Part shown: one piece after another, positions 1 through 64,000 of the stretch | Layout: each line of letters starts with the position of its first letter | Numbering within the stretch: the stretch's first letter is position 1 | Source: Jiangella sp. DSM 45060 | GTDB lineage: Bacteria > Actinomycetota > Actinomycetes > Jiangellales > Jiangellaceae | DNA: 64,000 nt | Assembly (NCBI RefSeq): GCF_900105175.1 | Contig: NZ_LT629771.1 | Coordinates: 4,225,501-4,289,500, forward strand | Direction of reading: 5' to 3' | Notes under the pieces: model-generated | Seen by the model: the letters and a program-made list of their open reading frames with translations, nothing else | Database searches by the model: none | Told to the model about the DNA's origin: nothing | Program-made: the position numbers and the translations under genes

Positions 1-1
1 C

Positions 2-1468
2 GCCGGCACCCTCGGCGAGGTGGTCGAGATCGGCGCGCCGGTGCGCGGCACCCTCGAGCCGTTGCCGGAGATCGCGCAGTTCCGCGCCTGGACCGCCGCC
101 AACGGTGTCGAGCACCTCGACAGCCTGATCCTGCCGCTGCTCGCGATCGGCAGCGGCCGTGCCCGTGAGGTCCGCGTCGACCTCACCAACACCAGCGACC
201 GGCCGCAGTCGGGCGCCGTCACGCTCTCGGTGCCGGCCGGCTTCGAGGTCTCCCCCGCCAGCCGGTCGTACCAGGACCTCGCGCCCGGCGCCGCCGGTGC
301 CGTCACGTTCACCGTCACCAACACCGACCCGTCGCTGCCGACGTCGAACCGGGCGCCCAACGACGGCCGGTACCCGATCGAGATCGTCACGACCTACGAC
401 GGCGGCTCGGCCGCCCAGGACGCCGCGTTCCTGCTGGTGCCGTCGCTCGCGCTGGAGAAGGCGGCCACCGCGCCGCGGGTGTCGGGCGACGTCGACGAGA
501 GCGAGTTCCCCGGCGCCGTCATCGACATCTCCACCCGCTGGGAGGGCGAGCAGGCGCCGGCGTCGGACATCTCCGGCCACGCCAGGATCACGTACACCGA
601 CGACGCGTTCTACGTCTACGTGAACGTCACCGACGACGTGCTCGGCTTCGTCCTGCCGCCCGAGGACACCAAGCGGCAGCGGCGCACCGACTCCGTCGAG
701 ATCAACATCGACCCGCGCGGGACGTCGGCGAACACGTCGACGGTGTTCATCGCCGGCGTCTTCCCGATCACCGACGACCCCGCCAACGGCAACCCGCCGA
801 GCTTCCACCGCGACCGCGACAACCGGCAGGGCCCCGGCCCGGAGACCGCGCCCGGCATGGAGGTCGCGTCGCGGGTCGGCGACCCCTACACCGGGTACAC
901 GGTGGTGGCGAAGATCCCGTTCGACGTGCTGCCCGACGCGCTCGACCCGGAGCACGTCGGCTTCAACATCCTCGTCAACGACTCCGACACCCAGGACAAG
1001 AGCACGCAGACCCGCATCGGCTGGTCCACCTGGCAGGGCGTGCGGGCCGACCCGTACCGGTGGGCCGTCGTCACGCTGCCGGAGCTGGCGGCCCAGCCGT
1101 CCGCGCCGAAGGAGCCGGTGCTGCCCGACACCGCCGCGAAGAGCGTCGACTCGCCGCAGAGCATCCTGCAGTCGGCCGGCGACAACGTCCCGCTGGGCGG
1201 CTGGCGCGCGCTGGGCGACGGGTCGGTCGAGGTGCTGGCGGCGTCGGCCTCCGGCGGCTCGGTCACGGCCCGGCTGCGGACGCGGCGGGCCGGGCAGGCC
1301 CGGGTCTTCGTCTGGGACGGCGCGGCCGTGCTCGGCCGGGTCGACCAACGGCTCGCGGCCGGCCGGCACGAGGTGACGGTCCCGCTGTCGGGCGCGCCCG
1401 ACGGGGCCTGGTTGCTGGTCTCGCTCGAGGCCGGCGAGGCCAACGACGCGGCGGCCTTCCGGCTCTGA
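2..1468 (+). CDS. C-terminal part of a secreted carbohydrate-binding protein (5' end outside window)
   Basis: The reading frame is open to the left edge, so this is the tail of a longer protein. The GTG at position 20 need not be the start. About 45-105 residues in there is a beta-sandwich stretch with alternating hydrophobics (VRVDLTNTSDRP) like the NEW3 domain found next to glycosidase modules. From about residue 140 to 350 a family-9-type carbohydrate-binding domain follows, with the motifs ITYTDDAFYVYVNVTDD and TDSVEINIDPRG. The last 100 residues look like a linker and a small beta domain. Proteins built this way are extracellular glycoside-active or sugar-binding enzymes; the catalytic part, if any, lies upstream and cannot be seen. 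A hairpin terminator follows the stop. The domain calls are pattern recognition, not a search result. Confidence 0.75.
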   Translation, partial: AGTLGEVVEIGAPVRGTLEPLPEIAQFRAWTAANGVEHLDSLILPLLAIGSGRAREVRVDLTNTSDRPQSGAVTLSVPAGFEVSPASRSYQDLAPGAAGAVTFTVTNTDPSLPTSNRAPNDGRYPIEIVTTYDGGSAAQDAAFLLVPSLALEKAATAPRVSGDVDESEFPGAVIDISTRWEGEQAPASDISGHARITYTDDAFYVYVNVTDDVLGFVLPPEDTKRQRRTDSVEINIDPRGTSANTSTVFIAGVFPITDDPANGNPPSFHRDRDNRQGPGPETAPGMEVASRVGDPYTGYTVVAKIPFDVLPDALDPEHVGFNILVNDSDTQDKSTQTRIGWSTWQGVRADPYRWAVVTLPELAAQPSAPKEPVLPDTAAKSVDSPQSILQSAGDNVPLGGWRALGDGSVEVLAASASGGSVTARLRTRRAGQARVFVWDGAAVLGRVDQRLAAGRHEVTVPLSGAPDGAWLLVSLEAGEANDAAAFRL

Positions 1469-1473
1469 CCGGT

Positions 1474-1510
1474 GGTTCCCTCGCGGCCGGGCGGCGGCCG
1501 CGAGGGAACC
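1474..1510. terminator. Bidirectional hairpin terminator
   Basis: Perfect 15-bp inverted repeat, GGTTCCCTCGCGGCC (1474-1488) and its complement (1496-1510), with a 7-nt loop. It sits between two convergent genes ending at 1468 and 1518. There is no clear T-run, as is common for actinobacterial terminators. Confidence 0.8.
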
Positions 1511-1517
1511 CGTCCCC

Positions 1518-2714
1518 CTACGGAACGAGCCGGGCGGCCGACGCGGTGACGGCGCCGTCGCCGCCGAACGTCACGCGGGCGCCGAGCCAGTGGCCGTCCG
1601 GCACCGCGACGCAGCCGCCGCGGCCGGTGGTCGCCTCGGCCGTCCTCTCGCCGCGCTCGAACCGCACCGGCTTGCCCGGGAAGCCGAACCCGTTGTCCGC
1701 GTTGACCAGGCAGACCTCGTCGATACGGCCGTGCTCGCCGCGGCCGGTCTCGATGACGGAGCCGACCGCCTCCCCCGCGGCGGCGACGATCAGCGCCGGC
1801 TGGTTCGTTTGCACGCCGTCGGCGCCCATCGCGCGGGCCTGCAGGAACTGCGCGACCTCCTGCTCCGGGCCGGCGTCGTAGGCGTGCGGCATGACGATCG
1901 CACAGTTGTCGTGGGCGGCCGCGACGGACTCCGGCGTGTACTCGTCCAGCCGCGACCCGAACACCTTGAAGATCCCGGCGATCTCGTAGATCAGGACGTT
2001 CGGCTCCCACCGGTCCCGGTTGTAGATGAGCCGGGCGGCCGGCTCGGCCAGGAAGATGCGCGCGTCGCCGGAGTTGAAGATCGACTCCTCGATCAGGCCG
2101 TACTCGCCGACCAGCTCGGCCAGCTCGCCCTCCTCGGTGACCGAGCCCTTGACGTCCAGCTCGACGCCCTTCCCGGCCCGCTGGGCGAGCGCCAGCACCT
2201 CCTCCAGCGACGCGACCTGCGCGGGGTCGTAGGCGCTGCCCTTCCACGGCGCGTAGTCGGCCGCGTTGAGCGCCCTGACCTCGTCGAAGGTGAGGTCGGC
2301 GACGTTGCCGGTGCCGTCGGTGGTGCGGTCGACGGTGGAGTCGTGCAGCGCGACGAACCGGCCGTCCTTCGTCTGCTGGACGTCCACCTCGACGAGGTCG
2401 ACGCCGTAGGCGAACGCGTAGGCGTAGGAGTCCAGCGTGTTCTCCGGCGCCAGCGTCAGTGCGCCGCGGTGGGCGGAGATGACGGCGTCTTCGGCGCCCG
2501 CGTCCGGTGTCCCGGCGTCGGCCCAGCGGTCCGGCTCGGGTGTCTGGTCGCAGGCCGGCGGGTCCGTCAGCGGGCGCAGCTGGGCGAGCGCCTGCCGGAA
2601 CTGCTCGATCCGCGGATCCTCCTCATCAGCGCCGGCCTGTGTCGCGGCCAGGCCGGTGAGCAGCGCGAACGCGCCGGCGGCCGCCACCGTCCGGCGCAGC
2701 GTCCTCGGAGCCAT
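1518..2714 (-). CDS. Secreted glycerophosphodiester phosphodiesterase
   Basis: A 398-residue exported protein that should hydrolyse glycerophosphodiesters to glycerol-3-phosphate and an alcohol. The first 30 residues form a signal peptide (MAPRTLRRTVAAAGAFALL, then ATQAGA). The family signature ISAHRGALTLAPENT is at about residue 85, followed by the metal and catalytic motifs VEVDVQ and LHDSTVDRTTDGTG; the TIM barrel runs to about residue 330. The last 80 residues (CLVNADNGFGFPG onward) are an added beta domain. I chose the ATG at 2714 because GAGAGGA stands just upstream and the signal peptide begins there. The frame stays open further upstream, but only through repeat sequence with no protein character. 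It converges on the gene ending at 1468. Confidence 0.9.
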   Translation of the reverse strand: MAPRTLRRTVAAAGAFALLTGLAATQAGADEEDPRIEQFRQALAQLRPLTDPPACDQTPEPDRWADAGTPDAGAEDAVISAHRGALTLAPENTLDSYAYAFAYGVDLVEVDVQQTKDGRFVALHDSTVDRTTDGTGNVADLTFDEVRALNAADYAPWKGSAYDPAQVASLEEVLALAQRAGKGVELDVKGSVTEEGELAELVGEYGLIEESIFNSGDARIFLAEPAARLIYNRDRWEPNVLIYEIAGIFKVFGSRLDEYTPESVAAAHDNCAIVMPHAYDAGPEQEVAQFLQARAMGADGVQTNQPALIVAAAGEAVGSVIETGRGEHGRIDEVCLVNADNGFGFPGKPVRFERGERTAEATTGRGGCVAVPDGHWLGARVTFGGDGAVTASAARLVP

Positions 2715-2854
2715 GTCTGATCCTCTCGACGAGCGTGCGGGGCCTCGTCGAGTCTTCGCGCCCCCGGTGAACCCCGCGCGACGGCGACACGGCCTCCACG
2801 CGACGTTTCGGCTCCACGACACAGGGTGCGGACCGGCACCGGGCGGCGAACGAC

Positions 2855-3222
2855 GAGCCGAGCGGAGCCGGGAGCCCGCGACGAGCGGCAAGCGGGCGGC
2901 ACCTTCTGCGGCGCGAGGTTGTCGGTGCCCTTCTGCGGCGCGACGTTGTCGGTGCCCTTCTGCGGCGCGACGTTGTCGGTGCCCTTCTGCGGCGCGACGT
3001 TGTCGGTGCCCGCCCGTAGGGTGGGCCCCACCCGGGCCGGGAGGGGTCGACCTACCACGGTGCGACGAGGCAAGTGGCCCAGGAGCCGAGCGGAGTCGAT
3101 TGCCGAGACGCCACCCACGGCCCGTGAGCGGCCGCGGACAAAGAGCACAGCGGAGCCGGTAGCCAACCCGAAGCAAACCCGTGACCGGCCAGCGGAGAAG
3201 AAGCCCAGCAGAGCTGGAAGCC
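2855..3222. repeat. Degenerate repeats with a 22-bp core
   Basis: A 22-bp core, roughly GAGCCCAGCGGAGCCGGTAG plus CC, occurs at 2855-2876, 3083-3104, 3143-3164 and 3201-3222. The last three copies are 58-60 bp apart and the DNA between them is also related (CCCGTGAGCGGCC against CCCGTGACCGGCC). This suggests old tandem duplications of a unit of about 60 bp. Function is unknown. Confidence 0.6.
2901..3008. repeat. Four tandem 27-bp repeats
   Basis: Units begin at 2901, 2928, 2955 and 2982. The last three are identical and the first differs by two bases. Each contains GCGGCGCGACGTTGTCGG, with the near-dyad GAC/GTC around a 3-bp centre. Because 27 is a multiple of three, every frame is open: the minus strand reads TDNVAPQKG repeatedly. 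The array sits about 190 bp upstream of the GDPD start, so it may lie in or above that promoter. Confidence 0.85.
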
Positions 3223-3425
3223 GGGGCCCATTTTCCGGCCGCCCCCTGACGCTGCTTTGAACGGGGGCGCGGGCGGCCGGGTCAAGCGGTCACCCGTCCC
3301 GCGAAGCGCCGAACGGTCCGCTCGAGGCGGCCGACCGCGCCCCCGACCATGGAAAGCAGCAGGGGGCAGGCGAACGGTCAGAACCCAGCCAACGAGGGCC
3401 CGGCCAACCGACCCCGGCCAACACG

Positions 3426-4661
3426 TCAGGGCGTGTCGGGGGCCGAACCGGTCGACGGCACCTCGCTGCCGTTCACGGACGCCGCGCGGCGGAACTCGAG
3501 CACCGCCAGCACCCCCAGCACGACCAGCGAGAACGTCGCCGTCGCCAGGCCGCTGCGCCCGGCCATCACCGGCACGCCGGCCAGCAGCACGGCCACCGCG
3601 GCGACCGCCGGCCAGCCGGCCCGGTGCCGGACCCGCACACTGCAAGCCAGCAGGCCGAGCAGGAACAGCGCCGGCCCGCCCAGCACGGCCAGCGCGCCGG
3701 TGGTCCCCATCTCGTCCCCCGGGTGCGCGACCACCAGCTCGTCCCCGACGGCCATGAGGACGATGCCTGCGACGATCGGGACGTGCAGGTAGGTGTAGAT
3801 GTCGCGGCCGAGCGCGCCGACGTCCTCACTGCTGCTGTGCCCGAGGCGGTGCGCGATGACCGGCGACGCGCCGGAGAAGTACAGCCACCACAGCGCCACG
3901 GAGCCCAGGAACGACACGCCCAGCGCGAGGCCGTTCTCCAGGCTCATCTCGGTGCCCGACGCGGTGACGCCGGTGAGCACGATGCTCTCGCCCAGCGCGA
4001 TGATGACGAACAGCTGGAACCGCTCGGCGAAGTGGTGCCCGTCGATCGCCCACTGGCTCATCGGCGCGCTGCCGTCGCCGGGCACCCAGTACTGCGCCAG
4101 CGGTCCGGAGAGGTCGAGCGCCAACGCGACCAGCCAGAGCGGCCAGCGGGCGTCGTCGACGAGGCCGCCGGCCACCCAGAGCGGCGCGGACGCGACCGAC
4201 CAGGCGAGGATGTGCCGGAAGTTCCGGTTGAACGTGCCCGGTGGCGTGACGATGACGACGAACAGGTTGCGGCCGATCTGCAGGGCGGCGTAGCTGCACG
4301 CGAACAGCAGCGCGAGGTCGCCGAAGCCCTCCGGGATCGCGACCGCCATCAGCAGGCTGGCCAGCATGACGAACGTCAGCACCAGCCGCACGGGGGCGGT
4401 CTCGGGGTCGAACCAGTTCGCCATCCAGGTCGTGTAGTTCCACGCCCAGTAGACGGCCAGCAGCATGAACGCCGTCTCGGCGGCGCCGGTCCAGGTCAGG
4501 TGGCTGGCCAGCAGGTGGTGCGAGAGCTGGGTGACGGCGAAGACGTAGACGAGGTCGAAGAACAGCTCGAAGAAGGTCGCCCGCTGCTCGAGCCCGGACC
4601 GTCGCATGATCCGGATCTGCGGGATGACCGAGCCGCTGCCCTCGGGTGTCGCGTCGGACAT
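3426..4661 (-). CDS. Low-temperature-requirement A (LtrA) family membrane protein
   Basis: A 411-residue polytopic membrane protein. The family hallmark RATFFELFFDLVYVFAVTQLS is at residues 27-48, followed by about nine or ten hydrophobic segments, WAIDGHHFAERFQLFVIIALGES near the middle, and GHSSSEDVGALGRDIYTYLH later. LtrA was named for growth of Listeria at low temperature; its biochemical role is unknown. The ATG at 4661 has no good ribosome-binding site, and a second start (MRRSGLEQR) 18 codons in is possible. It follows the lipoprotein gene by 47 bp on the same strand and could be the last gene of the two-component operon. Confidence 0.85.
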   Translation of the reverse strand: MSDATPEGSGSVIPQIRIMRRSGLEQRATFFELFFDLVYVFAVTQLSHHLLASHLTWTGAAETAFMLLAVYWAWNYTTWMANWFDPETAPVRLVLTFVMLASLLMAVAIPEGFGDLALLFACSYAALQIGRNLFVVIVTPPGTFNRNFRHILAWSVASAPLWVAGGLVDDARWPLWLVALALDLSGPLAQYWVPGDGSAPMSQWAIDGHHFAERFQLFVIIALGESIVLTGVTASGTEMSLENGLALGVSFLGSVALWWLYFSGASPVIAHRLGHSSSEDVGALGRDIYTYLHVPIVAGIVLMAVGDELVVAHPGDEMGTTGALAVLGGPALFLLGLLACSVRVRHRAGWPAVAAVAVLLAGVPVMAGRSGLATATFSLVVLGVLAVLEFRRAASVNGSEVPSTGSAPDTP

Positions 4662-4708
4662 GAGCGGGAGCGTAGTCCTGCCGCTCGTGTCCGGCGACGC
4701 ACGTTCGC

Positions 4709-5842
4709 TCAGCGCGTGGCCGCGCCGCGGTCGCGCAGCGCCGCGATGGCCACCGCGTCGGAGCGCTGACCTGCGACGTCGCCGGTCTCGGTGTCGATGG
4801 CCAGCTGACGGGCGACGAGGTCGAGCCGCGCGCCGTCGACCTCGGCCGGCGGGCGGTAGGGCAGGGTGAGGTCGAGGACGGCGGTCGCGGTGTCGACGGC
4901 CGCCTGCCGCACCGCCGTGGGGTCGCCGGCTCCGGACAGCCGGCCGAGCGCGTCGTCGAGCGCGGCGGCCAGCGCGGGTGGCGCGGTGTCGTCGGGCCGG
5001 TCCCGCCAGGCGGACGTCATCGCGTCGACGGAGGCGCCGACGGCGAGCCCGGCGCCCGCGTCGTCGTAGACCCGCGCCGCGCCGCCGGCCAGCTGCGTCA
5101 GCACCGCCGGGACCGCACCGGCCGCGGCGTCGGCCGGCACGGCGACGGCCACCTGGACCAGCTCGTCGGAGGTCTCGGCGCGGAACTCCCCGTACCCCGG
5201 CGCGAACACCTTGTGCTCGACGGTGCCGTCCATGAGGTGCTCCTCGGTGGCGACCGCGCCGTCGACGAGCCCGCGGGGGCCGTCGACGGTGACCGCGGCG
5301 TCCTGGATCGTGACCTCCTCGAACACGAGGTCCGGGATGTTCTCCGGCCGGAAGACGTCACCCGGACGCGGCTGCGCGGGCATGATCAGCCCGCCCGGCC
5401 CGTCGCGGCCGGCCAGCCAGCTGCCCTCGTGGTCGGCGACCACGCCCCGCTCGTAGTTGTCGACGTCCTCGCCGAGGTACCAGACACCGCCGTCGTCGTC
5501 CTGCGCGTAGTAGTCGAGTGCGACCTCGACGACGCGACCGGACCGGTAGGCGACGTACTGCGACACGACGGCGTCGATCCGCCGGCCGTCCCAGGTGATG
5601 GTGCGCGTCCGCGGCAGTGTGGTGACCTCGACGCGCAGCGGCTCGCCCTCCTCGGTGCCGAGTTGGAGGGTCTGGCCGCCGGGCGAGACCGGGAACAGCG
5701 GGTTGTCGATGACCGTCGGTTCCGAGAACGACGGCCGCGCGGTGTCGACCCGCCGGATAGGGGCGCCGGTGTCCTGGCTCGCGCCGCAGCCGGCCAGCAG
5801 CGCGCCGGCCACGGCGATCGCGAGCCCCGCCGCCGCGCGCAC
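4709..5842 (-). CDS. Conserved lipoprotein
   Basis: A 377-residue exported protein. A hydrophobic stretch ends in a lipobox (ALLAGC) at about residue 20, so the mature protein should be lipid-anchored outside the membrane. The core has the pattern NPLFPVSPGGQ, then VVEVALDYYAQDDDGGVWYLG, then GSWLAGRDGPGGLIMPAQP. I recognise this as a widespread uncharacterised family with a Tyr/Trp-rich beta fold. The C-terminal 150 residues are helical and Ala-rich. The GTG at 5842 is chosen because it lies just past the PepSY gene stop (2-bp gap) and begins a signal peptide; longer upstream frames are Arg-rich and unlikely. It probably works with the PepSY protein in an envelope role controlled by the two-component system. 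Confidence 0.7.
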   Translation of the reverse strand: MRAAAGLAIAVAGALLAGCGASQDTGAPIRRVDTARPSFSEPTVIDNPLFPVSPGGQTLQLGTEEGEPLRVEVTTLPRTRTITWDGRRIDAVVSQYVAYRSGRVVEVALDYYAQDDDGGVWYLGEDVDNYERGVVADHEGSWLAGRDGPGGLIMPAQPRPGDVFRPENIPDLVFEEVTIQDAAVTVDGPRGLVDGAVATEEHLMDGTVEHKVFAPGYGEFRAETSDELVQVAVAVPADAAAGAVPAVLTQLAGGAARVYDDAGAGLAVGASVDAMTSAWRDRPDDTAPPALAAALDDALGRLSGAGDPTAVRQAAVDTATAVLDLTLPYRPPAEVDGARLDLVARQLAIDTETGDVAGQRSDAVAIAALRDRGAATR

Positions 5843-5844
5843 CG

Positions 5845-6162
5845 TCAGTCCTCGGTGTCGCCGGCGCCGTCGGACTCGTCGCTGAGCACGGCGAAGTCCT
5901 GGTCGAGGTGGACGTCGACCTGGGTGCCGTCGTCGAGGGTGACCTCGACCTCGTAGTAGCCCTCCTCGTCGCCGACCTCGGTGCCGGTGACGGTGCCGCC
6001 GCCGGTGTGGTCGAGGGCGGCCGCGCTCGCCTGCTGCAGCGCGTCGCCGGTGATGGGCCGCTCGCGGCCGTCGTCGTCTCCGCTCGCCGCCGCGCCCGTG
6101 GTGGCGATCGCTCCGGCCGCCACCAGCGCGGCGGCTCCGATCCATGCCTTGGTGTTCGTCAT
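5845..6162 (-). CDS. Exported PepSY-domain protein
   Basis: A 105-residue protein with a signal peptide (TKAWIGAAALVAAGAIATT) followed by an acidic PepSY-like domain. The domain shows ITGDALQQASAAALDHTGGGTVTGTE and then a beta hairpin, YYEVEVTLDDGTQVDVHLD, and ends in an acidic tail. PepSY proteins often accompany envelope two-component systems and are thought to modulate proteases or bind small ligands. An in-frame ATG at 6177 would add five residues. The upstream gap of 47 bp carries a tandem motif also present before the response regulator gene, so I infer it is a direct target of that regulator. Confidence 0.8.
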   Translation of the reverse strand: MTNTKAWIGAAALVAAGAIATTGAAASGDDDGRERPITGDALQQASAAALDHTGGGTVTGTEVGDEEGYYEVEVTLDDGTQVDVHLDQDFAVLSDESDGAGDTED

Positions 6163-6185
6163 GACACGAGCGTGCATCGGCGGTG

Positions 6186-6203
6186 CTGAACCGGCGCTGA
6201 ACG
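6186..6203. promoter_or_regulatory. Candidate response-regulator site: CTGAAC direct repeat
   Basis: CTGAACC at 6186 and CTGAACG at 6197 are 11 bp apart start to start, one helical turn, as expected for OmpR/PhoB-type regulators. The site lies 24-41 bp upstream of the PepSY gene. The same arrangement occurs at 8215-8232. Confidence 0.6.
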
Positions 6204-6209
6204 CGGCGG

Positions 6210-7511
6210 TCATCCAGCGGGCAGGCGGACGACGAACCGGGCGCCGCCGCCGTTGCGCTCCCCCACCTCGACGGCGCCGTCGTGGGCCCGGACCAGCTCG
6301 TCGACGATGGCCAGGCCCAGACCGGCGCCGCCGGCGTCGCGGTCGCGGGCTTCGTCGAGTCGGACGAAGCGGTGCAGCACGCGCTCGCGGTCGGCGGGCG
6401 GGATGCCGGGACCGTCGTCCTCGACGACCAGGCGGACCGTGCCGTCGCGCGACGCCACCGACAGCGCGACGACCCCGGCGGCGTGCCGGACCGCGTTGTC
6501 GCCGAGGTTGCGCAGCACCCGCCGCAGGGCGGCGGCGTCGCCGCTCACCCGGGCCGCGGCGACCCCGGTGGTGTCGACGGTGACGGCGCCGGACGCCCGG
6601 AGTCGCGCGGCCTCCTCCAGCACGAGGTCGTCGAGGTCGACGGGGTGCGCGGCGAGCCGCAGCAGGTGCTCGTCGGCGCGGGCGAGCACCAGCAGGTCCT
6701 CGACCAGCCGCTGCACGCGCAGGTCCTCGGCCAGGACGGTGCCCGCGAGAGCCGGGACGGTGGTGCGGCCGGGATGCGCCAGCGCCACCTCGGCGTGCTG
6801 CCGGATCGACGCCACCGGCGAGCGCAGCTCGTGCGACGCGTCGGAGACGAACCGGCGTTGCCGGGTCTGCGCGTCCTCGAGGCGGTCCAGCATGCGGTTC
6901 ATGGTGCGGGCCAGCCGGGCGATCTCGTCGTCGCCGCGGCCGGCGGGGACGCGGCGGTGCAACTCGGCGGCGGAGATCGCGTCGACCTCGGCCCGGACCG
7001 CCTCGACCGGAGCCAGCGCCCGGCCCGTCGTCCACCACGTCGTGACCCCGACGACGGCGAGCAGGACCGGCAGGCCGACGCCGAGCAGCCGGGTCACCAC
7101 CCCGGTCGCGTCGGCGACGTCGTCGGTGGACTGGCCCGCCACCACGACGGTCCGGTCGCCGGAGCGCACCGCGACCGCCAGCATGTCCTCGCCGCCGACG
7201 TCCACCCGGGCGGTGTCGCCGGGACGCACGTCGACGGCCGCGATGCCCGCCACGTTCGGGGTGGCGGCGACCACCGCACCGTCCTCGACCACCTGCACGA
7301 ACCCGTCGTCGTCGGCGACCAGGCGCGGGTCGGCGGCATCCACCGACACGGCCCGAGACCGTGCCGCGTCGGCCACCTGCTCGAGCAGCGCCGACCGCAT
7401 GACGACGACCAGCGCGACGCCGCCGAGCAGCAGCGCCAGCCCGGCGACCAGCACCGCCCCGGCCGTGGTGCGCACCCGGACCGAGCCCCGGCGCCCGCGC
7501 TCAGCCGCCAT
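6210..7511 (-). CDS. Sensor histidine kinase
   Basis: A 433-residue membrane kinase. The first transmembrane helix (AVLVAGLALLLGGVALVVVM) is at about 17-38, then an extracytoplasmic sensor domain, and a second helix (LLGVGLPVLLAVVGV) near 165. A HAMP linker is followed by the dimerisation domain with the phosphoacceptor His in SDASHELRSP (about residue 227). The ATPase domain has the N box NLGDNAVRHA, the G1 box VEDDGPGIPP and the G2 box GAGLGLAIV. The ATG at 7511 overlaps the end of the response regulator gene by 11 bp, which indicates coupled translation. The kinase should phosphorylate that regulator. The signal is unknown; the downstream PepSY protein hints at envelope stress or a metal. 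Confidence 0.93.
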   Translation of the reverse strand: MAAERGRRGSVRVRTTAGAVLVAGLALLLGGVALVVVMRSALLEQVADAARSRAVSVDAADPRLVADDDGFVQVVEDGAVVAATPNVAGIAAVDVRPGDTARVDVGGEDMLAVAVRSGDRTVVVAGQSTDDVADATGVVTRLLGVGLPVLLAVVGVTTWWTTGRALAPVEAVRAEVDAISAAELHRRVPAGRGDDEIARLARTMNRMLDRLEDAQTRQRRFVSDASHELRSPVASIRQHAEVALAHPGRTTVPALAGTVLAEDLRVQRLVEDLLVLARADEHLLRLAAHPVDLDDLVLEEAARLRASGAVTVDTTGVAAARVSGDAAALRRVLRNLGDNAVRHAAGVVALSVASRDGTVRLVVEDDGPGIPPADRERVLHRFVRLDEARDRDAGGAGLGLAIVDELVRAHDGAVEVGERNGGGARFVVRLPAG

Positions 7512-8178
7512 CGGCGGCCATCCGGTAGCCCGCGCCGCGCACCGTCTCGATGCTCCGGCGTCCGAACGGGCGGTCCAGCTTCGTGCGCAGGTGCCCGATG
7601 TAGACCTCGACGATGTTGGGGTCGCCGTCGTACGCCTCGTCCCACACATGCCGCAGGATCTCCGTCTTCGGCAGCACCTCGCCGCGCCGGCGCAGCAGGA
7701 ACTCCAGCACCGAGAACTCCCGCGCGGTCAGCTCCACCTCCCGCTCGCCGCGCCACGCCCGCCGCGAGCCGGGGTCGGCCCGCAGGTCGCCCGCCTCCAG
7801 CACGACCGGCCGTTCCCGCAGGTCGCGGCGGAGCAGCGCGTGCAGGCGGGCGACCAGCACGTGGTGCGAGAACGGCTTGGTGAGGTAGTCGTCGGCGCCG
7901 GTGTCGAGGGCCTCGACCTCGTCCCACTCGCCGTCCTTGGCGGTGAGCACCAGGATCGGCGTCCACACGTCGCGCTCGCGCAGCCGCGCGCAGACCTGGT
8001 AGCCGTTGAGGCCGGGCAGCAGCAGGTCGAGCACGATCGCGTCGTAGGGGTGCTCGGTGGCCGACCACAGCCCGTCGGTGCCGGAGTGGGCGACGTCGAC
8101 GGCGAACCCCTCGGCCTCGAGGCCGGCGCGGATCCCGTCGGCCAGCCGCCGCTCGTCCTCGACCACCAGGACGCGCAT
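7501..8178 (-). CDS. OmpR/PhoB-family response regulator
   Basis: A 225-residue DNA-binding regulator. The receiver domain (1-115) has the acidic pair in VVEDE, the phosphoacceptor Asp51 in YDAIVLDLLLPG and the conserved Lys in LTKPF. The winged-helix effector domain (about 125-220) shows LTAREFSVLEFLLRR and GDPNIVEVYIGHLRTKLD. The start at 8178 has a near-perfect ribosome-binding site, GGAGGTGACGCG, before the ATG. It is the first gene of an operon with the kinase, PepSY protein, lipoprotein and perhaps the LtrA-type gene. The tandem CTGAAC motif just upstream suggests autoregulation. Confidence 0.95.
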   Translation of the reverse strand: MRVLVVEDERRLADGIRAGLEAEGFAVDVAHSGTDGLWSATEHPYDAIVLDLLLPGLNGYQVCARLRERDVWTPILVLTAKDGEWDEVEALDTGADDYLTKPFSHHVLVARLHALLRRDLRERPVVLEAGDLRADPGSRRAWRGEREVELTAREFSVLEFLLRRRGEVLPKTEILRHVWDEAYDGDPNIVEVYIGHLRTKLDRPFGRRSIETVRGAGYRMAADGG

Positions 8179-8214
8179 CGCGTCACCTCCGGTCCCGACC
8201 CTGCGGCGGCGCAC

Positions 8215-8232
8215 CTGAACGCCCGCTGAACG
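8215..8232. promoter_or_regulatory. Candidate response-regulator site: CTGAACG direct repeat
   Basis: CTGAACG at 8215 and again at 8226, 11 bp start to start, 37 bp upstream of the response regulator start. It matches the pair at 6186-6203. It lies in the divergent gap before the HupE-type gene, so it could affect both directions. Confidence 0.6.
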
Positions 8233-8417
8233 CGCCGACGACGGCCCCTGCGGCCACTCGCGCCGTTCCCATACCCCCAAGTCTCACCCCGCGAGCCGCC
8301 GGTCGTCGCCGGTGCGAACCCTGGGCGAACAACGGGCGACGACCATTGCCGCCGGGAACTCCGGCAAACCAGGGTGATCCCGGCGGGGTGCCGGATCGCG
8401 TGGACCGGAAGGCGGGC

Positions 8418-9548
8418 ATGTCGACGAGTCGGGTGGTGCGTGCGGCCGTGGCCGGCGTCGTCGCGGTGCTCGTGCTGCTGCCGGCCGCCGCGCCCGCCCT
8501 CGCGCACGTCCGCACCAGCGACGGCTGGTCCGAGATCCGCGCCGACGGCGACCACGTCCGCTACCGGCTCGGCCTGGAGTACGAGATCCTCGCCCGCGCC
8601 ATCGGCATGGGCGAGCACGCGATCGAGGCGCCCGACGACGGCAGCCGCCGGGCCGAGCTGGCCGCGCAGCGCGACCTGATCGAGACCTACCTGGCCGGCC
8701 GGGTCCGGATCGTCGCCGACGAGATCGAGTGCGCGATGACGCTGGAGGGGTCGGACGTCGAGCAGCGGCCGGCCACCGACGCCACCGCCGAGGACGTCGC
8801 GTACGCCGTGCTCGACCTCGACTACGACTGCCACGGCGCGACGTCGGGCCGGTACGTGCTCGACTACTCGGTGTTCTCCGGTGCCGGCTCGGACGCCGTC
8901 GTCGACGACCACACCACCACCGTCGACTACCACCTCGGCGGCGAGCGCGGCCGGGTCGTGCTGGACGGCGCGTACCCGCGGTTCAGCGCCGGCGAGCAGT
9001 CGTTCGGCGCCGCCGCGCTGCGCTCCGTCGGGCTGGGCGCGGAGCGCGTGCTCACCGGCCTCGACCACGCGCTGTTCGTCGCCGCCCTGGCGATCGGCGC
9101 GACCAGCCTCGCGCAGCTCGCCCGCGGCGTCGCCGCGTTCGCCGTCACCACCGCCGTGGGCCTGCTGGCCGTCGTCGCCGGGTGGGTGAGCCTGCCCGGC
9201 CCGGTGACCGGCGCGCTGGTCGCGCTGTCCGTCGTCTACGTCGCCGCGACGAACCTGGTCGGGCCGGAGTCGCGCTGGCGGCTGCCCGCCGTCGCCGCCG
9301 CCGGGCTGTTGCACGGGTTCGCGCTCGCCGGCGGGCTGCGCTTCGGCGACGACCTCGGCTGGGACCTGGCGACGTCGGTCGCCGGCGTCGGCCTCGGCAT
9401 CGCGCTCGGACAGGCTGTCCTGGCCGCCGGGCTGTTCGCGCTGGCCACCGCCGCCCGGCGCTACGCGTGGTTCTCGCTGGCCCACCTGGTCGCGACCGCC
9501 GTGACCGTCGTGACCGGGCTGGCGTGGTTCGTCCACCGGCTGCTGTGA
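8418..9548 (+). CDS. HupE/UreJ-family membrane protein
   Basis: A 376-residue protein with a signal peptide (residues 1-33, ending ALAHV), an extracytoplasmic domain of about 170 residues, then six or seven hydrophobic helices. The membrane part begins with LTGLDHALFVAALAIG and later has LLHGFALAGGL, the His-bearing motifs typical of HupE/UreJ. Family members are linked to nickel or cobalt uptake in hydrogenase and urease operons; stand-alone secreted-domain versions like this have unknown cargo. The ATG at 8418 follows GGAAGG by five bases, and an earlier in-frame ATG at 8346 lacks a site. It is divergent from the two-component operon and followed 23 bp later by the large phosphoesterase gene. 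Confidence 0.8.
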   Translation: MSTSRVVRAAVAGVVAVLVLLPAAAPALAHVRTSDGWSEIRADGDHVRYRLGLEYEILARAIGMGEHAIEAPDDGSRRAELAAQRDLIETYLAGRVRIVADEIECAMTLEGSDVEQRPATDATAEDVAYAVLDLDYDCHGATSGRYVLDYSVFSGAGSDAVVDDHTTTVDYHLGGERGRVVLDGAYPRFSAGEQSFGAAALRSVGLGAERVLTGLDHALFVAALAIGATSLAQLARGVAAFAVTTAVGLLAVVAGWVSLPGPVTGALVALSVVYVAATNLVGPESRWRLPAVAAAGLLHGFALAGGLRFGDDLGWDLATSVAGVGLGIALGQAVLAAGLFALATAARRYAWFSLAHLVATAVTVVTGLAWFVHRLL

Positions 9549-9571
9549 CCCCCTCAGTGAATGGAGACGAA

Positions 9572-12500
9572 GTGAGAACGCTCAGCGCACGCCTCTCCCC
9601 GGAGGCGCTCGGCCGCTACCGCCGGGCCGTCTACGCGTCGCTGGCCCTGCTGGTCGGCGTCGCGCTCATCGGCCCGGTCGCGACCGTGGTCGCCGAGACC
9701 GTCGCCGCGTCGTCGGCGCAGGTCAGCGGCGTCGTGTACGAGGACGCCAACGGCAACGACCGGCAGGACGCCGGCGAGCCGGGCGTCGAGGGCGTCAGCG
9801 TGTCCGACGGCGTCGCGCTGGTCGAGACCGACGAGCAGGGCCGCTACCAGCTGGAGCTGGACACCGCCCGGCGCGTCACCGACCTCGTGTTCATCACCCA
9901 GCCCGCCGGCTACGTCGTCGGCGCCGACGAGTTCATGACGCCGCGGTTCTACCAGTCCTTCGGCCAGGTGCCGGCCGGTGAGACGCGGACGGCGGACTTC
10001 GCGCTGACCCGCGACCCGGGCAGTCAGGGCTCGACGTTCTCGTTCGCGAACATCGCCGACCCGCACGTCAACCCGCAGCTGCCGGAGCAGATCCACGAGA
10101 TCAACTCCACCTCGAACGACATCCCGTTCATCGCCGTCAGCGGCGACCTCACGAACAACGCGACCGACGCCGAGTTCACGACGTACAAGAAGGCGACGGC
10201 CGGCTCCGAGGTCCCGGTGTGGCCCGCGGTGGGCAACCACGAGTACTTCTCCGGCGGCGGCACCGGATACGCCGCGCGCATCGACAACTACCGTCGTCAC
10301 GTCGGACCGGAGTGGTACTCGTTCGACTACGGCAACCGGCACTTCCTGGTGCTGGAGAACAACGGCCAGGCGCCGTTCGACGAGCAGCTCAGCTGGATCC
10401 GCCGCGACCTCGAGGCCAACGTCGGCGACAAGGAGCTGATCGTCCTCGCTCACCAGCCGATGAACGTGCCGTTCGGCTCGCCGTCGCAGTACGACCAGTA
10501 CGGCGACCTGTTCGACCAGTACGGCGCCGAGCTGATGCTGGTCGGCCACGAGCACTCCAACGACGTCGAGCCGAACAGTGAGTTCGCGCCGTCGGCGAAG
10601 CACATCCAGACGGTGTCCAGCTCGTACACCATCGACAACGCCCCGCGCGGCTTCCGCTTCATCCACCTGCGCGGCGAGACCTTCGAGAACCCGTTCCGCA
10701 TGTACGGCGTGGACCAGGCGCTGACGATCACCAGCCCGGCGCCGGGCAGCGAGGTCGGCGCCGACGGGAACCGCACCGGCTTCCCGGACATCCAGGTCAA
10801 CGCGTACGACACCGCCGACGAGGTGGTGCGGGTCCGTTACCGCATCGACGGCGGCTCGTGGCGGCCGCTGACGCCGTCCGGTGAGCTGACCTGGCACGCG
10901 GAGTTCGCCGGCCGGGCGCCATCCCCGGGCCCGCACAGCATCGAGGTGGAGGCGGTCGACGAGGGCGGGCAGCGCTGGACCGAGTCGGCGGACTTCACCA
11001 TGACGACCGAGCCGCTGGTCGCGCCGGTGGCCGGCGCCGACTGGACCCAGCACCACGGCGACCCCGGGCACACCGGCGTGGCCGCCGACGTCGTCGACCC
11101 CGGGCTGGAGCTGGCGTGGAGCTACCGCACGCCGGGCACGTTCCTCACCGGCTCTCCCACCGTCGTCGACGGCGTCGTGTACGCCGGCACCCGCGACGAG
11201 AACGGCGACGGCAACGCCGCGCTGCACGCCGTCGACCTCGCGACCGGCGAGCAGCTCTGGGAGTACCCGGTGCCGTCGTCGATCGTCGGCACCCCCGCGG
11301 TGCTCGGCGACACCGTGTTCGTCGGCACGCTGCGCGCCCAGCTGTTCGCCGTCGACCGTCACACCGGCGAGCTGGTGTGGCAGCGCGACACCGAGGACGC
11401 GCCGGAGCCGAACAACCAGCGCGCCTACGGCTACTACTCCCCCGCGGTCGCCGACGGCAAGGTGTACTGGGCCTACCAGACCCGCTACGGCGCGGGCAGC
11501 CAGGGCGCGCTGGTCGCGCTCGACCCGGCCGACGGCAGCGAGCTCTGGGCGTCGCCGCTGGCCGGCGCGACGATGAGCGACGGCACCCCGGCCATCGCCG
11601 GCGGTCAGGTCTTCGTCGGCAGCCAGACCGCCGACCAGGTGCTCGCCTTCGACGCCGCCACGGGCGTGCGCCAGTGGCAGTCGTCGGCGGTGCTCGGCGG
11701 CTGGCAGGACGGCATCCCCGCCGCCGCGGACGGCCGGGTGTTCATCGGCTCGAACAACGGCATCATCGCCCGCGACGCCGCGACCGGCCGCGACCTGTGG
11801 AGCTACCGCAGCCCGCACGCGTCGCGGGTCTCCAGCGGCGCGACGCCGTCGGCTCCGGCCGTCGCCGGCGACGTCGTCTACATGGGCTTCCCGAGTGGCG
11901 CGGTGACGGCGCTCGACGCCCGGACCGGCGCGGTGCTGTGGGACCGGCTGCTGCCCGGCGGCACCTACACCGGCGGCGTGCTGTCCTCGCCCGTGCTCAG
12001 CGGCGAGACGCTGTTCGTCGGCGCCAACAACGGCTTCTTCTACGCGCTGGACAGCGTGACCGGGCAGCCGCTGTGGCAGTACGAGATCGGCACCTGGGTC
12101 GGCTCCGGCCCGGCGGTCAGCGGCAACACCGTCGTCGCCGGCGCGTGGGACGGCAACCTCTACGCGTTCACGCCGGGCGGCGAGGCCGCGGCCCGGTGGG
12201 CGCGCGTCACCGGCACCGTGACGGACGAGGCGACCGGCGCGCCGGTCGACGGCGCCCGGGTGGTCGCCACCAGCGGCGGCCAGTCGCTGTCGACGACCAC
12301 CGACTCGCAGGGCCGGTACACGCTCGGCCTGGCGCCCGGCGACTACACGGTGTCGACGGCGAAGCGGGCGTTCCTGCCGGTGGACGGCTCGACGGCGGCG
12401 GTGACGGTCGGCACGACCGGGACGGTCACCGCGGACCTCACGCTGGCCGAGGTGACCGGCCCGACGGCGGGCGCGTCCACGGTGGTACCCGACTACGGCT

Positions 12501-14290
12501 CGGGCAGCCCGCGCACCGACGCGGTGGCCGGCGAGACGTACCACTTCACCATGAACGAGCGGGTCCAGGCGACGATCTCGTCCCGCGCCGCGGCGAACAA
12601 CCAGCCCGGCACGCTCGCCGCCGGCAGCCTCGGCGACCTGTTCCTACTCGACGGCACCGCGCAGGAGACGCTGGACTGGAGCGAGTTGATGCTGTCGCGG
12701 ACGGCCGGCGGGCCCGGCACACCCGACTGGAACCGTCCGAACGACTGGCTGAACCTCACCGACATCGGGACCGAGGGCTCCGCCGTCGTGGCGTCCGGGT
12801 CGGCGAAGGTCGACCCGGACCTGAGGACGACGCTGCGCTACCGCGCGCTGGCCGACGCGCCCGTCGTCAAGATCAGCCTGGAGATCGAGAACACCGGCAC
12901 GTCGGACTTCGACGGGTACTTCCAGTACCTGCTCGACCCCGACAGCGCGCAGGACGTCGCGTATCTGCCGGGCATCGCCCGCAACGACCCCGGCTACGTC
13001 ACGTCCGGCTGGACGGACAACTTCGTGTACGTCGGCTCGACGACGGAGCGGCAGGTCCCGGCGCACGGCGTGGCCTGGCTGGAGGACGAGCCGCACGCGA
13101 TCAGCGGGTTCGGCTACGTCACGGGCGCCTGGTTCGACGCCGCCGTCGACGCCGGGGAGACCCGTACGATCAGCTGGTACCACATCACCGACTACCCGGG
13201 CGCCGGGCACGTCTCGTCGAACGTCGCCGCGTGGGCCGACCGGCTCGACCTGCTCGACGACGAGGTGGCCGACCGGTCCCGCGTCGGCGGCACGGTGACG
13301 CAGGCCGACACCGGCGCCCCGGCGGCCGGGGTGCTGGTCGAGGCGGTGGACGCTTCCGGCGCGGTCGCCGGGTCCGCGCGGACGGGCGCCGACGGGCGGT
13401 ACCTGATGGCGCTGGACCCGGGCGCGTACACGCTGCGGGTGGCGGCGCTCGGGTACGCGACGGCGACGGCGACGGCGTCGGTCGTGGCCGGTTCGACCGC
13501 GACCGCCGACCTCACGCTCGACCCGGTGACCGTGCTGGCCAGTGTGGGCCGGCAGCTCTCCGGCGGCCTCGTCGAGGGCGGCCCGCAGGACGTCGTCATG
13601 GAGAACGACCAGCTCGCGGTGGCCATCGCCAAGGTGTACGACGACGGGCAGCTGCCGGGGTCCACCGCCGGCAAGCCGGTCGACCTCGCCGTGCGCGGCC
13701 GGGCCGACCAGCTGGACTGGCTGAACCTGCCGTACATCGCCGACGAGCAGCCGACCGGCACCGAGGCCTGGCAGCAGACGACGGTCCGCACCTCCGACGT
13801 GGAGGTCGTGCAGGCCACCGGCGACGCGGCGATCGTCCGCACCACCGGGACGTCGTCGGCGCACCCCGGCGTGACCGTCGAGACGACGTACACGATCCGG
13901 CCCGGCGAGCCATGGGTGCGGGCGTCGACCGTCTTCCGCAACACCGGCTCGTCGGACCTCTCGGTGTGGGTGGGCGACGCGATGGACTGGGACGGCGCCG
14001 GGCAGCGGCACGGCGTGGCCGGGCACCCCGTCATCACCACGCCGTACGAGAGCCCGGCCGAGTACGTCCCGGCCGGGCGGTGGATCGGCGGCGCCGGCAC
14101 CGACCCGCAGACCTACGGCGTCGTCTACGCGGGCGACGACGAGTTCACCGCGTACGGCAACGGGAACTGGATCATGAGCCGGTTCCCGGTGACGCTGCCG
14201 GCGGGCGGGTCGTACACGCTGGACCGGCGGGTCGTCGCGGCCGCCAACGGCGGTGCGGCGAACCCGTTCGCGGTGCTCGACCAGCTCTGA
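9572..14290 (+). CDS. Secreted metallophosphoesterase with beta-propeller and carboxypeptidase-regulatory modules
   Basis: A 1572-residue exported protein. After a hydrophobic leader, residues about 45-145 form a small beta domain (VSGVVYEDANGNDRQDAGEPG) of the kind that precedes calcineurin-like phosphoesterases. Residues 150-340 are the phosphoesterase, with metal motifs ADPH, SGDLTNN, GNHEY and VGHEHSND. Residues about 500-870 carry PQQ-type propeller repeats (VYAGTRDENGDG, LWEYPVPSS, ALDARTGAVLWDRLLPGG). Carboxypeptidase-regulatory domains start near 875 and 1235, each followed by a related beta-sandwich of about 250 residues, so the C-terminal half is an internal duplication. The GTG at 9572 follows GGAGA by four bases. 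It is 23 bp after the HupE-type gene. Substrate unknown; a secreted phosphodiesterase or phosphatase is the safest reading. Confidence 0.85.
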   Translation: MRTLSARLSPEALGRYRRAVYASLALLVGVALIGPVATVVAETVAASSAQVSGVVYEDANGNDRQDAGEPGVEGVSVSDGVALVETDEQGRYQLELDTARRVTDLVFITQPAGYVVGADEFMTPRFYQSFGQVPAGETRTADFALTRDPGSQGSTFSFANIADPHVNPQLPEQIHEINSTSNDIPFIAVSGDLTNNATDAEFTTYKKATAGSEVPVWPAVGNHEYFSGGGTGYAARIDNYRRHVGPEWYSFDYGNRHFLVLENNGQAPFDEQLSWIRRDLEANVGDKELIVLAHQPMNVPFGSPSQYDQYGDLFDQYGAELMLVGHEHSNDVEPNSEFAPSAKHIQTVSSSYTIDNAPRGFRFIHLRGETFENPFRMYGVDQALTITSPAPGSEVGADGNRTGFPDIQVNAYDTADEVVRVRYRIDGGSWRPLTPSGELTWHAEFAGRAPSPGPHSIEVEAVDEGGQRWTESADFTMTTEPLVAPVAGADWTQHHGDPGHTGVAADVVDPGLELAWSYRTPGTFLTGSPTVVDGVVYAGTRDENGDGNAALHAVDLATGEQLWEYPVPSSIVGTPAVLGDTVFVGTLRAQLFAVDRHTGELVWQRDTEDAPEPNNQRAYGYYSPAVADGKVYWAYQTRYGAGSQGALVALDPADGSELWASPLAGATMSDGTPAIAGGQVFVGSQTADQVLAFDAATGVRQWQSSAVLGGWQDGIPAAADGRVFIGSNNGIIARDAATGRDLWSYRSPHASRVSSGATPSAPAVAGDVVYMGFPSGAVTALDARTGAVLWDRLLPGGTYTGGVLSSPVLSGETLFVGANNGFFYALDSVTGQPLWQYEIGTWVGSGPAVSGNTVVAGAWDGNLYAFTPGGEAAARWARVTGTVTDEATGAPVDGARVVATSGGQSLSTTTDSQGRYTLGLAPGDYTVSTAKRAFLPVDGSTAAVTVGTTGTVTADLTLAEVTGPTAGASTVVPDYGSGSPRTDAVAGETYHFTMNERVQATISSRAAANNQPGTLAAGSLGDLFLLDGTAQETLDWSELMLSRTAGGPGTPDWNRPNDWLNLTDIGTEGSAVVASGSAKVDPDLRTTLRYRALADAPVVKISLEIENTGTSDFDGYFQYLLDPDSAQDVAYLPGIARNDPGYVTSGWTDNFVYVGSTTERQVPAHGVAWLEDEPHAISGFGYVTGAWFDAAVDAGETRTISWYHITDYPGAGHVSSNVAAWADRLDLLDDEVADRSRVGGTVTQADTGAPAAGVLVEAVDASGAVAGSARTGADGRYLMALDPGAYTLRVAALGYATATATASVVAGSTATADLTLDPVTVLASVGRQLSGGLVEGGPQDVVMENDQLAVAIAKVYDDGQLPGSTAGKPVDLAVRGRADQLDWLNLPYIADEQPTGTEAWQQTTVRTSDVEVVQATGDAAIVRTTGTSSAHPGVTVETTYTIRPGEPWVRASTVFRNTGSSDLSVWVGDAMDWDGAGQRHGVAGHPVITTPYESPAEYVPAGRWIGGAGTDPQTYGVVYAGDDEFTAYGNGNWIMSRFPVTLPAGGSYTLDRRVVAAANGGAANPFAVLDQL

Positions 14291-14301
14291 CCGACTGCTC
14301 T

Positions 14302-14339
14302 CGTCCCCGTCGTCCGGCACGTGCCGGGCGGCGGGGACG
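14302..14339 (+). terminator. Hairpin terminator
   Basis: CGTCCCCG (14302-14309) pairs with CGGGGACG (14332-14339), and the interior CCGGCACGTGCCGG adds a second palindromic stem. It begins 11 bp after the stop of the phosphoesterase gene. No T-run. Confidence 0.7.
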
Positions 14340-14382
14340 ACCGCGTTCGATGAGAGTTCGCGGCCGGGCGATGAGCTGGCGA

Positions 14383-14396
14383 TGAGAACGCTCTCA
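14383..14396. promoter_or_regulatory. Possible LacI-family operator
   Basis: TGAGAACGCTCTCA has five-base inverted arms (TGAGA/TCTCA) around ACGC and resembles LacI-type sites with a central CG step. It lies 83 bp upstream of the acidic surface protein gene. No LacI gene is visible in this window. Confidence 0.3.
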
Positions 14397-14478
14397 ACAA
14401 CGCCGTTCTCGCTGGCTTCCGGGCGCTGACCAGGACAGATTGAGGTCGGGAAGACCAACCGACACGAAGGAGCCAGCC

Positions 14479-14907
14479 ATGCGTTCCAGCAGGATCAGCC
14501 TCGCCGCGGCGCTCGCCGCGGCCGCCGGACTGACCGGCGCCGGCGTCGCCCTCGCCGCCCCCGCGACCGCCGTCGATGCCGTCGCCGTCGCCGCCGACGA
14601 CGACGCGGGAGATGACGACGCGGGAGACGACGACGGCGGTGATGACGACGGTTCCGGCGACGACGGCGACGACGGCCAGGCGCCGAGCGGCGGCGTGAAC
14701 ACCGGCGTCACCGCGAGCGACGACGACGGCTCCGGCGACGATGACGGGGACGACGACGGCGGGCAGGCGCCCAGCGGCGGCGTCGACACCGGCGCCGGCG
14801 GCACCGCCGACGGCGACCTCGGCTGGCTGGCGCCCGGCGCGCTGGTCGGGCTGGCCGGCGTCGGCGGCGCGGGCCTGCTCTGGCGCCGGTTCCGGACCGA
14901 GAGCTGA
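14479..14907 (+). CDS. Acidic cell-surface protein with C-terminal membrane anchor; probable sortase substrate
   Basis: A 142-residue protein. Residues 1-32 are a signal peptide ending near AAPATA. Residues 40-95 are almost only Asp and Gly, likely disordered and cation-binding. The ten-residue motif QAPSGGV(N/D)TG appears twice, at 67-76 and 96-105, separated by an Asp-rich spacer. The second copy is followed by AGGTADGDLGWLAPG, a hydrophobic helix (about 118-134) and the basic tail WRRFRTES. That order (motif, helix, positive tail) is that of a sortase substrate, though there is no LPXTG. The ATG has GAAGGAG six bases upstream. The sortase gene begins 8 bp after the stop, which strongly supports a functional pair. 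Confidence 0.75.
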   Translation: MRSSRISLAAALAAAAGLTGAGVALAAPATAVDAVAVAADDDAGDDDAGDDDGGDDDGSGDDGDDGQAPSGGVNTGVTASDDDGSGDDDGDDDGGQAPSGGVDTGAGGTADGDLGWLAPGALVGLAGVGGAGLLWRRFRTES

Positions 14908-14915
14908 CCGGCGCC

Positions 14916-15566
14916 GTGCACCGGACCCGCGACGGCTGCCGCCCCGGGCGGGTGGCGGCCGTCGCGGCCCTGGCCGTCCTCCTGGCGGCGGCGTGCGGCG
15001 GCGACCCGTCCGGCACGAGCACGGACGCAGGCGCCGCGACCGCGCCCGCCGTGCCGGTCGCGCCGACCACCGCACCGCCGAGCGAACCGCCCAGCACCCC
15101 GTCGGCCGTCCCCGTGACGGAGCAGCTGGCCGACCCGGTCGCGGTGACCGTCCCGTCGGCCGGCATCGACACCGACGTCGTCCCGATCGCCGTCGACGGC
15201 GACAACGTCCTCGTCCCGCCCCCGTACGGCGACGCCGGCTGGTGGCAGGCGGGGCCAGAGCCGGGCGAGAACGGCGCGGCGGTGATCGCGGGCCACCTCG
15301 ACAACCGCGACGGGCCGGACGTGTTCTACCGGCTCGGCGACGTCGCGCCGGGCGACGAGATCGTCGTCACCCGCGCCGACGGCGGCACGTCCGCCTTCCG
15401 CGTCGTCGAGGTCGGCCAGTACTCGCAGGACGACTTCCCGACCGACGCCGTCTACGGCGGCCCGGACGACCGGCCGCTGCTGCGGCTGATCACCTGCGGC
15501 GGCGAGTACGACCGCGAGCTGGGCCGCTACCGCGACAACGTGGTGGTGTTCGCCGAGCCGGCCTGA
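14916..15566 (+). CDS. Class F sortase
   Basis: A 216-residue transpeptidase-type enzyme. The N-terminal segment is hydrophobic and has a lipobox-like end (LAAAC), then a Pro/Thr-rich linker to about residue 68. The sortase domain carries the catalytic His127 (AGHLDN), Cys194 (LITCGGEYD) and Arg206 (GRYRDNVVVFA), all in the expected order and spacing. Class F enzymes are common in Actinobacteria; many have no proven substrate. The start is a GTG at 14916, eight bases after the acidic protein gene, so the two are probably one transcript and the acidic protein the likely substrate. Confidence 0.9.
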   Translation: MHRTRDGCRPGRVAAVAALAVLLAAACGGDPSGTSTDAGAATAPAVPVAPTTAPPSEPPSTPSAVPVTEQLADPVAVTVPSAGIDTDVVPIAVDGDNVLVPPPYGDAGWWQAGPEPGENGAAVIAGHLDNRDGPDVFYRLGDVAPGDEIVVTRADGGTSAFRVVEVGQYSQDDFPTDAVYGGPDDRPLLRLITCGGEYDRELGRYRDNVVVFAEPA

Positions 15567-15624
15567 GGGCCGTCCGCACGTCCGGCCTTTCGGAGGTGTC
15601 GCCACGTTCTGCGACACTGACGGC

Positions 15625-16068
15625 ATGCGCGCAGCGCGGCCGGTTCCGCTCGCGCTCGCCGCCGCTCTGCTGGTGGCGACCGGGTGCGGGTCCGGCGACC
15701 CGGGCACCAGCACGGGCGAGCAGGCATGTGCCGCCCCGGCCACCGTCGTCGCGGCCGAGACGGTCACACCGGGCCAGACGGTCCTGGTCACCGGGCTCGG
15801 GCTGTGGACCGGATGCGTCGACAGCGGCGCGGCCGCCGAGGATGGCCCGGTCGTCTACGACGGCTCGGACGTCGATCCGGAGCTGCTCACCGGGCAGGCC
15901 GTCACCTGGCGGCAGGGCGACGACGTCGTCGAGCTGGCGGTGGTGGACGCGGGAGTGGACGGGTCGGCGGCGGCCGTAGTGACGATCCCGGCCGGCGCCC
16001 GGGACGGGACGGGTGAGCTCGCGGTCGGCATCGCCACGCCCGTCGTGGTCAGCGTGGTGGGTCCGTAG
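15625..16068 (+). CDS. Small lipoprotein, unrecognised
   Basis: A 147-residue protein with a signal sequence and lipobox (LLVATGC, Cys about 21), then a Ser/Thr/Gly linker and a compact beta-rich domain of about 110 residues (TVTPGQTVLVTGLGLWTGC and VVTIPAGARDGTGELAV). Two Cys in the mature part could pair. I do not recognise the family. It ends 20 bp inside the 3' end of the convergent TetR gene. It may belong with the sortase pair, 58 bp upstream, or stand alone. Confidence 0.65.
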   Translation: MRAARPVPLALAAALLVATGCGSGDPGTSTGEQACAAPATVVAAETVTPGQTVLVTGLGLWTGCVDSGAAAEDGPVVYDGSDVDPELLTGQAVTWRQGDDVVELAVVDAGVDGSAAAVVTIPAGARDGTGELAVGIATPVVVSVVGP

Positions 16069-16630
16069 CCGGCAGGGTCGCGGCGAACATGGCGACGAAG
16101 CGGTCCATGGCGGCGTCGACGGCGGCGCGGTCGCCGGTGGCGAGGAGGTCCAGCAGCAGCCCGCGGCCGACCGCGACCCCGAGCCGGGCCTGCGCCCGAG
16201 CGACGTCGGGCGCGACGCCGGCCCGCTCCATGGGCGCGGCCAGGGCCTCCACCCAGGTGTCGACGACGCCGTCGAGCAGCGGGAGCGCCGCGGGGTCGCC
16301 CTGCAGGGCGCGGCCGTAGAGCTCGAAGAACAGCCGCTCGTTCGGCCACAGCGCCGGGTCGGACACCCGGGTCCAGAACCGCCGGCCCGCCTCGACCGGG
16401 TCGTCCGCGGCGGCCAGCTCGGCCAGCAGCTCCCGCTGCCGCTCCTCGACGGTGCGGGCGACCTCGACGAACAGGCCCTCCTTGGAGCCGAAGTGGTAGA
16501 TCAGCATGCGGTGACTGGTGCCCAGCGCCGAGGCGATCTGCCGCAGGCTGCGCTCGCCCATCCCGTTCGCCGCGACGTACTCGATCGCGGCCCGCAGCAA
16601 CCGCTCCTTCCCGCCACCCGCCTCTGTCAT
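16049..16630 (-). CDS. TetR-family repressor
   Basis: A 193-residue regulator. The N-terminal helix-turn-helix (residues about 8-52) reads ERLLRAAIEYVAANGMGERSL then IASALGTSHRMLIYHFGSKEGL, and the rest is a helical ligand-binding domain. It is divergent from the SRPBCC gene, with only 30 bp between the two start codons, and that gap contains a perfect dyad. It therefore most likely represses the SRPBCC gene and itself. The ligand is unknown, probably a small hydrophobic molecule. Confidence 0.92.
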   Translation of the reverse strand: MTEAGGGKERLLRAAIEYVAANGMGERSLRQIASALGTSHRMLIYHFGSKEGLFVEVARTVEERQRELLAELAAADDPVEAGRRFWTRVSDPALWPNERLFFELYGRALQGDPAALPLLDGVVDTWVEALAAPMERAGVAPDVARAQARLGVAVGRGLLLDLLATGDRAAVDAAMDRFVAMFAATLPATDPPR

Positions 16631-16645
16631 GCCTCAGATCGTACC

Positions 16646-16661
16646 TGTACCATTTGGTACA
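16646..16661. promoter_or_regulatory. TetR operator in the divergent promoter
   Basis: TGTACCATTTGGTACA is a perfect dyad of seven-base arms around TT. Its last base is the A of the SRPBCC ATG at 16661, so binding would cover the promoter and start of that gene and the promoter of the TetR gene (start 16630). Confidence 0.75.
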
Positions 16662-17104
16662 TGGGTGAACAACGCATCGACGTCACCGCCACCACGACGG
16701 CCCCGGCCTCGGCCGTCTACGCCCTGCTGCGCGACGGCGCGAGCTGGCCGGTCTGGTCGCCGCTCGGCTCGTTCGAGCTGGAGTCGCCCGGCCCCGAGGG
16801 CGGCGAGAGCCTCGGCGCGGTCCGGATCTTCCGCACCGGCCGCATCACCAACCGCGAGCGCATCGTCGAGCTGGTGCCGGACCGGCGGTTCAGCTACGCG
16901 CTGCTGTCGGGCATGGCGATCAAGGGCTACCGCGCCGACATCGACCTCTCCGAGGGGCCGGACGGCACCACCATCCGCTGGCGCTCGTCGTTCCGGGCCA
17001 AGGTGCCCGGCTTCGGCGGCGTCTACCGGCGCGCCCTGACGAAGTTCATCCAGCAGTGCGTCGACGGCCTCGCGAAGCACACGGCCACCCGCCTGACACC
17101 CTGA
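16661..17104 (+). CDS. SRPBCC-family lipid-binding or polyketide-cyclase-like protein
   Basis: A 147-residue cytosolic protein of the START/Bet v1 type: an N-terminal strand then ATTTAPASAVYALLRDGASWPVWSPL, a beta sheet with GAVRIFRTGRITNRERIVEL, and a long C-terminal helix (FGGVYRRALTKFIQQCVDGL). Members bind hydrophobic ligands in a central pocket. The ATG at 16661 abuts the operator and has no ribosome-binding site, so translation may be leaderless. The function is likely tied to the compound sensed by the divergent TetR protein. Confidence 0.85.
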   Translation: MGEQRIDVTATTTAPASAVYALLRDGASWPVWSPLGSFELESPGPEGGESLGAVRIFRTGRITNRERIVELVPDRRFSYALLSGMAIKGYRADIDLSEGPDGTTIRWRSSFRAKVPGFGGVYRRALTKFIQQCVDGLAKHTATRLTP

Positions 17105-17231
17105 GACGAGGGCGCCACCAACGCTCGCCGGAGGCTGGTCGCGGTCCCACCGCATCCGTTATGGTGCGAACCGGGCAGGCGGGTCCGGCGACGGCCCGTC
17201 CCGTGGTGGCGCACACGAAGGGTGCCCGGCC

Positions 17232-20165
17232 GTGCCACACCCGCCCCGCACCGGCGACCGGCCCGACGACGTCGCGGCGCCCGCGTTCGTGGGCCGCGAG
17301 CGCGAGACCGCCGTTCTCGCCGGCGCGCTCGCACAGCCGCCGGCCGTGGTGCTGCTGGAGGGCGAGGCCGGCATCGGCAAGAGCCGCCTCGTCCACGAGT
17401 ATGTCGCCGCCGGCCCGCCCGGCGCGCTGGTCGCGACCTGCCCGCCGTTCCAGGAGTCGCTGACGCTCGGGCCGGTCGTCGACGCCGTCCGGCAGAGCCG
17501 CGCGGGTGCCGGGCTGCCGGGGCTGCGGGTCAGCGCGCTGGTCGGAGCGTTGCGGCCGCTGTTCCCGGAGTGGGACGCCGTCCTGCCGCCGGCGCCGGAG
17601 CCGCTGGACGACCCGCAGGCCGCCCGGCACCGCATCTTCAGCGCTCTCGCCGAGCTCATCGACAGGCTGCGGGTGCGCGTGCTGGTGGTCGAGGACGTGC
17701 ACTGGGCCGACCGCGCGACGCTGGAGTTCCTGCTGTTCCTGGTGGCGCGGCGGCCGCCGCTGAGCCTGCTGCTCAGCTACCGGCCCGAAGACGTCGCTCC
17801 CGGCTCGCTGCTGCTGCGGCTGTCGTCGCGGCTGCCGGCCGGCTGGACGCAGCTGCGGCTCACGCTGCCGCCGCTGGACGTGGCCGCGACGGCCGGGCTG
17901 GTGTCGTCGATGCTCGGCGGCGAGCGGGTCTCCGACGCGTTCGCCGCGTTCCTGCACGACCGCACCGACGGCGTCCCGCTCGCGCTGGAGGAGTCGGTGC
18001 GGCTGCTGCGCCAGCGCGACGACGTCGTCCGGCACGACGGCGAGTGGATCCGGCGCAGCCTTGACGAGCTGGCCGTCCCGCCGACCGTCCGCGACTCCGT
18101 CCTGGAGCGCGCCCAGCGGCTCGCCCCGGCGGCCCGCCGTGCGGCCGAGGCGGCGGCCGTTCTGGCCGAGCCGGCCGAGGAGCGGCTGATCGCCGAGGTC
18201 GCCGGGCTGACGGCGGCGCAGGCGCGCGACGCGCTGGCCGAGGCGGTGCGCAGCGGCCTGCTCGCCGAGGGCGACCGCGGCCGGCTGGCGTTCCGGCACG
18301 TGCTGGTCGGCCGGGCCGTGTACGACGCGATGACCGGGATCGAGCAGCGCCGGCTGCACCAGCGGGCCGGCGCCGCGCTGGAACGGCAGCGGCCGCGGCC
18401 GGTCGTGCAGCTGAGCCGGCACTTCCAGGCCGCACACGACGTCGAGAAGTGGTGCGCGTACGCCGAGCAGGCGGCCGCCCACGCCGCCGCCTCCGGCGAC
18501 CACACCACCGCCGTGACGCTGCTGGTGCGGCTGCTGACGACGGCGCCGGTGCGCACGCCCGCCGCGGTCCCGCTGGCGGTCCGGCTGGCCACCGCGGCCA
18601 GTGACCGGCGCGAGCCGGTCGACGACCTGCACCACGAGGCGATCCGGACGCTGCGCGACGTGCTGGCCCGCGACGACCTCGCGCCGCGTGCGCAGGCGGA
18701 GATCCGCAACCCGCTCGGCCGGCTGCTGCTGCAGGCGGGCGAGTTCGAGCAGGCGCACGCCGAGCTGGCCCGCGCCGTCCCCGACCTCAGCCACGACCCG
18801 GTCGAGGCGGCCCGCGCGATGACCTACCTCGGTTACCCGCTGCAGGGCCCCTGGCCGGCCGCCGTCCACCTGGGCTGGCTGGAGCGGGCGGCGGAGGTGG
18901 CGTCCGGCATCGGCACGCCGGCCGACCGGCTGGCGCTGACCGCCGACCGCGCCGCGGCACTGGTGACGCTGGGCCAGGAGCGGGGGTGGGCGGTCGCGGC
19001 CGAACTGCCTGACGACGTCACCGATCTCGAGGGCGCCCGGCAGCTGGCCCGCGGCCTGGCCAACCTCGCCTACGTCGCGACGGGCTGGGGCCGATACGAC
19101 GACGCCCAGGCCCGGCTGGACACCGCGACGGAGCTGGCCGGGCGCACCGGCTACGCGCGGCTGAACGCCAGCGTGCAGGCGATCCAGGCGCACCTGGACT
19201 GGTACACCGGGCGGTGGGACGGGCTGTCCGGGCGGGTGGCGGCGCTGATCGCCGACAGCGGCCTGGCCGCCATGGGCGGCCTCGAGCCGTTCCTCGTCGA
19301 CGGCCTGCTGCACGCGGCCGGCGGGTCGCCGCGCCGGGCCGAGCAGCGCTTCCGCGGCCTGCTCGCCGACGCGCCGGCCGACAGCATCGCCGTCCTCCCG
19401 GTATCGCCGGCCGCGGCCCTGGCCGCGCTGCTGCTGGCCGCCGGTGACGTCGACGGCGCCGCGGCCGCCACGGACGAGCCGATGCGCACGATCGGCGCCA
19501 AGCAGATGTGGGTGTGGGCCAGCGACCTCGCCCGGATCCGGCTGGACGTGCTGCTGGCGGCCGGTCGCGCGGCGGAGGCGGCCGAGCTCGTGGCGGCGTA
19601 CGAGCGCGGCCTCGGCGACGTCGACGCGCCGGCGTCGCGGGCGGCGCTGCTGACCTGCCGGGCCGGGCTGCTGGCCGCCGGCGGCGACGTGACGGGCGCG
19701 GCCGGCGGCTACGCGGCGGCCGCGGCGGCGTGGGCCGCGCTCCCCCGTCCGTACGACGCCGCACTGACGCTGGAGCGGCAGGCGCGCTGCCTGCTCCGCG
19801 CGGGCCGCTCCGACGACGGCGCCGCGCTGCTGTCCGACGTCTTCCACGCCCTCGCCGGCCTCGGCGCCCGTACCGACGCCGCCCGCATCGGCACCGAGCT
19901 GCGCGGGCTCGGCGTACAGGTGCGGCGGACCTGGCGACGCGGCCGGCGCGGCTACGGCGACCAGCTGTCGCCGCGCGAACTGGAGGTCGTGCGGCTGGTC
20001 GTCACCGGCCGCACCAACCGCGAGATCGCCGGCGCGCTGTCGCGCTCGCCGAAGACGGTGGCCGGGCAGCTCAACTCCGCCATGCGCAAGCTGGGCGTCA
20101 CGTCGCGCACCGCGCTGGCCGTCAAGGCGCTCGAGGCCGGGCTGCTCCCCGCCGATAAAGATTAG
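17232..20165 (+). CDS. Large ATP-binding LuxR-family transcriptional regulator
   Basis: A 977-residue regulator. An N-terminal AAA-type ATPase (about 18-330) has the Walker A GEAGIGKS at 44-51 and the Walker B-like VLVVEDVHWAD. A long helical repeat region (about 400-880, many Ala/Leu/Glu) follows, probably TPR-like. The C-terminal LuxR helix-turn-helix is at about 910-970 (LSPRELEVVRLVVTGRTNRE, then LSRSPKTVAGQLN). Such proteins are signal-integrating activators with ATP as switch. The GTG at 17232 is chosen because the ATPase domain begins soon after. It is followed by a small ORF and a large protease, both on the same strand and possible targets. Confidence 0.9.
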   Translation: MPHPPRTGDRPDDVAAPAFVGRERETAVLAGALAQPPAVVLLEGEAGIGKSRLVHEYVAAGPPGALVATCPPFQESLTLGPVVDAVRQSRAGAGLPGLRVSALVGALRPLFPEWDAVLPPAPEPLDDPQAARHRIFSALAELIDRLRVRVLVVEDVHWADRATLEFLLFLVARRPPLSLLLSYRPEDVAPGSLLLRLSSRLPAGWTQLRLTLPPLDVAATAGLVSSMLGGERVSDAFAAFLHDRTDGVPLALEESVRLLRQRDDVVRHDGEWIRRSLDELAVPPTVRDSVLERAQRLAPAARRAAEAAAVLAEPAEERLIAEVAGLTAAQARDALAEAVRSGLLAEGDRGRLAFRHVLVGRAVYDAMTGIEQRRLHQRAGAALERQRPRPVVQLSRHFQAAHDVEKWCAYAEQAAAHAAASGDHTTAVTLLVRLLTTAPVRTPAAVPLAVRLATAASDRREPVDDLHHEAIRTLRDVLARDDLAPRAQAEIRNPLGRLLLQAGEFEQAHAELARAVPDLSHDPVEAARAMTYLGYPLQGPWPAAVHLGWLERAAEVASGIGTPADRLALTADRAAALVTLGQERGWAVAAELPDDVTDLEGARQLARGLANLAYVATGWGRYDDAQARLDTATELAGRTGYARLNASVQAIQAHLDWYTGRWDGLSGRVAALIADSGLAAMGGLEPFLVDGLLHAAGGSPRRAEQRFRGLLADAPADSIAVLPVSPAAALAALLLAAGDVDGAAAATDEPMRTIGAKQMWVWASDLARIRLDVLLAAGRAAEAAELVAAYERGLGDVDAPASRAALLTCRAGLLAAGGDVTGAAGGYAAAAAAWAALPRPYDAALTLERQARCLLRAGRSDDGAALLSDVFHALAGLGARTDAARIGTELRGLGVQVRRTWRRGRRGYGDQLSPRELEVVRLVVTGRTNREIAGALSRSPKTVAGQLNSAMRKLGVTSRTALAVKALEAGLLPADKD

Positions 20166-20205
20166 GTCGATAGCCCGGGTACAAATCGGGCGCACCGGTC
20201 GAGAC

Positions 20206-20238
20206 TCTCCTGACGACTCCAGGTCGAGACACAGGAGA
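20206..20238 (+). promoter_or_regulatory. Hairpin that would mask the ribosome-binding site of the 42-residue ORF
   Basis: TCTCCTG (20206-20212) is complementary to CAGGAGA (20232-20238), which contains the AGGAG preceding the ATG at 20247. A 9-bp direct repeat GGTCGAGAC (20197 and 20222, 25 bp apart) overlaps the same stretch. RNA folding or regulator binding could control translation. A weaker stem GCCCG/CGGGC lies at about 20174-20192. Confidence 0.4.
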
Positions 20239-20246
20239 ACACCCGG

Positions 20247-20375
20247 ATGACCACGCCCGACCCGCACGAACGGGTGCCGGACGACGCCCCGCAGGACGCC
20301 CCGGAGTCCGAGCCCGACCCGGCCTCGCCCACCCCCGGACCGGCCCGCCGCCCGGACGGCTACGAGCCGCTCTGA
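20247..20375 (+). CDS. Candidate 42-residue acidic, proline-rich protein
   Basis: It starts MTTPDPHERVPDD and ends ARRPDGYEPL, with 10 or more each of Pro and Asp/Glu and no hydrophobic stretch, so it is probably soluble and disordered. Support: a good ribosome-binding site (AGGAG, nine bases before the ATG) and its place between a LuxR-type regulator and a large secreted protease, 36 bp before the protease start. Short actinobacterial ORFs ending in GYEPL are familiar to me but have no known function. It could also be a leader ORF for the protease gene. Confidence 0.5.
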   Translation: MTTPDPHERVPDDAPQDAPESEPDPASPTPGPARRPDGYEPL

Positions 20376-20411
20376 GCCCGGCCCGGCGCAGCACCGACAC
20401 GAGGAGTGACG

Positions 20412-25256
<4,845 letters not shown>

Positions 25257-25273
25257 CCTGATCCGCACCAGCC

Positions 25274-25312
25274 GAGCCGGTCGGGCCGCACCGCAGGCGG
25301 CCCGGCCGGCTC
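25274..25312. terminator. Bidirectional hairpin terminator
   Basis: GAGCCGG-T-CGGGCCGC pairs with GCGGCCCG-G-CCGGCTC, one mismatch, loop about 7 nt. It lies between the convergent protease gene (stop 25256) and the gene ending at 25311. Confidence 0.7.
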
Positions 25313-25793
25313 ACTCCACCTCGTTGCGGACCAGCGCGACCGCGGCGTCGACCCGGGATTTGGTGGCCGGGTCGCGTAGGTCGATGCCGGAGTCGACCTG
25401 GACGGTCCAGGCGATGTCGTCGTCCGGCGTGCGGCGGCCGGTGACGCGGACGCCGCGGCGGCCGTCGACGGGGACGTGGCGGCTGATGACGACGCTCTGG
25501 GTGACCTGCTCGCGGACGACGTCGACGAGGCGGCGCGGGGACTCGAGCGCCACCCGGTGCCGGGCCCGGCGCCCGCGCGCGTCGGGCACCTCGGTGACGA
25601 CCAGCAGCTCGGCGTCGCCGTCCCAGGACGCGGTCTCGACGGCCGTCCAGGGGATCGAGGTGTCGCGCAGCAGCAGCCGGTGGGTGGTGGCGGCGACGTC
25701 GCCGTCGGGGCCCGCGCCGGAGGCGAGCACCCGCTCCCCCGGCTCGAGCCCGTCGACGGCAGGGGGACGACCACGGCGCAGCTTCACGAGCAT
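25311..25793 (-). CDS. Conserved hypothetical protein
   Basis: A 160-residue soluble protein without a signal peptide or membrane helix. It is beta-rich with a repeating strand pattern, GERVLASG, then AATTHRLLLRD, then PWTAVETASWDGDAELLVVTEV, which looks like a pleckstrin-homology-type or DUF-type fold known from many actinobacteria; I cannot name it. The C-terminal half contains VVISRHVPVDGRRGVRVTGRR. The ATG at 25793 is favoured; a GTG at 25853 would put the N-terminus inside an 18-bp hairpin. It follows the sigma-factor gene, separated by that hairpin. Confidence 0.7.
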   Translation of the reverse strand: MLVKLRRGRPPAVDGLEPGERVLASGAGPDGDVAATTHRLLLRDTSIPWTAVETASWDGDAELLVVTEVPDARGRRARHRVALESPRRLVDVVREQVTQSVVISRHVPVDGRRGVRVTGRRTPDDDIAWTVQVDSGIDLRDPATKSRVDAAVALVRNEVE

Positions 25794-25800
25794 CAAGCGT

Positions 25801-25858
25801 AGGGGGTGTCTGACGGATATTGGTCGATCCGCCGCCGAAGATCCGTCAGACACCCCCT
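25801..25858. terminator. 18-bp perfect inverted repeat between sigma factor and hypothetical gene
   Basis: AGGGGGTGTCTGACGGAT (25801-25818) and its exact complement (25841-25858) flank a 22-bp spacer. It begins four bases after the sigma-factor stop on the minus strand, so it can act as its terminator. It is only 8 bp from the start of the next gene and has no T-run. I have an impression of similar elements in other actinobacteria, so it may instead be a dispersed repeat. Confidence 0.65.
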
Positions 25859-25861
25859 GGG

Positions 25862-26941
25862 TCAGCCCAGGTAGTCGCGCAGCTCACTGGCCCACTCGTT
25901 GCGCCGCAGCTTCGTCAGCGTGCGGTGCTCGATCTGCCGGACCCGTTCGCGCGTGACGCCGAACTCGCGGCCGACCTCCTCGAGCGTGCGGGTGCGGCCG
26001 TCGTGCAGGCCGTAGCGGAGCCGGACGACCGCCCGCTCGCGCTCGCTGAGGCCGTCGAGGACCTGCTCGACCTGGTCGCGCAGCAGCAGCTGGGCGACCA
26101 GCTCGTCGGGCGAGAGCTCGTCGGTGTCCTCGACGAAGTCGCCGAACGTGTTCTCCGACGACTCGCCGACCGGCAGCTGCAGGCTGACCGGCTCCTCCGA
26201 ATACGAGAGCAGCTCGACGACGCGGTCGGCGGGCAGCGAGGTGGCGGCGGCCAGCTCCTCGACGGTGGGGTCGCGGGCCTCGCGCTGGGCCAGCGTGCGC
26301 AGCACGCGCAGCACGCGGTTGAGCTCGTCGACCACGTGGACCGGCAGCCGGATGGTGCGGCCCTGCTCGGCCAGCGCCCGGCTGATGGCCTGCCGGATCC
26401 ACCACGTGGCGTAGGTGGAGAACTTGAACCCGCGCGCGTGGTCGAACCGCTCGACGGCGCGGATGAGGCCGACGTTGCCCTCCTGGATGAGGTCGAGCAG
26501 CGGCAGCCCCCGCCGGGTGTAGCGGCGCGCGATGGAGACGACGAGGCGCAGGTTGGCCTCGATGAGACTGGCCTTGGCCCGCTGGCCGAGCCGGACCACC
26601 TCGGCCAGCGCGTCGACGTCGGCGCCCGCGTCGCCGGTGGCCAGCCGCTCGCCGGCCAGCAGCCCGGCCTCGATGGCGCGGGCCAGCCGCACCTCCTCGG
26701 GCCCCGTGAGCAGCGGGATGCGGCCGATCTCACGCAGATAGCGGCGGGTGAGGTCGGTGCCGCTGCCGGGCCCGGGATCGGACAGCCGCGGCGCCGGCGC
26801 CGCGGCCGGCTCGTCGTCGTCGACGACGGTCGTGGGCACAGCATCGCCCGGCCTGCTGACCTCGGAAAGATCACCGTCCGGCCGTCCACGCTGGGACGGC
26901 AGCGCGCGACCCTCCGCCCTCGATCGGATCACCGGCACCAC
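25862..26941 (-). CDS. RpoD/HrdB-like sigma factor (group 1 or 2)
   Basis: A 359-residue sigma-70 factor. Region 1.2 is at about 65-100 ([21 protein letters not shown]). Region 2 has the -10 recognition segment [20 protein letters not shown] and [14 protein letters not shown]. Region 3 is at about 215-275, and region 4 ends with [20 protein letters not shown], the -35 helix-turn-helix. The N-terminal region is short, unlike a full HrdB, so it is more likely a non-essential group 2 factor, but this cannot be settled without the rest of the genome. The GTG at 26941 follows GGGGGA; a start a few codons downstream is also possible. Confidence 0.92.
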
Positions 26942-27023
26942 CTCGGTCCCCCAAGTGTGCCCCGCCGAGGTGCCCCGCAGCTACCCTTCCGGCCGAATCG
27001 AAGATCATCGACATCCGGACGAA

Positions 27024-27061
27024 ACAGGGCGGCGACCCGCCGAAGCGGACCGCCGCCCTGT
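27024..27061 (-). terminator. Terminator at the end of the ebo operon
   Basis: ACAGGGCGGCG (27024-27034) and CGCCGCCCTGT (27051-27061) form an 11-bp stem with a 16-nt loop. On the minus strand it is followed by TTTC. It begins 15 bp past the stop of the gene ending at 27077. Confidence 0.85.
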
Positions 27062-27076
27062 CCAGAGCGCCCGGTT

Positions 27077-28036
27077 TCAGCGCATCCGCAGCTCGGTCAG
27101 GTACCGGTAGCCGACCTCCGCCGTCTGCAGCGGGGTGACGTCCGGGGTGTCGTTCTCGACGATGTACTCCAGCACGCGGTGCGCGCGGAAGATCGTCGCG
27201 AAGTCGATGTGCCCGGTGCCGAGGTCGGCCATGTCGCCGCCGGACAGGTGCCGGTCCTTGACGTGGTACTGCAGCGTCCGCTGCGGCGCGGCGTCGATGA
27301 CGTCGATGGCGAACTGCTCCGACTCCGAGACCGGCACGCCGGTGTTGATGCCGCCGGTGACCGCCCAGTAGAGGTCGACCTCGAGGTGGACGAGCTTCGG
27401 GTCCAGCTCCGTGGTCAGCACCTCCCACGGGGTGACGCCGCCGCCGAGGTCGGTGGTGAACTCGTGCGCGTGGTTGTGGTAGCCGTAGCGCAGCCCGTAC
27501 CGCCGCGCCAGCGCCGCCTCCTCGTTCATCTGCTCGGCCCACAGCTGCCAGTCGGACAGGCTGTCCGAGGCGAGGAACGGGACGACGATGAAGCGCTGGC
27601 CGAGCGTGGCGGCGTTCTCCAGCTTCGCCTCCAGCGACGCCTGGTCGGCGCTGATGCCGTCGTGGCTGGACGAGCACGAGATGCCGATCTCGTCGTAGAA
27701 GTCACGCAGCTGCGCGGCGGTGCGGCCGAAGTACCCGAGCGCCTGCTCGACCTTCGTGTAGCCGTAGTCGGCGATCGAGCGCAGCGTCGCGTCGTAGAGG
27801 GCGCCGGGCGCCAGCGCGTCGCGCACCGTCCACAGCTGGATGCTGATGGCGCCGCGGGGCACGATCTTGCGGCCCGTGGGCTGGGCGCCGGCCGACGCGG
27901 GCAGGGCGCCGGCCAGCCCACCGGCCAGCACGCCGCCGGCGGCCGCGGCCGCGCCCAGCAGGAACGAGCGCCGGCCCAGCCCGCGGCGGGCCAGCGACTC
28001 GTCAAGGGCACGATCGCCGTCGTATCCGTAGCACAT
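27077..28036 (-). CDS. Tat-exported sugar phosphate isomerase/epimerase-like TIM barrel
   Basis: A 319-residue protein with a twin-arginine signal (ARRGLGRRSFLLGAAAAA), so it is exported folded, probably metal-loaded. The mature part is an AP-endonuclease-2-type TIM barrel (ISIQLWTVRDAL, SSSHDGI, YGYHNHAHEF, VHLEVDLYWAV, YHVKDRHLSG). The His/Glu/Asp set fits a divalent metal site. Proteins of this sort act on sugars or keto-sugars. The ATG at 28036 has AAAGGAG upstream. It is the last gene before the terminator and sits 33 bp after the next barrel gene. A paralogue lies at 55528-56475. Confidence 0.87.
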   Translation of the reverse strand: MCYGYDGDRALDESLARRGLGRRSFLLGAAAAAGGVLAGGLAGALPASAGAQPTGRKIVPRGAISIQLWTVRDALAPGALYDATLRSIADYGYTKVEQALGYFGRTAAQLRDFYDEIGISCSSSHDGISADQASLEAKLENAATLGQRFIVVPFLASDSLSDWQLWAEQMNEEAALARRYGLRYGYHNHAHEFTTDLGGGVTPWEVLTTELDPKLVHLEVDLYWAVTGGINTGVPVSESEQFAIDVIDAAPQRTLQYHVKDRHLSGGDMADLGTGHIDFATIFRAHRVLEYIVENDTPDVTPLQTAEVGYRYLTELRMR

Positions 28037-28069
28037 CGGGTGCTCCTTTCGGGGGTGGTCTGCGGAGGT

Positions 28070-29077
28070 CTAGTCGGTGGAGCTGAACGCGGCGTCGAAG
28101 GCCGCAGCGGGCGCGTCGAACAGGTTCGACCGGACGAACTCGAGGGCCTCGGGGGCGCCGCGCAGCCGGTCCATGCCGGCGTCCTCCCACTCGACCGAGA
28201 TGGGGCCGTCGTAGCCGATCGCGTTGAGCATGCGGAACGACTGCTCCCAGGGCACGTCGCCGTGGCCGGTGGAGACGAAGTCCCAGCCGCGCCGCGGGTC
28301 GGCCCACGGCAGGTGTGAGCTGAGCCGGCCGTTGCGGCCGTTGCCGAGCTGCTTCTTCGTGTCCTTGCAGTCGACGTGGTAGATGCGGTCGCGGAAGTCC
28401 CACAGGAACGCGACGGGGTCGAGGTCCTGCCACACCATGTGGCTGGGGTCCCAGTTGAGCCCGAACGCCTCGCGGTGCCCGATCGCCTCCAGCGTCTGCA
28501 CCGTGGTCCAGTAGTCGTAGGCGATCTCGGACGGGTGCACCTCGTGCGCGAACCGCACGCCGACCTCGTCGTACACGTCGAGAATCGGGTTCCAGCGGTC
28601 GGCGAAGTCGCGGTAGCCGGCGGCGATCATGTCGTCGGAGGCCGGCGGGAACATCGCGACGTACTTCCAGATCGCCGAGCCGGTGAACCCGACGACGGTG
28701 TTCACGCCGAGCCGGGCGGCCGCGCGCGCCGTCACCTTCATCTCCTCGGCGGCGCGCTGACGGACGCCTTCGGGGTCGCCGTCGCCCCAGATGCGGTCCG
28801 GGAGGATGGCGCGGTGCCGCTGGTCGATCGGGTCGTCGCAGACGGCCTGGCCCTTGAGGTGGTTGGAGATCGCCCAGACCTTCAGGCCGTTCTTCTCCAG
28901 GATGTCGTGCCGCGACTTCACGTAGGCGTCGTCCTCGGCGGCGCGCCACACGTCCAGGTGGTCGCCCCAGCAGGCGATCTCGAGGCCGTCGTAGCCCCAT
29001 TCGCCGGCCAGCCGGGCGACCTCCTCGAACGGCAGGTCGGCCCACTGCCCGGTGAAGAGGGTGATCGGTCGTGCCAT
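28070..29077 (-). CDS. Sugar phosphate isomerase/epimerase
   Basis: A 335-residue cytosolic TIM barrel. Motifs: [20 protein letters not shown] and [17 protein letters not shown] at the N-terminus, [16 protein letters not shown], ahead of the metal residues in [35 protein letters not shown] and [11 protein letters not shown]. These match the xylose-isomerase-like branch that acts on 3-keto-sugars or inositol derivatives. GGAGAC precedes the ATG. It lies 9 bp after the eboF-like gene, so it is co-transcribed with the ebo set, which supports a shared substrate. Confidence 0.88.
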
Positions 29078-29086
29078 GGGTGTCTC

Positions 29087-30469
29087 CTATCGGTTACGTG
29101 CGGGCGTGCTGAGCCCGGCCAGCTCGAGCATCAGGTCGCGGACGTCGGTGGCGGCGAGCTGGTCGCGGGCCGTCGACGGGTCGCTGCACAGCAGCACGGG
29201 CCCGTCGGCGGGGTCGTCTGGCAGCCGGCCGTGCGTGCCGCGGACCCACTGCCCGTCCAGCGGCACGACGTTCATCGCGTAGCGCAGCCCCAGCTTCTTC
29301 TTCGCCAGGTTCGCGCCCGCGCGCAGCTTGACCCGCGGATCGGCGGGGTCGAGGAACAGCTCGGCAGGGTCGTAGCCGGGCTTGCGGTGGATCTCGACGC
29401 CGCGGGCGAAGTCGGGCGCGCGGTCGTCGTGCAGCCAGTAGTAGTAGGTGAACCAGGCGCCGAGGTCGGCCACCAGCACCAGCTCGCCGGAACGCTCGTG
29501 GTCCAGCCCGAACTCGCGCTGCGCCTGCTTGTCCAGCACGAGGTCGACGCCGGGCAGCGCCTCACACTGTTCCCGGACGGCTTCGAGGTCGGCGGGGTCG
29601 CGCACGTAGACGTGCGCCACCTGGTGGTCGGCGACGGCGAACGCCCGCGACGCCCACGGGTCCAGGTACTCCATGCCGGCCTGCGTGTAGACGTCGAGCA
29701 GCCCGGCCTGGCGCAGCGCCCGGTTGACGTGCACCGGGCGGCTGGCCGGGCCGATGCCGTACTCGCTCAGCGCGACGACGGTGACGCCCTGGTCGCGCGC
29801 CTCGGTGAGCAGCGGCGCCAGTACCCGGTCGACGTCGCGGGCGGCGGCGACGGCCTGCGGGCTGTGCGGCCCGAACCGCTGCAGGTCGTAGTCGAGGTGC
29901 GGGACGTAGGCGAGCGTGAGGTCGGCCTGCGGCATCAGCCGGCGGGTCGCCTGCACGATCCACTCCGACGACTTGATCGACGCCGTCGGGCCCCAGTACT
30001 GGAACAGCGGGAACTCCCCCAGCGACCGGGTCAGCTCGTCGTGCAGCGCCGGCGGCCGGGTGTAGCAGTCCGGCGACTTGCGGCCGTCGGCGTGGTAGAT
30101 CGGCCGCGGCGTCACCGTCCAGTCGGTGTCGGCGCCCATCGCGTACCACCAGCACACGTTCGCGACGGTGTACCCGGGGCGAGCCTGCCGGGCGAGGTCC
30201 CACACCTTCTCCCCCCGCACCAGCCGGTTGTGCTGGCGCCACAGGTAGATCTCGCCGAGGTCGCGGAAGTACCAGCCGTTCCCGACGACGCCGTGGTCGC
30301 GCGGCATCGCGCCGGTGAGGAACGTCGACTGGACCGAGCAGGTCACCGCGGGCAGCACCGTGCCCAGCGCCGCCTGCCAGCCGTCGCCGGCGATCGCCCG
30401 CAGGTTCGGGGTGTGCTCCAACAGCCGCGGCGTCAGGCCGACGACGTCGAGCACGAGCAGCTTGTTCAC
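29087..30469 (-). CDS. eboF: Alkaline-phosphatase-superfamily phosphodiesterase, EboF type
   Basis: A 460-residue nucleotide-pyrophosphatase/phosphodiesterase-like enzyme. The N-terminal metal Asp is in LLVLDVVGL, the nucleophile Thr is in PAVTCSVQSTFLTGAMP, and HGVVGNGWYFRDL follows; later metal ligands are PHLDYDLQR, SEYGIG and HDDRAPDF. No signal peptide is evident. The GTG start overlaps the eboE stop (GTGA) and has GAGGAG upstream, so translation is coupled. In cyanobacterial ebo clusters a phosphodiesterase of this superfamily is the last conserved member. The substrate may be a prenyl-phosphoryl intermediate (inference). Confidence 0.85.
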   Translation of the reverse strand: MNKLLVLDVVGLTPRLLEHTPNLRAIAGDGWQAALGTVLPAVTCSVQSTFLTGAMPRDHGVVGNGWYFRDLGEIYLWRQHNRLVRGEKVWDLARQARPGYTVANVCWWYAMGADTDWTVTPRPIYHADGRKSPDCYTRPPALHDELTRSLGEFPLFQYWGPTASIKSSEWIVQATRRLMPQADLTLAYVPHLDYDLQRFGPHSPQAVAAARDVDRVLAPLLTEARDQGVTVVALSEYGIGPASRPVHVNRALRQAGLLDVYTQAGMEYLDPWASRAFAVADHQVAHVYVRDPADLEAVREQCEALPGVDLVLDKQAQREFGLDHERSGELVLVADLGAWFTYYYWLHDDRAPDFARGVEIHRKPGYDPAELFLDPADPRVKLRAGANLAKKKLGLRYAMNVVPLDGQWVRGTHGRLPDDPADGPVLLCSDPSTARDQLAATDVRDLMLELAGLSTPARNR

Positions 30470-31641
30470 GCGATCTCCTCCATACCGATCTCCGCCATCC
30501 GGTCCGCGACCCAGCGCAGTTCCGCCGCGAGCCCCGCCACCAGCCCGTCCGGGCCGTCCGGCCGGCGCCCCGCGGGCAGCACCGACCAGGTGTACGTCTC
30601 GACCTCCACGTGGTCCGTCACGGCCCGCGACCCGCCGAACAGCCCGCGCAGCGTCGCCGTCAGGTGCTCCTGGGTGGCGGTCAGCGGCGGCTCGGGCTGT
30701 TCGTGCACGGGCACGTGGAAGTGCACCCGCCACGGGCCGTCGTCGGGGAACGCCGCCGACGACAGCGCGACGGGCAGGTCGTCGGCGCCGACCACCTGGC
30801 CGCGGGTACGCACCCGGGTCTGGTGCAGGAACCGGTCCTCGGCGTAGGCCGCGAGCGCCTTGCGCGCGGCCGGGTCGGACGGGTCGGCCACCTCCAGCGC
30901 GGCCGACGCCTGCGTCTTGACGACGGACAGCCCGGCCGCGTCGAGCACGGCCAGCGCGGCCGCCGGCTCCTCGAACTGGGTCGCCAGGTGGCAGGCGTCC
31001 AGGCAGATCCCGATGCGGTCGGTGTCGACGCCACCGAGCTGGGCGGCCGCTTCGCCGACGGTCTCGACGACGCAGCCCGGCTCGGGCTCCAGCGCGACCC
31101 GGACCGTCCGCCCGGTGTCCGCCTCGACCTTCGCCAGACCGTCGGCCAGCTGCGCCAGCCGTTCCGCCGCAAGCCCGCGGCGTGCGTCGTCCCACGGCGT
31201 GCGCCAGGCCAGCGGCAGGCTGGACACGCTGCCGCGGACGGCGTCGTCGGGGAGCAGCGCGGCCAGCACCCGGGCGCAGTCCAGCGTGTACGCCAGCCGC
31301 TGCGACGTCAGCCAGTCCGGGTGGTAGACCCCCAGCTTGACCCGCGGGTCGTGGAAGCCCTGGTACGGGAAGGCGTTGAGCGTCACCACCTCCAACCCGC
31401 CCGCGGCCAGCGTGGCGCGCAGCCGGTCCAGGTCGCCGCGGCCGGCGTCGGAGGCCAGCCGGGCCACGACCGGGGCCGGCAGCCACAGGCCGAGGCCGAG
31501 CCGGGCCACCCCGAGCCGGGCCCGCGCGCCGGCGCCGTACCGCGTCACCTGGTCCAGCAGCGCCTCGACGTCCTCGGTCGGGTGGACGTTCGTGCAGTAC
31601 GCGAGGTGGACGACGGTGCCGTCGCGGTGCCGGAACCGCAT
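30466..31641 (-). CDS. eboE: EboE-like TIM-barrel protein
   Basis: A 391-residue xylose-isomerase-like barrel. It begins with HLAYCTNVHPTEDVEALLDQV, typical of EboE, then LGLGLWLPAPVV, TLNAFPYQGFH, VKLGVYHPDW, VALEPEPGC, ICLDACHLATQFE and a late VHFHVPVHEQ. The Cys/His pairs may bind metal. The ATG at 31641 overlaps the eboB stop (TGATG) and has GGAGG four bases upstream. EboE is named in the ebo cluster studied in Nostoc, where the cluster is needed to place the scytonemin precursor in the periplasm; its reaction is unknown. Confidence 0.9.
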   Translation of the reverse strand: MRFRHRDGTVVHLAYCTNVHPTEDVEALLDQVTRYGAGARARLGVARLGLGLWLPAPVVARLASDAGRGDLDRLRATLAAGGLEVVTLNAFPYQGFHDPRVKLGVYHPDWLTSQRLAYTLDCARVLAALLPDDAVRGSVSSLPLAWRTPWDDARRGLAAERLAQLADGLAKVEADTGRTVRVALEPEPGCVVETVGEAAAQLGGVDTDRIGICLDACHLATQFEEPAAALAVLDAAGLSVVKTQASAALEVADPSDPAARKALAAYAEDRFLHQTRVRTRGQVVGADDLPVALSSAAFPDDGPWRVHFHVPVHEQPEPPLTATQEHLTATLRGLFGGSRAVTDHVEVETYTWSVLPAGRRPDGPDGLVAGLAAELRWVADRMAEIGMEEIA

Positions 31642-32516
31642 CACGCCTCCGGGCGCTGGCCGCGCAGGATCGAGTTGCCCTCGTAGGTGGCCGTCCGCCC
31701 GCCCGTCCCGGCGAGGTCCACCTCGTCCAGCAGCAGCCGGCCGCTCTGCCCGTAGAACGCGACCGGGTTCTGCCAGAGCACGCGGTCGGCGTCCTCGGCG
31801 GTGAACCCCTCGGCGAGCATGGCCCGGCCGGTCTTCACCGTCTTCAGCGGGTCGCTGTGCCCCCAGTCGGCGGCGGAGTTGACGATCATCCGGTCCAGGC
31901 CGCGGTCGGCGAGGATGCGCACCATGCGGTGCTCGTCCATCTTGGTGTCCGGGTAGATCGAGAAGCCCATCCAGCAGCCCGAGTCGGCGACCATGCCGAC
32001 GGTGGTCTCGTTGAGGTGGTCGACGAGCACGCGTTCCGGCGCCAGCCCGCTGGCCGCGACCAGCTCCAGCGTCCGCCGGGTGCCGGCCGCCTTGTCGCGG
32101 TGCGGCGTGTGCACGAGCACCGGCAGGTCGTGCTCGCCGGCCAGCTCCAGCTGCCGGACGAACACCTTCTCCTCGTCGTCAGTCATCGAGTCGAAGCCCA
32201 GCTCGCCGACCGCGACGACGCCGTCCTTGGCGAGGTAGCGCGGCAGCACCTCGAGCACGCCGTGGCAGCGCGGGTCGTTGGCCTCCTTCGGGTTCAGCGC
32301 GATGGTGCAGTGGTGCCGGATGCCGAACTGCGCGGCCCGGAACCGCTCCCAGCCGACCAGCGCGTCGAAGTAGTCGACGAACGAGCCGACGTTCGTGCGC
32401 GGCTGGCCGAGCCAGAACGCCGGCTCGGTGATGGCCCGCACGCCCGCGGCGTACATGCGCTGGTAGTCGTCGGTGGTGCGCGAGGTCATGTGGATGTGGG
32501 GGTCGAAGATGCGCAT
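31641..32516 (-). CDS. eboB: EboB-like TatD-family hydrolase
   Basis: A 291-residue amidohydrolase-type TIM barrel. The metal-binding start is RIFDPHIHMTSRT, followed by GELGFDS, LVHTPHRDK, VDHLNETT and a late VNSAADWGHSDP. The HxH, Glu, His, His and Asp set is complete. It fits the TatD-like hydrolase EboB. It starts 2 bp after eboA and overlaps eboE by one base. Whether it acts as a phosphoesterase or amidohydrolase is unknown. Confidence 0.9.
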   Translation of the reverse strand: MRIFDPHIHMTSRTTDDYQRMYAAGVRAITEPAFWLGQPRTNVGSFVDYFDALVGWERFRAAQFGIRHHCTIALNPKEANDPRCHGVLEVLPRYLAKDGVVAVGELGFDSMTDDEEKVFVRQLELAGEHDLPVLVHTPHRDKAAGTRRTLELVAASGLAPERVLVDHLNETTVGMVADSGCWMGFSIYPDTKMDEHRMVRILADRGLDRMIVNSAADWGHSDPLKTVKTGRAMLAEGFTAEDADRVLWQNPVAFYGQSGRLLLDEVDLAGTGGRTATYEGNSILRGQRPEA

Positions 32517-32518
32517 GG

Positions 32519-33184
32519 TCAGGCCTCCTGCGGCGGGACGGGGAAGCGGCCGGCCACGGCCTCGGGGTGACGGCCGAGGATGCGCCAGGCATCGCTGGGC
32601 ACCGACCGCCCGGCGGCGACGCGCTCGTTGCCGTAGTCGGCCACCATGCGGGCCAGCTCCTCGTCGGTGCGCGCGTCGAGCTCGGCGACGGCGTCCAGCG
32701 GCACGCCGACGAACAGGCACTTCAGCACGCCCTGACGCCAGGCGGCGGCGTCCAGGTGCGCCGCGGCGTACGGCCCCAGCGCGGCGGCCACCAGCCGGAC
32801 GTCATTGGTGCGCAGCGCGTCGGCCACCAGCGGCAGCCCGGCCTCGCCGAGGTCCAGCAGGGCCAGCGCCCGCAGCACCGCCCGTTTCTCGTCGGCGTCG
32901 CCGTACCGGTACAGCTGGCCGACCTCCTCGACCAGCGCGGCCCGCTCCAGCCGGGCGGCCGCGGCCACCAGCAGCGCCGCGCGGGCCTCGTCCTCCAGCC
33001 GCGGGCTGCGCAGGCCGTCGGGGTCGGACGGGTTGGACGGGCCGCGGGCGACCCGCCGTCCGACCGCCGGGAACAGCACCGAGACCCGCCGGGGGTCGGT
33101 CTCGACCTCCGCCAGCAGCTCGGCCAGCCGCTCGCGTGCGGCGTCGTCCAGGTGCGGGGTGGTTCGATCGATCGTCGCGCTCAT
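32519..33184 (-). CDS. eboA: EboA-like protein
   Basis: A 221-residue helical cytosolic protein with no signal peptide. The N-terminal part has DDAARERLAELLAEVE and VSVLFPAVGRRVAR, the middle has repeated Leu/Ala/Arg helices (AVLRALALLDLGE, LVADALRTNDVRLVAAALGPY), and the C-terminal part has CLFVGVPLDAVAELDARTDE. This layout matches EboA, the marker gene of the ebo cluster, which has no known domain. It overlaps the upstream barrel gene by four bases (ATGA). Confidence 0.85.
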   Translation of the reverse strand: MSATIDRTTPHLDDAARERLAELLAEVETDPRRVSVLFPAVGRRVARGPSNPSDPDGLRSPRLEDEARAALLVAAAARLERAALVEEVGQLYRYGDADEKRAVLRALALLDLGEAGLPLVADALRTNDVRLVAAALGPYAAAHLDAAAWRQGVLKCLFVGVPLDAVAELDARTDEELARMVADYGNERVAAGRSVPSDAWRILGRHPEAVAGRFPVPPQEA

Positions 33185-34065
33185 GACGTTGCCTCCTCTC
33201 CCCCGTGTCCCATGGCGGCCAGGGCCTGCGCCTCGGCCGCCCGCAGTGCCTCCAGCGAACGGCGCGCGACGACGGGCGCGGCGTGCCCGTGCCGCGGCAG
33301 CTCGACGGCGGCCAGCCCGCCGTAGCCCACCTCCAGCAGCGCACCCAGCGCCGCCGGCAGGTCGACCTCGCCCTCACCGAACTCCAGGTGCTCGTGCACA
33401 CCTTCGACCATGTCGTCGACCTGCACGTTCGCCAGCAGGCCCCCGGCCTGGCGGACGCAGTCGGCGACGCTGCCGGTCTCGTTCGCGACGACGTGCCCGA
33501 CGTCCAGCGTGACCCGCAGCCGCTCCGGGTCGCCGAGCCGTTTGCGCAGCTCCAGCACGCCGCCGACGGTGTCGACGAACATCCCGGGCTCGGGCTCGAA
33601 CGCGCACACCATGTCGCGCCGCTCCGCCTCCTCCAGCACGGCCGCGACGCCGGACGTCACCCGCCGCCAGCCCTCGTCGGCGCCGACGCCGTCGGGCAGC
33701 GTGCCGGACCAGAACGACACCGCCTCGGCGCCCAGCTCGGCGCCGATGCGGACCGCCCGGCACAGCAGGTCGACCCGCCGCTCCCGCCCGCTGTCCGAGA
33801 CCAGGTTCGGCTCGTGCTTGCGCCACGGGTCCAGCACATAGCGCGCGCCGGTCTCGATGACCACTGCCAGGTCCAGCTCGGCCAGCCGCTGCCCGACCGC
33901 GACGGTGCGCGCGGACAGGTTCGGCGCGAACGGGTCGAGGTGCGGGTGGTCCACAGTGAGTGCGACGCCGTCGTAGCCGAGCCCGGCGATGACGGCGAGC
34001 GCGTCGTCCAGCCGGTGGCTGCCGAAGCCGTTCGTCCCGTAGCCGAACCGCAGACCGGGAGTCAT
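33181..34065 (-). CDS. Sugar phosphate isomerase/epimerase-like TIM barrel
   Basis: A 294-residue barrel with GYGTNGFGSHRLDDALAVIA and LTVDHPHLDPF, ahead of the metal residues CAFEPEPGMF, VTLDVGHVVA, VQVDDMVEGVHEHLEF and VELPRHGH. It is related to hydroxypyruvate isomerase and xylose-isomerase-like proteins. I do not match it to a standard ebo gene; it appears to be an extra gene in this operon, with ATGA overlaps on both sides that show it is translated with its neighbours. Probably it isomerises or epimerises the cyclitol or sugar made by the synthase encoded two genes upstream (inference). Confidence 0.85.
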   Translation of the reverse strand: MTPGLRFGYGTNGFGSHRLDDALAVIAGLGYDGVALTVDHPHLDPFAPNLSARTVAVGQRLAELDLAVVIETGARYVLDPWRKHEPNLVSDSGRERRVDLLCRAVRIGAELGAEAVSFWSGTLPDGVGADEGWRRVTSGVAAVLEEAERRDMVCAFEPEPGMFVDTVGGVLELRKRLGDPERLRVTLDVGHVVANETGSVADCVRQAGGLLANVQVDDMVEGVHEHLEFGEGEVDLPAALGALLEVGYGGLAAVELPRHGHAAPVVARRSLEALRAAEAQALAAMGHGGEEATS

Positions 34066-34901
34066 GTCGGCGACACCACCTTCGACAGCGCCCGCACCGC
34101 CGGTCCGATCCCGACGACGGCGGCGGCCAGCGCGACCGCGCCGGACCTGGCCAGCAGCGCCGACTGCAGCGGGATGACGCCCCGCACCCCCGCGCCCGTC
34201 GCGGAGCGGACGGTGGCCGCGTCAGGTGTCCGCGACGCGTCCAGCTGCGCCCTCCCGACGGTGGCGACGTATGTGCCCGCGGCGACCACGGCGGCGGGAC
34301 GGACCGGGACCACGGCGGCGGCCGCGGCTGTCGCGGTCGCACCCAGAGCCACGCGGGCCGACGACACAGACCCGCCGTGGACCTCGCCGCGGCTCAGGAC
34401 GGTGACGCCGGCGGTGTGGGTGGCGACCGCTAACGCCGGCAGCGCGGCCGCCCGTTCGCGGCCGCCGGCCCCGAGCAGGACGTCCAGCCCGCGCGCGGCC
34501 GCCATGACGACGGGGCCCGCGGGCGTCGGCTTGGCCAGCAGGTCGTACGTCCACACGGCCGCGGCCAGCGGGACCGCGACCCGCAGCGCCCGCCGTCCGC
34601 CGGCCACCGCCGCCAGCCCGAGGCCGGCCGCCGTCAACCCGGCCGCCAACCCCAGCGCCTCCGACGGGGTCACGCGCCCGGACGGGATCGGCCGCTCCGG
34701 CCGTTCGACGCGGTCGAGGTCGCGGTCGGCGTAGTCGTTCAGGGCCATGCCGGCCCAGTACAGGCAGGCCGAGGCCAGCGGCGTGACCGCGGTCCGGGCC
34801 CCGTACGGGAACCCGGCCGCGGCCGCGCCGGCCAGCGAGTCGCCCGGCACGGTCAGCGCCGCGGGCGCCCGCACCAGCTCGGCGATGTCGCGCAGCCTCA
34901 T
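34062..34901 (-). CDS. eboC: UbiA-family prenyltransferase, EboC/SCO3242 type
   Basis: A 279-residue integral membrane protein with about eight or nine helices. The catalytic Asp-rich motif is present, NDYADRDLDRVERPERPIPS, in the first third, and a second acidic site is reduced (YDLLAKP) as in the SCO3242 branch. Such enzymes transfer a prenyl group to an acceptor at the membrane. In the ebo cluster this is EboC. Overlaps of four bases with both neighbours. Its position directly after a cyclitol-phosphate synthase suggests prenylation of a cyclitol (inference). Confidence 0.87.
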   Translation of the reverse strand: MRLRDIAELVRAPAALTVPGDSLAGAAAAGFPYGARTAVTPLASACLYWAGMALNDYADRDLDRVERPERPIPSGRVTPSEALGLAAGLTAAGLGLAAVAGGRRALRVAVPLAAAVWTYDLLAKPTPAGPVVMAAARGLDVLLGAGGRERAAALPALAVATHTAGVTVLSRGEVHGGSVSSARVALGATATAAAAAVVPVRPAAVVAAGTYVATVGRAQLDASRTPDAATVRSATGAGVRGVIPLQSALLARSGAVALAAAVVGIGPAVRALSKVVSPT

Positions 34902-36052
34902 GTCGTGCCCCGGCCGGCCCGCTCGCACCAGGCGACCAGCGACTCCCACTGGGTGCTGAGCGCGTGCACGTCGCTGGCGGCCGGGTCCTTGAAGAAGAAC
35001 CCGAGCTGCGGCATCGGACCGGCCTCGCCCAGCTCGTGCGCCCGCGCCACCAGCCGGACGAGATCCAGCACCAGCGGCGCGGCCAGCGACGAGTCGCAGC
35101 CCGACCAGGTGAACTGCATGGACATCCGGGTGCCGAGGAAGCCCTCGAACGACACCAGGTCCCAGGCGGTCTTCCAGTCGCCGAGGTCGGGGACGTAGTC
35201 GATGTGCAGCGGCCCGTCGACCGGGTGGCCGAGGATCGACTCCAGGCCGTTGGCCTTGGTGGCGATCTTGCTGGCCGCGTTCGTCGGGTCGGCCAGCGTC
35301 TGCCCGTCGCCACCGCCCAGCAGGTTGACCGACGACCACGACCGCACCTTCAGCGCGCGCATCGCGAACATCGGCCCGAGCACGGTCTTGACCAGCGTCT
35401 CGCCGGTCTTGGCGTCCGAGCCGGCCCACGGGATGCCGCGGTCCACCGCCAGCTCCTCCAGCGCCGGGACCCGCGGCCCCGGGCTCGGGGTGAACGCGAC
35501 GTACGCGCAACCGGCCCGGAACGCCGCGTACGCGTACAGGGAACTGCCCGGCAGCGGCGCCTCGCCCGCGTCCAGCGCCGCCTCCAGCGCGGCGAGCGTC
35601 GCCAACGCGGGGACGTCGCCGGCCGGCGGCTCGGTGCTGGACACGTCTACGACGACCACACGGTCCAGGCCGTGCTCGTCGCGGAACGCGCGCAGCTCGG
35701 CCTCGACCCGCTCCGCCGCCGACCGCTGCGTCCCCTGACCGGGGACGACGCCCGGCCGGATCCGCTCGTCGGCCGCGGCGAGGTCGCCGGCCAGCACGGT
35801 GGCCAGTGCGGGCGGGAACACCCCGCCCGCACTCAGCTCCTCGGCCCGCTTGCCCAGGGTGCCCTCGGCGACCTCGTGGCCGCCGACGACGATGCCGTCC
35901 AGCGCCGGCAGCCCGGCCGCAGCGACCTCCGGCAGCTCCGACACCATGCCGACGTGCCCGGCCAACCGGGACCGGATGGCCAGCAGCCCGACGGTGGTCG
36001 TGGTGGCCACCGACCCTCGGGCACCGACGAACCAGATGCCGACGCCGCTCAT
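34898..36052 (-). CDS. Inositol-3-phosphate-synthase-like cyclase (in place of EboD)
   Basis: A 384-residue NAD-dependent cyclase. The N-terminal dinucleotide motif is VGIWFVGARGSVATTT. The catalytic core has WAGSDAKTGETLVKTV, SWSSVNLLGGGDGQTLADP, NAASKIATKANG and FEGFLGTRMSMQFTW, as in archaeal and actinobacterial myo-inositol-phosphate synthases, with the conserved Lys and Asp/Asn in the expected order. The usual reaction converts glucose-6-phosphate to 1D-myo-inositol-3-phosphate. Standard ebo clusters have a dehydroquinate-synthase-like cyclase (EboD) here. A strong AAGGAGG precedes the ATG. A conserved start next to a leader ORF and hairpin suggests this is the first ebo gene. Confidence 0.88.
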   Translation of the reverse strand: MSGVGIWFVGARGSVATTTTVGLLAIRSRLAGHVGMVSELPEVAAAGLPALDGIVVGGHEVAEGTLGKRAEELSAGGVFPPALATVLAGDLAAADERIRPGVVPGQGTQRSAAERVEAELRAFRDEHGLDRVVVVDVSSTEPPAGDVPALATLAALEAALDAGEAPLPGSSLYAYAAFRAGCAYVAFTPSPGPRVPALEELAVDRGIPWAGSDAKTGETLVKTVLGPMFAMRALKVRSWSSVNLLGGGDGQTLADPTNAASKIATKANGLESILGHPVDGPLHIDYVPDLGDWKTAWDLVSFEGFLGTRMSMQFTWSGCDSSLAAPLVLDLVRLVARAHELGEAGPMPQLGFFFKDPAASDVHALSTQWESLVAWCERAGRGTT

Positions 36053-36261
36053 GCCCGGCCTCCTTCGGAGGAACCCGCCGCGAAGGTGGCGCCCCGGTGC
36101 CGGCGCGGAGCGCGTCGCACCGGCACCGGGGCCGGGAACCGGCGTTGGCCGGCTCCCCGTCGCCCATGAGAGCCCGGCCCGGCGATCCGGGGCAGGGCCG
36201 AGGTGCCCTGGTCGCGGGTTCCGTTCCGGCGCGGTGCGCCGGACGGCAGCAGAACTCTCAT
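36049..36261 (-). CDS. Candidate leader ORF, 70 residues, at the head of the ebo operon
   Basis: It runs from MRVLLPSGAPRRNGTRDQ to SSEGGRA, Arg/Gly/Pro-rich, with no domain or signal peptide. Two facts make it more than noise: GAGGAG stands nine bases before its ATG (36261), and its TGA overlaps the ATG of the cyclase gene (ATGA), the same coupling used throughout this operon. Composition alone argues against a folded protein. It may be a translated leader. Alternatively the gap (36053-36296) is simply a 5' untranslated region. Confidence 0.4.
   Translation of the reverse strand: MRVLLPSGAPRRNGTRDQGTSALPRIAGPGSHGRRGAGQRRFPAPVPVRRAPRRHRGATFAAGSSEGGRA
36091..36132 (-). promoter_or_regulatory. 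Strong hairpin ahead of the cyclase gene
   Basis: GCCCCGGTGCCGG (36091-36103) pairs exactly with CCGGCACCGGGGC (36120-36132): a 13-bp stem with a 16-nt loop, about 40 nt upstream of the cyclase ATG and inside the leader ORF. It could be an attenuator or an mRNA-stability element between the ThuA-type gene and the ebo genes. No T-run. Confidence 0.55.
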
Positions 36262-36296
36262 GGTGACGTCTCCTCGGGGTGGGGGTGGGGGACTCG

Positions 36297-39200
36297 TTAC
36301 TCGATGGCGGGCAACTCCCTGCCCTCTGTACGGTCCGGGTCGCCGTCGAGACGGCCCGTCCCGGTGAGCGCTTCGCCACCGTTGGCCCGGACACCGGCCG
36401 CCGCCTGCCGTGGCGTGCCGCCGAGCCGGATGATCATCGCGTCGGCATCGCGCAGCAGGGTGCTCTTCGCCCCTGCGTCGGTGACCTTCGCGTTGACCGT
36501 GCTCTTGAACGTCTCCAGCGCGATCACGGCCCGCTCCTCGCGGCCCATGCCCTCCTGGCGGCGCGCGGTGGCCAGCGACCTCTGCAGGTCCTTGGCCACC
36601 TGCGACGTGATCGTGCCGGCCGTCTGGAACCGGGTGATCAGGCTCTCCATGTCGGCGAACGACGTGGTGGAGAAGAACACCAGCTCCTGGACGGTCTCGT
36701 TGCCGGCCGCGTCGGCCGCCGTGACGACCAGCTCGTGCAGACCGAGCGGGATCGTGTGCAGCGCGACCACGGCGCCGGACTGGATCGGCGCGCCGTCCAG
36801 CGTCCCGGTCGTGCTGACCGGGCCGTTGTCGGTGGCCGTCCAGGTGACGGTCAGGCTCTGGCTGTCGCCGTAGAGCTGGCCGTGCGCGACGCCGCTGACC
36901 ACCAGGACCGGCGCGGTGCCGTCGACGGTCACCGTGACCGCCTTGGCGTCCTCGACGTTCCCGGCCGCGTCGGCCGAGCGGTAGCGCAGCTCGTGCTCGC
37001 CGTCGCCGCTGACCGCGACCGGACCGTCGTACGCCGTCCAGTCGCCGCCGTCGAGGGACCACTCGGTGGCCGCGACGCCGGACGTGGCGTCGGTGGCCGC
37101 CAGCGTCACCGAGACCGGCGCCGTGCCCTCCGCCGTGGCGGTGCTGACCGGCGGGGTGGCGTCCTTGCGGACGGCCGCCGCGACCGGTTCGGACACGTTG
37201 CCGGCGGTGTCGGTGCCGCGGAACTCCAGCGCGTGCTCGCCGTCGGCGTCGACGACCACCGCACCGGTGTACGGCGTCCAGTCGCCGCCGCCGACGCGGT
37301 ACTCCAGCGCGACCTCGCCGCCCTGGTCGTCGGTGCCCACCGCGGTGACGGACACCGGGCCGGTCCACCAGCCGTTCTGGCCGGTCGGCTCGGCCGGGTC
37401 GAGGGCGACCTCGACCGTCGGCGCCGTCTCGTCGACGAGCTCCTGGATGCGGACGTTGCGGAAGTAGTTCTGGTCCGCCGCGCCGTGGTTCTGGATGCCG
37501 ATGTAGCTGGGCTGGTTCATCCGGTTCGGGTCGGTGTCGGTGTAGTCGTTGATCAGCGCACCGTTGAGATACACCCGGATGCGGTCGCCCTGGACCACGA
37601 TCTCGTACTCGTTCCACTCGCCCGGCGGGTTGAGCGCCGCGTCGCGAGCGGCCTGGTCGGCGCCTTGGAACGCGTAGATCGCACCGGTGGTGCGGTCGGG
37701 CGCGTCGGTGGCGTCGATCTGGATCTCGTGGCCCTGGTCGACGGCGACCCACGGGTCGTCGCCCGGGTCGGGGAACCCGACGAAGACGCCGGAGTTGTCG
37801 TCGCCCGGCATCATCCAGTCCAGCTTGAGGCTGTAGTCCTCGTAGGCGTCCGCCGAGTACCAGTACAGGCCCATGCCGCCCTCGGACAGCAGCGTGCAGT
37901 CCTCGGTGAGCGTGAACCCGCCCGGGCCCGCCATCCGCCAGCCCGCGAGGCTCGCCGCGGTGCCGTCGAAGAGGCTGGTGTAGCCCTCCTCCGGCGCCGT
38001 CGGCTCGCACGCCTGCTGGCCGCCGTCGACGTGGAAGTAGTCGAACGTGACCGGCTTCGGCGCCGACTGGGACGTGCCGATGGTGAACAGGCCGACCCGG
38101 GTGTCGCCGCCGGACAGCGCGGCGTTCGTGACGGCCTCGCCGAACGGCGTCCAGGTCTGCCCGTCGGCGCTGTAGGCGCCGGTGTAGGTGTCGCCCGAGC
38201 GGGACAGCCGCAGGTGCCACACGCCCTGGCTCAACTCCGTGACCTGGGGCTGCGGGTTCTGGATGACGGCGTCGACCTCGCTGCGCAGCTCGATGCGGCG
38301 GGCCACCGGCTGTCCGGCCGGGTTGTCCACCACGAAGTCGAGCTTCACGTAGTTGTCGTCGTCGCCGTAGACGATCAGACCGCCCTGCTGGTACTGCTCG
38401 ACCAGCGCCGAGCCGTCCACCAGCGTCTCGATGGTCCATTCATCGCCCTCGGGCGCCGGCTGGAGCATGAAGTTCCCCGGCGGCGGCGTGGTGTCGCCGG
38501 TGTAGATGTCGCCGTTCGAGGTGTCGATCTCCAGCTTGCCGCCGGCGACGCGGTAGGCGTCGGCGTCCGGTCGCAGCACGGTCCAGCGGCAGCCGTCCAG
38601 CGCGGCGCCGTCGAACTCGTCGTCCGGCGTCGGCGGCGTGGCGGTGTCGTCGGGCGTGATGTGGAACGAGTCGAACCGCACCTCGGTGACCGGCTGACCG
38701 GTGCCGGCCAGCGCGACCAGGCCGATCTTCGGGTTCTCGATGCCGGCCAGGCTCTTCGTCTGCGGCATCTCGGTGAAGGTCACGCCGTCGGCGCTGTACG
38801 CGGCGCGCAGGTTCGTGCCGTCGCTGATGTAGCGCACCCAGACGGTGTCCGGGTAGGCGGCGCCGAGGTTGGCGGTGTTGCTCTCACCGACCTCGTTGGG
38901 CGCGCCGTTCTCCTCGCGGATGAACTGGAAGATGCGCGCGGCCGGGTTGCTGACGCCGGTGTCGCGGCCCTCGAGCACCATCTTGGCGTAGTTGTCGTCG
39001 TCGCCGTAGATGATCAGACCGGCCTGCTGGTAGGCCCGGTAGGCCTGCATGGTCAGCTTCGCGGTCGCGGTGAACGGCCCGTCCGGCAGGTCCTGCAGGA
39101 CGATGTTCGGCGTGTCGGTGTTGTTGGTGCCGTAGATGTCGGTGCTCGTCGTCGGCAGCACCAGGCTCCCGTCTGCGACGACGAGGTCCTGGTTCTCCCG

Positions 39201-42200
39201 GACCACGGTGGTCCAGCGGTCACGGTCCAGCGACGTGCCGTCGAACCCGTCGGAGCGCCCGTTCAGGCAGACCGGCGGCTCGGTGACCACCGGGTCGACC
39301 TCGATGGTGACGTGCTCGGTCGCCGCGGCGCCGCGCGCGTCGGTCACCGTGACGGAGGCGTCGTAGCTGCCCGCCTCGGTGTAGGTGTGCGCCGCCGTGG
39401 GACCGGTGGCGGTGCCGCCGTCGCCGAAGACCCACGCGTAGCTGAGCGGGTCGTCGCCCTCGGGGTCGGTGGCGGTGGCCTCGAACGCGACGTCCAGCGG
39501 GACGGTGCCGCCGGCCGGCGTCGCGGTGACCTCGACGTCGGGGCGCTGGTTGTCGGTGACGCCGCGGCCCTCGAAGTCGATCCAGTTGACGTTGAGCTGG
39601 CCGGACACGTTGACGAAGTACAGCGGGCCGCTGTCGGTCGTCGTCGCGCCGCTGACCGCGCCGCTGAAGTCGTCGTAGGTCTGCCAGTCGCCCGTGGGCT
39701 GGACCGTGATGGTGGCCACCGCCGGCCCCTCGGGCGAGCCGGTGCGCACCTCGACCGTCGACGCGCCGGACGGCGTGGCCGCCCGCAGCGTGATGCTGTC
39801 GATGTTCGTGAGGTTCATCGGGTCCCAGGCCCACCAGTCGCCGGGCTCGATGAACCCGATGTTCTGGCCGCCGCCCAGGACGTCGCCGGTGGTCTCGCGC
39901 TGCACGCCCGGGTCGCCGCCGGACGTGGAGCCCTCCAGCCTGCCGGTCAGGTCGAAGTGCTCGGCCTCACGCCGCTTCGGCTGCAGGACGAACACCTCCT
40001 GCCCGGTCAGCGGACTGACGTTCGGCGCGCCGTCGTCGGTGTAGGTGAAGGTGACGGTGCCGAAGATGTTCGCGCCGACGTGGCCCTCGTCGCCGGGCAG
40101 CGGGAACACGCCTTCGCAGCCGAAGTACTCGGCGTACTCGTGCGAGTGCTCGTCGTGCCCGAGCGCCGGCTGGGTGACGATGCGCGGGCACTCGGCCTGG
40201 CCGTCCTCGGCGTCGGTGGCGCTCACCTCGTACCGGATGGTGTCGCCGAACTCGAAGAACCCGCCGTTCGGCGGCCACGCCACGTTGACGTCCGGCGCGG
40301 TGTTGCCGGCCGCGACCTCGACGTTGGCGATGTCCTGCAGGCCGTCCGCGTCGGTGACGGTGAGCGCGACGGTGTAGTCGCCGGCCGTCGTGTAGGTGTA
40401 GGACGCCTCCGGCTCGGTGGAGTCGGTGCTGCCGTCGCCGTCGAAGTCCCACGCGTAGGTGATCGGCCCACCCTCGGGGTCGATCGACGCGGAGCCGTCG
40501 AAGCTCACCTCCAGCGGCAGCGGGCCGGACGTCGCGCTGGCGCTGATCCGCGCCACCGGCGCCCGGGTGCCCTGCACGTAGTCGATGCGGTAGACGCCGG
40601 AGTCGGCGTTGTTGCCGCCGAACCCGCTGCCCCACTCGATCACGTACAGCGCGCCGTCCGGGCCCCACTGCAGGGCGTGCGGGCGGGCGAACGGCCAGTC
40701 CGGGAAGACCGCGTTGATGTCCGTGACGGCGGACCCGGTCTGGTCGAGCTGGAACGAGTAGAGGTTGCCCTGGTTCCACTCGCCGAAGATCGCCTTGCCG
40801 TCCCAGTACGCCGGCCACTTGCGGTCCGACACGAGGTCGGGGTCGTAGCGGTACACGCCGCCGGCCATCGGAGCGCCGCCGCCGCCGATCTCCGGGAACA
40901 GCGGGTTGGTGGAGTAGCCGTACCAGACCTCGGCCTCGATGGCGCCCGGCAGCTGGGTCAGGCCGGTGTTGTTCGGCGAGTCGTTCACCGGCGCGTCACA
41001 GTCGAACGCGGCGCCGGAGGCGTTGGTGGCGAAGTCGAAGTCGATGTACGGCGTGTTGTCGCCCACGCAGTACGGCCAGCCGTAGAAGCCGGGCTCGTCG
41101 ACGATGTTCCACTCGACCCGGCCGTCCGGGCCGCGGCTGGGGTTCGCGCTGCCGGCGTCGGGCCCGTAGTCGGCGACCATGAGCTTGTTCGTCGCCGGGT
41201 CCAGGCCGATGCGGAACGGGTTGCGGAAGCCCATCGCGAAGATCTCCGGACGGGTCTGCGCGGTTCCCGGCGCGAACAGGTTGCCCGACGGGATCGCGTA
41301 GCCGCCCTCGTCCAGCGGGGTGATGCGCAGCACCTTGCCGCTCAGGCTGTTCGTGTTGGCCGACGTGCGCTGCGCGTCCCACAGCTCCCGGCCGGGCCGC
41401 TCGTCGATCGGCGCGTAGCCGCTGGACGCGAACGGGTTCGTGTTGTCGCCGGTGGTGAGGTACAGGTTGCCGTCGTTGTCGAACTCCAGCGCGCCGCCGG
41501 CGTGGCAGCACTCCACCCGGTTCGTCGGGTACTCGATGATGACGGTCTCGCTGGCGAGGTCGAGCGTCTCACCGGTCAGCGTGAACCTCGACACCCGGTC
41601 GATCGCCTCGCCGCCCGCCGGCGCGTACGTCAGGTACACCCAGCCGTTGGTGGTGAAGTCCGGGTCGAGCGCGATGCCCATGAGGCCGAACTCCTGGCCG
41701 GTGTACACGCTCAGGGTGCCGGCGGTGGTGGCCGAGCCGTCCGGGCGGATGAGCCGCACCGCGCCGTTGCGGTCGATGTAGAGGACGCGGCCGTCGTCGG
41801 CGACCGCCAGCTCCATCGGGTTGCTGGTGCTGTCGTCCAGCGTCACCTTCTCGAAGCTGTCCGGCTTGCTGGCCGAGCAGTCGGCCGGCGTGACGCCCGC
41901 CGCGGTCTCGATGCCGCCGAGCAGCAACTGCAGGAAGTCGGGGTCGGCGTAGGACTCCTGGGTGTGGCCGAGGCCGGTGTACCAGGACCGGCCGCCGTCG
42001 TAGTCCTGGCACCAGGTGATCGGGTGGTCCGCGCCCATGGCGCCGCCGCCCGGCGAGTACGACGTCTCGTCCAGCGACGTCAGCACGTGCACGTCGCCGC
42101 GCGGGTTGGTCTGGTAGTTGTACCACTCGTCGAACCGGGACCAGAGCGGGTCGAGGTGCTGGGTCGACGGGTGCGCCGGGTCCTCCACCTTCACCGTCGC

Positions 42201-42680
42201 GGTCTGGTTCTGCGGATGGCTGGCGAAGTAGGCGCCAACCAGTTCGCCGTACCACGGCCAGCTGTACTCGGTGTCGGACGCGGAGTGGACGCCGGCGTAC
42301 CCGCCGCCGTTCTGGATGTACCGCTCGAACGCCGCCTGCTGCTCGGTGTTGAGCACGTCACCGGTGGTCGACAGCCAGACGACCGCGTCGTACTGGGCGA
42401 GGTTCTCGTCGGTGAACGCCGCGGCGTCCTCCGTCGCGGTGACGTCGAACTCGTGCGCGGTACCCAGCTGCTGGATCGCCGCGATGCCCGCGGGGATGGA
42501 GTCGTGCCGGAACCCCGCCGTCTTCGAGAACACCAGGATCGAGTAGCCACCGTGGCCCGGGTGGGCGGCCGCCGGAGGCGCCATCGCGGCCACCGCCAGC
42601 GGCACCGTCGTCACGACGGCGGCACCTGCGGCCAATAATCGCCGCGCCCATCGGCGGGCGCGTTGCGCGGGATGACTCAC
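36297..42680 (-). CDS. Giant secreted ThuA / sugar dehydrogenase / DUF1080-type multidomain protein
   Basis: A 2127-residue exported protein. Approximate order: signal peptide 1-40; ThuA domain 45-255 (ILVFSKTAGFRH, GYAGVHSASDTEY); soluble glucose/sorbosone dehydrogenase propeller 275-700 (CCHAGGALEFDNDGNLYLT, RITPLDEGG, GFRNPFRIGLDP); PKD 705-790; a Cys/LGHDEHSH module 790-885; CBM6-like 905-1045; PKD 1045-1130; two concanavalin-like domains 1140-1550; a DUF1080/3-keto-disaccharide-hydrolase-like domain 1560-1745 (YSLKLDWMMPGDDNSGVFVGF); three Ig-like repeats to about 2010; and a C-terminal FIMAH-like helix bundle. GTG at 42680 has GAAGGAG upstream. It probably binds and oxidises a polysaccharide at the cell surface. 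It ends 35 bp before the leader ORF of the ebo set. Confidence 0.88.
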   Translation of the reverse strand: MSHPAQRARRWARRLLAAGAAVVTTVPLAVAAMAPPAAAHPGHGGYSILVFSKTAGFRHDSIPAGIAAIQQLGTAHEFDVTATEDAAAFTDENLAQYDAVVWLSTTGDVLNTEQQAAFERYIQNGGGYAGVHSASDTEYSWPWYGELVGAYFASHPQNQTATVKVEDPAHPSTQHLDPLWSRFDEWYNYQTNPRGDVHVLTSLDETSYSPGGGAMGADHPITWCQDYDGGRSWYTGLGHTQESYADPDFLQLLLGGIETAAGVTPADCSASKPDSFEKVTLDDSTSNPMELAVADDGRVLYIDRNGAVRLIRPDGSATTAGTLSVYTGQEFGLMGIALDPDFTTNGWVYLTYAPAGGEAIDRVSRFTLTGETLDLASETVIIEYPTNRVECCHAGGALEFDNDGNLYLTTGDNTNPFASSGYAPIDERPGRELWDAQRTSANTNSLSGKVLRITPLDEGGYAIPSGNLFAPGTAQTRPEIFAMGFRNPFRIGLDPATNKLMVADYGPDAGSANPSRGPDGRVEWNIVDEPGFYGWPYCVGDNTPYIDFDFATNASGAAFDCDAPVNDSPNNTGLTQLPGAIEAEVWYGYSTNPLFPEIGGGGAPMAGGVYRYDPDLVSDRKWPAYWDGKAIFGEWNQGNLYSFQLDQTGSAVTDINAVFPDWPFARPHALQWGPDGALYVIEWGSGFGGNNADSGVYRIDYVQGTRAPVARISASATSGPLPLEVSFDGSASIDPEGGPITYAWDFDGDGSTDSTEPEASYTYTTAGDYTVALTVTDADGLQDIANVEVAAGNTAPDVNVAWPPNGGFFEFGDTIRYEVSATDAEDGQAECPRIVTQPALGHDEHSHEYAEYFGCEGVFPLPGDEGHVGANIFGTVTFTYTDDGAPNVSPLTGQEVFVLQPKRREAEHFDLTGRLEGSTSGGDPGVQRETTGDVLGGGQNIGFIEPGDWWAWDPMNLTNIDSITLRAATPSGASTVEVRTGSPEGPAVATITVQPTGDWQTYDDFSGAVSGATTTDSGPLYFVNVSGQLNVNWIDFEGRGVTDNQRPDVEVTATPAGGTVPLDVAFEATATDPEGDDPLSYAWVFGDGGTATGPTAAHTYTEAGSYDASVTVTDARGAAATEHVTIEVDPVVTEPPVCLNGRSDGFDGTSLDRDRWTTVVRENQDLVVADGSLVLPTTSTDIYGTNNTDTPNIVLQDLPDGPFTATAKLTMQAYRAYQQAGLIIYGDDDNYAKMVLEGRDTGVSNPAARIFQFIREENGAPNEVGESNTANLGAAYPDTVWVRYISDGTNLRAAYSADGVTFTEMPQTKSLAGIENPKIGLVALAGTGQPVTEVRFDSFHITPDDTATPPTPDDEFDGAALDGCRWTVLRPDADAYRVAGGKLEIDTSNGDIYTGDTTPPPGNFMLQPAPEGDEWTIETLVDGSALVEQYQQGGLIVYGDDDNYVKLDFVVDNPAGQPVARRIELRSEVDAVIQNPQPQVTELSQGVWHLRLSRSGDTYTGAYSADGQTWTPFGEAVTNAALSGGDTRVGLFTIGTSQSAPKPVTFDYFHVDGGQQACEPTAPEEGYTSLFDGTAASLAGWRMAGPGGFTLTEDCTLLSEGGMGLYWYSADAYEDYSLKLDWMMPGDDNSGVFVGFPDPGDDPWVAVDQGHEIQIDATDAPDRTTGAIYAFQGADQAARDAALNPPGEWNEYEIVVQGDRIRVYLNGALINDYTDTDPNRMNQPSYIGIQNHGAADQNYFRNVRIQELVDETAPTVEVALDPAEPTGQNGWWTGPVSVTAVGTDDQGGEVALEYRVGGGDWTPYTGAVVVDADGEHALEFRGTDTAGNVSEPVAAAVRKDATPPVSTATAEGTAPVSVTLAATDATSGVAATEWSLDGGDWTAYDGPVAVSGDGEHELRYRSADAAGNVEDAKAVTVTVDGTAPVLVVSGVAHGQLYGDSQSLTVTWTATDNGPVSTTGTLDGAPIQSGAVVALHTIPLGLHELVVTAADAAGNETVQELVFFSTTSFADMESLITRFQTAGTITSQVAKDLQRSLATARRQEGMGREERAVIALETFKSTVNAKVTDAGAKSTLLRDADAMIIRLGGTPRQAAAGVRANGGEALTGTGRLDGDPDRTEGRELPAIE

Positions 42681-42769
42681 CACAGTCTCCTTCGACTGTC
42701 GGGAACGGATGATGCGCTCCGTGCCCGGGGTCGCCCCCGGTGGTACTACTCGGCCCTGCGTTGGTGTGC

Positions 42770-43963
42770 TCAGGCGGGTGCGGGGACCTCCGTCCACGCG
42801 CTGCCCGCGGCCGCGCTGTCCTCGACGGCCGCGAGGACGCGCTGCACGACCAGGCCGTCGGCGAACGACGGCGCCGGGTCGCGGCCCTCGCCGATCGCCG
42901 TCAGCAGGTCGACGGCCTGGTGGGTGAACGCGTGCTCGTAGCCGAGCCCGTGCCCCGCGGGCCACCAGGCGCTGACGTACGGGTGGCTGGGCTCGGTGAC
43001 CAGCACCCGCTTGAAGCCGGCCAGACGGTCGTCCTCGGTGTTGTCGTAGACGTTGAGGACGTTCATGTCCTCGAAGTCGAACGCGAGGCTGCCCTTCGAC
43101 CCGTTGATCTCGATGCGGATCGCGTTCTTGCGCCCGCTGGCGAAGCGGGTCGCCTCGAACGAGGCCACCGCTCCCCCGGTGAACCGGGCCAGGAACAGCG
43201 CGGTGTCGTCGACGGTGACCGGCCCCATCTCGGCGTTCTCGCCGGCCGTACCGGCCAGGCCGGTGAAGGAGTCGGGGATGGGGCGTTCCTTGACGAACGT
43301 CTCCAGGATCGCGCTGACGCCGGTGATGCGCTCGCCGGTGATGAACTGGGTGAGGTCGACGATGTGCGCGCCGATGTCGCCGAGCGCGCCGGACCCGGCC
43401 CGATCCTTCTGCAGCCGCCACGACAACGGCGCAGCCGGGTCGGCGATCCAGTCCTGCAGGTACTGCGCGCGCACGTGGTGCAGCTGCCCCAGGCGCCCCT
43501 CGGCCACCAGCTGCCGGGCCAGCGCGATGGCCGGCACCCGGCGGTAGGTGAAGCCGACCAGGCTGCGGACCCCCGACTCCGCCGCCTTCTCCGCCGCCTC
43601 GACCATGGCCTCGGCCTCGGCCACGGTGTTGGCGAGCGGCTTCTCGCAGAGCACGTGCTTGCCGGCCTCGAGGGCCGCGATCGCGATCTCCGCGTGGGTG
43701 TCGCCGGGCGTGCAGACGTCGACCAGGCCCACGTCGTGGCGGGCGATCAGCCGCCGCCAGTCGGTCTCGACGCTCTCCCACCCGAAGCGTCTCGCGACGT
43801 CGCCGGCCGCCTCGGCGTTCCGGCCGCCCAGCGCCACCAGGCGCGGGACGACGGGAACGTCGAAGAAACTCGGCGCGTTGCGCCAGGCCTGGGAGTGGGC
43901 CGCCCCCATGAACGCGTAGCCCACCATGCCGATACCGAGGATGGGCGTGTCGTCAACCGTCAT
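42770..43963 (-). CDS. Gfo/Idh/MocA-family sugar or inositol dehydrogenase
   Basis: A 397-residue cytosolic oxidoreductase. The N-terminal Rossmann fold has LGIGMVGYAFMGAAHSQAW, then the family signature CEKPLANTVAEAE with the catalytic Lys. GDIGAHIVDLTQFITGE carries the conserved His. The C-terminal alpha/beta domain follows. GGAAGG precedes the ATG by eight bases; a longer N-terminus exists in frame but has no site. Members oxidise sugar or inositol hydroxyls with NAD(P). Context with TIM-barrel isomerases and a sugar ABC transporter suggests it works on imported 3-keto-sugars or cyclitols. Confidence 0.9.
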   Translation of the reverse strand: MTVDDTPILGIGMVGYAFMGAAHSQAWRNAPSFFDVPVVPRLVALGGRNAEAAGDVARRFGWESVETDWRRLIARHDVGLVDVCTPGDTHAEIAIAALEAGKHVLCEKPLANTVAEAEAMVEAAEKAAESGVRSLVGFTYRRVPAIALARQLVAEGRLGQLHHVRAQYLQDWIADPAAPLSWRLQKDRAGSGALGDIGAHIVDLTQFITGERITGVSAILETFVKERPIPDSFTGLAGTAGENAEMGPVTVDDTALFLARFTGGAVASFEATRFASGRKNAIRIEINGSKGSLAFDFEDMNVLNVYDNTEDDRLAGFKRVLVTEPSHPYVSAWWPAGHGLGYEHAFTHQAVDLLTAIGEGRDPAPSFADGLVVQRVLAAVEDSAAAGSAWTEVPAPA

Positions 43964-44004
43964 GTGCTGTGCCTTCCGTTGTATCCCCCGTCGGTGACGG
44001 GTGC

Positions 44005-44030
44005 TGGCGGGGCCGGCGCCGGCCCCGCCA
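44005..44030 (-). terminator. Perfect palindromic hairpin after the binding-protein gene
   Basis: A 26-nt exact palindrome (TGGCGGGGCCGGC and complement) in the 82-bp gap between the binding protein gene and the Gfo/Idh gene. It may reduce read-through or stabilise the upstream mRNA, as between binding-protein genes and their followers. Confidence 0.6.
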
Positions 44031-44045
44031 CTCACCGCGTCCTGA

Positions 44046-45107
44046 TCAGGATTCGAACCCCAGGGGGAGGTACTGCTCGACGTTGTCGGCGTTGACGACC
44101 GGAGCGTTCAGCACGATCCGGCGCGGTACCTCGACCTGGACCAGGTCCGACATCCCCTTGTTCTGCGCCAGCAGCCGGGCCAGCCGGATGCCGTCGGCAG
44201 CCTGCGTCGGCGGGTAGAGGATGGTCGCCTCCATCTCGCCGTCCTGGATCCACCGCATCGCGTTCGCCGAGCCCGCGCCGCCGATGAAGAAGAACTCGTC
44301 GCGGCCGGCGTTGTCGAACGCCTGCTTGACGCCGACGCCCTGGTCGTCGTCGTGGTTCCAGATGATGTCGATCTGCGGCGCGGCCTGCAGCAGGTTGGCG
44401 GCCTGCTCCTCGCCGGACTCGACGGTGAACTCGGCGGCGACGCGGTTGTCGACGGTCTGCCCGCACGCCTCCAGCGCGTCGGCGAAGCCCTGCGAGCGGT
44501 CCTGCGTCAGCGGCAGCGAGTCGATGCCGGCGATCTCGGCGATCACCGGGTCGGCGATGCCGTTGTCCTCGACCAGCTGACAGGCGTAGGTGCCGGCCGA
44601 GACCCCCATGCCGTAGTTGTCGCCGAGGATCGTGGTGCGCGCGGCGAACGGCGTGGAGAACTCGCGGTCGACGTTGACGACCGGGATGCCGGCGTCCATC
44701 GCCCGGGTGGCCACCTCGGTGAGCTGCGCGCCGTCGGTGGGCAGCAGCACGATCGCGTCGACGCCCTCGTTGATGAACGTCTCGATCTGGCTGATCTGCA
44801 GGTTCGCGTCGTTCGTGGCCTCGGCGGTGCGCAGCTCGACGTCCTCGTACTTCTCCGCCTCGGCGATGGCCGAGTCGTTGACCGCGGCCAGCCAGCCGTG
44901 GTCGGCCTCGGGGCCGGAGAAGCCGATGACGACGGTCTCGCCGGGCTCGTCGTTGCCGCCGGAGGGAGCCTGGGCGTTGGTCTCCGCCGCCGGCTCGTTC
45001 TCCTCCTCCGGTTCGTTGCTGGTGCAGCTGGCCACGAGGGCCCCGGCCGCGAACACGGCGGCCGTGGCCGTCAGCAACCGGCGGGGCCGGTTCGTACGTA
45101 CCGACAT
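44046..45107 (-). CDS. Sugar ABC transporter substrate-binding lipoprotein (CUT2 type)
   Basis: A 353-residue periplasmic-binding-protein-type receptor. Signal and lipobox (GALVASC) at about residue 28, then a Glu-rich linker. The ribose-binding fold begins with VVIGFSGPEADHGWLAAVN, then INEGVDAIVLLPTDGAQL, VNVDREFSTP, IAEIAGIDS and WNHDDDQGVGVKQAF. It would capture a monosaccharide or cyclitol outside the cell. GGAGAG precedes the ATG. Its permease and ATPase are the next upstream genes. Confidence 0.93.
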   Translation of the reverse strand: MSVRTNRPRRLLTATAAVFAAGALVASCTSNEPEEENEPAAETNAQAPSGGNDEPGETVVIGFSGPEADHGWLAAVNDSAIAEAEKYEDVELRTAEATNDANLQISQIETFINEGVDAIVLLPTDGAQLTEVATRAMDAGIPVVNVDREFSTPFAARTTILGDNYGMGVSAGTYACQLVEDNGIADPVIAEIAGIDSLPLTQDRSQGFADALEACGQTVDNRVAAEFTVESGEEQAANLLQAAPQIDIIWNHDDDQGVGVKQAFDNAGRDEFFFIGGAGSANAMRWIQDGEMEATILYPPTQAADGIRLARLLAQNKGMSDLVQVEVPRRIVLNAPVVNADNVEQYLPLGFES

Positions 45108-45181
45108 GGGTCTCTCCTCGTATCGATGCGGTCCCGGACTGCCCGTCCGGCGGGTGCGCTCTTGGGGGTGGGCTCTGAGGG

Positions 45182-46252
45182 CTAGGTCGAGTCGCTGCCG
45201 CGGACCGCGACCCGTTGCTGCAGGAACACGGCGATCACGATGATCGCGCCCTTCGCGACCGCCTGGGTGGAGCTGTCGAGGTTGTTGAGGGTGAACACGT
45301 TCGTCAGGGTGTTGAAGATCAGCACGCCGATGACGGTGCCGACGATGGTGCCGCGGCCGCCGGTGAGCAGCGTCCCGCCGATGACCACGGCGGCGATCGC
45401 GTCCAGCTCCCAGAGCTGGCCGTGGGTGGCGCTGCCGGTGGTGGTGCGGGCCGCCAGCATGATCGCGGCGATGCCGCAGGCGAGGCCGAGCACGACGTAC
45501 AGCAGGACGGTGTGCCGCTTGACCGCGATGCCGGCCAGCCGCGCCGCCGTCGCGTTGCCGCCGACGGCGATGGTGCGCCGGCCGAACGTGGTGCGGTTGA
45601 GCAGCACCCAGCCGATGGCGCTGACCACGGCGAAGATCCAGACCAGCACCGGCACGCCGAGGAAGTCGCCGTTGATGAAGTCGACCAGCCCGCGGACGTC
45701 GATGATCTGGGTGCGCTTCTCGGAGATGATCTCGGCCAGGCCGCGGGCGGCGGCGAACATCGCCAGCGTGGCGATGAACGGCGCCATCCTGCCGTACGCG
45801 ATGAGGATGCCGTTGACGAGGCCGCAGCCGACACCGACCGCGCAGGCCACGAACACCATGATCAGCCAGTGGGTGTCCTCGGCCATCGTCTGCGTCGCCA
45901 GGGTGGTGGCCCAGACCGACGAGAGCGCGACGATGGCGCCGACGGAGAGGTCGATGCCACCGCCGATGATCACGAATGTCATGCCGATGGCGACGACGCC
46001 GATGCTCGAGGCCAGGCGGAGGATCGTCAGCATGTTGTCGGTGCTGGCGAACCGGTCGCCGGCGGTGGCCACGCCCACGGCGCAGAGCACGAGCAGCGCG
46101 ATGACCAGGCCGAGGTTCCGGCCGAACGGGCTGCTCATGAACCGGACGAAGCCGGACTGGGTCTCGCCCTCGGCCGCGGCGGCCGCCTCGATGCGGCGGT
46201 GCTCGTCGGCGGGCGGGGTGGTCGGCGGTGCGGACGGAGTCTGGTCGCTCAC
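45182..46252 (-). CDS. CUT2-type sugar ABC transporter permease
   Basis: A 356-residue membrane protein with a soluble N-terminal 40 residues and about ten helices. Diagnostic are MTFVIIGGGIDLSVGAIVAL, APFIATLAMFAAARGLA and GGTLLTGGRGTIVGTVIGVL, the branched-chain/ribose permease signature. The start is a GTG at 46252 that overlaps the ATPase stop (GTGA). It works with the two neighbours as one importer. Confidence 0.94.
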   Translation of the reverse strand: MSDQTPSAPPTTPPADEHRRIEAAAAAEGETQSGFVRFMSSPFGRNLGLVIALLVLCAVGVATAGDRFASTDNMLTILRLASSIGVVAIGMTFVIIGGGIDLSVGAIVALSSVWATTLATQTMAEDTHWLIMVFVACAVGVGCGLVNGILIAYGRMAPFIATLAMFAAARGLAEIISEKRTQIIDVRGLVDFINGDFLGVPVLVWIFAVVSAIGWVLLNRTTFGRRTIAVGGNATAARLAGIAVKRHTVLLYVVLGLACGIAAIMLAARTTTGSATHGQLWELDAIAAVVIGGTLLTGGRGTIVGTVIGVLIFNTLTNVFTLNNLDSSTQAVAKGAIIVIAVFLQQRVAVRGSDST

Positions 46253-47754
46253 GCTGCGCTCCCTTCCATCACCAGGTCGAGGACCCGGTGCTCGTCGATG
46301 TCGTCGGCCGGCCCGGTGTGCACGACGACCCCTTCCCGCAGGACCAGCACCCGGTCGGCCAGGCCGAGCACCTCGGGGACCTCACTGCTGACCAGGACGA
46401 CGGCGACACCGTCGTCGGCGAGCCGGCGGACGAGCGCGTAGATCTCGCTGCGCGCACCCACGTCGACCCCTCGCGTCGGCTCGTCCAGCAGCAGCACCCG
46501 GCACTCCCGGAGCAGCCACCTGGCGAGGACGATCTTCTGCTGGTTGCCGCCCGACAGGGTGCGGACGGCGCGGTCGACGTCGGGCGGGCGGACGTCGAGC
46601 GACTTCACGTGCTCGGTGGCGGCGCGCTTCTCGTCGCCGCGGTTGATGAAACCGCCACGGGCGAAGCGGCCCATGGTGGCGAGGCTGACGTTGCGGTAGA
46701 TGGCCTCGTCGAGCAGCAGGCCCTGGCTCTTGCGCTCCTCGGGGCACAGCCCGACGCCGGCGCCGACGGCCGCGCGGACCGACCCGTTGCGCAGCGTCCG
46801 CCCGTCGACGCTGACCGACCCCGACGACGCCTTGCGCGCGCCGTAGACGGTCTCGAGGATCTCCGAGCGCCCGGACCCGACCAGCCCGGCCAGCCCCACG
46901 ATTTCGCCGGCCCGCACCTCGAAGTCGACGCCGCTGAACGCCTTGCCTGCGGAGAGGTCGCGGACCGCCAGCACGACCGAGCCGTCGCCGTCGCGGGACT
47001 GCCGCTGCGGGAACACGTACTCGATGTCGCGGCCGGTCATGCGGCGGGTGAGCTCGCGGGTCGGTGTGTCGCGGGCCGGCAGGCCGGTCGCGACAGTGCG
47101 GCCGTCCTTGAGGACGGTGACGCGGTCGCCGATCTGGCGGATCTCCTCCAGCCGGTGCGAGATGTACACGACGGCGACGCCCTCGGCCTGGAGGTCGCGG
47201 ATGACCTTGAACAGCCGGGCGACCTCCTCCTGGTCGAGGACCGCCGACGGCTCGTCCATGATGATCAGCTTGACGTCGTGCGACAGCGCCCGCGCCATGC
47301 TGACGATCTGCTTGCCGGCCGCCGACAGCGTGCCGACCTCGCGGCGCGGCGAGATCTCCGGGTGGCCGAGCCGGGCCAGCAGCGCCGCGGCCTCCTTCTG
47401 GGTGTCGCCGCGGCGGGAGAAGCCGGCCGCGGCCAGCTCGTGGCCGAGGTAGATGTTCTCGGCGACGGACAGCCCGTCGACGAGGTCGAGCTCCTGGTAG
47501 ATGGTCGCGATGCCGTGCTTCATCGCCGCCATCGGCGTGGTGAGCCGGATGGCCTCGCCCTGCCAGCGGATCTCGCCCTCGTCCGGCTGGTGGGCGCCGG
47601 CCAGGACCTTGATGAGCGTGGACTTGCCGGCGCCGTTCTGGCCGAGCAGGCAGTGCACCTCGCCGGCGCGGACCTCGAGGTCGACGCCGTCGAGGGCCCG
47701 CACGCCCGGGAAGACCTTGACGATGCCGGTCATCTGCAGCAACGGGTCGCTCAC
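46249..47754 (-). CDS. CUT2-type sugar ABC transporter ATPase (two-domain)
   Basis: A 501-residue fused ATPase with two nucleotide-binding halves, as in RbsA/MglA. First half: Walker A GQNGAGKSTL, signature LSAAGKQIVSMARAL, Walker B LIIMDEPSAVL. Second half: a degenerate Walker A (GLVGSGRSEIL), signature LSGGNQQKIVLARWL and Walker B VLLLDEPTRGVDVGA. The GTG at 47754 overlaps the ROK gene stop. It drives import of the ligand bound by the nearby lipoprotein. Confidence 0.95.
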   Translation of the reverse strand: MSDPLLQMTGIVKVFPGVRALDGVDLEVRAGEVHCLLGQNGAGKSTLIKVLAGAHQPDEGEIRWQGEAIRLTTPMAAMKHGIATIYQELDLVDGLSVAENIYLGHELAAAGFSRRGDTQKEAAALLARLGHPEISPRREVGTLSAAGKQIVSMARALSHDVKLIIMDEPSAVLDQEEVARLFKVIRDLQAEGVAVVYISHRLEEIRQIGDRVTVLKDGRTVATGLPARDTPTRELTRRMTGRDIEYVFPQRQSRDGDGSVVLAVRDLSAGKAFSGVDFEVRAGEIVGLAGLVGSGRSEILETVYGARKASSGSVSVDGRTLRNGSVRAAVGAGVGLCPEERKSQGLLLDEAIYRNVSLATMGRFARGGFINRGDEKRAATEHVKSLDVRPPDVDRAVRTLSGGNQQKIVLARWLLRECRVLLLDEPTRGVDVGARSEIYALVRRLADDGVAVVLVSSEVPEVLGLADRVLVLREGVVVHTGPADDIDEHRVLDLVMEGSAA

Positions 47755-49001
47755 GCCATACCTCCGGGAAGTGGGGCCGGGACGGTGGCCACGGACGCGG
47801 GGTCGGTGAAGACGGCCTCGAGGGCGACGTGCGCGCCGCCGCGGCAGGCGGCGGTGAAGCCCAGCGCGGACAGCTCGATGCGGCAGCCGCCGCGGGCCGG
47901 CGCGACGACCCGCTTGTCGAGCTCGGTCTCCATGGCCGGGAGGAAGAACTCGCCGAGCGCGGCGAAGTAGCCGCCGAGGACGATCACCCGCGGGTTGAAG
48001 AGGTTGACCAGGATGGCCGCGCCGAGTCCGAGCGTGGTGCCGACCGCCTCGATGCCGCGCAGCGTGCGGCCGTCGCCCAGCGACGCGCGGCGGCGGATCT
48101 CGGCCAGCCGGACCTCGAGGTCGACCGACGGGTCGGTGACCGGGTCGTCCTTGTCGGCCACCTCGCGCAGCAGCGCCGCCAGGCCGACCGACGCCTCCCA
48201 GCAGCCGAGCTTGCCGCAGCCGCAGCGGTGGGCGGGGTCGCCGATGGGCATGTGCCCGATCTCGCCGCCGTAGCCCTCGGTGCCGCGCAGCAGCACGCCG
48301 TCGGAGATGACGCCGCCGCCGACCCCGGTCTCGCCGGTGACGTAGACGAGGTCGCCGGTGCCGGCCGAGGAGCCGACGGCGTGCTCGGCCAGCGCGCTGA
48401 GGTTGGCGTCGTTGTCGACCCGGATGGTCGCGGCCGGACCGGCCAGCCGCGCGGTCAGCTCGTCGGCGATGCGCACCTCGCGCCAGCCGATGTTCGGCGC
48501 GTGCCGCAGCACGCCGGGCGCGGTCTCGACCATGCCCGGGATGCCGACGGTGATGCCGCCGACGTCATGCCCCTGGGCCGCGGCGGCGTCGACGGCGGCC
48601 GCGATGGCCGCGGCCAGCTCGTCGAGCGTCTTCTCCACGCCCAGCCTCGGCACGTCGAGCGGGGTGCGGACGTAGCTGACCTGCTCGCCGCGCAGGTCGA
48701 GCACGAGCACCGCGACGTAGTCGACGTTCACCTCGGCGCCCAGCCCGCAGATGCGCCCGTCGATCTCCACCGTCTGCCCGGGCCGGCCCACCCCGCCGCC
48801 GCGCTCGACATCGCCGTCGCGGACCAGGCCCAGCTCGCCGAGCTCGGCGACCAGGCTCGAGACCGTGGCCTTGTTGAGGCCGGTGTCGGCGGCGATGCGG
48901 GCCCGCGAGCGCGGCCCGTGGTCGCGGAGATCGCGCAGGACCATCGCCAGATTGTGCCGGCGCAGGAACACCTGGTCGGCGGGTGCGGACGCGTCCGTCA
49001 T
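47751..49001 (-). CDS. ROK-family transcriptional repressor (first copy)
   Basis: A 416-residue regulator with an N-terminal winged helix (SRARIAADTGLNKATVSSLVAE), then a ROK sugar-kinase-like domain with GITVGIPGMVE, the DNDANLSALAEHAVG motif, GEIGHMPIGDP and the zinc site CGCGKLGCWEA. Catalytic residues of sugar kinases are partly kept, but the DNA-binding head marks it as a regulator. GAGAGGGGG precedes the ATG at 49001. It heads the operon with the ABC transporter and likely represses it until a sugar (perhaps a 3-keto or cyclitol ligand) binds. Confidence 0.92.
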   Translation of the reverse strand: MTDASAPADQVFLRRHNLAMVLRDLRDHGPRSRARIAADTGLNKATVSSLVAELGELGLVRDGDVERGGGVGRPGQTVEIDGRICGLGAEVNVDYVAVLVLDLRGEQVSYVRTPLDVPRLGVEKTLDELAAAIAAAVDAAAAQGHDVGGITVGIPGMVETAPGVLRHAPNIGWREVRIADELTARLAGPAATIRVDNDANLSALAEHAVGSSAGTGDLVYVTGETGVGGGVISDGVLLRGTEGYGGEIGHMPIGDPAHRCGCGKLGCWEASVGLAALLREVADKDDPVTDPSVDLEVRLAEIRRRASLGDGRTLRGIEAVGTTLGLGAAILVNLFNPRVIVLGGYFAALGEFFLPAMETELDKRVVAPARGGCRIELSALGFTAACRGGAHVALEAVFTDPASVATVPAPLPGGMA

Positions 49002-49019
49002 GGGTGCCCCCTCTCCCGG

Positions 49020-49035
49020 CGTGACCTGCATCACG
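49020..49035. promoter_or_regulatory. CRP/GlxR-like dyad
   Basis: CGTGACCTGCATCACG has half-sites GTGA and TCAC around six bases, the CRP-family pattern. It lies between the -10 (49058) and the ROK start (49001), where a bound protein would block transcription. Confidence 0.4.
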
Positions 49036-49057
49036 AGTGTTCGTCGGTTGGGACAAC

Positions 49058-49087
49058 AAACTAGGAAGGGCGGCCAGTCGAGGTCAA
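49058..49087 (-). promoter_or_regulatory. Promoter of the ROK/ABC transporter operon
   Basis: On the minus strand TTGACC (49087-49082), 18 bp, TAGTTT (49063-49058). The same -35, spacing and -10 are found at 56620-56649. Confidence 0.65.
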
Positions 49088-49418
49088 GGGTTACGAACGA
49101 GTTTCTTCCGGTGACCAGCCGATGACGCTCGAACAACCGGCGGGACGGCCGTGGCGGCCGGATCGGCGGGATGATCGGGTCGATACCAGGCCATATGCGC
49201 TCTGAGCTGCGGGTTGGCGGCGCTGATGCGCTGGAGGGGACGGGGCGCCCGGCCGGTGGGCGGAGGAGGTCACGGTTCGGCAACATCCGGCGCCCGGGCG
49301 GCAGAACGTCAGCACTCAAGCCAGGTTTCACGCATCTCGGCGACGAACTTCCCACCGTGACTGGACAAAGTGGCGAACCGATTCAAGATCGGCGCGGCGA
49401 CCGCCTACCATCGCGCCC

Positions 49419-49802
49419 ATGCACCGCAGCCGCCTCTCCACCCTGCTGATCGACGCACCGGCCGCCGAGGCCGCACGGAGCGTCGCGTTCTGGACCGCCG
49501 CGCTCGGCACCACCAGCCAGAGCCCGCCCGGCGAGCCGCAGTTCCACGGGCTGCCCGGCGTCGTCCCCGGCCTGGTGACGGCCGTCCAGTCGCTCGAGGA
49601 CGGACCGTCGCGCTACCACGTCGACATCGAGACCGACGACGTCGCAGCCGAGGTGGCCCGGCTCACCGGGCTCGGCGCCGTCGAGGTCGGCGAGTGGCAG
49701 GGCTGCCACACGCTGCGAGCGCCCGGCGGGCACCTGCTGTGCGTCATCCCGGTGCACAGCGATCCGGCCGAGTTCGCCGCCGCGGCCACGGCCTGGGAGT
49801 AA
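49419..49802 (+). CDS. VOC-family (glyoxalase-like) protein
   Basis: A 127-residue single-domain protein of the vicinal-oxygen-chelate fold. It has LLIDAPAAEAARSVAFWTAALG at the N-terminus, HVDIETDDVAAEVARLTGLG in the middle and RAPGGHLLCVIPVH near the end. One His/Glu metal set may be incomplete, as is common in uncharacterised actinobacterial members. It is divergent from the ROK operon and ends at a hairpin shared with the convergent dehydrogenase gene. Confidence 0.85.
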   Translation: MHRSRLSTLLIDAPAAEAARSVAFWTAALGTTSQSPPGEPQFHGLPGVVPGLVTAVQSLEDGPSRYHVDIETDDVAAEVARLTGLGAVEVGEWQGCHTLRAPGGHLLCVIPVHSDPAEFAAAATAWE

Positions 49803-49814
49803 TGGACGCGCGGG

Positions 49815-49853
49815 CCGGCCGGGTTCTCGCCCCGTGGACGAGAACCCGGCCGG
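49815..49853. terminator. Bidirectional hairpin terminator
   Basis: CCGGCCGGGTTCTCG (49815-49829) and its exact complement (49839-49853), 15-bp stem, 9-nt loop, between the convergent genes ending at 49802 and 49879. Confidence 0.85.
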
Positions 49854-49878
49854 GGTGTGCGTCCGGACGATCAGGGCG

Positions 49879-51990
49879 TCAGCCCTCCGGAACCAGCACC
49901 ACCTCCGCGCTGTCGGTCAGCGCCGGCACTCCCTCGCCGGGGTCGTCGGTGTAGGTGACGTTGAAGACGCCGGTCAGGTTGTCGCCCGGGTCGTGGCCGC
50001 CCGGCAGCGTCGTCAGCAGCGTGCCGCTGCAGCCGAGCGCCGTCGTCTGCGGGTGACCGTGGGTGTCGTGGCCCAGGATGTACGTCACGCGCACCCGCGA
50101 GCAGTCCACCGGCTGGTCGTCGGTCACCTGCACCTCGTACGCCACCTGGTCGCCGAAGCTGAACGTGTCGCCTGACTGCGGCGTCACGAACTCGACCTGC
50201 GGCGTGAGGTTGCCGACGATGACGTCGACCTCCGCCGACGCCGACTTGTGGCGGTGCTTGCCGCCGAGGTCGGTGACCTTCAGCGTCGCGTGGTACAGGC
50301 CGTTCTCCTCGTAGGTGAAGGACGGGTTCTTCTGCCGCGAGTCGACCTTGCCGTCGCCGTCGAAGTCCCACTCGTAGCGCAGCCGGTCGCCGTCGGCGTC
50401 GGCCGTGCCCTCGCTGGAGAACTGCACCGCCAGCGGCGCGAGCCCCTCGGTGACGTCCGCCGCGACGACGGGCGTGGGTGTGTGGTTGCCGCCCACGCCG
50501 ATGTAGTCGATGCGCGACAGCTGGGCGTCGGGGTTCTCGGCGAAGTAGCCGTCGCCGTACTCGAGGACGTAGAGCGCGCCGTCGGGGCCGAACTCCATGT
50601 CCATCGGGTTGTCGGTGACGATCGACGGGACGATGCTCTCGATCGCCTCGACCTCGCCGTCGTCGAGGTGGATGCCCTTGATCCAGTCGCGGGTCCACTC
50701 GTAGGCCAGCGGGATGCCGTCGTAGTACTCGGGCCAGGCGATCGGCGCCCGCCCGCGGGTGGTGTTCGGGTCGAAGTCGTAGGCCGGGCCGCCCATCGGG
50801 CCGATACCGCCGGTGCCGAGCTCGGGGAACTCGGCGGACTCGCCGTACGAGTACCAGATGTCCGGCTGCGTCACGGGCGGCAGCTCGGTCAGGCCGGTGT
50901 TGTGCGGCGACTCGTTGACCGGCGCCGCGCAGTCGAACGGCGCACCGGACACACCGGTGGCGAAGTCGTAGTCGACGTAGGGCAGCTCGGCCGTCGCGCA
51001 GTACGGCCAGCCGTAGTTCGCCGGTTCGCGGACCACCGTCCACTTGCCCTGGCCGGCCGGCCCGCGAGCGGGATCGGCCTCGCCCGCGTCGGGCGAGTAG
51101 TCGCCCACGTAGACGTCGCCGGTATCGGGCTGCACCTCGAGGCGGAACGGGTTGCGCAGGCCCATGGCGTAGATCTCGGGCCTGGTGCCCGCGGTGCCGG
51201 GCTCGAACAGGTTGCCGTCCGGGATGGTGTACGAGCCGTCGTCCTGCACCGTGATGCGCAGGATCTTGCCGCGCAGGTCGTTGGTGTTGGCCGACGTGCG
51301 CTGCGCGTCGAACGCCGGGTTGCGGGTGGCCCGTTCGTCGATCGGCGCGAACCCGTCGGACTCGAACGGGTTGCTGTCGTCGCCGGTGCCCAGATAGAGG
51401 TTGCCGGCGTCGTCGAAGGCGATGTCGCCGCCGACGTGGCAGCAGATGCCGCGGTCGACGGGGACGTCCATGATGTGCTGCTCGGTCGACAGGTCGATCT
51501 GGTCGCCGGTCAGCTCGAACCGCGCCAGCGTGATGTGCCCCTCGAACGGCTCCCAGTCCGCGGGCACGCCGTCGAACAGCGCGTCGCCCTCGTTCACCGT
51601 CGGGGTGTCGGGGTCGTCGAGCGGGGTGTCCAGCGGCGGCGAGTAGTACAGGTAGATCCAGTTGTTGGTGGTGCCGAAGCCGGGGTCGACGGCGATGCTC
51701 TGCAGCCCCTCCTCGTCGTGCTGGTAGACGTCGAGCTCCGCGGCCAGCGTGTTGAGCCGCGTGTCGGGGTCGTGCAGCCACACCTCGCCGGCACGGGTCG
51801 TGTGCAGCACCCGGCCGTCGGGCAGGACCACGAGGTCCATCGGCTCGCCGGGGGTGTCGTTGAGGGTGACCTTCTGGAACGCCGAATCCGGCGGTGCCGC
51901 GTCAGGTGCCCCGGACGCGGCGAGGCCCGGTGCCGCGACGAGCGTGGACGCGACGAGCGCCCCCACGGCCATCACTACGGCTTTGCGCAT
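49879..51990 (-). CDS. Secreted glucose/sorbosone-type sugar dehydrogenase with PKD domain
   Basis: A 703-residue exported protein and the shortest of four paralogues here. Signal peptide 1-25; soluble dehydrogenase propeller about 35-505 with GICCHVGGDIAFDDAGNLYL, LRGKILRITVQDDGSYTIPD and AMGLRNPFRLEV; PKD 510-600; then the Cys plus LGHDTHGH module (about 605-700). Family members oxidise aldose sugars using PQQ; whether these bind PQQ cannot be told from sequence alone. GGAGGG precedes the ATG. It has its own strong promoter, so it is not simply the tail of the upstream operon. Confidence 0.88.
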   Translation of the reverse strand: MRKAVVMAVGALVASTLVAAPGLAASGAPDAAPPDSAFQKVTLNDTPGEPMDLVVLPDGRVLHTTRAGEVWLHDPDTRLNTLAAELDVYQHDEEGLQSIAVDPGFGTTNNWIYLYYSPPLDTPLDDPDTPTVNEGDALFDGVPADWEPFEGHITLARFELTGDQIDLSTEQHIMDVPVDRGICCHVGGDIAFDDAGNLYLGTGDDSNPFESDGFAPIDERATRNPAFDAQRTSANTNDLRGKILRITVQDDGSYTIPDGNLFEPGTAGTRPEIYAMGLRNPFRLEVQPDTGDVYVGDYSPDAGEADPARGPAGQGKWTVVREPANYGWPYCATAELPYVDYDFATGVSGAPFDCAAPVNESPHNTGLTELPPVTQPDIWYSYGESAEFPELGTGGIGPMGGPAYDFDPNTTRGRAPIAWPEYYDGIPLAYEWTRDWIKGIHLDDGEVEAIESIVPSIVTDNPMDMEFGPDGALYVLEYGDGYFAENPDAQLSRIDYIGVGGNHTPTPVVAADVTEGLAPLAVQFSSEGTADADGDRLRYEWDFDGDGKVDSRQKNPSFTYEENGLYHATLKVTDLGGKHRHKSASAEVDVIVGNLTPQVEFVTPQSGDTFSFGDQVAYEVQVTDDQPVDCSRVRVTYILGHDTHGHPQTTALGCSGTLLTTLPGGHDPGDNLTGVFNVTYTDDPGEGVPALTDSAEVVLVPEG

Positions 51991-52021
51991 GCTGCCCTCC
52001 GATCACGGTTCGGAAGGCCTC

Positions 52022-52068
52022 AGATAAACGTCCTGTTTCCACTATGTCAAGACGTTTGAAACAGTTTC
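52022..52068 (-). promoter_or_regulatory. Strong promoter with upstream dyad for the 703-residue dehydrogenase gene
   Basis: On the minus strand TTGACA (52050-52045), 17 bp, TTATCT (52027-52022), close to sigma-70 consensus. Just upstream is GAAACAGTTTC (52058-52068), an exact 5-bp dyad, and the spacer repeats GGAAACAG. The dyad is a candidate operator. Confidence 0.75.
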
Positions 52069-52132
52069 GTCATTCATCGTGCAATCTGAGCGGTGAAGTG
52101 ACGAAAGTGCCTGATGTCCGTGCGTGGCGAGG

Positions 52133-52167
52133 CGCCGGTGAGCCGGCCCGCGGCCGGCCCACCGGCG
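52133..52167 (-). terminator. Hairpin terminator after the 1109-residue dehydrogenase gene
   Basis: CGCCGGTG-A-GCCGGCC pairs with GGCCGGC-C-CACCGGCG with one mismatch and a tight loop. It lies 16 bp past the stop at 52183. Confidence 0.75.
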
Positions 52168-52182
52168 TTCTCCCCGACGTGA

Positions 52183-55100
52183 TCAGGCGCTGAGCTGGGC
52201 GGTCAGCACCTCCCCGTGGTGCGTGAGCACGGTCCGGGCCGCGGCGTCGGTGACGAACGAGGCGCTGCCGGCGGTGGACAGGAACTGGGCCAGCGACCGG
52301 ACGGCGCTGTCGTTCCGGCCAGCGTCGGCGTTGCGGACGGCGGTAGCGAGATGCAGCCGCAGCCGGCTCTCGCCCGCGTCCGTCAGCACGCCCGCGGCGG
52401 CGTAGTGATCGACGATCGCGGTGAGGTCGGCCAGCGACGTCGTGACGGTGAACGCCGCCGCCGCGGTGCCCTGCCGGCCGGCGGTGTCGGTGGCCGTGGC
52501 GGCCAGCGTGTGCTCGCCGACGGTCAGGGTCCACAGCTGCACCGTCGCACCGGACTCCAGCGGCGCGCCGTCCAGCGTCCCCGTCACCGAGGCGATCCCG
52601 GAGACCGCGTCGGTGCCGGTGAACGACGGCGTGAGCGTGCCGCTCGCCGGGTAGCCGCCGCCGTTCTCGACCCCGCCGATCGACGCGACCGGCGCGGACT
52701 TGTCGATGCGCACCGTGACCGAGCCGACGGACGACACGTTGCCGCCGTTGTCGGTGGCCCGGTAGTGCACCGTCGTGGCGCCCTCGGCCGTGATGGTCAG
52801 CGGGTTGTTCGCGTTGGCCCAGGTGGCGCCGCCGTCGGTGGAGCGCTGCCGGCTGGCGACGGTGCCGTTGTCGGTGGCGTTGACGGTCAGCGTGACGTCG
52901 CCGGTGTACCAGCCGTTCTGGCCGGTCGGCGCCGCCGGGTTGAGCGCGTGGCTCACCGAGGGCGGGGTCACGTCGGCCACACCGTCGCCGACGAAGCGGA
53001 CCTCGTCGAGCTCGAACCCGCTGGTCGACGTCAGGTAGAGCCGGCCAGAGCCCGCCGGCGGGTTCGTCAGCGCCTGCTCCACCTCGAACCAGCCGGTCCG
53101 GTTGCGGAACGAGAGCTGCGCGAACGGCGGCGCCTTCGGGTCGTTCCAGCGCAGGTGCAGCGTGCCCCGTCCCCAGGCACGGGCGACGAGCCCGTCGATG
53201 TTGACCAGGTTGACGGGGTCGAACGCGATCCAGTCACCGGCGTCGAACGACGTCACCTTGCGCAGGCCGCGCGCGTCGGGGTCGTCGGTGACCTGCACGC
53301 CGCTGCTCGCGTCGAACCACTCCGCCTGCTGCGTCTTCGGGTTCAGCAGCAGCGACGCCTCGCCGCGGGCCGGCGGGACGCCCAGGTGCCCGCCGTCGGT
53401 GTAACCGACCACCAGCGCGCCGTAGATGTTCTCCGTCTCGCCGTGCTCCGGCGCGTCGGCCGGCGTCGGGACGCCGAACGTGCAGCCGGTGCCCGAGCTG
53501 AGCGGGTGCGCGTGCTCGTCGTGCCCGAGGCCGAACGCCCACGTCGCCCGCGAGCAGACCGGCGTGTCGCCGTCCTCGGGGTCGCTGACGGACACCGTCA
53601 CCGGCACCGCCTGGCCCCAGTCGAAGAAGCCGCCGGTCGGGGTGTCGAGCGTGACCGCCGGGGCCACGTTGCCGACCGTGATCTGCGACGACCGGACCCC
53701 GAACTTGCCGGACGGGTCGGTCACGCGCAGCGCCGCGTTGTACTGGCCCAGCTCGGTGTAGGTGTGCGTGACGGTGACCCCGGTGGCGTCGAACGCGCCG
53801 TCGCCGTCGAAGTCCCACTCGTAGGTCAGCGCGGCGCCCTCCGGGTCGGCCGACGCCGACGCGTCGAACGTCACGGTCAGCGGCGCGCTGCTGCTGGAGA
53901 TCGGGTCGGCGGTGTAGCGGGCCTGGGGCGACTTGTTGCCCTCGGCGTAGTCGACCCGGTAGAGGCCGGCGTCCGGGTTCTGCCGGAAGAATCCGTCACC
54001 GTACTCGAGCACGTACAGCGAGCCGTCCGGCCCGAACTCCATGTCCATGACGTTGTCCCAGATCGGCTGGGCGACGTGGTTGAGGTGCGCGTTCGGCAGG
54101 AAGTCGGTGATGCCGGTGACCGGGCCGTTGGCGGCGAGATCCAGCGTGAACGCCGCGACGTAGTCCTGGGAGAACTCGGCGAAGAACGGGTGGCCGTCCC
54201 AGAACGCGGGGAACTTCGCCGGCGACGGGTTGTCCGCGTCGTACCGGTACACCGGGCCGCCCATCGGGCCCTGGCCGCCGCCGCCGAGGTCGGTCAGCTC
54301 CGGCCACGGCTGGTGGCTGGCGTTGTCGCCGTAGTACAGGTGCGGCGCGGTGGCCGGCGGGACGACGTCGAGGCCGGTGTTCCAGCGCGAGTTGTTCTCG
54401 GCGCCGACCTCGCAGTCGAACCACGCCCCGGGCGTCGCCGTCGCGTAGTCCCACTCGTTGTAATTGGCGTTCGGGCCGTGGCAGTACGGCCAGCCGCCGT
54501 TGATCGGCTGCAGCGTGGACTGCCACTCGACGTAGCCCATCGGGCCGCGGTTCGGGTTCGGCGCACCGGCGTCCGGCCCGTAGTCGCCCCAGACCAGCGC
54601 GCCGGTCTGCACGTCGTAGTCGATGCGGAACGGGTTGCGCACGCCCATGACGTAGATCTCCGGGCGGGTCCGCTCCGTGCCCGGCGCGAACAGGTTGCCG
54701 TCCGGGATGGTGTACGACCCGTCGTCCTCGACGTGGATGCGCAGGATCTTGCCGCGCAGGTCGTTGGTGTTGCCCGGGCCGCGGCGGGCGTCGAAGCCCG
54801 GGTTCATCCCCGGCGCGTCGTTGTTCGGCGCCATGCCGTTGGCGCCGGGTGTGCCGGCCGGCGTGTTGTCGCCGGTCGACAGGTACAGGTTGCCGTCGGC
54901 GTCCCACGCCATGTCACCGGCGACGTGGCAGCACTGGCCGCGCTGCGTCTCGATCTTGATGATCTGCTGCTCGGTCGACAGGTCGAGCGAGTCGGTGGCC
55001 TCGTCCCACTTGAACCGCGACAGGACGTTGTAGCCCTTCCAGCGGTCCCAGTACGACTCGGTCTCGCCGGCCGGCAGCGAGTTCGGCGCGTTGCCCGACG

Positions 55101-55512
55101 GCGTCGTCTGCGGATACGGCGCCTCCATCACCCGCGGCGCGTACAGCAGGTAGACCCACTGGTTGACCGCGAAGTCCGGGTCGATCGCGATGGTCTGCAG
55201 GCCGTCCTCGGAGTTGGCGTACACGTCGATCGTGTTGATGACCCGGGTGATGCCGGTCGACGGGTCGGTCAGCCGGACGTCGCCGTTGCGGGCCGTGTGC
55301 AGGACCCGGCTGTCCGGCAGGATCGCCAGGTCGATCGGCTCGCCGGTGTTCTTGCTGAGCAGGATCTTCTCGTAGTTGTCCCAGTCCAGCGCGGGGTCGT
55401 CGGCGGTGGGGTCGTGGCCCTCGTGGGCGGCCGCCGGAGCCGTCGCCGTCAGCGCGGCCACGGGCAGGAGCAGGGCGAGGGATGCGGTCAGGATGCTGCG
55501 GATGCGGCGCAT
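52183..55512 (-). CDS. Secreted sugar dehydrogenase with PKD, carbohydrate-binding and Ig-like domains
   Basis: An 1109-residue exported paralogue. Signal peptide 1-28; dehydrogenase propeller about 45-520 (QCCHVAGDMAWDADGNLYL, LRGKILRIHVEDDGSYTIPD); PKD about 525-615; Cys/LGHDEHAH module 620-715; a CBM-like beta domain 720-850 (FDAGDWIAFDPVNLVNIDG); Ig-like repeats 860-1030; and a FIMAH-like helical C-terminus. GAGAGGA precedes the ATG. It follows the Tat-exported TIM barrel gene by 15 bp, so the two form an operon and their products probably act on one substrate outside the membrane. Confidence 0.88.
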   Translation of the reverse strand: MRRIRSILTASLALLLPVAALTATAPAAAHEGHDPTADDPALDWDNYEKILLSKNTGEPIDLAILPDSRVLHTARNGDVRLTDPSTGITRVINTIDVYANSEDGLQTIAIDPDFAVNQWVYLLYAPRVMEAPYPQTTPSGNAPNSLPAGETESYWDRWKGYNVLSRFKWDEATDSLDLSTEQQIIKIETQRGQCCHVAGDMAWDADGNLYLSTGDNTPAGTPGANGMAPNNDAPGMNPGFDARRGPGNTNDLRGKILRIHVEDDGSYTIPDGNLFAPGTERTRPEIYVMGVRNPFRIDYDVQTGALVWGDYGPDAGAPNPNRGPMGYVEWQSTLQPINGGWPYCHGPNANYNEWDYATATPGAWFDCEVGAENNSRWNTGLDVVPPATAPHLYYGDNASHQPWPELTDLGGGGQGPMGGPVYRYDADNPSPAKFPAFWDGHPFFAEFSQDYVAAFTLDLAANGPVTGITDFLPNAHLNHVAQPIWDNVMDMEFGPDGSLYVLEYGDGFFRQNPDAGLYRVDYAEGNKSPQARYTADPISSSSAPLTVTFDASASADPEGAALTYEWDFDGDGAFDATGVTVTHTYTELGQYNAALRVTDPSGKFGVRSSQITVGNVAPAVTLDTPTGGFFDWGQAVPVTVSVSDPEDGDTPVCSRATWAFGLGHDEHAHPLSSGTGCTFGVPTPADAPEHGETENIYGALVVGYTDGGHLGVPPARGEASLLLNPKTQQAEWFDASSGVQVTDDPDARGLRKVTSFDAGDWIAFDPVNLVNIDGLVARAWGRGTLHLRWNDPKAPPFAQLSFRNRTGWFEVEQALTNPPAGSGRLYLTSTSGFELDEVRFVGDGVADVTPPSVSHALNPAAPTGQNGWYTGDVTLTVNATDNGTVASRQRSTDGGATWANANNPLTITAEGATTVHYRATDNGGNVSSVGSVTVRIDKSAPVASIGGVENGGGYPASGTLTPSFTGTDAVSGIASVTGTLDGAPLESGATVQLWTLTVGEHTLAATATDTAGRQGTAAAAFTVTTSLADLTAIVDHYAAAGVLTDAGESRLRLHLATAVRNADAGRNDSAVRSLAQFLSTAGSASFVTDAAARTVLTHHGEVLTAQLSA

Positions 55513-55527
55513 GGGGGGGTCCTCTCG

Positions 55528-56475
55528 TCAGCCGCGCAGGCCGTAGATGGCGTCGAAGCTGCGTTCGGCCGCGCCCAGCGCGCCGCCGGCGTCCGGCGAC
55601 GTGTTCGGCGCGTTGTCCTGCTCGTACAGCGAGTAGTGCCGGCCGCGGGAGCCGATGCTGGTGTAGAACCGCTGGAAGTCGATGTCCCCTGCGCCGAACT
55701 CGACGATGTCGTACCCGTTCGCCGCCGCCGAGCGCCGTCCGTCCTTGGCGTGGAACAGCGGATAGCGCAGCCGGTTCGCCACGACGTAGTCGATCGGGTC
55801 GAAGCCCGGCGCGATGTGCTGGCCGACGTACGCCCAGTAGATGTCCATCTCGAGGAAGACCAGCTTCGGGTCGGTCTCCGACAGCAGCAGGTCGTACAGC
55901 CGCACGCCCGGGTCGTCGGCCGCCATCCGGAACTCGTTCTGGTGGTTGTGGTGGTACCAGCGCAGCCCGCGGGCCTGCGCGGCCGCGCCGAACGCGTTGA
56001 ACTCCGCGGCCGCCGCCCGGTAGCCGGCCACCGTCCGGTTCGCCGCCGTCACCGGCTCGTTCGCCGTCCCGATGAACGGCAGGCCGAGGATCTCGGCGCG
56101 GTCCAGCTCGAGCTCCATGTTCGTGCGGAACGCGTTCAGCCCGACGTGGCTGCCGATGCCCGTCAACCCGTTGTCGTCGAGCAGCCGCCTGATCTGCTGC
56201 ACCGTGATGCCCGGCTCGGCCGGCGAGCTGTAGCCGGCGAACTCGACGTTCTTGTATCCCAGCCGGGCCAGCTCCTCGAAGACGACCCGGAAGCCGAGCG
56301 ACGAGACCAGGTTGCGGATGGTGAACAGCTGGATGCCGATCTTGCCGGGCGGCACCAGCATGCCCTTGGCCGCGTTCGCGGCGGACGGAGCGGCCAGACC
56401 CGCCGCCGTCACCGCCATGGTCGTGCCGGCGACGGCGCCCAGGAACTGCCGCCGGTTGATCTCGGGACGTGCCAT
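55528..56475 (-). CDS. Tat-exported sugar isomerase-like TIM barrel
   Basis: A 315-residue protein with a twin-arginine signal (MARPEINRRQFLGAVAG). The barrel has KIGIQLFTIRNLVSSLG, VEFAGYSSP, GIGSHVGLNAF, WYHHNHQNEF, LVFLEMDIYWAYVGQ and FHAKDGRRS. It is a clear paralogue of the gene at 27077-28036 (same signal type and the NHxxEF and DIYWA motifs). The ATG has GAGGAG upstream. It is first in an operon with the dehydrogenase gene and carries a ROK-like half-site in its promoter. Confidence 0.88.
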   Translation of the reverse strand: MARPEINRRQFLGAVAGTTMAVTAAGLAAPSAANAAKGMLVPPGKIGIQLFTIRNLVSSLGFRVVFEELARLGYKNVEFAGYSSPAEPGITVQQIRRLLDDNGLTGIGSHVGLNAFRTNMELELDRAEILGLPFIGTANEPVTAANRTVAGYRAAAAEFNAFGAAAQARGLRWYHHNHQNEFRMAADDPGVRLYDLLLSETDPKLVFLEMDIYWAYVGQHIAPGFDPIDYVVANRLRYPLFHAKDGRRSAAANGYDIVEFGAGDIDFQRFYTSIGSRGRHYSLYEQDNAPNTSPDAGGALGAAERSFDAIYGLRG

Positions 56476-56619
56476 CTCGTACTCCTCGTTGAGTCGATCG
56501 ACCGCTGTGCGGGATCGGTGACGGGATGCCAAGTGCGCGCCGAGCGATGCCCCCTCCCTCCGCCCCGGTGCCCGTGCGAACGCGCGAAGAAAACGGCCCG
56601 AACCGGCCGTTGATCACGC

Positions 56620-56649
56620 AAACTAGACGTCCGGAGAGACCCTGGTCAA
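56620..56649 (-). promoter_or_regulatory. Promoter of the Tat TIM barrel / dehydrogenase operon
   Basis: On the minus strand TTGACC (56649-56644), 18 bp, TAGTTT (56625-56620). Both hexamers, the spacing and the following G are the same as at 49058-49087. Confidence 0.65.
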
Positions 56650-56653
56650 CGGT

Positions 56654-56672
56654 TTGCGGCGAACTTTCGCAA
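56654..56672. promoter_or_regulatory. ROK-like operator near the -35
   Basis: TTGCGGCGAACTTTCGCAA contains nested inverted arms (TTGCG/CGCAA and GCGAA/TTCGC) and the octamer ACTTTCGC, which is exactly one half-site of the dyad before the second ROK gene (58038-58062). It lies just upstream of the -35. Confidence 0.5.
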
Positions 56673-56754
56673 CTTGACGTGGTAAGTAACGCGGTCCGCC
56701 GGGGATAGTGGGCGTTGGCACCCCTGGGCAAGGATGTGGTCGGGTCGGGTGACG

Positions 56755-56777
56755 TGGGCGCCAACTGTTGGCGCCCA
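56755..56777 (-). terminator. Perfect 23-bp dyad after the second ROK gene
   Basis: TGGGCGCCAAC-T-GTTGGCGCCCA, 11-bp arms, about 50 bp past the ROK stop. It could end that transcript. A partial copy, GTTGGCACCC, occurs at 56714, so a regulator site is the alternative. Confidence 0.5.
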
Positions 56778-56827
56778 GGCCACCGCCATTCCAGACAACC
56801 CCCGGCCTCAGCGAGGGGCCGCCGTCG

Positions 56828-58021
56828 TCAGGGAGCGGCGAAGATCGCGTCGCTGATCAGCGCCGCCGCTCCCACGACACCCGCGTCGTCGCCCATCTCG
56901 CTGAGGACGACGGGGAGGTTGCCGGTGGCCAGGGGCAGCGAGCGGCGATAGACCACGCCGCGGATCTCGGCCAGCAGCGGGTGCCCGAGCCGCGCCACCC
57001 GGCCGCCGATGACGATGAGGCCGGGGTTGAAGAACGACACCAGGCTGGCCAGCACCCAGCCGACCCGGTGGCCGCCGTCGCGGATCATCTGGACGGTGTA
57101 GGGGTCGCCCATGGTGACCGCCGCGGCGACGTCGGCGCCGGTCAGCTCGCCCTTCTCGGCGAGCAGCGACGCCAGCGCCGGGGACCGTCCGCCGCGCGCG
57201 GCCGCCAGGGCGTCGCGGGCCAGGGCGGAGCCGCCGAAGAAGGCCTCGAGGCAGCCGGTGTTGCCGCACGCGCAGGTGGGGCCGAACTCCTCGACCCGGA
57301 TGTGCCCGATGTCGCCCGCGCAGCCGTCGACGCCGCGGTAGAGCTGGCCGTCGACGACGATGCCGCAGCCGATGCCGGTCCCGATCTTCACGAACAGGAA
57401 GTCGCGGGCGTTCTTGGCGACGCCGGAGTGCTGCTCCCCCAGCGCCATGACGTTGACGTCGTTGTCGAGCAGCACCGGGCAGCCCAGCTCGCGCGCGAGC
57501 GCGTCGCGGACGGGGTAGCCGTCCCAGCCGGGCATGATGGGCGGCGAGACCGGCATGCCGCCGTGGAAGTCGACCGGGCCCGGGACACCCACGCCGACGC
57601 CCGCGGGACGGGTCACGCCGTGCTCGGCGAGCACCTTGTGGGTCAGCTCGAGCGCGCTGGCCAGCACCGGCTCCGGGCCGAGGCGGACGTCCATGTCGAT
57701 GGAGCGCTGCCCGAGCACCGTCAACCGGCCGTCGGTGAGCGCGACGGACACGGTGGTCGCGCCGATCGCCACCCCCACGAAGCGGACGTCGGACGAGAGG
57801 TCCACCAGCGTCGAGCGGCGCCCGCCGCGCGACGCGGCGGGACCGGCGCCCTCGGCCAGGCCCAGCTCGGTGAGACGGCTGACCTCACTGGCCATGGTGG
57901 TGCGTGAGACTCCGAGCCGATCGGCGAGCTCCACCCGGGAGAGCGGCCCCTCGTCGCGCAGCAGCTTCAGGACTTTCGCCTGGGTCGCCGTCTCCGGGCG
58001 GCCGGCGAGCGTGTGCGCCAT
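56828..58021 (-). CDS. ROK-family transcriptional regulator (second copy)
   Basis: A 397-residue regulator. Winged helix at about 20-70 (SRVELADRLGVSRTTMASEVSRL), then a ROK domain with GVGVGVPGPVD, DNDVNVMALGEQHSG, GDIGHIRVEEFGP and the zinc motif CACGNTGCLEA. I chose the ATG at 58021 over one at 58072 because the longer version would read through a perfect operator. A -10-like TTATCC ends just before this ATG, so the mRNA may be leaderless. It sits upstream of, and on the same strand as, the TIM barrel/dehydrogenase operon, whose promoter carries its half-site. Confidence 0.9.
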   Translation of the reverse strand: MAHTLAGRPETATQAKVLKLLRDEGPLSRVELADRLGVSRTTMASEVSRLTELGLAEGAGPAASRGGRRSTLVDLSSDVRFVGVAIGATTVSVALTDGRLTVLGQRSIDMDVRLGPEPVLASALELTHKVLAEHGVTRPAGVGVGVPGPVDFHGGMPVSPPIMPGWDGYPVRDALARELGCPVLLDNDVNVMALGEQHSGVAKNARDFLFVKIGTGIGCGIVVDGQLYRGVDGCAGDIGHIRVEEFGPTCACGNTGCLEAFFGGSALARDALAAARGGRSPALASLLAEKGELTGADVAAAVTMGDPYTVQMIRDGGHRVGWVLASLVSFFNPGLIVIGGRVARLGHPLLAEIRGVVYRRSLPLATGNLPVVLSEMGDDAGVVGAAALISDAIFAAP

Positions 58022-58037
58022 GGGATAATCGTGCCAC

Positions 58038-58062
58038 ACTTTCGCCGCTACACCGCGAAAGT
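58038..58062. promoter_or_regulatory. Probable autoregulatory operator of the second ROK regulator
   Basis: ACTTTCGC (58038-58045) and GCGAAAGT (58055-58062) are perfect inverted octamers with a 9-bp spacer, 17 bp upstream of the ROK ATG. Confidence 0.7.
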
Positions 58063-58088
58063 CGTCTCCCATCGTGAGCGCGGACGTC

Positions 58089-59024
58089 TCAGGCTTCGGT
58101 CCCGGCGATGCCCTCCAGCTCGTCGAGGATGAGGTTGGCGCCGAGCACGCCGATTCCCAGCATCCAGGTGTCGTCCTCCACCTCGTGCACGTCGCCCGCG
58201 GCGATGGCCGGCAGGCCGGTCCAGAGCCGCTCGACGGCCGGGCGGGTGGTGGTCCGCGGGTCGCCGTAGCTGGTGTGGATGACGAGGTCGCCGTCGATCT
58301 GCTCGAACTCCTCGGGGCTCAGCTCGGCCATCGAGTACTCGTTCCACGTGTGGTCGCCGAGGTCGAAGCCGGCCTCGGTGAGGATCGAGCCGGAGAAGGT
58401 GTCCGGCCCGTACAGGCGGAAGTTCTCCGGCAGGAACCGCACCATCGACACCGTCCGGCCCGCGGCGCCGACGGACTCGCCGATGGCGGCGGCCCGCTGC
58501 GCGAACTCGTCCAGTAGCGCCTGGGCGTCGTCCTGGCGGTTCAGTGCCGCGCCGACGATCTCGACCTGCTCCTTCCAGTTGGTCCCGGAGTCGGCGGAGA
58601 ACACCGTCGGCGCGATCTGGCTCAGGTCGGCGTACAGCTCCTCGTGCCGGACCCGGGCGCCGATGATGAGGTCGGGCTCCAGCTGCGCGACGGCCTCGAC
58701 ACTCGGTTCGACGGTGAGGCCGACCGTCTCGACGCCGTCCAGGTCGCCGAGGTAGTCGGGGTAACCGGCGCCGGCCTCGGCCTCGGTGGCGCCGACCGGC
58801 GTGACGCCGAGCGCGACCGCGGCGTCCAGGTGCGGCGAGTCGAGCACGACGACCCGAGAGGGCTCGCCCGGCAGCTCCGTCGTCCCCATCGCGTGCTCGA
58901 CGGTGTACCCGGCGGCGCCGCTCGCGTCCGCCGCCGGCTCGTCGTCGGAACCGCAGGCGGTCAGGGCGAGAGCGAGGACGGCGACGGCGGAAGCGGCGCG
59001 GAGGCTGCGGGGCACGAGGGTCAT
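58089..59024 (-). CDS. Iron-siderophore ABC transporter substrate-binding lipoprotein
   Basis: A 311-residue FecB/FhuD-type receptor. Signal and lipobox at LALALTAC (Cys24), acidic linker, then the class III binding fold: RVVVLDSPHLDAAVALGVTPVG, EPSVEAVAQLEPDLIIG, LSQIAPTVFSADSG and a late GDLVIHTSYGD. It would deliver a ferric siderophore or haem to a permease that is not encoded in this window. An iron box lies 24 bp upstream of the start. It is followed 67 bp later by the ROK gene. Confidence 0.92.
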   Translation of the reverse strand: MTLVPRSLRAASAVAVLALALTACGSDDEPAADASGAAGYTVEHAMGTTELPGEPSRVVVLDSPHLDAAVALGVTPVGATEAEAGAGYPDYLGDLDGVETVGLTVEPSVEAVAQLEPDLIIGARVRHEELYADLSQIAPTVFSADSGTNWKEQVEIVGAALNRQDDAQALLDEFAQRAAAIGESVGAAGRTVSMVRFLPENFRLYGPDTFSGSILTEAGFDLGDHTWNEYSMAELSPEEFEQIDGDLVIHTSYGDPRTTTRPAVERLWTGLPAIAAGDVHEVEDDTWMLGIGVLGANLILDELEGIAGTEA

Positions 59025-59047
59025 GCCCCGCAGCCTATCCAGCCGAG

Positions 59048-59066
59048 TTAGGTCAGCCTTATCTAC
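59048..59066. promoter_or_regulatory. DtxR/IdeR-type iron box
   Basis: TTAGGTCAGCCTTATCTAC matches the palindromic consensus TTAGGTTAGCCTAACCTAA at 15 of 19 positions, directly upstream of the siderophore-binding lipoprotein gene and overlapping the stop of the preceding gene. Expected effect: repression when iron is sufficient. Confidence 0.8.
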
Positions 59067-59851
59067 CCTCCGGTGTGGTTCGCGTGGTCCTCCGGCTTCG
59101 GCTCGAAGCCGACGCCGCCGTGCGGGTCGACCTCCTCGCCGGGCCGGGTCGGCAGCGTGATGTGGACGTGGCCGTTGCCGGCGTCGATGTTGAGGACGTC
59201 GAGCTGGGTCGCGGCCACCGACCACGCGGCCACCGCCTGGTCGCGCAGCCGCCCGGCCAGTTCCAGCAGCCGCTCCTGCTCCGGACCGGCCGGCGCCGCG
59301 ACGGCCGACTCGTACGCCGTCGCCGCGGAGCCGAGCAGGTCGATCGCCAGCAGCAGCCCGTTGCGGGTGGTGTTGAACTCCGTCGACCCCGACGGCGGGT
59401 CGCCGAAGGTGCCGATGGCGGCGCCGACGGCCGAGTGCCAGGCGGCGGGGCTGACGGCGGGCGAGACGACCCCCTGCCCGCCGGACGGCACCACCATGTG
59501 CAGGCCCTCGATCACGTTGAGCAGCCCGGCGTGCGCCGCGGTGGTCTGCTCGGTCAACTGGCCGATCAGCTCGACCTGGCGCACCTCCTCCTGCGCCTCC
59601 AGTTCGGCGACGCGATCGGCCACCGGGTCGCCGTCGTCGCCGCCGCTGAGCACCAGCGTCGCCAGGACGATGTTGACGGCGGCGAGGGCCACCGCCACGG
59701 CGATCCAGAAGCCCCGGCGCCGGGGCGGGGACTGCTGCCCCGGCGCCGGGGACGAGGACCGGCCGGCACCGGTCCCCCGTCCGCCGCGCGCGCTCGGTCT
59801 CCGTGATTCGTCGCGTCGGTTCGCCACGTTCGCAGGACGTTGAGCTTGCAC
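59063..59851 (-). CDS. Membrane-anchored protein of unknown function
   Basis: A 262-residue protein. A basic, Pro/Ser-rich N-terminal 45 residues is followed by one helix (IAVAVALAAVNIVLATLVL, about 48-66). The outside part has a coiled-coil-like segment (VADRVAELEAQEEVRQVELI), then a mostly helical domain (TTAAHAGLLNVIEGLHMVV, FNTTRNGLLLAIDLLGSA). The C-terminal tail is His-rich (GNGHVHITLP, PHGG, DHANHTGG) and may bind a metal. I do not recognise the family. It starts with GTG, GGGAGA upstream, 27 bp after the large dehydrogenase gene, and so is co-transcribed with it. Confidence 0.7.
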   Translation of the reverse strand: MQAQRPANVANRRDESRRPSARGGRGTGAGRSSSPAPGQQSPPRRRGFWIAVAVALAAVNIVLATLVLSGGDDGDPVADRVAELEAQEEVRQVELIGQLTEQTTAAHAGLLNVIEGLHMVVPSGGQGVVSPAVSPAAWHSAVGAAIGTFGDPPSGSTEFNTTRNGLLLAIDLLGSAATAYESAVAAPAGPEQERLLELAGRLRDQAVAAWSVAATQLDVLNIDAGNGHVHITLPTRPGEEVDPHGGVGFEPKPEDHANHTGG

Positions 59852-59878
59852 GGTGACGTCTCCCTTCCTCTGGGTGGT

Positions 59879-62800
59879 TTAGAGCCGCGCCCGCAGCGCG
59901 TCGCTCATGCGGAGCAACTCGGCGCGGACCGCCTCGTCCTGGACCGTCGACGCCACGGCGTCGTAGCGGTCCAGCGAGCCCTCGGCCGGCCCGGTCTGGC
60001 CGTCGCCGGCCAGCCGTGCGGCCATGGACAGGTGCTGGGTGAGCTGACGTTCCTGCTGCCGGTTCAGCGCGCCGGCCGCGTAATGGTCGGCGACCAGCCG
60101 GGCGCCGGACTCGAACGTGAACTCCTGGACGCGGACGTTCCGGAAGTACACGTCGTCGCCGTTGCCGTGGTTCTGGATGCCGACGAAGCTCGGCTGGTTC
60201 ATCCGGTTCGGGTCGGTGTCGGTGTAGTCGTTGATCAGGACATCGTTGAGGTACACCCGGATCCGGTCGCCCTGGACCACGATCTCGTACGCGTTCCACT
60301 CACCTGGCGGATTGAGCGCGGCGTCACGAGCGGCGACATCGGCCGACTGGAACGCGTAGATCGCACCGGTCGTGCGGTCCGGCGCGTCCGTCGCGTCGAT
60401 CTGGATCTCGTGGCCCTGGTTCACCGCCAGCCACGGGTCGGTGCCGGGGTCGGGGAACCCGACGAAGACGCCGGAGTTGTCGTCGCCCGGCATCATCCAG
60501 TCCAGCTTCAGCGAGTAGTCGGTGAACGCCTGGTCGTACCAGTAGAGCCCCAGCCCGCCGTACGAGACCAGCTCGCAGTCGGCGTGCAGGAACCCGCCCG
60601 GACCGGCCATCCGCCACGCCGCCAGGCTGTCCGCCGTCCCGTCGAACAGGCTCTGGTAGCCCGCACCCGGGTCGGTGGGGTCGCACTGGACGACCGGCGC
60701 GTCGCCGAACGTGAACCGCTCGAACGTGGCCGGCTGGCCGACGCCGTTGAACGCGGCCAGCCCGATCCGCGCGCCGGGCAGCCCGGACGTCGGGCGCGGC
60801 CGGCCGAACGCCGTCCACTCCTCGCCGTCGGCGGACCAGTACGCGGTCAGCGTCGCGCCGTTGCTGACGATCTTCACGTGGGCGTTCTCGTTGATGCCCT
60901 CCGGCAGCGGCCCGGAACGGTCCAGCGCGGCGTCGAACACCGCCTGCCCGCCCTGGTTGAGCCCGAACTCGAACCGCCAGCCGACACCTGGGATGTTGAT
61001 GAGCACGGCCTTGGCGAAGTTCTGGTCGCCCGCGTGGACGATCACCCCGGCCTGCTCGTAGTCGCCACCGGCCGGGAGAGCCAGTTGAGTGGACGCCTCG
61101 AAACCGGCCGCCGGGTCGGCGATCGGCTGCAGGACGACGTTGGCGGCGGTGGTGTTGCCGCCGAACATGTCACCCTCGAGCGCATCGATCTGCAGGCGTC
61201 CCTCGCCCACCACAAGATGCTCGGCGTTCGGCCGCAGGATGGACGTCCACCGGCAGCGGTCCAGCGCGGTGCCGTCGAACTCGTCGTTCGGGTCCACCTC
61301 GGCGCCCGGGTCCTCGCAGGCCGCCGCGTCGGAGCTGAACGTGAACGCGTCGATGTCCATCAGCCCGCCGCCGCTGCCCTGGAACACCAGGTAGAGCGGC
61401 CCGGTCCCGGTGCCCGGGTCGGTGACCGGGACGGGTTCGAGGTCGACGTAGTTGTCGGGGCTGCCGGTGTGCGGCACCTCGACGGTGGCCGCGAGCGGAC
61501 CGTCGGGTGCGCCGGTGCGCACCTCGACGGTGCCGCCGGGACCGCCGGCCGAGACCCGCATCTGCACCGACTTCGCACCGGCCAGGTCGTACGGCTCGAA
61601 CGAGATCCAGTCGCCGGGGTCGATGTAGCCGACCCGGGCGCCGCCCTCGGCCGCGCCGTGGCTGACCACCTGCACGCCGTTCTGCGCGGAGAAGTGCTCG
61701 GCCTGGCGGTGCCGCGGCTGCAGCACCAGCTCGGCCGTCCCCGTCACCGCGACGGTGTCGGGCGACGGCGGCGTGTCGGTGTACTCGGCCAGCAGCAGCC
61801 CGAAGATGTTGTCGTCGGTGCCGTGCGCGCCGTCGGTCCCCGTGGAGATGCTGCCGGAGCAGCCGGTGACCGACTCGCCGCCGTGCGTGTGCTGGTCGTG
61901 GCCGAGCGCGAACGTCACCTCGACGTCGGCGCAGTCGACCGGCTGTCCGTCCGGGTCGGTGACGCTGACCTCGAACGCGACGTCCTGCCCGAAGCTGAAC
62001 AGGCCGCCGTTGGGCGGTGACACGAACTCCACGACCGGCGCGGTGTTGCCGACGACGACGTGCGCCGTGGCCACGCCGGTGTTGCCGTCGGAGTCGGTGA
62101 CGGTCAGCGTCGCCGTGTACTCGCCGTTGGCGGTGTACGTGTACGACGCCGCCGGCTCGGTGGAGTCGACGGTGCCGTCGCTGGTGAAGTCCCACGCGTA
62201 GGTGAGGACGTCACCGGGGTCGGGGTCGGCCGAGCCCTCGGACGAGAACTGGACGGTCAGCGGCGCCAGGCCGGACGTCGGCGTCGCGGTGGCGACGGCC
62301 GACGGCGAGCGGGTGCCGGCGACGTAGTCGATGCGGTAGAGCGCGGAGTTCTCGTCGCCGTTGAAGAACCCGGTGCCGTAGTCGAGGACGTACAGCGAGC
62401 CCTCGGGGCCGAACTCCAGGTCCATCAGCTGCGTGTTCTGCATGAAGCCGGAGAACGCGCCGATGCGCGCCGGCCCGTCGTCGCCGACGGTCATGTTCTT
62501 GATCCAGCGGCGGCCGAACTCGTAGGCGAAGAACTGCCCGTCGTAGTACTCGGGGAACTTCGTCTCCGACTCCAGCGCCGGGTCGTAGCGGTACACCGGG
62601 CCGCCCATCGGCGACTCGCTGCCGCTGCCCAGGTCCGGCACCGAGCCGCCGTCGTACGGCAGCCAGGCGGCGACCGCCGGCGGCACCGTCGGCAGGCCGG
62701 TGTTCAGCGCGGAGTCGTTCGCCGCGCCGCCCGCGCAGTCGAACTTCGCGCCGACGGGGTCCTGCGTGCCGTCGTTCGGGTCCTGCTGGCCGGTGTTGGG

Positions 62801-64000
62801 GTCGATGCCGTAGTACGAGGTGAAGTCGCGGTCGGCGTAGGTCTCGGCCTCTGTGTTGCGGCCGGTGCAGTAGGGCCAGCCGAAGTTGCCCGCCTCGGTG
62901 ACCCGGTTGAACTCGACCTGCCCGCCGGGCCCGTACTGGTTCGGCCCACCGGAGTCGGGGCCGTAGTCGCCGACCCAGACGTCGCCGGTCTCCTGGTCGA
63001 CGCTGATGCGGAACGGGTTGCGGAAGCCCATCGCGTAGATCTCCGGCCGGGTCAGCTCCGTGCCCGGCGCGAACAGGTTCCCGTCCGGGACCGTGTACGA
63101 CCCGTCCTCCTGGACGGTGATCCGCAGGATCTTGCCGCGCAGGTCGTTGGTGTTGCCGGAGGTGCGGCGCGCGTCGAACTGCGGCGCCCGCGTCGTCCGG
63201 TCGTCGATCGGCGCGTACCCGTTGGACTCGAACGGGTCGGTGTCGTCGCCCGTCGACAGGTAGAGGTTGCCGTCGGCGTCGAAGTCGATGTCGCCGCCGT
63301 GGTGGCAGCAGTTGCCGCGGTCCTGCGGGACCTGCAGGACCACCTGCTCCGACGCCGGGTCCAGCACGCCGTTCGCGAACCGGAAGCGGGACAGGTTGTT
63401 GTGGCCCTCGTACGCCTCCCAGATCGACGGGTCCAGGCTGGAGTGCGCGACCTCGCCCGGGGGTGTCGAGAGCGGCGGCGAGTAGTAGAGGTACACCCAG
63501 CCGTTGGTGGCGAAGTCCGGGTCGAGGGCGATGCCCTGCAGGCCGTCCTCGCGGAAGTCGTACACCGGGATGTCCGCCGCCAGGGTGGTCTGCCCGGCCG
63601 CCGCGGTGTAGAAGACCCGGCCGTCGCGCGACGTGTGCAGCGCGCTGCCGTCGGGCAGGACGGCGACGCCCATCGGCTCGCCCATCTCCTGCGGCCCGCG
63701 GGCCAGCGTGATCTGGTCGAAGTTCTCCGTGACGGTGGCGCCGCAGTCGGCGTCGACGGTGCCCGCGGCGGTCTCGATGCCGCCGGCGAGGTGCTCGCGG
63801 AACTCCGCCTCGGCGTAGGACTCCTGGGTGTGGCCGCCGCCGGTGTACCAGGACCGGCCGCCCTCGTAGTCCTGGCACCACGCGATCGGGTGGTCCGCGC
63901 CCATGACGTCGCCGTCGTAGCTGTCCGGGTCCAGCGACGCCAGCACGTGCACGCCGCCGCGCGGGCTGGCCCGGTAGTCGTACCACTCGTCGGTGCGCTC
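59879..64000 (-). CDS. Secreted ThuA / sugar dehydrogenase / DUF1080-type protein (5' end outside window)
   Basis: At least 1373 residues; the N-terminus is beyond 64000 and the frame is open there (DEWYDYRASPRGG, the end of a ThuA domain). Order from the edge: ThuA tail to about 63780; dehydrogenase propeller (about 63760-62320; NCCHHGGDIDFDADGNLYL, LRGKILRITVQEDGSYTVPD); PKD (62300-62050); Cys/LGHDQHTH module (62040-61760); CBM6-like (about 61720-61320); one concanavalin-like domain; a DUF1080-like domain (60660-60110; YSLKLDWMMPGDDNSGVFVGF, the same 21 residues as in the protein at 36297); and a FIMAH-like C-terminus. It lacks the Ig repeats and the second PKD of that paralogue. Confidence 0.88.
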   Translation of the reverse strand, partial: ERTDEWYDYRASPRGGVHVLASLDPDSYDGDVMGADHPIAWCQDYEGGRSWYTGGGHTQESYAEAEFREHLAGGIETAAGTVDADCGATVTENFDQITLARGPQEMGEPMGVAVLPDGSALHTSRDGRVFYTAAAGQTTLAADIPVYDFREDGLQGIALDPDFATNGWVYLYYSPPLSTPPGEVAHSSLDPSIWEAYEGHNNLSRFRFANGVLDPASEQVVLQVPQDRGNCCHHGGDIDFDADGNLYLSTGDDTDPFESNGYAPIDDRTTRAPQFDARRTSGNTNDLRGKILRITVQEDGSYTVPDGNLFAPGTELTRPEIYAMGFRNPFRISVDQETGDVWVGDYGPDSGGPNQYGPGGQVEFNRVTEAGNFGWPYCTGRNTEAETYADRDFTSYYGIDPNTGQQDPNDGTQDPVGAKFDCAGGAANDSALNTGLPTVPPAVAAWLPYDGGSVPDLGSGSESPMGGPVYRYDPALESETKFPEYYDGQFFAYEFGRRWIKNMTVGDDGPARIGAFSGFMQNTQLMDLEFGPEGSLYVLDYGTGFFNGDENSALYRIDYVAGTRSPSAVATATPTSGLAPLTVQFSSEGSADPDPGDVLTYAWDFTSDGTVDSTEPAASYTYTANGEYTATLTVTDSDGNTGVATAHVVVGNTAPVVEFVSPPNGGLFSFGQDVAFEVSVTDPDGQPVDCADVEVTFALGHDQHTHGGESVTGCSGSISTGTDGAHGTDDNIFGLLLAEYTDTPPSPDTVAVTGTAELVLQPRHRQAEHFSAQNGVQVVSHGAAEGGARVGYIDPGDWISFEPYDLAGAKSVQMRVSAGGPGGTVEVRTGAPDGPLAATVEVPHTGSPDNYVDLEPVPVTDPGTGTGPLYLVFQGSGGGLMDIDAFTFSSDAAACEDPGAEVDPNDEFDGTALDRCRWTSILRPNAEHLVVGEGRLQIDALEGDMFGGNTTAANVVLQPIADPAAGFEASTQLALPAGGDYEQAGVIVHAGDQNFAKAVLINIPGVGWRFEFGLNQGGQAVFDAALDRSGPLPEGINENAHVKIVSNGATLTAYWSADGEEWTAFGRPRPTSGLPGARIGLAAFNGVGQPATFERFTFGDAPVVQCDPTDPGAGYQSLFDGTADSLAAWRMAGPGGFLHADCELVSYGGLGLYWYDQAFTDYSLKLDWMMPGDDNSGVFVGFPDPGTDPWLAVNQGHEIQIDATDAPDRTTGAIYAFQSADVAARDAALNPPGEWNAYEIVVQGDRIRVYLNDVLINDYTDTDPNRMNQPSFVGIQNHGNGDDVYFRNVRVQEFTFESGARLVADHYAAGALNRQQERQLTQHLSMAARLAGDGQTGPAEGSLDRYDAVASTVQDEAVRAELLRMSDALRARL

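Follow-up and report, generated by a model that had tools for sequence, protein, structure and literature searches.

A putative class F sortase substrate in Jiangella carries the catalogued GVDTG sorting signal and a second, inner copy of its motif maintained by selection

The window analysed here, 64,000 nucleotides from the genome of Jiangella sp. DSM 45060 (7.49 Mb, single contig), contains two adjacent genes that encode a predicted secreted, Asp-rich protein and a sortase (Table 1). The GTG start of the sortase gene lies 8 bp past the stop codon of the upstream gene. The motif QAPSGGV(N/D)TG occurs twice in the upstream protein, with nine of ten residues identical between the inner and the terminal copy; an Asp-rich spacer separates the two, and a hydrophobic helix and an Arg tail follow. 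No LPXTG-type pentapeptide was found on reading the 142 residues, and the lysine count is zero. The original prediction had described this arrangement, and the sequence confirms it.

Table 1. Features of the sortase gene and its upstream neighbour in the window
Feature	Position	Strand	Details
Secreted Asp-rich class F sortase substrate (predicted), 142 aa	14479..14907	+	NF058571 match; no lysine; ATG at 14479; stop codon 14905-14907
Signal peptide, residues ~1-27	14479..14559	+	Read by eye (Arg-rich N-terminus, hydrophobic core and ALA-A); predicted cleavage site
Asp/Gly-rich stalk, residues 40-66	14596..14676	+
Inner motif copy QAPSGGVNTG, residues 67-76	14677..14706	+	Peptide letters for the site: QAPSGGVNTGVTA
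Asp-rich spacer separating the two copies	14707..14763	+	VTASDDDGSGDDDGDDDGG
C-terminal motif copy QAPSGGVDTG, residues 96-105	14764..14793	+	Head of sorting signal; NF058571 match start; peptide letters for the site: QAPSGGVDTGAGG
Hydrophobic segment, residues ~116-135	14824..14883	+	By eye
Arg tail RRFRTES	14884..14904	+	By eye
Class F sortase, 216 aa	14916..15566	+	GTG start at 14916; PF04203, NF033748
Lipobox-like Cys27 of sortase (LLAAAC-GG)	14994..14996	+	Pattern match
His127 of sortase	15294..15296	+	Conserved in 100/101 aligned class F sortases
Arg190 of sortase, four residues ahead of Cys	15483..15485	+	92/101 aligned class F sortases
Catalytic Cys194 of sortase	15495..15497	+	Conserved in 100/101 aligned class F sortases
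Asn208 of sortase, last strand	15537..15539	+	97/101; register by eye

Two antisense ORFs (14125-15075 and 14394-15791) hit neither a Pfam nor an NCBIfam family at E 0.01; they were rejected as real genes and are taken as shadow frames of GC-rich DNA. A small lipoprotein-like ORF (15625-16068) sits between the sortase gene and a TetR gene; in tblastn searches of 19 Jiangella loci the former was matched in 5 (one partial, two being one sequence) and the latter was found in 17. A large upstream ORF (8729-14290) encodes metallophosphatase, PQQ-propeller, CarboxypepD_reg and SdrD_B-like domains, and no link between it and the motif was seen.

The terminal copy is not a new signal: NCBIfam already curates it as the GVDTG sorting domain (NF058571, GVDTG_CTERM). 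The terminal copy, together with the helix and the Arg tail behind it, matches this domain at residues 98-137 with 35.5 bits (cut-off 29). With its 44 positions the model represents a single signal at the C-terminus, and a multi-copy layout falls outside it; on the five-copy protein L305 a single C-terminal stretch was reported.

At least 84 of 148 genomes of the class encode a class F sortase (E 1e-10 or better) and at least 45 contain a GVDTG match (E 1e-4 or better; at least 67 matches in total), these counts being lower bounds because in many genomes just some of the first-look candidates were scored. When the 67 matches were compared with the best-scoring 150 class F sortases, which came from 64 genomes, 48 lay upstream of one in the same orientation, 180-1563 bp away, 6 had one within 1.5 kb in the opposite orientation and 13 had none of the 150 nearby. 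Below the model cut-off, 15 of 20 matches were near one of these 150 and 5 were not; above it, 35 of 47 had one on the same strand, 4 on the opposite strand and 8 had none. For six of these eight, searching the loci with a class F profile recovered a same-strand sortase, which in L064 is split over two frames. The remaining two are the match in G111, for which a sortase lies 221 bp away only if the contig is circular, and that in G069:C194, which sits at a contig end. In all, a class F sortase is close to 46 of the 47 matches above the cut-off. The original prediction had proposed examining proteins next to class F sortases for PxGGVxTG ahead of a helix, and this survey bears it out; its suggestion of a non-standard class F signal is supported, the signal being one that NCBIfam already curates. 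Because the window protein matches NF058571 and the signal is so consistently paired with class F sortases, the protein is very likely the cognate substrate of its neighbour.

Across the phylum the signal was found in 8 of 119 genomes, four of them from other classes. With E values up to 1 the model gave matches in 10 of the 14 control genomes, all of them below the cut-off, and at the thresholds applied in the surveys it gave none in the 14. In the window genome the window protein is the only one to pass the NF058571 cut-off. A second sortase, L005, scores 165.1 bits, slightly below the class F cut-off, and the protein upstream of it, which contains PAGGVQTG, falls under the NF058571 cut-off. 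Upstream of a third, class F-like sortase (L006) lies a Thr-Pro-rich stalk protein with IPAGGPAAG, a helix and an Arg tail, the motif of which we read as an Ala form of the signal. No comparable protein was present in the 1.5-kb flanks of three sortases that are not in the class F model list (class E by eye). At locus L064 a GVDTG match with PVGGVDSGLGG ahead of the helix accompanies a sortase split over two frames, possibly a decaying pair.

Viewed from the sortases, a flanking ORF with a C-terminal helix and basic tail was found for 137 of the best 150 class F enzymes, upstream on the same strand for 118, by a loose pattern search run without a control. The strict motif G[VAMIP]xTG was present in the last 75 residues of a flanking ORF for 63 of the best 150, and a looser form, again without a control, for 114. 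The P1 residue in 107 scored neighbours was Thr in 71, Ala in 29 and Gly in 7. On the sortase tree, a quick one flagged for long branches, this letter required 11 changes against a shuffled mean of 32.4 (0 of 200 shuffles as low), a clustering that may reflect common descent only. The Ala and Gly forms, together with quite different endings beside class F sortases, count against one single fixed motif. The original prediction held that neighbours lacking the motif in relatives would speak against it; in part this is so, many class F neighbours having Ala or Gly for Thr or a different ending.

The window sortase matches PF04203 (E 2.5e-23) and is placed in class F by NF033748 with 167.9 bits, barely above the cut-off of 166. 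Its AlphaFold model (mean pLDDT 84) has the sortase beta-barrel fold, and the best Foldseek match was sortase C-1 of A. oris (E 7.7e-10, Z 16.7). A profile of 101 class F sortases searched against solved sequences gave five matches at E 0.001, all distant, and 25 at E 0.05; P0002 as a single query gave none at E 0.01. The N-terminus of the window sortase is lipobox-like, a feature shared by roughly one in four class F sortases surveyed: a pattern search flagged 40 of the best 150, reduced to 36 when L052, L060, L225 and L230 were judged false by eye. Class F sortases of this kind may be lipoproteins.

The active-site residues were compared in an alignment of 101 of the best 150 class F sortases. 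According to the available part of PMC13257024 all sortases share His-Cys-Arg, whereas an Arg after the Cys is absent in 42 of the best 150 class F domains. Asn208 possibly occupies the position of the usual Arg, a register set by eye and not confirmed by a MAFFT alignment with class E-like sortases, in which their Arg falls opposite Gly203. The catalytic Arg of class F sortases may have shifted to the neighbouring strand, again with the register read by eye.

Conservation of the inner copy was examined in 12 Jiangella genomes, all of which encode an orthologous sortase (66-100% identity); 11 gave a complete substrate orthologue. L101 and L126, the loci of which stop close to or within the sortase gene, were excluded. 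All seven named loci with the closest sortases (73-88% identity) belong to Jiangella, and the next stands at 51%. The inner copy is present in all 11 complete orthologues, and twice in L097. The T-G pair is retained in 11 of the 12 inner copies, the exception being L093, with GGVNSG inside (Ser for Thr) and SSGVDTG at the terminal site; the terminal motif of L103 is GGIDTG. A Gly two residues after TG is found in the terminal copies and is absent from the inner ones. The orthologues contain 22-63 Asp each, and lysine occurs only at residue 5, within the signal peptide, in 7 of 11, leaving the mature proteins without it.

The inner copy is under purifying selection. Over the 11 orthologues pN/pS was 0.127 for the inner and 0.122 for the terminal copy, compared with 0.321 for the first 30 codons and 0.224 for the last 26. 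Mapped on the sortase gene tree, several branches of which are weak, the inner copy underwent 16 codon changes, 13 silent and 3 altering an amino acid (P = 1.5e-5 against a neutral expectation of 72% amino-acid changes), and the terminal copy 21, of which 4 altered an amino acid. Asn is found in 11 of 11 inner copies, and the terminal ones have Asp in 10 of 11, a consistent difference indicating that the copies are old. Shuffling the last 200 preceding residues yielded a core match of at least 6/8 ending in T/A-G in none of 300 shuffles, and within each genome 1-5 silent differences separate the codons of the residues common to both copies. An origin of the inner copy by chance or recent slippage is excluded by these silent differences and by the purifying selection on both copies. 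Further loci of the family to which Jiangella belongs carry other neighbours. At two loci of another genus of this family (L280 and L282) the upstream protein is acidic with one terminal signal of the RIDAGEG type, suggesting that duplication of the motif took place on the lineage leading to Jiangella.

Inner copies are also found elsewhere in the class. Of 86 proteins in which the terminal core is clear, 10 also contain an inner copy matching at least 6/8 residues: five from Jiangella, four from genus g22 and one from family f17 (L228, with APRGGVDTG twice around DDDDDG); shuffled sequences gave a match in 0-2%. Named Streptomyces loci (L133, L143, L144 and L148) carry the same arrays, and on this basis g22 is read as Streptomyces. 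Searching with the L188 sortase gave matches in 42 of 61 g22 genomes, and the 30 loci with the best matches, a selected set as opposed to a random draw, were inspected (L310 and L312 are truncated at the 5' end; L297 and L299 are loci of the same proteins as L180 and L162). The motif was upstream in 27 and lacking in 3. One copy was present in 4 of the 27 proteins, two in 12, three in 6, four in 3 and five in 2, so that 23 substrates of this related sortase have 2-5 copies. P1 was Thr in 31 and Ala in 10 of 41 inner copies, and Thr in 25 and Ala in 2 of 27 terminal ones. The g22 inner copies continue T/A-GGG (GSG in two copies of L307), and the spacers are lysine-rich, frequently with K right before the motif. 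In L143, L312, L313 and L314 the inner copies read HAGGG and the last alone HTGGG; in L144 and L292 the arrangement is the opposite, with HTGGG inside and HAGGG at the end.

For the 10 multi-copy proteins found class-wide, this label required five changes (gains or losses) on the sortase tree, at least three of them forced by starred branches, compared with a shuffled mean of 9.8 (0 of 500 shuffles as low as five). This number of changes makes a single origin without loss unlikely.

The layout, the match to a curated signal, the class-wide pairing, the purifying selection on the inner copy and the recurrence of multi-copy proteins are established directly; from them we infer cleavage, an acceptor and any inner-site product. 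We consider it reasonably probable that the two genes form a dedicated sortase/substrate pair in which the inner copy is a second recognition site, most likely also processed. After export, the C-terminal helix would keep the substrate in the membrane. The sortase would cut the terminal copy between Thr104 and Gly105 (SGGVDT|G) and pass the acyl group to a wall precursor, placing a lysine-free polyaspartate stalk on the wall, where it would probably serve as a wall-bound polyanion or cation binder. This step would be standard sorting, with a class F specificity for GGVx(T/A)G. The inner copy, matching the full signal in its pre-cut part and in TG, would be a second true site for the same enzyme, maintained by selection; with both precursor and sortase held at the membrane, it would come within reach of the enzyme. 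Cleavage at this site would attach the outer part to the wall, and the remaining stub would retain the terminal signal. One precursor could thereby yield anchored forms of two lengths, short and long, or a pair of anchored pieces. In most g22 proteins the inner cut would leave GGG at the end of the stub.

Alternatively, the terminal copy alone may be sorted, the inner one acting as a flexible or binding peptide with a different role, or raising sortase occupancy without being cut. The missing Gly after the inner TG in Jiangella, the Ser of L093 and the inner copies of L312, L313 and L314, all with Ala at P1 and Thr in the last copy only, would fit this explanation. However, T-G is kept in all but one of the Jiangella inner copies, Thr is present in 31 of the 41 g22 inner copies, and Ala is also found at terminal sites beside class F sortases (29 of 107). 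We regard sorting from the terminal copy alone as rather unlikely, and note that the same features are the weak points of the inner site in the two-site model: GGVNSG in L093, the absent Gly, and Ala at P1 in 10 of 41 g22 inner copies against 2 of 27 terminal ones. Two published observations also weigh against the two-site model, the available parts of the sources reporting that the C. acnes class F enzyme assayed uses an LPXTG-type peptide (PMC7451113) and that deletion of all four Actinoplanes class F sortases brought no phenotypic change (PMC13251363).

The pieces might also be joined head to tail, with the N-terminal Gly of the stub (GGG in most g22 copies) accepting the acyl group of another precursor, giving growth that requires no lysine. 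The lysine-free mature Jiangella proteins and the T/A-GGG of g22 inner copies (GSG in the two L307 copies) are compatible with such chains, and the C. acnes class F sortase takes N-terminally oligoglycine-modified acceptors, as stated in the accessible portion of PMC7451113. Against this, the Jiangella stub would start with Gly-Val or Gly-Ile, the wall precursor would compete, and the chains are candidate products only; we consider them improbable.

That the protein is an ordinary tail-anchored membrane protein and no sortase substrate appears very improbable given the curated sorting domain and the 46 of 47 pairings. A precedent for such a reading is found in Actinoplanes, where AMIS_11010 and AMIS_36440, compared here by description only, have a signal peptide, helix and basic tail beside a class F sortase and no pentapeptide; the available text of PMC13251363 does not count these two as substrates because the pentapeptide is lacking, and its authors allow that they may still be.

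Pilus-type cross-linking requires a lysine acceptor. Class C pilus-type systems likewise have more than one sortase-related site per protein; the window protein differs in having no acceptor lysine and two copies of the donor motif instead. The proposal in the original prediction that the second copy permits cross-linking can be set aside as scarcely credible: the two copies and the lysine-rich g22 spacers might invite it and the lysine of a partner protein could still serve, but the 11 Jiangella orthologues have none beyond residue 5, and cross-linking of the window protein to itself is ruled out.

What is unusual at this locus is the inner copy kept by selection, the sorting signal itself being already known. 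The portion of PMC5148588 consulted lists sorting signals for each class from A to E but has none for class F, and that of PMC13251363 (2026), in which all four class F sortases were deleted in Actinoplanes, calls the physiological role of the class unknown. C. acnes (P. acnes) SrtF, also of class F, was assayed on LPQTGE, according to the part of PMC7451113 available, whereas the neighbours described here end in the PxGGVxTG type. The Tat-dependent Streptomyces sortase substrates in the accessible text of PMC10924467 are of the LPXTG and LAETG kinds and not of the GVDTG type. A search for GVDTG and related motif strings, outside which most subscription papers fell, returned no sortase paper by title, and the accessible parts of papers on class F sortases, on sorting signals in Streptomyces and on several or internal LPXTG motifs report no motif arrays.

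We tentatively suggest, as a speculative generalization, that some class F sortases may cut tandem arrays of their own motif within charged, disordered stalks, giving several wall-anchored or glycine-rejoined pieces, so that the enzyme would set stalk length post-translationally; the arrays in Jiangella (2-3 copies), in g22, taken as Streptomyces (2-5), and in a further family (2) would then be distinct instances. Multi-copy substrates pose the question of whether one sortase processes more than one site per protein. Searches confined to LPXTG-like pentapeptides, as in the available part of PMC13251363, miss candidates with PxGGVx(T/A)G, and this signal, together with its pairing with class F sortases, supplies ready candidates for class F substrates.
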